DNA from: Microcaldota archaeon
GTDB taxonomy: Archaea; Micrarchaeota; Micrarchaeia; Norongarragalinales; UBA8480
DNA: 29,099 bases
Assembly (NCBI GenBank): GCA_023247085.1
Contig: JAHFHC010000012.1
Coordinates: 1-29,099, forward strand
Reading direction: 5' to 3'
Positions 1 through 29,099 of this stretch are shown one piece after another. Each line of letters opens with the position of its first letter. Position 1 is the stretch's first letter. Made by a program: the position numbers and the translations under genes. The notes beneath the pieces were generated by a model. It searched no databases, was not told the DNA's origin, and saw nothing but the letters and a program-made list of their open reading frames with translations.

Positions 1-1155
1 GCCTGGAATTTGGCGGTGGAAGTCATACGTGACTTTTTTGCTTTCAATTGTTTTTGCCATTGCGGTTTCAATTAGTTTACCAACTTCATTCCAACCCATG
101 TATTCGAACATCATCGCCCCGCTTAAGATAACGCTGCCCGGATTAACTTTATCTTGTCCAGCGTATTTCGGCGCAGTGCCGTGAGTTGCTTCAAAAACCG
201 CGTAGCCGGTTTCGTAATTAATGTTACCACCCGGCGCTATCCCAAGGCCGCCAACTTGTGCTGCAGCTGCGTCAGAAAGATAATCTCCATTGAGATTTGG
301 ACACGCAATTACGCTGTACTCACTTGGCCTCAAGAGGATTTGTTGAAACATGTTATCCGCAATTCGGTCATTTACAATTAGCTTGCTAACTGCAAGAGCG
401 GGATTTTCAGTTGCTTGAGTTTCAGTAACTGTTTTTTCACCGAATTCGCTTGCAGCTAATTCGTAACCCCATTGCTTGAACGCCCCTTCAGTGTACTTCA
501 TAATATTACCTTTATGCACAAGAGTGAGGCTCTTACTGCGATTTGCTAGAGAGTACTTAATTGCAGCGCGGATTAAACGTTGAGAATTCGTCTTTGTCAT
601 TGGCTTTATGCCAATAGCTGCTTCGCTTGATAATTTACAATTAAGTTCAGTGTTTAGGAAATGCACGAGTTTCTTTGCTTTGTCGCTTCCACTTTGCCAT
701 TCAAGCCCAGCATAAACATCTTCAGTGTTCTCCCTGAAAATCACGACGTTTAAATCCTGCGGACGGGTAACTGGAGCAGGAACCCCCTTGTACCATTTGA
801 CTGGCCTAACGCACGCGTATAGGTCAAGCACTTGGCGCAATGTAACGTTTATACTGCGAAAACCAGTTCCGATTGGAGTGGTCAACGGACCTTTAATTGC
901 CACAAAGTGGGATTTGATTTGTTCAAGCGTCTCATCTGGAAGCATAGTTCCTTTTGCTTCTTGTGCTTTTTCACCAGCAAGAACTTCAACCCAATTTACC
1001 TTGCATTTGCCGTGGTAAGCTTTCTTTACCGCTGCATCAAAAACGATTCGAGAAGCCGACCAAATGTCCGGGCCAGTGCCATCTCCTTCTATAAACGGAA
1101 TATCAACAGAATCTGGAACAACTAATTGACCATTCTCTGACATAGACATCTTCAT
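1..1155 (-). CDS. icd: Isocitrate dehydrogenase (NADP-type), 3' end outside window
   Basis: Oxidative decarboxylation of isocitrate to 2-oxoglutarate in the cytoplasm, producing NADPH. About 385 residues are visible and the C-terminus lies left of the window; E. coli Icd is about 416 residues. Seen in the translation: the isocitrate-binding segment [20 protein letters not shown], then [14 protein letters not shown], then [19 protein letters not shown] with the metal-binding aspartates, and [17 protein letters not shown] near the left edge. The Lys-Tyr after HGTAP is the pair that binds the NADP 2'-phosphate in the E. coli enzyme, so NADP preference is inferred. Three in-frame ATGs lie within the first 15 bases; the outermost (1155) is chosen because a GGTGGG ribosome binding site sits about 8 nt upstream. 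The gene diverges from the regulator at 1221. The serine that is phosphorylated in E. coli is conserved in the motif, but no kinase is seen here. Confidence 0.96.
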
Positions 1156-1220
1156 TTGAAACACCCACCTTATTCTTAACGAACGCAATGCTTTAAACAT
1201 TTAGCGAAGTTTATAACTAC
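1156..1220. promoter_or_regulatory. Divergent promoter region, icd / winged-helix regulator
   Basis: This 65-bp gap serves two divergent genes. On the plus strand TTTAAA at 1192-1197 lies about 26 nt before the ATG at 1221, the geometry of an archaeal TATA box driving a leaderless transcript. On the minus strand the same AT-rich block can serve icd, whose message would carry a short leader with the GGTGGG site. Shared control of icd by the regulator at 1221 is possible but is inference only. Confidence 0.5.
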
Positions 1221-1694
1221 ATGGAAGAAACAACAACTGAATCGCTAAGCACATTAGCCGGTAAAAGACCTAAAACGGGAATTCCAAGTGAAGACCAACT
1301 GTATTTACCGCGTAAAGATACGCTTGATGACTTATTGAAAAAACAAGGGGCTATTCGTTCAAGCACTTCTTGGGACGCAAGCGACTTATTACAATTTGTC
1401 TTTCCACAGCGTTATCGTTCAGCTTATCACGGAGTAGCAGTTTCTTTTTTAACAGCTTTACAGCAAAACAATGGTTTCCTCACTTCTTCTCAAATTGGAG
1501 AGTTTGTTGAAAAGACAAAAATAAGTAAAGCAACGTTTTACAACAAGGTTCTCCCTCGCTTGGTTCGCATAGGTATGCTTGACCGTAATCGCGAGCCAAC
1601 TAGTAACAAAATGACAGTCAAGTGGAGTAACCAATTTGCAATTTACTTAGAAAAAATAGCGTTTGAATGGAAACGATTGGAACCAAGGCAGTAA
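1221..1694 (+). CDS. Winged-helix DNA-binding protein (putative transcription regulator)
   Basis: 157 residues. The first 50 or so are polar and probably disordered. Residues about 75-130 look like a winged-helix domain: a helix-rich start (SAYHGVAVSFLTALQQ), then FLTSSQIGEFVEKTKISKATFYNKVLPRLVRIGMLDRNR, which has the pattern helix, turn, recognition helix (ISKATFYNKVLPRL) and wing. No ligand-binding or metal-binding domain is visible. The start is the ATG 26 nt after a TATA-like TTTAAA, consistent with leaderless translation. The methyltransferase gene starts 4 nt after its stop, so the two are very likely co-transcribed. The target is unknown; the divergent icd is the nearest candidate. The winged-helix assignment is from pattern recognition, not a search. 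Confidence 0.7.
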   Translation: MEETTTESLSTLAGKRPKTGIPSEDQLYLPRKDTLDDLLKKQGAIRSSTSWDASDLLQFVFPQRYRSAYHGVAVSFLTALQQNNGFLTSSQIGEFVEKTKISKATFYNKVLPRLVRIGMLDRNREPTSNKMTVKWSNQFAIYLEKIAFEWKRLEPRQ

Positions 1695-1698
1695 AAAG

Positions 1699-2403
1699 AT
1701 GAGAAAGCAGCAATTGATTTGGCAAGCTGAACATGAAACAGCCACTGCAATTCCTTCACTCGCCGAACAAGAACCTTCAAGCGCAGTAGTGTACTTTGCA
1801 GATTTTTTGAAAAGACAGAAAATTACTTCTGGAAAGATTATTGATATTGGTTGTGGAAAAGGAAGAAATTCAATTTACATGGCAAAGCAAGGCTTTGAAG
1901 TCTACGGCTTAGACTACATTCATTCGGCTATTAGCGCATGTAAAAAACTAGCGGAACAACAAAGGGTTAGCCCGCGTGTTCGTTTTGAAACTGGACAAAT
2001 TGACGATGATTGGAAGTTTGCGGATAATTTTTTCGACATAGCAGTTGATTGTTTTTCTTCAATTGATATTGAAACAAAAAGCGGTAGAGAAAAATACCGT
2101 AATGAAATGCTGCGTACACTTAAACCAAATGGCTATGCGTTCGTAGCAGTCGTGTCCGCTGAAGATGAATTCGAAAAACGCTATATAAAAAGCAATCCAG
2201 GAGCGGAAAAGAACAGCGTAGTCTGGCCACAAAATGGAAAATTTCAAAAAGATTATGATGAAGCTGAACTGCGTGCGTTTTACAGTGATTTTGAAATAGT
2301 TAAATTAGAAAAAGTAACTAAGCCAGCAGTGAAATGTGGAGAAAAAATTATGGCTACAAATTACTTAGCGATTTTAAAGAATTCGAAAAAAGTTGAGATT
2401 TAG
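1699..2403 (+). CDS. Class I SAM-dependent methyltransferase
   Basis: About 234 residues. SAM-binding motif I is clear (IIDIGCGKGRNSIYMAKQG), followed by the acidic end of strand 2 (VYGLD) and a motif IV-like segment (FFDIAVDCFSS). The overall look is close to the TehB/thiopurine methyltransferase-like branch, with a short insert and a C-terminal strand pair ending in TNYLAILK. The substrate cannot be read from sequence. An in-frame ATG at 1663 would overlap the upstream regulator by 32 nt; I prefer 1699, 4 nt past the upstream stop, because the domain starts after it. The 3' end overlaps the tail of convergent folC by 50 nt, so the two transcripts are antisense to each other there. Confidence 0.85.
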   Translation: MRKQQLIWQAEHETATAIPSLAEQEPSSAVVYFADFLKRQKITSGKIIDIGCGKGRNSIYMAKQGFEVYGLDYIHSAISACKKLAEQQRVSPRVRFETGQIDDDWKFADNFFDIAVDCFSSIDIETKSGREKYRNEMLRTLKPNGYAFVAVVSAEDEFEKRYIKSNPGAEKNSVVWPQNGKFQKDYDEAELRAFYSDFEIVKLEKVTKPAVKCGEKIMATNYLAILKNSKKVEI

Positions 2404-3647
2404 CCATTCCAGCTAAGTAAAGCGAACCAGTTACGCAAGTGGGTTCAGTGCAAATTTGTTCTAAATCTTCCAAGTTCTTCACTTGAATGCTAAGATTTGG
2501 CGCGATTTGCTTGGCGACGTTTGCCAAATACTGTGCATCGTGAAACTTTTTGTCAAAAAGTGGAGAAACAAAAAAAAACACTTGACGCAACTGGAAGCAA
2601 TTGGTTTAGAATGTTAATGGGATCGCGGCGTTCCAATATACTCATTACCAATTGGATTCCGTTTGGAAAAGTTTCGCGTAAAAAGTTAGCAGTAGAAGCG
2701 GCTTTTTCTGGATTATGCGCCCCGTCAAGTATAACAATTGGGTCACGAGAAACAACTTCTAACCGGCAAGGTAAATACGCTGTTTTTATTGCTTGTCTTG
2801 TTTTTTGATCGTTTAATTGAACAACTTGGCGGCATGCTGCAATTGCGGTTGAAGCGTTTAATGCCTGGTGCGCCCCAAGCAAATGGGGCTTTAAGTCAAA
2901 AGCGCGAAACTCTTTGGAAATATAGTCAAAAGTCAAGCAAGTTAAGTCATTTTGTTTTATTTGATAAAAAAAATCACGGTTTAAACTAGAAAGCCTTGAA
3001 TTTCGCTCGTGCGCTGCTTTTTGAATTACTTCAAAAGCAGCGGAGGAACAACTTGCGATTGTCTTTGAACTTGGCTTAATGATACCAGCTTTTTTCAAAG
3101 CTATTTTTTCAATTGTATCTCCAAGGATAGTCGCGTGGTCGAGTGAAATTGGCGTGATTACATTTATTTCTGAATTTAACGCGTTAGTAGCATCAAGCTC
3201 CCCGCCAAGCCCAGTTTCTACAACTGCATAATCAACTTTTTGTTCGGCAAAATAAAGGAAAGCCATTGCGGTAATTACTTCAAAAAAAGTTGGAAGGCCG
3301 AATTTTGTTTCGCATTGCTGCCAAAATGGGTAAACTTCGTTCGCTAAAGCACAAAAGTTAGTTTGAGAAATAGGAACGTTGTTTAATTGAATGCGTTCAG
3401 TTATTGACTCAACGTGCGGAGAGAGAGTTAAACCAGTTTTGAAACCGTGGCTTGATAGAATTGAAGAAATGAAAGTTGAAGTCGAACCCTTACCACTTGT
3501 TCCAGCAACGTGAATTGACTTAAAACACCTTTCGGGATTATTTAATAAACGGAGTAAACATTGAATTCTATCAAGTCGCAATTCAGTTGAAGCCGCGTTC
3601 TTAACCGCAATTGAATTGAGCCAAGAGCATACTTGGCCGTAATTCAT
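2354..3647 (-). CDS. folC: Folylpolyglutamate synthase/dihydrofolate synthase with a frameshift in a T9 run
   Basis: Adds glutamate to folates (and may ligate glutamate to dihydropteroate), using ATP. Visible Mur-ligase-family motifs: P-loop GTSGKGS (residues 49-55), SPHVESITERIQ, ETGLGGELDATNA, ITPISLDHATILGDTIEKIA with KKAGIIKP, and ILDGAHNPEKAAS at the start of the C-terminal domain. The first reading frame stops at 2553 after ASSVFF, about 364 codons in. The next frame continues with FVSPLFDKKFHDAQYLANVAK and ends in the typical VTGSLYLAG at the family's usual length of about 430. The switch lies in nine A on the plus strand (2570-2578, T9 in the gene); removing one T restores a single frame. 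It may be a sequencing or assembly error, a recent mutation, or slippage during expression. The start codon abuts the stop of a 28-residue ORF, so translation is probably coupled. FolC is not universal in archaea and fits folate use by thyX. Confidence 0.88.
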
Positions 3648-3734
3648 TTAACGCATCAACTTTTTCATGATTTTTTTTCTTCTACCAACTGCTTTTTTGA
3701 TGCCTTTTGCGCTATTTGATTTTCTTCTTGTCAT
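3648..3734 (-). CDS. Small basic peptide, 28 aa, coupled to folC
   Basis: Reads MTRRKSNSAKGIKKAVGRR and then KKIMKKLMR; almost half of the residues are Lys or Arg. I do not recognise a family. Support for it being real: a GGTGG ribosome binding site about 7 nt before the ATG, an AT-rich promoter-like stretch upstream, and a stop codon placed directly against the folC ATG (TAA then ATG), as in translational coupling. It could be an RNA-binding peptide or simply an upstream ORF that loads ribosomes onto folC. No composition test was possible. Confidence 0.45.
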   Translation of the reverse strand: MTRRKSNSAKGIKKAVGRRKKIMKKLMR

Positions 3735-3773
3735 TTTTGAACCACCTTAATAGTTAATATTTAAAGGTAGAGC

Positions 3774-3788
3774 GTGAATTTAATTCAC
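3774..3788. promoter_or_regulatory. Perfect 7-1-7 palindrome between divergent genes
   Basis: GTGAATT-T-AATTCAC is a perfect inverted repeat with a one-base centre, lying between the minus-strand folC unit and the plus-strand RCK protein gene. Its centre ATTTAAT is also TATA-like. It may be an operator that controls one or both directions; an alternative is a chance AT-rich palindrome. Confidence 0.35.
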
Positions 3789-3811
3789 TAGGTATTGGTC
3801 ACTAATTAAAT

Positions 3812-4552
3812 ATGTATAAAAAAATACTCACGCACGCGCGCTACCATTCTATTTACGATAAAGTACAGAAACTCTTATTCATGCTAATACTATTGTTCGC
3901 TTACGGCACAATTGGCTTTTCATTAATAAAACAAGTTGATTTACAAACCGGATTCGTATTGACAATAGAATCACTTGAATTTGCACATCGTACCGAAACA
4001 ATGCTTTTACCCAGAGCAATGCAAGCGTCGCTACTAATTTTTGGAAGTGTACTTCTCTGGTTCACGCTGTGGACGATATTTGAATTAATATTTAAAGGTC
4101 ACTTGAGAAAGTACCTAACAGAGGTAATGCACTTGATTAAAGCAAGCCGGTCAAAAGATCACATAATTGTATGCGGAGGCGGAAGAGTAGGCCATTTTCT
4201 AGCAACGCTACTAAAAGCAAAAAACAAACAAATTGTGATAATCGAAAAAGACCACGCTACTGCAATAAAACTACGCCATGAGAAGTTCACAGTTATCAAC
4301 GGCGATGCGCTAAACGAAGATACGCTCAAAGAAGCCAATATTGAAAAAGCAGCTATACTAGTGGCAGCTATTTCATCTGGTGAAAAAAACATTTTACTTA
4401 CACTAACGGCTAGACAATTAAATCCATCTATAGAAGTGCTTGCAAGAAGCGACGACGAAAACCACGTTAAAAAACTAAAAAACGTTGGTGTGCGGAGTGT
4501 AATAATGCCAGAAATAGCCGGCGCGAAGGAACTCTTTAGCCTAATTAAATAG
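3812..4552 (+). CDS. Two-TM RCK/TrkA-N domain membrane protein without a K+ selectivity filter
   Basis: 246 residues with the layout of a prokaryotic RCK potassium channel: TM1 at about 20-38, a re-entrant/pore-like stretch at about 45-62, TM2 at about 72-95, then a Rossmann RCK domain from 116 (DHIIVCGGGRVGHFLATLL, with GGGRVG at 122-127 and an acidic residue, E145, at the end of strand 2 for nucleotide binding). The family normally carries TVGYG between the helices; here the segment reads TIESLEFAHRTETM and no GYG or GFG is present. The RCK_C ligand domain is also absent, as the protein ends just after the Rossmann fold. It may be a degenerate channel, a regulatory subunit, or a nucleotide sensor at the membrane. 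No second channel gene is nearby. Confidence 0.8.
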   Translation: MYKKILTHARYHSIYDKVQKLLFMLILLFAYGTIGFSLIKQVDLQTGFVLTIESLEFAHRTETMLLPRAMQASLLIFGSVLLWFTLWTIFELIFKGHLRKYLTEVMHLIKASRSKDHIIVCGGGRVGHFLATLLKAKNKQIVIIEKDHATAIKLRHEKFTVINGDALNEDTLKEANIEKAAILVAAISSGEKNILLTLTARQLNPSIEVLARSDDENHVKKLKNVGVRSVIMPEIAGAKELFSLIK

Positions 4553-4568
4553 AAGAAGAATACACGCA

Positions 4569-4700
4569 TTAGCGCTCAAGCGCTTTTGACACACTTTGGT
4601 CAATCAGTTTAGCCAATTGCTCATCAGTTATGGAAGTAAGTGTAAGTGGCTTTGTTTCAACTTGTTGAAATTCGGTTTTTTTAATTGAATTGAACTTCAT
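4569..4700 (-). CDS. Small hypothetical protein, 43 aa
   Basis: Begins MKFNSIKKTEFQQVETKPL and ends in a likely amphipathic helix (TDEQLAKLIDQSVSKALER). Not recognised. The ATG at 4700 lies about 25 nt downstream of TTTTTATA (minus-strand sense, 4721-4729), which is a good archaeal TATA position for a leaderless message. It faces away from the 30-residue ORF at 4794, with both promoters inside a 93-bp gap. It might be an antitoxin-like or regulatory helix peptide; function is open. Confidence 0.45.
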   Translation of the reverse strand: MKFNSIKKTEFQQVETKPLTLTSITDEQLAKLIDQSVSKALER

Positions 4701-4793
4701 ACTTTATTCAGAATTAAATTGAAGTATAAAAACTTTGCTGTCTTGTTTCTGCTAATTATAATATATAAAAAGTAAAACGTACTAGAAAAAATT
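4701..4793. promoter_or_regulatory. Back-to-back promoters for two tiny genes
   Basis: Plus strand: ATATATAAAAAG at about 4759-4770 is followed about 27 nt later by the ATG at 4794. Minus strand: TTTTTATAC at about 4721-4729 precedes the ATG at 4700 by about the same distance. Two independent well-placed TATA boxes in a 93-bp gap are the main evidence that the flanking short ORFs are transcribed. Confidence 0.5.
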
Positions 4794-4886
4794 ATGAATC
4801 TCTTAATAGCGGGCATAATCATCGTTGCAGCAGCATTTACTCCAATGATTATCAATATATTAAGAAAAATAAAACACAAAAAATAA
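4794..4886 (+). CDS. Small single-span membrane peptide, 30 aa
   Basis: MNLLIAGIIIVAAAFTPMII followed by NILRKIKHKK: one hydrophobic helix of about 20 residues and a strongly basic tail, so probably membrane-inserted with the C-terminus in the cytoplasm (positive-inside rule). A strong TATA-like ATATATAAAA lies about 27 nt upstream, so it is probably leaderless. The layout resembles small membrane regulators or type I-toxin-like peptides, but no family is recognised and that comparison is only by shape. Confidence 0.45.
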   Translation: MNLLIAGIIIVAAAFTPMIINILRKIKHKK

Positions 4887-4922
4887 GTGGGTTTACCAAT
4901 ATACGCTTTACAGCTATGCACT

Positions 4923-5861
4923 TTACAATTTGTATTTTGCTACCCTATGCAAATGAAATAAGTATTGCTGGGCATAACCACAGTATTGGCCAAATTTTTT
5001 GTTGCTAAAGAACGCTAAATCATTGTATGATAAGTTGCGCTTATCTCCTTGTAAGTTACGTAGTTCTGAACCGTAAAAATCGTTTAGGATTTGAAAAACG
5101 TGCGTGTCAATTGGAAACGCATTTGTGTGGCCAAGAGAAAACAAGCAAATACAATCAGCTACTTTAGGGCCAACTCCAGGAAGCGAAAGCAAATAATTTC
5201 GACTATCTGAATAATTCATCTTTTTTAATTTTGATAAATCAAACTGTCCACTTGCGATTAACTCTGCGCTTTGCTTCAAGTAAGCGGCTCTATAACCCAT
5301 TTTACACGCAAGTAAATCTTCAAGAGAAGCAAAGGCGATTTGTTGGGGCGATGGAAAAACAAGGCGCGGATAATCACCATGAGTCGCCGCATTAATACTA
5401 CTAAACTTTTCGCAAAGGAGCTTTACTCGCTCGCGGATCATTGCAACGTTTGAATTTTGCGAGCATATAAACGAAGCGATAGTCTCCCGAGGGTCTTGCC
5501 TTAAAATGCGCAAGCCAGGAAAAGCTTCAAGGGCAGCTAAAAGAACTTCATCGTGTTCACTTTCAATTACAAGCGACTTGATTACATCTGAAAATTTAAA
5601 CCGATCAGCATCAAGAGAAAAATAGTTAACAACATCCGCTTTACTTGCATCAGTATAAACATTTAGCGTAGCAGGTTGTTGCAAAGCAATTACAAACTGC
5701 CCACCTATTGACCCATGCCAAGTTGGAAACTCCGCTGAATCTACTTTAGTCCAAGTAAAAGACTGCGCTGAGCCAAGCGTGTGATTTAAATTAAAGTCAT
5801 TAAAAGAAACGTCAAATGAAAACGTTGGCTCAGTTACAGTTAGTGAAGTAATTCCCTGCAT
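4923..5861 (-). CDS. ogg: 8-oxoguanine DNA glycosylase/AP lyase (OGG1 type)
   Basis: Removes 8-oxoguanine opposite C and nicks the abasic site. 312 residues, the size of full OGG1 with its N-terminal domain (about 1-110), followed by the helix-hairpin-helix glycosylase domain. The hairpin and active site read LLSLPGVGPKVADCICLFSL, where the Lys of GPKVADC is the Schiff-base lysine, and the catalytic Asp is in FPIDTHV. SFICSQNSNVAMI matches the conserved start of the glycosylase domain (family FICSxNNN). The start ATG lies inside the 3' end of glyS (22-nt overlap), so the two form an operon with translational coupling. Full-length OGG1 with its N-terminal domain is the eukaryote-like form and is less common in archaea than the short Ogg2 or AGOG forms. 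Confidence 0.93.
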   Translation of the reverse strand: MQGITSLTVTEPTFSFDVSFNDFNLNHTLGSAQSFTWTKVDSAEFPTWHGSIGGQFVIALQQPATLNVYTDASKADVVNYFSLDADRFKFSDVIKSLVIESEHDEVLLAALEAFPGLRILRQDPRETIASFICSQNSNVAMIRERVKLLCEKFSSINAATHGDYPRLVFPSPQQIAFASLEDLLACKMGYRAAYLKQSAELIASGQFDLSKLKKMNYSDSRNYLLSLPGVGPKVADCICLFSLGHTNAFPIDTHVFQILNDFYGSELRNLQGDKRNLSYNDLAFFSNKKFGQYCGYAQQYLFHLHRVAKYKL

Positions 5862-7354
5862 TTATCCACCAGTTTAGCCATCTTCACACGCTGTTGTTCG
5901 CCTGTATCCCTATCTCTAATAGTAGCGTCGCTTTTTTCAAGCGAATCATAGTCAATCGTAATACAGATTGGTGTGCCAATCTCATCTTGGCGTGCATAAC
6001 GCTTACCTATACTGCCGCTTTCGTCGTATTCAACTGCAAAACCCGAGTCACGCAGTAGTTCAAAAACTTCACGCGCTTTTTCAGCTAAACCATCTTTTTT
6101 CATTAATGGAAACACAGCAACTTTAACTGGTGAAAGAATTGGAGATAATCTAAGTAAATTTCTAACTTCGCCTTTTTCTTCTTTTTGATAAAACGAATCT
6201 AGAATAGCAGTGAAAATTAAACGACCTAAACCCATAGAGGGTTCAATTACAACTGGCACAACTTTACTTTTTGTTTCTTCGTCAAAAACTGAAAAGTCAG
6301 CGCTACTGAACTTACTATGCTGGGTTAAATCGTAATTACCGCGGTTTGCAATACCTTGCAATTCCTTCCAGCCCCACGGGTAATTATAATCAATATCCCA
6401 CGTTTCGCTTGAATAATGGCTCAATTCTGTTTTCACGTGCTGGCGAAAACGAAGGTTCTCTTTCCTAATCCCAATAATCTCAGTGAGGAACTTCATGCAC
6501 TCAACAAGCCAATAAGCATGCCATTGCGTTCCAATAACTTTTTTTTCAAGCAATTCACTTACAGTGAACTCTTCTTGTTTTTTGCCTTTCTCTTGCATTT
6601 CCGCAGTGTAAAAAAACGCCTTGAAATTGCCGTGTTCTTTTGAAAACAACGAGCACACGTTCAATTTATCTGGGTGAATAAAGTACTCAAGTTCAGCTGC
6701 GTCAAATTCCCTTGCGCGGAAAACAAAGTTACGCGGAGCAATTTCATTTCTAAACATTTTTCCAATCTGCGCAATCCCGTACGGTAACTTTTTCCTTGCA
6801 ACGGGGTGAACTGACTTAAACGCGGCAAAAATCGACTGTGCAGTTTCCGGCCGCAAATACACTTTGCTATCTGGGTTCTCAATAACCCCCACTTGCGTAG
6901 CAAACATTAAATTAAAAACGCGAACTTCAGTAAGCTCCCCTTTGTCCTTCGGGCAAACTAACTTATGTTTTTTAATCAACTCTTCAAGAGCCTTCGGGCT
7001 AATGCCGTCAACGCTTAACTTTAACTCATCTTCAATTAATTGGTCAGCACGATAACGCGCTTTGCACTTCTTGCAATCCACCAACGGGTCAGTAAACGAA
7101 TCAACGTGCCCACTTGCCTTCCACACGCGTGGATTAGTAATAAGCGAACCATCTAAACCAACTACATCTTCGCGCAGGGTAACAAAGTGTTTCCACCACG
7201 CGGCTTCAACATTGCGCTTTAACTCTACCCCAATTGGACCATAGTCAAAAAAACCCGCTAAGCTACCATACGCTTCAGCAGTAGGAAAAATCACTCCACG
7301 GCGAGCACACAAACTGATAATTTGTTCAACAACATTCAACTTCTTTTCAACCAT
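5840..7354 (-). CDS. glyS: Glycyl-tRNA synthetase (archaeal/eukaryal alpha2 type)
   Basis: Charges tRNA-Gly. From MVEKKLNVVEQIISLCARRG to the stop is 504 residues. Class II motifs are present: FDYGPIGVELKRNVEAAWW at the N-terminus, motif 2 as MFRNEIAPRNFVFRAREF, motif 3 as VVPVVIEPSMGLGRLIF, then a C-terminal anticodon-binding domain (LSPVKVAVFPLMKKDG). A CKKCKARYRADQLI segment and a later LVCPKDKG suggest a metal-binding insertion, as in the eukaryotic/archaeal enzymes. The frame stays open upstream to 7597, but that extension crosses the divergent tRNA gene and has no family similarity; I place the start at 7354, with an AGGT site about 9 nt upstream (TATAGGTTTTTTGATATG). First gene of an operon with ogg. 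Confidence 0.95.
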   Translation of the reverse strand: MVEKKLNVVEQIISLCARRGVIFPTAEAYGSLAGFFDYGPIGVELKRNVEAAWWKHFVTLREDVVGLDGSLITNPRVWKASGHVDSFTDPLVDCKKCKARYRADQLIEDELKLSVDGISPKALEELIKKHKLVCPKDKGELTEVRVFNLMFATQVGVIENPDSKVYLRPETAQSIFAAFKSVHPVARKKLPYGIAQIGKMFRNEIAPRNFVFRAREFDAAELEYFIHPDKLNVCSLFSKEHGNFKAFFYTAEMQEKGKKQEEFTVSELLEKKVIGTQWHAYWLVECMKFLTEIIGIRKENLRFRQHVKTELSHYSSETWDIDYNYPWGWKELQGIANRGNYDLTQHSKFSSADFSVFDEETKSKVVPVVIEPSMGLGRLIFTAILDSFYQKEEKGEVRNLLRLSPILSPVKVAVFPLMKKDGLAEKAREVFELLRDSGFAVEYDESGSIGKRYARQDEIGTPICITIDYDSLEKSDATIRDRDTGEQQRVKMAKLVDKCRELLH

Positions 7355-7489
7355 ATCAAAAAACCTATAGACAAAATAAGCAAATCCACCTTTAAAAAAC
7401 CACAACGCAAAACAACGAATAAACCCCCCAAAGCAATGCAAATTAAAAACAAACCCCCCTAATAAAAATGCGGGAATAGCAAAGCGGTC

Positions 7490-7580
7490 CGATCCTTTCT
7501 TTTGAAAAATAAAGCATCGATGGAAAGAAAACACACCCTCGAAGCACATTTCAAAAGCAGAAAAAGAACGGATTCCGTAA
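7490..7580 (+). other. tRNA intron 1, D-loop, 91 nt
   Basis: Inserted in the D loop. Proposed bulge-helix-bulge: outer D stem GCA/TGC, central helix GCGG (7484-7487) with CCGT (7575-7578, one G-U), 3-nt bulges TCC (7488-7490) and AAA (7579-7581), inner helix GATCC (7491-7495) with GGATT (7570-7574). Cleavage after the second base of each bulge gives the D-loop sequence AAGCGGTCAAA, with the conserved GG. The exact cut could move by a base; the existence of the insert is much surer than its ends. Confidence 0.82.
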
Positions 7581-7598
7581 AAATGCGGTAGACTCAAG

Positions 7599-7670
7599 AT
7601 CTTGCAAGTAGCGACAACACTTCGCGTTGTCTAAACCTACAAGCAAATTAACTACCAAAACGCATGAGCA
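7599..7670 (+). other. tRNA intron 2, canonical 37/38 position, 72 nt
   Basis: Outer helix GTAGA/TCTAC (the anticodon stem), central helix CTCA (7593-7596) with TGAG (7665-7668), bulges AGA (7597-7599) and CAA (7669-7671). Cutting after the second base of each restores the seven-base loop CTCAAGA. The inner helix right behind the bulge is weak; instead the intron folds on TTGC..GTAG with CTAC..GCAA (7602-7611, 7637-7646) capped by GACAAC/GTTGTC (7613-7618, 7626-7631). Confidence 0.9.
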
Positions 7671-7701
7671 ATCTACTCTCGTATGAGTTCGGGGGTTCGA
7701 A

Positions 7702-7759
7702 GAGCCTTTTCTTTTAAAAAAGAAAAGCCTCGGGAAAAAAACCGACAAAAGCTCGAAAA
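7702..7759 (+). other. tRNA intron 3, T-loop position 59/60, 58 nt
   Basis: Outer helix GGGGG/CCCCC (the T stem), central helix TTCG (7696-7699) with CGAA (7754-7757), bulges AAG (7700-7702) and AAT (7758-7760), inner helix AGC (7703-7705) with GCT (7751-7753). Cleavage after the second base of each bulge restores TTCGAAT exactly. The body holds a 10-bp hairpin CTTTTCTTTT/AAAAGAAAAG with a 2-nt loop. This is a full bulge-helix-bulge motif outside the anticodon loop. Confidence 0.92.
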
Positions 7760-7785
7760 TCCCCCTTCCCGCACTTTATTTTAGG

Positions 7786-7791
7786 TTTAAA
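7786..7791 (+). promoter_or_regulatory. TATA box for pyruvate kinase
   Basis: GGTTTAAAGC, about 32 nt before the pyk ATG, predicts a transcript start near 7815 and a leader of fewer than 10 nt. It begins just after the tRNA terminator, so pyk probably has its own promoter rather than relying on tRNA read-through. Confidence 0.45.
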
Positions 7792-7822
7792 GCACTAGCT
7801 TAAGTGAGGTTGTTGAAACAAA

Positions 7823-9262
7823 ATGAGTTTTCGAAGAACAAAAATAGTTGCTACCCTAGGCCCAGCTTGCGATCCAATAATGGACAAACTAATAGAAGCA
7901 GGGTTAAATGTCGCGAGAATGAACTTCTCACACGGCGACCACGCTGAACATGAAGCACGTTGGCAAAAATTACAAAGTGCAATTAAAAACAGTGGCAAAA
8001 CAATCGCAATTATGGTTGATACCCAAGGGCCAAAAGTTAGAACTAGCACTTTTAAAGATGGTTCAATGGAGTTAATAGAAGGAGAAACCGTTTTTTTAAA
8101 ACAAGGCAATGCCGATGGTGGGCTCATAAACGAAGAAAAAACAATCTACGTAAATTATCACAAGCTACTTGACGCATTAAAAGAACATAAAATAGTTTAT
8201 TTTGCAGATGGCTTACTAGAAGTAAAAGTTGAAGAAGTACACAAAGACAAAGCAAGCGCAAAAGTTATAACTGGCGGAAAAATAAGCAACCATAAGGGCG
8301 TAAACGTGCCTAACTTAGAATGGGATTTACCCGCAATTGGGTCAAAGGACGTTAAAGACATACACTGGGGCATAGCGCACAATGTTGACTATATTGCACA
8401 GAGTTTTGTACGCAATGCAAATGACGTGCGTCAATTAAAAAAAATATTGGAAGACGAAGACGCTAGCCACATTAAAGTAATTGCAAAAATTGAAGAATAT
8501 CCAGCAGTACAGAACATTGACGAGATTATCGAAGTTGCAGATGGAATAATGGTTGCACGCGGAGATTTGGGAGTGCAAATGCACATTGAACAAGTGCCTA
8601 CAGTTCAAAAAATGATTATAAAAAAGTGCAACAGAGCAGCTAAACCAGTAATTACAGCTACTCAAATGCTTGAGTCAATGACAACCGCGCCGTTTCCAAC
8701 TCGGGCAGAGGTTACTGATGTTGCAAATGCAATTCTCGATGGTTCAGATGCGGTTATGTTATCTGGAGAAACTTCAGTTGGAAAGTATCCAATAAAAGTT
8801 ATTCAAATGATGGCTAAAATCAGCCAACAAACTGAAGATAAAGTGTTGAAGTACAACCGATTTGACAAGTACCCTATTGAAAGTGAATCAACTAAACCAG
8901 CTAATGTTACGCTCGCAATTGCAAATTCAGCGTGTAAAATAGCGCTTGAAGTAAAAGCAACTGCAATAATTGCCTATACTGAAACTGGCAGAACGCCAGA
9001 ATGTTTAAGCCGAATAAGGCCAAACATGCCTATAATTGGCATAACTGACGAAGTGAGAACCGCAAGGCGAATGTGCTTATACGGGGGAGTTATTCCACTC
9101 GTGTTAAACGAACATAACAAACTTGACGAAGTGTTAAGACAAGCTACTGATGCTGCACAGCAGACAAAGTTGGTGAAAAAAGGAGACTTAGTAGTAGTTG
9201 TAACTGGATTACCATTTGGGAAAAGTGGAGAAACTAATTTAATAAAAGTACAAACAGTGTAG
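7823..9262 (+). CDS. pyk: Pyruvate kinase
   Basis: Transfers phosphate from PEP to ADP, giving pyruvate and ATP, the last step of glycolysis. 479 residues, full length for the short form, with no extra C-terminal swivelling domain. Motifs in order: RRTKIVATLGPAC at the N-terminus, NVARMNFSHG, IMVDTQGPKVRT, a B domain around 75-160, then the catalytic AKIEEYPAVQNIDEII, VARGDLGVQ (metal and phosphate binding), TATQMLESM, PTRAEVTDVANAILDGSDAVMLSGET (the family signature) and the C-terminal allosteric domain (AIIAYTETGRTPECLSRIRP). It starts just downstream of the tRNA gene. The effector cannot be read from sequence. Confidence 0.97.
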   Translation: MSFRRTKIVATLGPACDPIMDKLIEAGLNVARMNFSHGDHAEHEARWQKLQSAIKNSGKTIAIMVDTQGPKVRTSTFKDGSMELIEGETVFLKQGNADGGLINEEKTIYVNYHKLLDALKEHKIVYFADGLLEVKVEEVHKDKASAKVITGGKISNHKGVNVPNLEWDLPAIGSKDVKDIHWGIAHNVDYIAQSFVRNANDVRQLKKILEDEDASHIKVIAKIEEYPAVQNIDEIIEVADGIMVARGDLGVQMHIEQVPTVQKMIIKKCNRAAKPVITATQMLESMTTAPFPTRAEVTDVANAILDGSDAVMLSGETSVGKYPIKVIQMMAKISQQTEDKVLKYNRFDKYPIESESTKPANVTLAIANSACKIALEVKATAIIAYTETGRTPECLSRIRPNMPIIGITDEVRTARRMCLYGGVIPLVLNEHNKLDEVLRQATDAAQQTKLVKKGDLVVVVTGLPFGKSGETNLIKVQTV

Positions 9263-9322
9263 AAAAAATATGGTTGATTTAAGTTTACTTGAAAAATTTG
9301 CACTATGAAATGGCAATAAACG

Positions 9323-9329
9323 TTTTTAA
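9323..9329 (+). promoter_or_regulatory. TATA box for the 102-aa hypothetical gene
   Basis: CGTTTTTAAGC centred about 27 nt before the ATG at 9353, with no ribosome binding site between, is the pattern of a leaderless archaeal transcript. Confidence 0.5.
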
Positions 9330-9352
9330 GCTTCTAGTGAGATATTAAATAC

Positions 9353-9661
9353 ATGCAACTATTTGGAATTGCAAAAGGCGCTAGGAATTTCATTGCATTA
9401 GAAACGTCAAGGGCAACTTTGCGTACAAACGAAGAGCGAACAAGACATTTAACCGACGGGGTTACAGCAGCAACTGAACAAAGAAAAGCACAGTTAAAGC
9501 AATTAGCCTTACGCAGTCCAATGAGCGAAATGCGCAGATCGAACTTTGCGGCAAATCAGCCGAGTAGAATGGCTGTTCAGCGAATGGCTGGGATTTTAGA
9601 GCGAATTGATCGCGCTAGAAAACAAGGAACCCCTTTGTCGCAAGTGTTTGGAAGAAAATAG
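9353..9661 (+). CDS. Hypothetical protein, 102 aa
   Basis: Not recognised. The protein is highly charged and rich in Arg, Gln and Ala, with a predicted long helical middle (ALETSRATLRTNEERTRHLT and TAATEQRKAQLKQLALRSPM), no cysteines, no membrane segment and no signal peptide. It ends in a short Gly/Lys-rich tail (SQVFGRK). The start is supported by a TATA box 27 nt upstream. The dCTP deaminase gene starts 39 nt after its stop with no clear promoter between, so the two may be co-transcribed. Composition suggests a nucleic-acid-associated or ribosome-associated protein, but that is a guess. Confidence 0.7.
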   Translation: MQLFGIAKGARNFIALETSRATLRTNEERTRHLTDGVTAATEQRKAQLKQLALRSPMSEMRRSNFAANQPSRMAVQRMAGILERIDRARKQGTPLSQVFGRK

Positions 9662-9700
9662 AAAAATGAAAGAGATATGAATTTGTAGCTGATAATTATT

Positions 9701-10273
9701 ATGATTTTAAGTGATAAAACTTTAAGAGAAGAAATTCAAAAAGGTAACTTAATTGTAAAGCCTTTTGACCCTGAAATGGTTCAGCCAGCGAGTATTGATT
9801 TACGCCTAGCAAATGAATTCCGCGTGTTCAAACATGTTAACTACGGTTTGATTGACGTGAAAAAAGATTTTGGCGAATACACTGAACTAATGACTGTTCC
9901 GGATGAAGAAAAGTTTGTTTTACACCCAGATGAATTTGTGCTTGGCTCTACAAGGGAATGGGTTGAAGTTCCGGGTAATTTAGTTGGAAGAATTGAAGGT
10001 AAAAGTTCGCTCGGTAGACTGGGGGTAATTGTCCACGCAACAGCTGGTTTCGTTGACCCGGGGTGGAAAGGAAAATTAACACTGGAAATAAGCAACGTGG
10101 GCAAAATTCCAATTGCGCTTTATCCTGGAATGAAAATCGCGCAATTTTCAGTAATGCAATTAACAACGCCAGCAGATACACTTTACGGGGACAAGAAACT
10201 AGGAAGCAAATACCTTGGCCAACAAGGACCGATGGAAAGTAAAATGCACAAAAACTTCCACCCGCAAGAGTGA
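9701..10273 (+). CDS. dcd: dCTP deaminase, probably bifunctional dCTP deaminase/dUTPase
   Basis: 190 residues, the family length. Converts dCTP to dUTP and ammonia; the bifunctional branch continues to dUMP and pyrophosphate. Core segment: RIEGKSSLGRLGVIVHATAG, then FVDPGWKGKLTLEISNVGK, with the catalytic Glu at E129, and YPGMKIAQFSVMQL followed by GSKYLGQQGP at the end. From memory, the AGF before (I/V)DPG and the GSKYxGQxGP tail resemble the bifunctional enzymes of mycobacteria and methanogens, whereas E. coli Dcd has AHRIDPGW. The dUMP product would feed ThyX (24573-26159). The start ATG has no strong ribosome binding site, so translation may be leaderless or coupled to the gene before. 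Confidence 0.92.
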   Translation: MILSDKTLREEIQKGNLIVKPFDPEMVQPASIDLRLANEFRVFKHVNYGLIDVKKDFGEYTELMTVPDEEKFVLHPDEFVLGSTREWVEVPGNLVGRIEGKSSLGRLGVIVHATAGFVDPGWKGKLTLEISNVGKIPIALYPGMKIAQFSVMQLTTPADTLYGDKKLGSKYLGQQGPMESKMHKNFHPQE

Positions 10274-10348
10274 AAAACACCACATAAAAGAAGAAAAAAT
10301 AGAATTAAAAAAATAAGAAAAAAATTCAAAAAAAGCTATTTACTAAAC

Positions 10349-12310
10349 TTATAAGACTATTAATCCAACTACGAATGTAGCGGCGAATAATAGTGCGATT
10401 GTGTTCAATACTTTTATCAGCGAGTTTAACGCTGGGCCAGCAGTGTCTTTAAAGGGATCACCAACTGTGTCGCCTACAACTGCCGCCTTGTGCGTGTCGC
10501 TTCCTTTACCGCCAAACGCGCCAGTTTCCACTAGTTTCTTAGCATTATCCCATGCTGCGCCTGAATTTGACATAAATACAGCTAGTAGGAACCCAGATGC
10601 AATTGCACCTGCAAGTAAACCCCCAAGTGCCATTGGACCAAATAAGTAGCCAACAGCTAGTGGAGAAACAACCGCTAGTAAGCCAGGAACCATTAATTCA
10701 TGCAACGCTGCGCCAGTGCTAATTGAAACGCAACGCGCGTAGTCTGGCTTTTGCTTGCGTGACATTATCCCTTTAATTTCTCGGAATTGTCTCCTGACTT
10801 CTTCAACTATCTGATGCGCTGCTCGACTTACTGCTTTCATTAAAAATGAAGCAAAGAGGAATGGCAACGCTGCGCCAATGAATAATCCAATCACTGTGCT
10901 TACATTAAGTAGGTTAATTGAAGTGACGTGAGTTGCTTCTGCGAATGCGGCGAATAAAGCTAGTGCTCCAAGTGCTGCGCCTGCAATTGCAAACCCTTTT
11001 GTTGTTGCTTTAGTTGTGTTTCCAACTGCGTCAAGCGCGTCAGTTATATTACGTACTTTTGCGTTTAAGCCACTCATTTCAGCTATGCCGCCTGCATTGT
11101 CCGTAATTGGACCAAAGCCATCTAGTGCGATTATTATCGCGGTTAATGATAACATTGAAACTGCTGCAAATGCAATGCCGTACAGTCCAGCAAATTTAAA
11201 CGAAAGTAAAATAGCGAGTACAGTGACAACTAAAATTGGCGCAGTGCTTTGCATTCCAACTGCGAGTCCACTTATAACGTTTGTACCTGCGCCGGTTGTT
11301 GCAGCTTTTGCTACTTCTCCAACTGGAGCGTGGTCTTTTGAAGTGTAGTAGTCAGTTATAAGCACAATTACTGCACTTGCGATTATTCCAACGATTCCAG
11401 CCCCCAATAACGGGAGGTTTTGGTAGAGTAACCCCACTAAACCAAGAATTGCGAGTATGCATGTTGCGAAGAACCCTTTGTACAATGCGTTCATGATATT
11501 CTTTGACTTACCTACGCGTACGAATAACGCGCCTATAATTGAAGCAAAGATAACTACAGCTGCAACGGTTAATGGTAAGTAAATGTATTGGGTGCCGAGG
11601 CCTACGCCTAGAAGCATAGCGGCGATTATTGTAACTACGTATGACTCGAATAAATCTGCGGCCATACCTGCGCAATCGCCTACATTGTCTCCAACGTTAT
11701 CGGCAATGACAGCCGGGTTACGTGGATCGTCTTCTGGAATTCCTTTTTCGATTTTGCCAACGAGGTCAGCGCCAACATCAGCGGCTTTAGTGTAAATTCC
11801 ACCACCTACTCTCGCAAATAATGAGATAAGCGATGCTCCAAAGCCAAATCCGATTAACACGTTTATATTATTGAAGAAAAATAGTAGGGTGGTTACTCCA
11901 AGTAGCCCTAAGCCAACTAATGCAAGGCCAGTTACTTGCCCGCCTTTAAATGCAACGTCAAGTGCATTTCCAAGCCCTTTTTCAGCAGCTTGTGCAGTGC
12001 GAATATTAGCACGTACGCTGACCATCATTCCAATGTAACCTGCAAGCGCGGATAAAAGTACTCCTAGCGTGAATGAAGTTGCAAGTTCAACGCCTAAAAA
12101 GTACCAGATGCCAATGGCTAAGACAACCACAAACGGTATGAGCGTAGTGTATTGCTTGTTTAGATACGCGCCAGCCCCTTCTTGAATAGCCGCTGCGATT
12201 TCTTGCATCTTAGCACTGCCGGTTGGTTTGGATAAAATCCATTTAACCAAATAAGCTGCGAAAAGCAGCGTAATTATTCCCGTAACCGCTGGAAAAACTA
12301 AGTCCACCAT
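10349..12310 (-). CDS. hppA: Membrane proton-pumping pyrophosphatase, K+-independent type
   Basis: Hydrolyses pyrophosphate and pumps protons across the cytoplasmic membrane. About 653 residues, with the expected run of roughly 16 hydrophobic segments. Signature sequences: EGAGAYLNKQY, DVGADLVGKIEKGIPEDDPR with NVGDNVGDCAGMAADLFESY (pyrophosphate/Mg binding), GPITDNAGGIAEMSGL, and SNSGAAWDNAKKLVETG followed by VVGDTVGDPFKDTAGPALN. The diagnostic segment reads GNTTKATTKGFAIAG: Lys rather than Ala after GNTT marks the K+-independent class, which pumps protons. A GTG 12 bases upstream is possible, but I choose the ATG at 12310, preceded by GGTG about 8 nt upstream. The gene faces dcd across an AT-rich gap of about 75 bp that shows no other feature. 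Confidence 0.97.
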   Translation of the reverse strand: MVDLVFPAVTGIITLLFAAYLVKWILSKPTGSAKMQEIAAAIQEGAGAYLNKQYTTLIPFVVVLAIGIWYFLGVELATSFTLGVLLSALAGYIGMMVSVRANIRTAQAAEKGLGNALDVAFKGGQVTGLALVGLGLLGVTTLLFFFNNINVLIGFGFGASLISLFARVGGGIYTKAADVGADLVGKIEKGIPEDDPRNPAVIADNVGDNVGDCAGMAADLFESYVVTIIAAMLLGVGLGTQYIYLPLTVAAVVIFASIIGALFVRVGKSKNIMNALYKGFFATCILAILGLVGLLYQNLPLLGAGIVGIIASAVIVLITDYYTSKDHAPVGEVAKAATTGAGTNVISGLAVGMQSTAPILVVTVLAILLSFKFAGLYGIAFAAVSMLSLTAIIIALDGFGPITDNAGGIAEMSGLNAKVRNITDALDAVGNTTKATTKGFAIAGAALGALALFAAFAEATHVTSINLLNVSTVIGLFIGAALPFLFASFLMKAVSRAAHQIVEEVRRQFREIKGIMSRKQKPDYARCVSISTGAALHELMVPGLLAVVSPLAVGYLFGPMALGGLLAGAIASGFLLAVFMSNSGAAWDNAKKLVETGAFGGKGSDTHKAAVVGDTVGDPFKDTAGPALNSLIKVLNTIALLFAATFVVGLIVL

Positions 12311-12388
12311 TTTTGTACACACCCACTTGTAGATATTTAAATTAAAATAGAAAAAAATTTGAAAGTATAAATTCCAAAGAAAAAGAAG

Positions 12389-12396
12389 TATATAAA
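12389..12396 (+). promoter_or_regulatory. TATA box for the Nudix gene
   Basis: AGTATATAAACC is a near-consensus archaeal TATA box. The start site would be near 12419, very close to a TTG at 12423 and a few bases before the ATG at 12432. hppA diverges on the other side of this gap, with TTTAAAT at about 12336-12342 as its likely box. Confidence 0.55.
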
Positions 12397-12431
12397 CCTT
12401 CCACGGCTAACAAAATAACCAGTTGATTGAA

Positions 12432-12854
12432 ATGAAAACCAAAAAGAATGTATTATTCGCTTTAATAAGCAAAGAGGGCAAAGTGCTTTTGCAACACAAA
12501 ACTGATGATTATGCCTTTCATCCAAATGGTTGGGCGATTTTTGGAGGCGCAATAGAAAAAGGCGAAACTCCTGAACAAGCCGCACACCGTGAAGCAAAAG
12601 AAGAGCTTGGAATAGAATTAACAGAACTTAAATTTGTAAAACAATTTGACTTCGTTGAAGCAAACCAACAAAACTTGCAGTTTTTTGTCTTTCAAACACC
12701 ATTACGCCACTCGGTTGAACAATTGAAAAGACAATTAACCGAAGGAGCAGGCCTTGCGTTGTTCAATGAAAAAGAAATCGAAACTTTAGATTTACTAAGA
12801 CGCCATCGAGAAATGCTAAAAGAAATATTCAAGCAAGTAGCCCGCGTAAAATGA
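12432..12854 (+). CDS. Nudix hydrolase
   Basis: 140 residues, single domain. A complete Nudix box is visible at about 39-61: GAIEKGETPEQAAHREAKEE followed by LGI, matching GX5EX7REUXEEXGU. The N-terminal strand (NVLFALISKEGKVLLQHKTD) is typical of small MutT-like enzymes that hydrolyse nucleoside diphosphates linked to other groups. The substrate cannot be assigned. An in-frame TTG at 12423 could also serve as the start on a leaderless message; the ATG is preferred. There is a short gap to the convergent B3/B4-domain gene. Confidence 0.9.
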   Translation: MKTKKNVLFALISKEGKVLLQHKTDDYAFHPNGWAIFGGAIEKGETPEQAAHREAKEELGIELTELKFVKQFDFVEANQQNLQFFVFQTPLRHSVEQLKRQLTEGAGLALFNEKEIETLDLLRRHREMLKEIFKQVARVK

Positions 12855-12890
12855 GTAAGTAAAAGCAAAGCTCAAAACTGTGCCGACAAA

Positions 12891-13595
12891 TTAAAACAAT
12901 ATCTCACTATCAGTAGCGTCGAGCACTTTGTACGCTACTTCTCCACCACAGTGTTGTTCAATGAGTTCTTTTAACTCCAATACCGCTGTTTCAAGTTCGC
13001 TCCTAGTTGTTGGCGGAAGTGCTTCAATTACTAAAATAGTGTTTTTTGTATCTTCAGTTAACTTTGTTCGGTCAGCTTCGCGCCAATTCCACCTCCGGCA
13101 AACAACGCCGACATCGTCGCGGTAAATAACTTCACCAACATGAGGCGGACGTGCTTCTTTTTCTCCAAGTAACAAAACCGCGGGTTCACTAGCGCTTGCA
13201 AATGTTAAGCGTAAATCACCTTGCATTTTGTCAAGATCTTCTCCACCAACTGGCAGCATACGTTTCAGTGAAATATAGTTGTACATATCGACAATTTTAT
13301 TTACATGGCGAAGCTCTACGCCTTTCAAAACTAAACGATGTAAGTTTTCAACTGAAGAGCGGTGTTCTTTTGGCTTTGCTCCAAAAGCAGAATAAGCCTT
13401 CTGCCAACAATACACTTTAGGCAAAACGGGCAATTGTTCAACATTCAATGTCGAAAGTATATGTTTCTCTTCGCCTCGAAGCAATCCAAGCAACTCTTCT
13501 GACTCACCAGCGTTGTTGACACTCTTCGCAACAATTACCCCTATAAGGGTACCGGGAAACTTTTCAAAAATTGTACGGTCAACAAAGAATTTCAT
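12891..13595 (-). CDS. B3/B4 tRNA-binding domain protein (PheT-like stand-alone)
   Basis: 234 residues. The middle part, AYSAFGAKPKEHRSSVENLH then RLVLKGVELRHVNKIVDMYN and SLKRMLPVGGEDLDKMQGDL, matches the B3/B4 domain of bacterial phenylalanyl-tRNA synthetase beta chain, which exists as stand-alone proteins (COG3382-type). In PheRS this domain edits mischarged Tyr-tRNA-Phe; whether the stand-alone form edits is not settled. The WNWREADRTKLTEDTKNTIL segment and the C-terminal strand-helix pair are typical of the free-standing form. The start ATG lies near a GGTGTTG site. The divergent neighbour is the C/D sRNA, about 100 bp away. Confidence 0.85.
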   Translation of the reverse strand: MKFFVDRTIFEKFPGTLIGVIVAKSVNNAGESEELLGLLRGEEKHILSTLNVEQLPVLPKVYCWQKAYSAFGAKPKEHRSSVENLHRLVLKGVELRHVNKIVDMYNYISLKRMLPVGGEDLDKMQGDLRLTFASASEPAVLLLGEKEARPPHVGEVIYRDDVGVVCRRWNWREADRTKLTEDTKNTILVIEALPPTTRSELETAVLELKELIEQHCGGEVAYKVLDATDSEILF

Positions 13596-13697
13596 ACTAA
13601 CAACACCACATATGAAAAGAGCGGAACTGGTTAAAAAATACTTAGAATAGTAGCCAAACCAAAAGAAGAAAAGGCGGGGTTTTCCTAAAGTTTACTT

Positions 13698-13746
13698 GTG
13701 ATGAAACCGTCCCAGTCTGATTAATGATGACCAAGGTAGCTTCTGA
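13698..13746 (+). ncRNA. C/D-box guide sRNA
   Basis: All four boxes are perfect and correctly spaced: C box GTGATGA (13698-13704), 12-nt guide, D' box CTGA (13717-13720), 3-nt linker, C' box ATGATGA (13724-13730), 12-nt guide, D box CTGA (13743-13746). Equal 12-nt spacers are the hallmark of archaeal C/D sRNPs (L7Ae, Nop5, fibrillarin). The D' guide AACCGTCCCAGT is complementary to ACTGGGRCGGTT, the conserved 23S P-loop region (ACUGGGGCGGUC in E. coli, one G-U); counting five from D' points at the nucleotide equivalent to G2251. I cannot name the target of the second guide. The rest of the gap (13596-13822) holds only an AT-rich stretch and the promoter of the next gene. Confidence 0.93.
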
Positions 13747-13822
13747 TAATATATTTTCTAGTTTATAGCCCAACGTTTGTTGCCAAGGCGATTTAGACAC
13801 AAAATAGCAGGGGTATAGTTAA

Positions 13823-14899
13823 GTGAAAGAATTAGTTTTTGAAAAATCAATTAGCCGAGACTGGGGGGTTATTTACTCCGAAGTTTGGCACCGCGTGTTT
13901 ACAGTTGAATTTAAAAAACAATTTAACTGGAGTTACACTGAAGTGGTGTTCGAAGTACAGAATAACACAACAAGTGTTTACCGGGCTCCACTTGAGCACA
14001 TTGATGGCATGCGTCAATTCATTTTAAAAAAAATTGATAAAAATCCAAGGTGGATGCAAGAAGAGTGCCGCGTAGTTGAAAGGCAAGTGGATTATGCAAA
14101 CAAGTTGGTTGCAGCGATTGAAAGACACCCGCTTGAAAGCTACCAACGCGCTGAACTCGCACAATTATTTTCAAAATTGATTGAACAAAATGTGAAACTC
14201 GGGCCACTATTCGTAATCATGCTGTGGTTTCCAATTCAAATGGAAAACCGCCCCGAAGCAATAAAATACAAAAAATATATTGATCAAGCTATTGAAACGC
14301 GACGCAAAATTGAAAGAATTGGACCAATAATAGATTCTTTTTCACAGAGAATTGCATCGCTATGCGCAAAACAATTAAAAATTTCAATTGAACTAAGTAG
14401 ATACATTAAGTACGATGAAGTTATCAATTATTTAGAAAGCGACGAGGAAATCGACCAGACTGAATTAGAAAAACGAAAAAACCCTTTTCTGATAACAAGC
14501 GAAGGAATTGTTTTTGAAACAATTAGGGAATATTTAACGCGGCGCGGATTTAAATTAGCTGAATTAAATACCAGCGCAACAACTGAAGTAAAAGGCAGAG
14601 CAGCGTTTCCGGGAAAAGTAAGCGGGGTCGTTAAAATCATTTTAAACAAAGAAGAATTTTATAAATTTAACCAAGATAACATACTTGTAACCTCAATGAC
14701 AACCCCTGATTTTGCGCCAGTGATAAAAAAATGTAGTGCATTTGTAACCGATGAAGGCGGGATAACGTGCCACGCTGCGATCATTGCACGAGAATTGAAA
14801 AAACCATGCGTTATTGGGACAAAAATTGCAACTAAGATTTTTAAAGACGGCGATGTTGTTGAAGTAGATGCAAGTAAAGGAATTGTAAAAAAGGTCTAA
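13823..14899 (+). CDS. PEP-utilising swivelling-domain protein with a helical N-terminal region
   Basis: 358 residues, GTG start with GGGGT about 8 nt upstream. Residues 1-250 are helical; the part ISIELSRYIKYDEVINYLES followed by ELEKRKNPFLITSEG looks like the linker region that precedes the phosphohistidine domain in PEP synthase and rifampin phosphotransferase-like proteins. Residues about 257-358 are the swivelling phosphohistidine domain: GRAAFPGKVSGVVKIIL, then TDEGGITCHAAIIARELKKP with the phosphorylatable His at 317 (family GGxTSHAAIxAREL) and DGDVVEVDASKGIVKK. There is no ATP-grasp nucleotide domain and no PEP/pyruvate TIM barrel, so it cannot act alone as PEP synthase. First gene of a three-gene operon. 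Confidence 0.85.
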   Translation: MKELVFEKSISRDWGVIYSEVWHRVFTVEFKKQFNWSYTEVVFEVQNNTTSVYRAPLEHIDGMRQFILKKIDKNPRWMQEECRVVERQVDYANKLVAAIERHPLESYQRAELAQLFSKLIEQNVKLGPLFVIMLWFPIQMENRPEAIKYKKYIDQAIETRRKIERIGPIIDSFSQRIASLCAKQLKISIELSRYIKYDEVINYLESDEEIDQTELEKRKNPFLITSEGIVFETIREYLTRRGFKLAELNTSATTEVKGRAAFPGKVSGVVKIILNKEEFYKFNQDNILVTSMTTPDFAPVIKKCSAFVTDEGGITCHAAIIARELKKPCVIGTKIATKIFKDGDVVEVDASKGIVKKV

Positions 14900-14906
14900 A
14901 AAAAAT

Positions 14907-15233
14907 ATGAAAAAATTGATTAAAGGAACTCCTGCGGCTAACGGCAACGCAGAGGGAATTGCACACGTTATTACAAAAGAAGAAGATTATGAACATTTCA
15001 AAGAAGGAGAAATACTAGTTGTACGCATCACTGACCCCACTATGACAATTATTATGAACAAAGCAAGTGGAATAATTTGCGACATCGGCGGAATTGGCTC
15101 TCACCCGGCCATTATTGCACGTGAATTAGGAATCCCGTGTATTGTTAATACAAAATCAGGAACTAAAATAATCAAAACTGGAACTAAGATATACTTAGAT
15201 GCAACAAAGGGCGACGTTTATGCCGTGGATTGA
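14907..15233 (+). CDS. Stand-alone phosphohistidine swivelling domain
   Basis: 108 residues, nothing but the PEP-utilising mobile domain: LIKGTPAANGNAEGIAHVI at the start, CDIGGIGSHPAIIARELGIP in the middle with His66 at the phosphorylated position, and KTGTKIYLDATKGDVYAVD at the end. In the usual motif GGxTSHAAI the Thr and first Ala are replaced by Gly and Pro; the His stays. It starts 7 nt after the stop of the preceding gene, which carries the same domain at its C-terminus, and overlaps the next gene. It probably works as a phosphate-carrying or substrate-carrying arm between two partner proteins; the donor is not in the window. Confidence 0.88.
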   Translation: MKKLIKGTPAANGNAEGIAHVITKEEDYEHFKEGEILVVRITDPTMTIIMNKASGIICDIGGIGSHPAIIARELGIPCIVNTKSGTKIIKTGTKIYLDATKGDVYAVD

Positions 15234-16287
15234 TCAAATACTAGATAGTTTTGGCAACGCAATAAGCGCCAGCGACTCCGCGGGCTGGTCGCCTTTTAAC
15301 CCATTTCTATTATTTCCCTACTATGCAAAACCATGGATGGATAAATTGTGGACTGCATATGAAAAATCGCAAGAAAAAGGATTCGCGCCAGCAGATTTAA
15401 CAAAATGTTTTCTTGGCCCTTTGTTTTTACGCCAGGGAATCAGCGAAATAATGTTTTTCTCTAAGATTTGCGATTACGACAAAGAAAAAACTACTAAGAT
15501 ACTAAACTGGTTTAATGACATTCTCGTTTCGAAGTGCACTGAAGACCCATATGGGTTTAACTCAACTAAAATCTTAACAAAAGAAGATGTGGCGTATTTA
15601 TTGAAAATGTTTCCATTTCGCCCAGTTGAAGAAAGTGAAGCAAAAGAAGCAGGTAAACTCATTCACGCGTGTGAAGAACTCTCGTGGAGTTACTACTTTG
15701 ACTGGATTTACTGGCAGTGCTTTGAAATCTACGGTCCTTATGAACTTCCAAATAACCGAAAACTACTCTTACGCGCGTTCACTGACTTAGCGCCAGGAGA
15801 ATTATGGCCACATGCAAAAGGATTCGAACCATCAACAGTTTACATTTACACGATTTACGAAAATACGGACATTAAACTAGATTTCTGGAGTCATGTAATT
15901 ACGCGTGATAGTTTACCGCAAAAAATGACGCACTTAATGATAATTGAACACGGTAAAATCTTCACTACAAAAGAACAGTTAGTTGAACTACGCAAGAAAA
16001 TTGAAATCGCAGCAGTTATGCAAGGCAAACGACTTGCTGAACTATCTTTTGAAGACTTAAAAACGCGCGAAATTACAACGCGACACTATGCTTTTCGTGA
16101 TTTGTTCAAAAAGCTAGAACTCGACTGGAAACCCACTAGCGAAATACTAAAAACAGTAAAAGGCAAACAGTTGGTCAACTACAAATTTCCTTCGTCTTTT
16201 GAAACGCAAGAAAAGAAAAAAGAATTTTGGAAGAAACTGCACGATCCCAGTGATCCATTCTTCCCAACTGAACTAAAAAACGCTTAA
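15220..16287 (+). CDS. Hypothetical protein, about 355 aa, in the swivelling-domain operon
   Basis: Not recognised. A soluble helical protein unusually rich in aromatic residues (for example PFLLFPYYAKPWMDKLWTAY and SYYFDWIYWQCFEIYGPYEL), with a Lys/Glu-rich C-terminus. No signal peptide, no P-loop and no metal-binding cluster are seen. The ATG at 15220 (MPWIDQILDSF) overlaps the preceding gene by 14 nt and is preferred over an in-frame upstream codon at 15199. Tight overlap with two swivelling-domain genes suggests it is the third part of the same complex, perhaps holding the missing substrate-binding function. The gene ends in front of a T-rich terminator. Confidence 0.75.
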   Translation: MPWIDQILDSFGNAISASDSAGWSPFNPFLLFPYYAKPWMDKLWTAYEKSQEKGFAPADLTKCFLGPLFLRQGISEIMFFSKICDYDKEKTTKILNWFNDILVSKCTEDPYGFNSTKILTKEDVAYLLKMFPFRPVEESEAKEAGKLIHACEELSWSYYFDWIYWQCFEIYGPYELPNNRKLLLRAFTDLAPGELWPHAKGFEPSTVYIYTIYENTDIKLDFWSHVITRDSLPQKMTHLMIIEHGKIFTTKEQLVELRKKIEIAAVMQGKRLAELSFEDLKTREITTRHYAFRDLFKKLELDWKPTSEILKTVKGKQLVNYKFPSSFETQEKKKEFWKKLHDPSDPFFPTELKNA

Positions 16288-16300
16288 GTTTTTTTCTTTT
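16288..16300 (+). terminator. T-rich archaeal terminator after the swivelling-domain operon
   Basis: Runs of T7 and T4 (GTTTTTTTCTTTT) begin one base after the stop codon, the usual archaeal intrinsic termination signal. Confidence 0.55.
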
Positions 16301-16339
16301 AAATACAATAAAGCTAAAACTAGGCAGTTGAAATAATAA

Positions 16340-16428
16340 CTTACACTTCACCCACGCTTAAGTGTAAGACTTTAACAAAGCAGCATTCACCGCACACCTT
16401 GAGGCTGGGGTCTTCTGCTTGGTTAAAG
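16340..16428. other. Two adjacent hairpins between convergent genes
   Basis: Hairpin A: CTTACACTT (16340-16348) with AAGTGTAAG (16360-16368), 9 bp, 11-nt loop. Hairpin B: CTTTAAC (16370-16376) with GTTAAAG (16422-16428), a 3x3 internal loop, then GCAG (16380-16383) with CTGC (16415-16418), enclosing a 31-nt apical region. Terminators for both flanking genes lie outside it, so it could be a separate RNA on either strand. On the minus strand an ACA follows hairpin B by 4 nt, which hints at an H/ACA-type RNA, but I cannot make a convincing guide pocket or K-turn. Confidence 0.45.
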
Positions 16429-16438
16429 AAAAAAGAAT

Positions 16439-16475
16439 AAGCCAAAAAAGGAAAAAGGCTTTTAAAGAAAAGAAT
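16439..16475 (-). terminator. Terminator region of the Gly/Pro-rich surface protein gene
   Basis: On the minus strand the gene is followed by T-rich tracts (TTCTTTTCTTTAAAAGCC) and an AAGCC/GGCTT hairpin (16439-16443, 16457-16461) with a T/C-rich loop. This is enough for archaeal termination. Confidence 0.5.
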
Positions 16476-18851
16476 TTATTTGCCGCTTGCGATGGCACTT
16501 AGCACTCCAAGTATTCCGCCAGACCTTGCGTCTAATGAAGTAGCTTCGTTGGTCAAGTCCTTAATTTGACCTTCAAGTTTAGCCACTTGCGCAATGCACT
16601 TCGTTTTACTTTCACCTTCAGCTAATTTCTCACAGTTTTCAGCCAGAACATCCTTTGCAGATTCTAAGTTATCCACTTGTTGTCGCTGCTTTGAAGCCGC
16701 CGCTTTCAAAGTATCTTGGTTTAAACCAAGCAAAGTTAACACTTGCTTAACCGCATCTTGTCTAGCTTCTTGGCGAATCTTTTCAATTTCCTCAGCAGTT
16801 AACACAAGTTTATCACGAGTTGCAGTAAGTTGAACTGCACCTTCACGAGTTTGTCCATCTACCTTGATGTTTTCAAGAGCGGATACGGCATCACCATACT
16901 CCGTTTTACTAACGGAAATAGCCGCACGCGCGCATTCAACTTTTGCCTTCTTTTTAATCAACTCAACAGCGGCATCTAGGTTAGCCGAAGCTTTACATTT
17001 AGCTGCTACGTTTTTCATTTTTTCACAACCTTTAGTTGATTGCTCTACGCAGCGATCATAAGGGTCACCAAAGTGTTCTTTTTGTTTGCAGTACAAGTTC
17101 AAATGCCTCTTGGTCATTTTTGTTTCAAACGCACATCGGGTTTGTACTTGTTGATCCATTTGTTCTTTGAAATTCTGAAAACCATTCAAACAATTGTGTT
17201 TGAAACCCTCTTCAGTACAGAAATCAGGCGAAGAACTTCCTCCGTTGAAACCTGGGAAACCCGGACCACCTTGAGGACCAAAACCTGCGCCACCTTGTGA
17301 GCCAAAATCACCCGAGCCGCCTTGTGGGCCAAAGCCAGGACCTGGGAAACCCGGACCACCTTGAGGACCAAAACCTGCGCCACCTTGAGGACCAAAATCA
17401 CCTGGGCCTAAGTCACTTGGTGCTCTGCCTGGGAAGCCAACTGCCAATCCAGTTACGCTGCTAGCTGCAGTGTGAGCTGTTTCAGGGGCAGGAGATGGGC
17501 TAGGCGAGGGTGATGGACTTGGAGCTGCTTGGGGTTGTGGCGCTGAATTTGCAGGAGGTTGAGAACCCGCTGGAAATCCTCCAGATGGAGGCTGGGAACC
17601 GGCTGGGAAACCACCAGACGGAGGTTGAGAACCCGCTGGAAATTGACTTGGAAAACCACCCGCAGGGGGTTGGTTTGGAAATCCGCCAGATGGAGGTTGC
17701 ATGTTTGGACCTAAATCACCGGGGCCTCTGCCTGGAAATTGACCTTGTGGATTTTGTCCTGGGAAGTTGCCTTCACGACCACCAAAATCACCCGGACCTT
17801 TGCCTGGAAATTGACCTTGTGGGTTTTGACCTGGGAAGTTGCCTTCACGCCCACCGAAATCACCCGGACCTCTACCTGGAAATTCACCTTGCGGGTTTTG
17901 TCCTGGAAAAGCACCTTTGCCAGGGAAGTTGCCTTCTGGAGGGCGGTCGCGCATTTCTTGTTGGAAATCATCAAATTTCTTAGATTCAAATTCTGGTTTG
18001 AAGTCACGGTATTTATCCTGAAAATCTTTTTGTTGGCATTGCTGTTGTAATCTTTGACCTTGCGATTGCCACATTTGATCACACATACTTTCAGCGTTTT
18101 TCTGCGCTTTTGCTTGCTGTTCATTAAAACGAGTTATACACACGTCATTTAATTTTGATTCATCAACTGGGCAAGTTATTTCCTGTCCATCTGGACCTCG
18201 TGGCCCGATATTCTTAAAATCTTCACATAAACTTATGGCATCTTTACAGCTATCAACTGAAAAGTCAACTTCACGGCATACGCCACTAAAGTCAACATCT
18301 TTAAGTAATTCTCTTGCCTTCACGCCAATTGCATCGGCATCCGGACAAAGGGGGCGAAGAGTTTTTTCTGGATCTCCAAGTTTTTCAAATAAAACTGGAC
18401 CAAGATAACCAAGTATCATTTCATCTTCATCAATATGATCAAAGTTGGGCATTAATCTACCTGGACCACCGAATCCGGCACCACCTTGTCCACCAAAATT
18501 AACTTCTACGCCTGGTGCAACTTGTGCAACCCCAACTTGATGAAATTGATCAGCGGCATCTTTAAAATCGCCTCCGCCGAAACCTTGGCTGCCGAAGTCA
18601 CCTGGACCAAAACCTTGACCGCCTTGTGGGCCAAAGCCAGGGCCTGGGAAACCAGGACCACCTTGAGGACCAAAACCTGCGCCACCTTGTGAGCCAAAAT
18701 CACCTGGGCCGCCTTGTGGACCAAAGCCAGGGCCTGGGAAACCAGGACCACCTTGAGGACCAAAACCCGGACCAGCTGGGAAAGGCGCAGCTGTAATTAA
18801 TGATAACATCATAACAAAGCTCGCAAAAGCAATTAATACCGATTTAACCAT
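16476..18851 (-). CDS. Secreted Gly/Pro/Gln-rich cysteine protein (surface-protein trio, member 1)
   Basis: About 791 residues. A signal peptide is clear (MVKSVLIAFASFVMMLSLIT then AAPFPAG). Order of parts: Gly-Phe-Pro-Gln repeats (GFGPQGGPGFPGP); an N-terminal cysteine domain (FSGVCREVDFSVDSCKDAIS, then CPVDESKLNDVCITRF); a repeat tract of REGNFPGQNPQGQFPG units and PPSGGFPAGSQ units; a Ser-Pro linker; a second Gly-Phe block; and a C-terminal domain with paired cysteines (DFCTEEGFKHNCLNGFQNF) and a coiled-coil-like stretch, ending in SGGILGVLSAIASGK. The cysteine domains match the next two genes; the middle does not. The ATG at 18851 is preferred to a GTG 12 bases upstream. Probably exported and disulphide-bonded at the cell surface. 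No membrane anchor is seen after the signal peptide. Confidence 0.88.
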   Translation of the reverse strand: MVKSVLIAFASFVMMLSLITAAPFPAGPGFGPQGGPGFPGPGFGPQGGPGDFGSQGGAGFGPQGGPGFPGPGFGPQGGQGFGPGDFGSQGFGGGDFKDAADQFHQVGVAQVAPGVEVNFGGQGGAGFGGPGRLMPNFDHIDEDEMILGYLGPVLFEKLGDPEKTLRPLCPDADAIGVKARELLKDVDFSGVCREVDFSVDSCKDAISLCEDFKNIGPRGPDGQEITCPVDESKLNDVCITRFNEQQAKAQKNAESMCDQMWQSQGQRLQQQCQQKDFQDKYRDFKPEFESKKFDDFQQEMRDRPPEGNFPGKGAFPGQNPQGEFPGRGPGDFGGREGNFPGQNPQGQFPGKGPGDFGGREGNFPGQNPQGQFPGRGPGDLGPNMQPPSGGFPNQPPAGGFPSQFPAGSQPPSGGFPAGSQPPSGGFPAGSQPPANSAPQPQAAPSPSPSPSPSPAPETAHTAASSVTGLAVGFPGRAPSDLGPGDFGPQGGAGFGPQGGPGFPGPGFGPQGGSGDFGSQGGAGFGPQGGPGFPGFNGGSSSPDFCTEEGFKHNCLNGFQNFKEQMDQQVQTRCAFETKMTKRHLNLYCKQKEHFGDPYDRCVEQSTKGCEKMKNVAAKCKASANLDAAVELIKKKAKVECARAAISVSKTEYGDAVSALENIKVDGQTREGAVQLTATRDKLVLTAEEIEKIRQEARQDAVKQVLTLLGLNQDTLKAAASKQRQQVDNLESAKDVLAENCEKLAEGESKTKCIAQVAKLEGQIKDLTNEATSLDARSGGILGVLSAIASGK
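17251..17375 (-). repeat. Gly-Phe-Pro-Gln coding repeat block, copy 1
   Basis: 125 bp that match 18643-18767 with only about seven differences by eye; each block is itself a repeat with period 90 bp (a CCTGGGAAAC start at 17251 and 17341, and at 18643 and 18733). Two near-identical blocks 1.39 kb apart in one gene suggest a recent copy event or gene conversion. Confidence 0.8.
18643..18767 (-). repeat. Gly-Phe-Pro-Gln coding repeat block, copy 2
   Basis: Second copy of the block at 17251-17375, near the signal peptide end of the gene. Recombination between the two would delete or amplify the whole N-terminal cysteine domain and the repeat tract. Confidence 0.8.
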
Positions 18852-18923
18852 TTTTATCCACACTCCATATTTTATCTAAGAAAAAACACTACACAAACAT
18901 ATTTTAAAAAATCAAATTGTTTT

Positions 18924-21767
18924 CTAACCGCCAAATAGTTTACTTAAAGCACCTAAAATCCCGTTAACATCTGACTCGGAATTTTCTATTTCGCTATCTA
19001 GCGCTTTAATTTGACTATCAATTTGTGCAACTACATTTGAACACTTATTGTCATCTGGCAATTTTTCACAAACTTGTTTTATTGCATCGCGGGTTTCTAC
19101 AAGCTGGTTGCGTTGAGCTTTAAGTTTTTCAATTTTCTCCTTAATTGCGCCAGACTGTAAACCAAGCAACGTCTTAAATCTAATTAACGCATCTGCACGT
19201 GCTTTTTCAGCTTCATCTTTCTTTATTTTTTCAAGTTCACTAACCGTTAACGTATACGTTTTAACTGCATTATCGCCTGCAACTTTATCTGAAACCGACA
19301 CATCTTTCAACACATTTTCAAAATCATCTACTGCTTTTCCTTCTGTTTTGCCGCTGAAGAAAGCACGCTTCTTACACTCAACTTCAACACGTTGGCGAAC
19401 AATTTCAAGGAACTTGGCGTGGTTTGCAAATGTAGAACACTTTGCTGCTTTGCTCTTTAAGCAAGTACAAGCTTTTGCTGCATCTGCTTGACATTTAGTA
19501 TACATATCTTGACCATTGGAATTCGCACAATATTCGCTGAACTTAGGCAAATTGTAGTCAACTTCATGTTCACAGCGAGTTGTTACATCACTTTCGCCTT
19601 GTAATCCATACTGGAAGATTGCGCTTCGACATTTTTGTAAGAAACCTTCTTTGGTGCAGAAGTCACCGGACGTTGCACTTGAAGCGGGATATGACGGCGA
19701 AGTTGCTGAAGTTGTAGCCACTCCAGTTGCGGGCTCGGTTGTAGCTAATTCACCGGCAGCAGTAGCAAAACCACTTATTCTAGCCGGAGCGTGATATGCC
19801 GTATCACCACTTGAACCTGATGGCGGCGTGTAAGAACCACTAGAAGAGCCAGAAGGATATGAACCACCAGAAGAACCAGACGGATATGAACTTCCGCTAC
19901 TTGATGAACCAGACGGATAAGAACCACCAGTACTTGAACCAGACGGATAACTTGAGCCACTTGGATAACTCGAACCAGACGGGTAAGAACCGCCAGTACT
20001 TGAACCAGATGGATAACTCGAACCAGACGGATAACTTGAGCCACTTGGATAACTCGAACCAGACGGGTAAGAACCGCCAGTACTTGAACCAGATGGATAA
20101 CTCGTGCTAGTACTTGAGCTCATGCAAGAGCCGTAAGTTCCGCATGTTTGCCCCGATTGAGGCGGGTTATATTGTGCGTATTGACCAGAAGGACAAGATG
20201 GCGGTTGTGGACATGACCCCATACTCCCGCTGCCTGAAGGTGAAGTTACGCATTGATAGTTAGATGGACACGGTGTATTTTGCCCACTTTGAGCTTGTGC
20301 ATATTGGCCAGCTGGACAACTTGGCATATTTGCAGGCGGGCATGAAGTGCCAGTTGAATTATACCCTCCACTTGTGCTGCCACTGCAAGTGTAGGATGAT
20401 GGACAAGTACTGCCGCTCGCATAGTTCGGTTGAGCCCATTGGCCTGAAGAACAACTTGGCATATTTACTTGGGGGCATGCCGCATTATTCATACTATAGT
20501 TTGAACCACTCGGATAAGTATTGTTGTAACTACCGGTTGGCGAGCCGCCTGCGCAAGTGTAAACCATACAAGTTGCGCTTCCAACATAAGTAACGCCACC
20601 ACCTGTAACCGCTTTGTGACCATCTGGACACGTTTGTGGTTGTGGACAAGCTGCTGGTTCGCACGAATAAGATGGACACATGCCATTACCGTAATTAGTC
20701 ATAGTTGCTATTCTGTCCGAAGTACAAGCAGGCATAGGCGGACAAGATCCGGGCGCGGTTTGCTGGTTTGTTGTACAAGTATAAGCAGTTGGACATTGCT
20801 TTGAATCCCAAGCACTTGGCCGCGAATATTGCCCATTAGTACATTGAGGCATTGAAATTGGAGGACAATTTTGGCCAGGCGTCGGCATTGGATAGGAATT
20901 ATTGTAACCCGGATAATTAGGATATGGCTGGGGGTAGTTTTGCGTTTCACAAGAGTAATACTTGCATTGGTGACCGCTTACATCGTAACTTTTTTCAACA
21001 ACTTGACCATTACAATATTGCTTTGTTCGCTCATCAATTGGCGGACACTGTTGTTCGCCGGTGAAGATTGGTTTGTCTTGTGTGAATTGACAGAATCCAT
21101 TTAGCCACGTGCCTTTATATTCCGCACATTTTTTCTGTGCATCTTGTAACATTTCTGGGTTCAATTCATGCACGCCTTTGAAACTCTTTTCATCTCCTTC
21201 ATTTTTTTGTTGAAGTAATTTGTCTGCAAAATCGCCACTACAATATTTAGCTATTTTATCCGCGTTTCGCGCGTATTCTGCTTCACAAGTGTCAACTAAG
21301 CCAGTAAAGCGAGACTTACAAACGCTAATTAGTTTATCGCGGTCAGGGGGGCAGGACATTCCTGCTTCGCCACCTTTGCCTTTCAACTCTGCGCAGTGGG
21401 CAGCAGATGATTGACATTGGCTAACTTCTGCATCTAAATCCGAGCATAATCCACTTAAGTCCTTACCTTTTGTTTTTTCGTCAATGTAATTTACAATTTC
21501 GTCAACGCCATTTTTATTGGAGCACTTTGCGAAAACTTCGGTTGGATCAATTGATGTGCCTTCAAAAATTGCGCGGCCATAAAGTGATTCAGCATATTGG
21601 TTGTCTGAAAAATCTTCTCTGCATTGCCCAATTAAAAATGATTTGCCTGTCTCAACTTGAATAAAGCCACTCTTGTCGAGTGCAACGTTATCGTTAAAAG
21701 AAGAAAAAGCAACTACAAAAGATGATAAGAAAAGTAAAGAACAGACTATTAATGCAGGATATTTCAT
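18924..21767 (-). CDS. Secreted cysteine-rich modular protein with YPSGSS repeats (surface-protein trio, member 2)
   Basis: 947 residues. Signal peptide MKYPALIVCSLLFLSSFVVA. Residues about 100-190 hold the N-terminal cysteine domain shared with the neighbours (LSGLCSDLDAEVSQCQSSAA, CPPDRDKLISVCKSRF). Residues about 240-560 hold a row of four-cysteine modules of the type CPxxxMPxC..GQ....CPxxYxC (for example CPPANMPSCPAGQYAQ and CPQVNMPSCSSGQWAQ). Then comes a Ser/Gly/Tyr/Pro tract of YPSGSS units, a linker (AYHAPARISGFATAAG) and the shared C-terminal domain (DFCTKEGFLQKCRSAIFQYG, then a long charged helix pair, ending VNGILGALSKLFGG). The start has a TATA box about 25 nt upstream. Probably a disulphide-stabilised surface or adhesion protein; the low-complexity tract may be glycosylated. 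Function is unproven. Confidence 0.88.
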   Translation of the reverse strand: MKYPALIVCSLLFLSSFVVAFSSFNDNVALDKSGFIQVETGKSFLIGQCREDFSDNQYAESLYGRAIFEGTSIDPTEVFAKCSNKNGVDEIVNYIDEKTKGKDLSGLCSDLDAEVSQCQSSAAHCAELKGKGGEAGMSCPPDRDKLISVCKSRFTGLVDTCEAEYARNADKIAKYCSGDFADKLLQQKNEGDEKSFKGVHELNPEMLQDAQKKCAEYKGTWLNGFCQFTQDKPIFTGEQQCPPIDERTKQYCNGQVVEKSYDVSGHQCKYYSCETQNYPQPYPNYPGYNNSYPMPTPGQNCPPISMPQCTNGQYSRPSAWDSKQCPTAYTCTTNQQTAPGSCPPMPACTSDRIATMTNYGNGMCPSYSCEPAACPQPQTCPDGHKAVTGGGVTYVGSATCMVYTCAGGSPTGSYNNTYPSGSNYSMNNAACPQVNMPSCSSGQWAQPNYASGSTCPSSYTCSGSTSGGYNSTGTSCPPANMPSCPAGQYAQAQSGQNTPCPSNYQCVTSPSGSGSMGSCPQPPSCPSGQYAQYNPPQSGQTCGTYGSCMSSSTSTSYPSGSSTGGSYPSGSSYPSGSSYPSGSSYPSGSSTGGSYPSGSSYPSGSSYPSGSSTGGSYPSGSSSSGSSYPSGSSGGSYPSGSSSGSYTPPSGSSGDTAYHAPARISGFATAAGELATTEPATGVATTSATSPSYPASSATSGDFCTKEGFLQKCRSAIFQYGLQGESDVTTRCEHEVDYNLPKFSEYCANSNGQDMYTKCQADAAKACTCLKSKAAKCSTFANHAKFLEIVRQRVEVECKKRAFFSGKTEGKAVDDFENVLKDVSVSDKVAGDNAVKTYTLTVSELEKIKKDEAEKARADALIRFKTLLGLQSGAIKEKIEKLKAQRNQLVETRDAIKQVCEKLPDDNKCSNVVAQIDSQIKALDSEIENSESDVNGILGALSKLFGG
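19936..20103 (-). repeat. Perfect 84-bp tandem duplication in the YPSGSS tract
   Basis: 19936-20019 and 20020-20103 are identical base for base as read, including wobble positions, and keep the frame (28 codons each). The rest of the tract (about 19800-20105) is built of diverged shorter units, so this duplication is recent. Confidence 0.92.
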
Positions 21768-21784
21768 ACATACGTTATTAACGG

Positions 21785-21796
21785 TATATATAAAAG
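21785..21796 (-). promoter_or_regulatory. TATA box for surface protein 2
   Basis: CTTTTATATATA in minus-strand sense, centred about 24 nt before the ATG at 21767, with no ribosome binding site between: a leaderless promoter. The remaining gap to 21923 is A-rich and shows no other feature. Confidence 0.6.
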
Positions 21797-21923
21797 CATT
21801 TCGATAATTTAGTGAAGAGAAAGCGGAAAAAAAAGAGAATAGTTATAAAGAAAATATTTGTAAAAAAAATAGAATTAAAAGAGAAAAAGGAATTAAAAAA
21901 AATTAAAAATATAAATTTAATAG

Positions 21924-24536
21924 TTAACCGCTAATTATACTGCATAATCCGCCGGCATTTTTAGCTTTTTGAATGCACTTGTTATTCAATATTTGAAGTT
22001 GTGTTTTCAATGTATCTGATGCGACTGTTATTTTGGCTTTTTCATCGGGGGATACTTGGAGTGCAGAGAGTATATTTATTGTTTTTTCAAAGGTTTTTAA
22101 TTGGTCAAAGCATTGTCTTGCGCTTGCTTGTTCTTCTCCATCTTTCAGGCAAATTATTCTTTGTAATTCATAAAAAGTGTCTTTTGGTTTAACTGTTTTT
22201 TCAATTGAAACTGAGGCTTTAGCTATATTTGAACTTTCTGCATCGAGTACAGCTGCTGTTTGCGCGGGTAAAACTTCTGATAATTCGTTTAAAGTGTCTG
22301 AGCCTTTAATGGCGCCAACTTCGCATCTGGAATCTACATATTCGTATATTTGGTCGGTTAGTTGCGCTTTGTCTGAGGATACTTGTTTGCATAAGTCAAG
22401 TGCGGAACCGACTACTGAACATGCTTTTTCTATTTGTGCAGTGCATTCAGCATGGGCAGTGTCGGGGGTTTTGCATAATTTTTTAAGCACGTGAATGTTT
22501 TTTGCTTCTTGTTTGCAAATTTTATTGATTTGTTCTGGAGCATAGCTTGTGTAAACTTTAGCTAATACGCTGGCTTCTACGTCCTGTTTAATTTGTTGAG
22601 AATCACATGCAGCTGAGTCAACTGGAAGCGTGTTTGATTCTTGAGGTTGTTCAGGAGGTTCAGAAACAAGCTCGTTTAATTTTGATGGAATCGCCACTAT
22701 CTTGACGGTTATAGGGGTAACTGTTCCTGATGATCCGCCGGATATTGTACGCCGCGCGGTTATCAGATTTGGAAGCTGGCAAGAATAAACCGAGCATTGT
22801 GTAGCGGGGTCAACTGCGCTTGTTTTTGTACAAGTTGTTCCAGAGGTACACGCAGACGCACAAGTAGTTGGACAAACAACTGGAGTTGAAACCGCTGTGC
22901 GGATTGAAATTGGGCCTTGGCATGAATAAATGGGGCAGTGAGTAACCCGATTAATGCTTGTTTTTGTACAAGTTGTTCCAGAGGCACATGCAGACGTACA
23001 AGTAGTTGAACAAACAACTGGAGTTGAACTTGGCGTAACCGTAACAGATGGAACAGTGACAGCAGGAACAGATGTAGACGGATTGAGAATAGGCGGAGTG
23101 GCAGCTGGAGTAACCACTATATTAGTTGAAGTTGGTGTGCATGAAGCTGCGCCTGAAGAAGAAGAAACTGTGCATCTTGAGCAGCTAAATATTTTATCAC
23201 TTATTGTAGCGCCAGTGCAGAAATATTCACGTAGTGAAGTTTCACTTATGCAACTGTCTGGTTGTTCGATTCTGCCAGTTGGAGTTATTCTAGTTGTAAT
23301 GCCTGGTTGAGTTGCATTTTGTCCATTGTCAGTTTCAGTGCAAGTGGGGGTAATTGCATTAGGTGAAGTGATTTGTACACATTGGTAAATTAAGCACTCT
23401 GTTTTTGGGTCAATTCCTTGGCGCAAATCTTGTCCTGGTTTGCAAGTTGGAATATTTGCTTTGGGGCAAGTGGCTGGCTCAGTGTTATCTTGCTTTTGCT
23501 CAAATTCAGGGTTATCTTGATTTAACTCGTTTGGATTATCCGCAGTATTAACTGCATCAGCTATATCCATGATATCAGATGCATCGCTTATACTTCGGGC
23601 GTTTTTGGATTTTCTGCCAAGTGGCTGCGGTTGGTCATCTAAAATCTGGTTATCATCAACTAAATCTGGATTATCTTGATCAACTTGTGTTGATTCATTC
23701 GCTTGCGTTGAATTAGTATCCTGAACTGGCTCAGTGCTTTGATCCACTGCCCCTTCATTTGTGTTAACGGTTATTGGCCCTTTGTTTTGTTTGTGGTTTG
23801 GGTTTCCAAAACATTTGGCGCGACCGTTTTTTACTTTGTAGATATTGCCAACACCTTCACAAGCATTTTTCGTGGCTTCAGTTGCAACAGGCGCAAGTGA
23901 TTCAGCTATATTTTCTCCAGACATGCACGATTGCTTGCGTTCAGTTACGTAGTTCGAAGCGCGTTCACTAAGCGCAGTGAGCAGTGCTTCGGGATTTGAG
24001 AGCGTATTATCTTTCTGCGTGTTTTGGCGGGCAATGCATTGTTCAAGGAGCTTGTCTTCAGATATATCACAAGTGTCTTTAATTGGCTCGCATGCCACGC
24101 TTCCAGCAGAATAACATAAGTCACTGGTCTCAAGCACGTTAGTACAGGCAAATGGCTTTAAATTATTCGCTTGGTCTTCTGCCCATTTTCTAAGATCGGC
24201 CTTATTTCCACAGAGTTGCATTGCGCGGTTTAAGTCTAAAACTCGTTTTATCGCCGAAGCAATGGAGCCATCAGCTACATTACGGCTAGTTAATCGAGTT
24301 GCGATAACGGGGTCGGGTATAATTTGTGCTTTTGCAACTAATCCCACGTCTATAGTTGCTTCGGTTTTTACACTAGTCACCGCGTCTGCATTTGCGCTAT
24401 TAGTATTCGCGCCATCCCCCGCATTTGCGCTATCCACGTCAATAGCCGCTGTAATCGGAGTTAAGGAAAGTAAGACGAATAAAGTTAGGGCAAAAAACAG
24501 GAAAAAAGAGAGAGAAGCAGCGCGGGGTTTAATCAT
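21924..24536 (-). CDS. Secreted cysteine-rich protein (surface-protein trio, member 3)
   Basis: 870 residues. N-terminal signal: basic MIKPRAA then a hydrophobic stretch SLSFFLFFALTLFVLLSLTP. The shared N-terminal cysteine domain is at about 110-230 (KPFACTNVLETSDLCYSAGS, then SEDKLLEQCIARQ). Next comes an acidic Asn/Asp/Gln-rich linker (about 255-355), one four-cysteine module of the neighbour's type (CPKANIPTCKPGQDLRQ), a Thr/Pro/Val-rich tract, and a pair of near-identical modules around SGTTCTKTS (C..CTSAC..GTTCTKT....C.xYSCQ). The C-terminal cysteine and helix domain ends LCSIISG. A minus-strand TATA-like ATTTAAAAATATGG lies upstream near 24570. Same export and disulphide inference as the two neighbours; the C-terminal domain is the most diverged of the three. 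Confidence 0.87.
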   Translation of the reverse strand: MIKPRAASLSFFLFFALTLFVLLSLTPITAAIDVDSANAGDGANTNSANADAVTSVKTEATIDVGLVAKAQIIPDPVIATRLTSRNVADGSIASAIKRVLDLNRAMQLCGNKADLRKWAEDQANNLKPFACTNVLETSDLCYSAGSVACEPIKDTCDISEDKLLEQCIARQNTQKDNTLSNPEALLTALSERASNYVTERKQSCMSGENIAESLAPVATEATKNACEGVGNIYKVKNGRAKCFGNPNHKQNKGPITVNTNEGAVDQSTEPVQDTNSTQANESTQVDQDNPDLVDDNQILDDQPQPLGRKSKNARSISDASDIMDIADAVNTADNPNELNQDNPEFEQKQDNTEPATCPKANIPTCKPGQDLRQGIDPKTECLIYQCVQITSPNAITPTCTETDNGQNATQPGITTRITPTGRIEQPDSCISETSLREYFCTGATISDKIFSCSRCTVSSSSGAASCTPTSTNIVVTPAATPPILNPSTSVPAVTVPSVTVTPSSTPVVCSTTCTSACASGTTCTKTSINRVTHCPIYSCQGPISIRTAVSTPVVCPTTCASACTSGTTCTKTSAVDPATQCSVYSCQLPNLITARRTISGGSSGTVTPITVKIVAIPSKLNELVSEPPEQPQESNTLPVDSAACDSQQIKQDVEASVLAKVYTSYAPEQINKICKQEAKNIHVLKKLCKTPDTAHAECTAQIEKACSVVGSALDLCKQVSSDKAQLTDQIYEYVDSRCEVGAIKGSDTLNELSEVLPAQTAAVLDAESSNIAKASVSIEKTVKPKDTFYELQRIICLKDGEEQASARQCFDQLKTFEKTINILSALQVSPDEKAKITVASDTLKTQLQILNNKCIQKAKNAGGLCSIISG

Positions 24537-24572
24537 ATAATAACTCTATATCTTCTAAAGCTCGCCATATTT

Positions 24573-26159
24573 TTAAATTAATCCCTTGGAAATTTTTTCT
24601 TCAAGTTTTTGCTCTGACTGCAATCGCCCTAATTCATCGTCGTTAAGATGACAAACAAGATATTTAGACGTAAAGGGATAATTGCTCTTGAGTAGTTCAT
24701 ACATTTGCCGTGCAATTAACCTATAAGAATAATGCCCTTGCGGCGTGCTGCGCAATTTAATGAAGTGATGTAATTCTCGGATATTAGCAGTTATTAAAAC
24801 TCGTTTGCGGTAAGCAAGTGGCACAATATACTGTGCTTCCCATGGGTGAACTGGATGAATTCGCCTGAACAACTCATTTGCCTCTTTCATTACTTTTTCG
24901 AATTGCGATTGAACTTCAGCTCCAGATGCAATTATATCCGGCGGAGTATCAAAGCCATGAAAAGTGGTAAGTAATTGATTTGTTTGTGTCATTAATCTAT
25001 GTCGTTGAATATCTCGAAACGCGCCGTAGTCCATTAACACATCAAATGTAAATGAAACGTGTTCTAATTCTCGCATTGGCCAATCGAACTGGCCTTGTCC
25101 TGACAAAAACTCGTCGAACACGCGTTGTTTTGTTTCATAATTCATTGCACGTACGTCAAATAATAATTCGCGAAAAGATTTTTGGGAATAGCGATAGAGA
25201 ATAGCTGAAAGTATAACTTCGTCCGGGTTATGTGGGCCAGCAACAAGCGTAACTGGCCTAATTGGCGGAACCGTTTCCATCGGCACTAACTCTTGAGTTA
25301 ATTTTTCCATGCGCGTTTGCGTGTTTTTGAAATATTGGTTTTCATCTGCGTATTTCAACAACGACGGAAGCACCTTCTTACCCTCTTGTCTTGTAGCCTC
25401 GCCTATTTCACGCATTTCAGCTAACGGGTGCGATAACAATTTAGAAATGCCATGCGCAAGCTGCCGTGCATTAACTGTCCAGCCAATGCTCGTTTTAGTA
25501 CACGCAGGCAATAAATAACGAGTTGAATCAAACCTGCGCGCTGCAGTTGCGCGTTTCCACGCTGCTTCATTCTCTCCAGCTTTAAGCGGAGAACTTTTCC
25601 TAATATAATCAAGCACAGGCTCGGACAAGTTTTGATATGCATCAAACAATTCACTTGTAAGATTAACCACATCACTGCCAAACTTCGAGTCTTTTAATAC
25701 CGCATCAATGTAAAACGAATTCCGATCAAACTCAACATAGCGCGTACTCTTTTCAATATACGACGCAAGTCGATTATCTTCAATTACCTTTGAAGCAATT
25801 ATCGAAACCCCTTCAAAGCACACACCTACAACTGCCCCTTCTGCAACTGACGAATGGCCATAGCCAAGCACCCATTTTTCCATGAATTGAATCGCTTTAT
25901 TAATCGCCGCATCCATTTGCACTTCGCTATTTGTATTTGACAATATTTGTTTGAGCTTTTCAAAATTCTCCGGGTCTTCTTTTAACAATTCTAAAAAACC
26001 CTCACGCATTCCTTTTTGAGAACGAGAATACCTCGCTTGCATGAGCGCCCAAACTTCAGGGTGTAAATTCTTTGTAAGAAAAATTGGTTTATCTAAATTA
26101 GTAAAGAAATGATTCAAAACCAGTGCATCTTCTGCAGAATAATCTACCACAACAAACAA
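24573..26159 (-). CDS. thyX: Tandem ThyX-like protein (FAD-dependent thymidylate synthase family)
   Basis: 528 residues, about twice a normal ThyX, made of two ThyX-like halves. ThyX methylates dUMP to dTMP with methylene-tetrahydrofolate, FAD and NADPH. N-terminal half: GHSSVAEGA, then EDNRLASYIEKSTRYVEF, which lines up with the RHRX7S motif but keeps only the last Arg (130), Ser138 and RY. C-terminal half: LEHVSFTFDVLMDYGAFRDI then QRHRLMTQTNQLLT, which keeps RHR (386-388) but has Leu (396) where the motif Ser should be. So neither half alone has the whole motif. The start is TTG at 26159 by reading frame; a GTG at 26150 is an alternative. The long tandem form occurs in other prokaryotes, I believe, but its activity is not known to me. 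It is the only thymidylate synthase candidate seen here. Confidence 0.87.
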   Translation of the reverse strand: MFVVVDYSAEDALVLNHFFTNLDKPIFLTKNLHPEVWALMQARYSRSQKGMREGFLELLKEDPENFEKLKQILSNTNSEVQMDAAINKAIQFMEKWVLGYGHSSVAEGAVVGVCFEGVSIIASKVIEDNRLASYIEKSTRYVEFDRNSFYIDAVLKDSKFGSDVVNLTSELFDAYQNLSEPVLDYIRKSSPLKAGENEAAWKRATAARRFDSTRYLLPACTKTSIGWTVNARQLAHGISKLLSHPLAEMREIGEATRQEGKKVLPSLLKYADENQYFKNTQTRMEKLTQELVPMETVPPIRPVTLVAGPHNPDEVILSAILYRYSQKSFRELLFDVRAMNYETKQRVFDEFLSGQGQFDWPMRELEHVSFTFDVLMDYGAFRDIQRHRLMTQTNQLLTTFHGFDTPPDIIASGAEVQSQFEKVMKEANELFRRIHPVHPWEAQYIVPLAYRKRVLITANIRELHHFIKLRSTPQGHYSYRLIARQMYELLKSNYPFTSKYLVCHLNDDELGRLQSEQKLEEKISKGLI

Positions 26160-26194
26160 AGCCCCAGTTAGTTAATGCGTAAAAATTTTAATAC

Positions 26195-26297
26195 CCAACA
26201 CACAGGCATAAAGCAAAAACGATTCACCGGCAAAGTCATCTTTGCAGATCACCTACTAATTACTTTCACCGGCAAGCACGTGTGTTGGTTTTTGCTT
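26195..26297. other. Interleaved inverted repeats with pseudoknot topology
   Basis: CCAACACAC (26195-26203) pairs with GTGTGTTGG (26280-26288), and AAGCAAAAAC (26211-26220) pairs with GTTTTTGCTT (26288-26297), in the order A-B-A'-B'. Inside lie a 6-bp hairpin GCAAAG/CTTTGC (26230-26245) and a direct repeat of TTCACCGGCAA (26223-26233 and 26265-26275). It sits between the divergent thyX and small-gene promoters. It could be a structured RNA, alternating hairpins, or a set of operator sites. Confidence 0.5.
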
Positions 26298-26302
26298 ATA
26301 AA
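26296..26302 (+). promoter_or_regulatory. TATA box for the small-protein operon
   Basis: GCTTATAAACC is a consensus archaeal TATA box. It predicts a transcript start near 26325 and thus a leader of about 105 nt before the first small gene, unusually long in this window where most genes look leaderless. Confidence 0.55.
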
Positions 26303-26351
26303 CCCACGGCGCGCCTTTACTGTTTGTTAAATTATTTTGGCCAAACGGCTT

Positions 26352-26387
26352 GGACTTCGATGGCGCGATAAAAACGCAGAGAAGTCC
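26352..26387 (+). promoter_or_regulatory. Leader hairpin upstream of the small-protein operon
   Basis: GGACTT (26352-26357) pairs with AAGTCC (26382-26387), with a possible inner GCG/CGC pair (26363-26365, 26375-26377). The hairpin lies in the long leader, about 45 nt before the ATG at 26433 and upstream of the GGAGG site. It may be a regulatory leader; no known riboswitch class was recognised. Confidence 0.35.
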
Positions 26388-26432
26388 GCCACGGCAAAAA
26401 ATGAATTAACACAAAGGAGGATAGGGTAGACT

Positions 26433-26561
26433 ATGAAATTTGATGTAACAAAATTGACGTACGTGGAAATCGAGGAATTATTTTCGAAACTAAGGGGAAC
26501 ACCGGGCATTTCTAAACTCGGCGAAAACGTCTTGGTTAACTTTGACACAATTACCGCGTAA
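26433..26561 (+). CDS. Small hypothetical protein, 42 aa
   Basis: Starts MKFDVTKLTYVEIEELFSKL and continues RGTPGISKLGENVLVNFDTITA. Not recognised. Support: a full AAAGGAGG ribosome binding site about 11 nt before the ATG and membership of a run of three small ORFs, each with its own good site. It looks like a compact alpha/beta fold; no cysteines and no membrane segment. Confidence 0.6.
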   Translation: MKFDVTKLTYVEIEELFSKLRGTPGISKLGENVLVNFDTITA

Positions 26562-26591
26562 TTAAGTACAATAGGCACAAAGGTGAGAAAT

Positions 26592-26681
26592 ATGGAATTT
26601 GAAACCGAAGAAAGAAAAGAAAAACACAAGCTACACTTTTTGATACCCGAATACATCGAATACTTTGACGGATATAATTAG
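26592..26681 (+). CDS. Small charged protein, 29 aa
   Basis: MEFETEERKEKHKLHFLIPE then YIEYFDGYN. Strongly charged at the N-terminus, aromatic at the C-terminus. AAAGGTGAG lies about 8 nt before the ATG. It lies between two other small genes in the same orientation. Not recognised. Confidence 0.5.
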   Translation: MEFETEERKEKHKLHFLIPEYIEYFDGYN

Positions 26682-26696
26682 AAAAAAAGGAGAAAA

Positions 26697-26810
26697 ATGG
26701 CGTTTATGCAACTTTGTATTGGCTGTGGAAAAACATTGGGAACAAGCGACGACTACGGCACTTGCCTGAACTGCGAACGCGGCAGAGCATTCACTTGCCT
26801 AGAGTGCTGA
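26697..26810 (+). CDS. Small zinc-ribbon-like protein, 37 aa
   Basis: Three CxxC pairs in 37 residues: CIGC (7-10), CLNC (24-27) and CLEC at the very end. Spacing of the first two pairs fits a treble-clef or zinc-ribbon knuckle binding one zinc; the terminal pair is extra. AAGGAGAAAA lies just before the ATG. Last of the three-gene run. It may bind RNA or act as an adaptor in a larger complex; no family is recognised. Confidence 0.65.
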   Translation: MAFMQLCIGCGKTLGTSDDYGTCLNCERGRAFTCLEC

Positions 26811-26838
26811 AAAACGCAAATTATCGCAAGGTTTAAGT

Positions 26839-26860
26839 GTATGTTTAAACATAAACATAC
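26839..26860. promoter_or_regulatory. Operator-like inverted repeats in the VapBC promoter
   Basis: GTATGTTT (26839-26846) and AAACATAC (26853-26860) form an inverted repeat that contains the perfect palindrome ATGTTTAAACAT (26841-26852). A TATA-like GTTTAAGT (26831-26838) lies about 28 nt before the ATG at 26863, so a bound repressor would cover the start site. Autorepression by the VapBC complex through such repeats is the usual mechanism. Confidence 0.65.
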
Positions 26861-26862
26861 TT

Positions 26863-27114
26863 ATGACGGTGAAGACAATTACAATAACAGAAAACGCATA
26901 CAATGCCCTTAAGCAACTTAAGCGCGGTGAAGAGAGTTTCAGCGAAGCTATTCTTCGCGCAGTACCTCGCAAAGCTACAATTAACGACTGGCTAGGCGCA
27001 TTGAAAGACTCGCCCAGATCTGTTGAAGCACACCAACAGGCAGTTGCAGAAATTAGAAGGCAAATGGGTGAAAAAATGCAGGAGAGAATAAAACATGTAC
27101 GTTCTCGACACTAG
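26863..27114 (+). CDS. vapB: VapB-family antitoxin
   Basis: 83 residues. The N-terminus TVKTITITENAYNALKQLKR looks like a ribbon-helix-helix DNA-binding segment of the archaeal VapB family (DUF217-like), followed by EESFSEAILRAV, and the charged C-terminal helix (EIRRQMGEKMQERIKHVR) would wrap the toxin. The leaderless start is supported by a TATA box about 28 nt upstream. The gene overlaps vapC by 20 nt. It neutralises VapC and, with it, probably represses the operon through the repeats just upstream. Confidence 0.85.
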   Translation: MTVKTITITENAYNALKQLKRGEESFSEAILRAVPRKATINDWLGALKDSPRSVEAHQQAVAEIRRQMGEKMQERIKHVRSRH

Positions 27115-27472
27115 TGCAACAATTGAAATACTCAAGGAAACCAAAACAGGCAAGAAAGTCGTTCAAGCAATTGGCAGCAATCACTTTGCACTTTCTAGCA
27201 TAACGGCTTTTGAAATACTCGCTGGAGCTTTACCTGAAGAGCAGGGCAAAACACTTGAGCTAATAGACTCTAGCGAAATTATAGAATTTGACAAAGAATC
27301 TGCAAAAATAAGTGGAAAAATCGCCAGGCAACTAAACGAAAAAGGCGAAACTATAAACCCACTGGACACTTGCATAGCTGGCAGCGCAATAAAATACAAC
27401 GCTGAAATTGTGACACTTGACAAAGACTTCAAACGTATACCAAACCTTAAAACAATAATTCTAAAGCCATGA
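27095..27472 (+). CDS. vapC: VapC-family PIN-domain RNase toxin
   Basis: 125 residues, the family length. The acidic active site of PIN domains is complete: D5 (MYVLDTS), E40 (ITAFEILAG), D91 (PLDTCIAGSA) and D109/D111 (TLDKDF). PIN toxins cut tRNA or rRNA with Mg2+; the target here is unknown. It starts inside vapB and its stop overlaps the ATG of a third gene by 4 nt. A full active site argues for a working toxin. Confidence 0.92.
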   Translation: MYVLDTSATIEILKETKTGKKVVQAIGSNHFALSSITAFEILAGALPEEQGKTLELIDSSEIIEFDKESAKISGKIARQLNEKGETINPLDTCIAGSAIKYNAEIVTLDKDFKRIPNLKTIILKP

Positions 27473-27702
27473 GTAACAAAAACAACGTTGAAACTCACAA
27501 AAAACTACGGAAAAAATATGTGCTTAAAGAAAAGCACGATTTGGAGATCCTCGCACTTTGCAATGAATTGGAAGCAAAAAGACTTTCTAAATCCAACCGC
27601 AAACTTGTAAAATTAATTAAAACCCAACTTGAAGAAGATTGGCGCACGCCGTTATTAAACGTGTTGAAAAAAATAGAAAAAAATATTGATTGCACATTTT
27701 GA
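27469..27702 (+). CDS. Hypothetical protein, 77 aa, third gene of the vapBC operon
   Basis: Not recognised. Rich in Lys, Leu and Glu and predicted almost wholly helical (THKKLRKKYVLKEKHDLEIL, then NRKLVKLIKTQLEEDWRTPL). No cysteine pairs, no signal peptide. Its ATG overlaps the vapC stop as ATGA, so translation is coupled. It might be a chaperone-like or accessory factor for the toxin pair, or an unrelated passenger. Confidence 0.65.
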   Translation: MSNKNNVETHKKLRKKYVLKEKHDLEILALCNELEAKRLSKSNRKLVKLIKTQLEEDWRTPLLNVLKKIEKNIDCTF

Positions 27703-27759
27703 CAATTATTTGTTTTCCACTCTATTTTTAACTCCCAAGCACCTACAAAGAATTAAACT

Positions 27760-29099
27760 ATGGAACCCAGACAAGCTTTACTGCACACTATTTCCAAGCA
27801 CACGGAGAACAGAATTGAAAAAGCCGTTGAACAGTTAAGTACAGCACCACAAATAAAAGCACACTTAACACATATGCCCGCTTTAAAGCACGTTTTGCGT
27901 TTTGGTGTTGCAAGTGGCAAAATCCCAGAACACAACGGCACAAACACTGCCTTACAACTTCTACAAAGAGCGTTACACAACGCAGAAGTAGCTAATCAAC
28001 TAGACAAAAGAAAAAATCGCAGCGGCGGCAGGCTACCGAGATTAGCCGTAGAATTACAAGAAACACTAGCCAAAACTTTTCAACAACACGACCAACACAC
28101 GCCCCTTGCAAACGACAAAACATTTGCAACATACCTACGCAAAATGGCGTTAAACTTCCATAACTTAGGCTATACTGCACAAGAATTACAACGAAACACT
28201 TTACTAGCAGAAGCAGTTTTAGATCACGTTACAACAGAATACCAACTAATGAAAGAAACAGGCGTACCGCCATCAATAATCAAAAGGAGCGGGCATCAGT
28301 TTACAGTATTTCACGCAGATCAAGTTTATCGTGACGCTAGACGCCTATTCGGAGCAGACAAAGACTCTAAATCACTAGTGAAAACAGCAGCACACCGCTG
28401 CTTGACTAAAAAATATAGTTCAATAGAACAAGCTAAACGCGCGTACGACCAACACTTGAAAGACGCTACACGTGTTTTTGGAGGAGACCCAGAATCAGCA
28501 CCACTAGTCAGAACCGCAGCATTCCAACTCTTCATAAAAAGATATAGAACTATTGAAGAAGCCAAAAAATCATACGACCAGCACATCAAAGATGCCACCA
28601 AAATATTCGGAGGAGACCCAGAAACCGCGCTATTAGTAAGAACCGCCGCAATCCAACTCTTCACAAAAGTATATAATTCAATAGAACAAGCTAAACGCGC
28701 GTACGACCAACACTTCAAAGACGCCACCAAAACCTTTGGAAGAGACGAAGATTCTAAGCCGTTAGTCAGAACCGCCGCAATCAAACTCTTCATCAAAAGA
28801 TATAGAACTATTGAAGAAGCCAAAAAAGCATACGACCAACACGCCAAGGACGCCAAACGCGTCTTCGGAGCAAACCCAGAAACCGCACCACTAGCAAGAA
28901 CAGCAGCAATCCAACTCTTCACCAAACAAAACAAAAACATTGAAGAAGCCAAACGAACATACGACGCATACTTAAAAAACGCCAAACTCATCTTTGGCGC
29001 AGAAGAAGATTCAAAACCACTAGTCAGAACCGCCGCAAACCACCTCTTCACAAAAAAATACAGTTCAATAGAACAAGCCAAAAGAGCATACGACCAACA
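27760..29099 (+). CDS. 43-residue-repeat protein, open at the right edge
   Basis: 446 codons are visible with no stop; the C-terminus lies outside. Residues 1 to about 185 are a non-repeated helical region (MEPRQALLHTISKHTENRIE, later NLGYTAQELQRNTLLAEAVL). From about residue 186 there are tandem 43-residue units of the form YDQHxKDAxxxFGxDxExxP followed by LVRTAAxQLFxKxYxxIEEA and KKA: six units and the start of a seventh. Each unit probably forms a pair of helices, so the protein would be a solenoid. No signal peptide. I do not recognise the family; solenoids often bind proteins or nucleic acids. The opposite strand is also open through this stretch, but its translation has no coherent fold and is a shadow. 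Confidence 0.85.
   Translation, partial: MEPRQALLHTISKHTENRIEKAVEQLSTAPQIKAHLTHMPALKHVLRFGVASGKIPEHNGTNTALQLLQRALHNAEVANQLDKRKNRSGGRLPRLAVELQETLAKTFQQHDQHTPLANDKTFATYLRKMALNFHNLGYTAQELQRNTLLAEAVLDHVTTEYQLMKETGVPPSIIKRSGHQFTVFHADQVYRDARRLFGADKDSKSLVKTAAHRCLTKKYSSIEQAKRAYDQHLKDATRVFGGDPESAPLVRTAAFQLFIKRYRTIEEAKKSYDQHIKDATKIFGGDPETALLVRTAAIQLFTKVYNSIEQAKRAYDQHFKDATKTFGRDEDSKPLVRTAAIKLFIKRYRTIEEAKKAYDQHAKDAKRVFGANPETAPLARTAAIQLFTKQNKNIEEAKRTYDAYLKNAKLIFGAEEDSKPLVRTAANHLFTKKYSSIEQAKRAYDQ
28315..29099 (+). repeat. 129-bp tandem repeats, six units plus a partial
   Basis: Units begin at 28315, 28444, 28573, 28702, 28831, 28960 and 29089 (cut by the window), each exactly 129 bp. Units come in mixed sub-types (SSIEQAKRA versus RTIEEAKKA ends; GGDPE versus DEDSK middles) that alternate in a mosaic pattern, as expected from recombination between units. 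Confidence 0.92.

Follow-up and report, generated by a model that had tools for sequence, protein, structure and literature searches.

Three-intron tRNAs have been described in the Thermoproteales, where the pre-tRNA-Glu(UUC) of Pyrobaculum calidifontis and the pre-tRNA-Pro(UGG) of P. islandicum are such transcripts (PMC4390854, PMC8450103). The intron-rich genomes of this order carry up to three bulge-helix-bulge (BHB) introns per tRNA, at both canonical and non-canonical positions, and the 46 tRNA genes of P. calidifontis hold 71 introns, against an archaeal average of 0.21 per gene (PMC8450103). Similar introns are found there in different tRNAs and at different positions, which was interpreted as large-scale intron transposition (PMC4033280). 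Multiple-intron tRNAs have further been recorded for N. equitans, ARMAN-1, and ARMAN-2 (PMC4033280), and the epsilon2 splicing endonuclease (EndA) of ARMAN-2 has broad substrate specificity (PMC6379350, PMC12397907). The initial annotation of the DNA studied here had named a few Thermoproteota as the known owners of three-intron tRNAs. Pyrobaculum bears this out (PMC4390854), and the red alga Cyanidioschyzon merolae can be added, as its tRNA-Ile(UAU) has three BHB introns in the D arm, the anticodon loop, and the T arm (PMC9602550).

The tRNA-Leu(CAA) gene examined here lies on the forward strand of a 29,099-nt window, the whole stretch of DNA that was analyzed. It is flanked by a divergent gene for glycyl-tRNA synthetase (GlyRS; 5843-7354, minus strand) and, downstream, by a gene for pyruvate kinase (7823-9262, plus strand). 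Exon 1 (7470-7489) comprises the 5' strand of the acceptor stem, positions 8-9, the 5' strand of the D stem, and the D loop to 20a, and is followed by a 91-nt intron in the D loop at about 20a/20b (7490-7580). Exon 2 (7581-7598) holds the end of the D loop, the 3' strand of the D stem, the 5' strand of the anticodon stem, and CTCAAG with the anticodon CAA; a 72-nt intron at the canonical 37/38 position follows (7599-7670). Exon 3 (7671-7701) supplies A38, the 3' strand of the anticodon stem, the variable arm CTC-GTAT-GAG, the 5' strand of the T stem, and TTCGAA, and is separated by a 58-nt T-loop intron at 59/60 (7702-7759) from exon 4 (7760-7773), which provides T60, the 3' strands of the T and acceptor stems, and the discriminator A73. 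CCA is not encoded. A flanking AA repeat means that placing the third intron at 7700-7757 or at 7702-7759 gives an identical mature RNA; the latter boundaries are favored by the BHB rule, under which cleavage follows the second base of the bulge, with TTCG/CGAA as the central helix. A split or permuted tRNA was rejected, as the exons all lie in order within 304 nt.

The four joined exons, GCGGGAATAGCAAAGCGGTCAAATGCGGTAGACTCAAGATCTACTCTCGTATGAGTTCGGGGGTTCGAATCCCCCTTCCCGCA, amount to 83 nt and fold with an acceptor stem of 7 bp, a D stem of 3 bp, anticodon and T stems of 5 bp each, and a variable stem of 3 bp. The spliced form has what identifies a class II leucine tRNA, namely the CAA anticodon in a seven-base loop, a long variable arm, A73, and a T loop, TTCGAAT, of the form TTCRANN; its D loop has two bases fewer than those of relatives. 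ARAGORN called the spliced form as tRNA-Leu(caa) and called no tRNA on the unspliced window. An Rfam search of the window at the gathering threshold matched no RNA family, and a group I or other self-splicing intron was rejected on the lack of a catalytic-intron match in that search.

The exon boundaries were also sought with a home-made dynamic programming scanner that scores cloverleaves in which any loop may hold BHB introns; no junctions were supplied to it. Applied to 7440-7800, it returned exactly these three introns as its top solution with a score of 52.2, the runner-up there scoring 34.1, and the maximum over 200 dinucleotide shuffles was 28.65. ARAGORN, covariation, and the orthologues all agree with the scanner for this gene. 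The reading of the initial annotation, that removal of 91, 72, and 58 nt leaves four exons forming an 83-nt class II tRNA-Leu(CAA), was thus recovered by the unbiased scan, by ARAGORN, and by comparison with an intronless orthologue.

That each junction forms a BHB, as also claimed there, was upheld: all three pair as a BHB or a relaxed BHB, only the T-loop junction being strict. At 59/60 the form is hBHBh'. The D-loop junction, of type HBh', has a 4-bp central helix (GCGG/CCGT) and a 5-bp inner helix (GATCC/GGATT); two A.A mismatches separate these from the D stem, and there is no adjoining outer helix. The 37/38 junction, of type hBH, has the anticodon stem GTAGA/TCTAC as its outer helix and CTCA/TGAG as its central helix, the inner helix being almost absent. 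When the introns were shuffled and the exons held fixed, the BHB pairing was equaled or exceeded at frequencies of 5e-5 for the D-loop, 8.5e-4 for the anticodon-loop, and 2.2e-3 for the T-loop junction.

Comparison with related genomes revealed a Leu(CAA) gene without any intron in G008, a member of the same order, in which GGTCAAATGCG, CTCAAGATC, and TTCAAATCC run uninterrupted across the junctions, so that all three are fixed. Eight genomes have the 37/38 intron only (G005, G007, G010, G014, G017, G022, G025, and G026), three have introns at 37/38 and 59/60 (G020, G021, and G023), and two (G004 and G006) have only an intron in the variable arm. The D-loop intron is absent from all of the orthologues compared (G004-G008, G010, G014, G017, G020-G023, G025, and G026). 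In G004 and G006 the gene adjoins the start of GlyRS, matching the arrangement found here; synteny was seen in these two genomes only, and in named relatives a motif check of the DNA next to GlyRS turned up no Leu(CAA) gene.

The mature sequence of the present gene was aligned with those of 11 relatives, giving a readily aligned set of 12 sequences in which 98.6% of the cells are paired. Changes on both sides were seen in 14 of the 23 pairs, where shuffles give 4.6, and sliding the partners abolished the covariation signal. The third and sixth acceptor pairs are changed on both sides in the present gene alone, the third from A-U to G-C. These changes tie exon 1 to exon 4 and indicate that the pieces have been selected as one molecule.

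Two of the three introns have relatives elsewhere in the genome. The family hairpins are A/T-rich, which inflates similarity, and Z-scores were computed against dinucleotide shuffles. On this measure the T-loop intron matches the anticodon-loop intron of tRNA-Pro(UGG) with a Z of 10.2, GAGCCTTTTCTTTT..AAAAAAGAAAAGCCTCGGGA being near-identical between the two, and the first 54 nt of the D-loop intron match the 53/54 intron of tRNA-Leu(UAG) with a Z of 9.5, CATCGATGG being near-identical. The 37/38 intron had no relative among the introns compared (best Z 2.2). T-loop introns have in common CCTTTTCTTTT..AAAAGAAAAG, a second hairpin, and a CGAAAA end. A covariance model, R1, made from the T-loop intron found 18 members in this genome at E<1e-5, six in each same-genus genome, and 10 and 14 in two genomes of the same class (G009 and G039), with none in 45 of the 60 genomes. 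A family member of about 65 nt is also inserted in the 690 loop of the 16S rRNA gene (G000:C28:1546-1625, minus strand; L180); it begins with AACCCTTTTC after cggtaaaa, ends with GGTTTACAA before tgttgtaatc, and has a GTAA/TTAC central helix. By their sequences, the introns in the D and T loops of Leu(CAA) are members of a family that also occupies 53/54, the anticodon loop, and 16S rRNA. Most relatives are interrupted at 37/38, so the intron found there in the present gene is probably older, and the D- and T-loop introns are probably later arrivals copied between sites.

The genome is an 892-kb draft, 92% complete, with an archaeal 16S rRNA gene (RF01959, 1420 bits), in keeping with the small-genome archaeal host that the initial annotation had proposed. 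Only 11 matches to the tRNA model RF00005 exceeded the cut-off. Further tRNA genes were rebuilt from weak RF00005 matches together with matches to R1, so that the tally is our own count over the matched regions, a non-exhaustive census in which some boundaries are tentative. It comprises 39 rebuilt genes: seven without introns, nine with one, 19 with two, and four with three, the last including tRNA-Phe(GAA), which probably has three introns and whose second junction lacks a good BHB. The 32 interrupted genes contain about 59 introns, or about 1.5 per rebuilt gene. The Gln(UUG) gene (G000:C3, near 24983) has three introns of 37, 63, and 61 nt and a scanner score of 51.5. That of the initiator Met tRNA (G000:C5, about 12.2-12.6 kb; L174) yields a flawless 75-nt cloverleaf on removal of introns of 41, 46, and 64 nt; the first follows position 9, the second lies at 30/31, and the third at 59/60. 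The counterparts of the first two in G002 (L207), a genome of the same genus, are nearly identical, and that of the T-loop intron differs in sequence. In the genes for Leu(UAG), Leu(CAG), Gly(GCC), and Pro(GGG) (L178, L182, L018, and L187) the T arm is interrupted twice, by introns at 53/54 and at 59/60, and the exon between them is six bases long (TTCAAA or TTCGAA).

Other irregular tRNA loci were seen in this census. The 5' parts of tRNA-Tyr (L007) and tRNA-Thr(UGU) (L017) are tandemly duplicated immediately upstream, in L007 together with the leader, and in both the duplicated parts are separated by intron-like hairpin sequence; these duplications are possible intermediates of gene disruption. 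A conserved tRNA near 46.0 kb of G000:C24 (L173; L198 in G002) has a clear T-loop intron and an anticodon arm that resisted rebuilding.

The subunit type of EndA, which the initial annotation had suggested checking, proved to resemble that of ARMAN-2. PF01974 matched twice within one frame at about 1785-2378 of G000:C26, a frame broken by a run of N at an assembly gap. The genus relative G002 has an intact copy (387 aa when read from the first listed start) that matches the present copy on both sides of the gap and is near-identical to its readable parts. Residues 11-387 of the G002 protein align with ARMAN-2 EndA (4FZ2, 9W2K; E 6e-128 for 4FZ2) along its length as a single alphaN-alpha-betaC chain. 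Conserved in it are residues whose roles in ARMAN-2 EndA have been named (PMC12397907): the catalytic triad Y236/H251/K282 and the recognition residues R275 and W384, as well as Y160 and K161 of the ARMAN-specific loop, K228, and S252. In most relatives searched, PF01974 likewise matches twice within one frame, of roughly 380-440 aa. The splicing endonuclease of this genome is of the epsilon2 type, like the broadly acting one of ARMAN-2, which suits the broad substrate range that the initial annotation had predicted. An RtcB ligase is also encoded (E 2e-172).

We consider it very probable that the locus is a functional tRNA-Leu(CAA) gene, probably single-copy, with three BHB introns, of which those in the D and T loops come from a spreading family. 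After transcription, the epsilon2 endonuclease would excise the introns by cutting at their BHB and relaxed-BHB junctions, RtcB would ligate the four exons, and CCA would be added to the joined tRNA; expression of the gene in the cell, cleavage, ligation, and the order of splicing are here predictions from sequence. The D- and T-loop introns would be copies of a family that moves between structured RNA genes of the genome, probably in two steps: an excised intron would be reverse-spliced into a tRNA or rRNA, and the product would then recombine with the gene. We infer this route of spread, and the broad specificity expected of the enzyme would let such insertions be tolerated.

Three other explanations were weighed. 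The scanner's grammar is flexible and permits many introns, so tRNA-like pieces might fit together by chance into a three-intron solution; the gap between the real score and the best of the shuffles, the intronless orthologue, identical at 79% of positions over most of its length, and the shared position beside GlyRS in G004 and G006 refute this, and we assign it a negligible probability. A decaying pseudogene, in which insertions broke Leu(CAA) and Leu(UAA) took over the decoding of UUG, would suit the insertion-like character of two of the three introns, and a tRNA-Leu(UAA) is also encoded in the genome; it could decode UUG by wobble, making the Leu(CAA) gene non-essential. Nevertheless, no stem of the spliced form is broken, exons far apart show paired changes specific to this gene, BHB pairing is kept at all three junctions, and indispensable tRNA genes such as that of the initiator Met bear introns of the same kind, so that decay is very unlikely. 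As evidence against its reading, the initial annotation would have taken an intact Leu(CAA) elsewhere in the genome together with a lack of spliced reads from this locus. No second copy was found in the assembly; as this is only 92% complete, a further one may still exist.

The third alternative concerns the introns and not the gene. Their likeness might reflect A/T-rich hairpins shaped by selection for the BHB, the three introns being independent in origin. Hairpins of C/T and A/G runs are indeed simple sequence, many of the introns share this core alone, and the 37/38 intron is unrelated to the others. Near-identical stretches across isotypes and positions, and matches of the T- and D-loop introns that beat every dinucleotide shuffle, make separate origins improbable, though less so than pseudogene decay.

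Compared with the described systems, a functional three-intron Leu(CAA) gene is of a known kind, and what is new is the spreading intron family in a DPANN-type lineage. Intron density is near that of P. calidifontis, but the lineage is another one and the EndA of the Thermoproteales is a heterotetrameric (alpha-beta)2 enzyme, where the present one is of the epsilon2 type. The transposable introns of that order likewise occur in different tRNAs and positions, whereas the present family, in its separate host lineage, reaches 16S rRNA and 53/54. C. merolae is a eukaryote, and its introns lie at 12/13, 37/38, and 53/54 rather than at about 20a/20b, 37/38, and 59/60. ARMAN-1 and ARMAN-2 (Micrarchaeota) are closest in having small archaeal genomes, the same three-unit EndA, and multi-intron tRNAs (PMC4033280, PMC12397907), but no such intron family or Leu(CAA) counterpart has been described for them in these reports, and we take them as another lineage. 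Placement of the present host rests on the archaeal 16S rRNA gene and on GlyRS, whose nearest named relatives are deposited as 'archaeon' or Woesearchaeota. In the open-access literature we found no report for Woesearchaeota-like genomes of this pairing of lineage and epsilon2 enzyme, of the reach of the family, or of the micro-exons.

Elsewhere in the window, a 528-aa open reading frame (24573-26159, minus strand) has two tandem ThyX (Thy1) domain matches. Three consecutive genes (16476-24536, minus strand) encode large proteins that are rich in Cys, look secreted, and contain low-complexity repeats; a Pfam scan of one of them (21927-24536) gave no match.

On balance, we favor the view that a DPANN-type lineage has undergone a tRNA-intron invasion, in which one family of BHB introns of roughly 55-120 nt was transposed to the D loop, the anticodon loop, 53/54, 59/60, and the 16S 690 loop and gave rise to four-exon tRNAs, including the initiator, and to six-base T-loop micro-exons, with an epsilon2 EndA as the enabling enzyme and independently of the Thermoproteales. 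Most tRNAs of such genomes escape the standard tRNA model, as the 11 matches over the cut-off illustrate, and completeness estimates and claims of 'missing tRNAs' for small archaeal genomes may therefore be biased. The finding adds one more archaeal lineage, with another type of enzyme, to those that have three-intron tRNAs. It bears on the idea that a broad-specificity endonuclease releases the spread of tRNA introns: similar intron densities would have arisen twice, in separate lineages whose endonucleases differ in architecture. Because some related genomes have a given intron and others lack it, the mechanism of gain can be traced.
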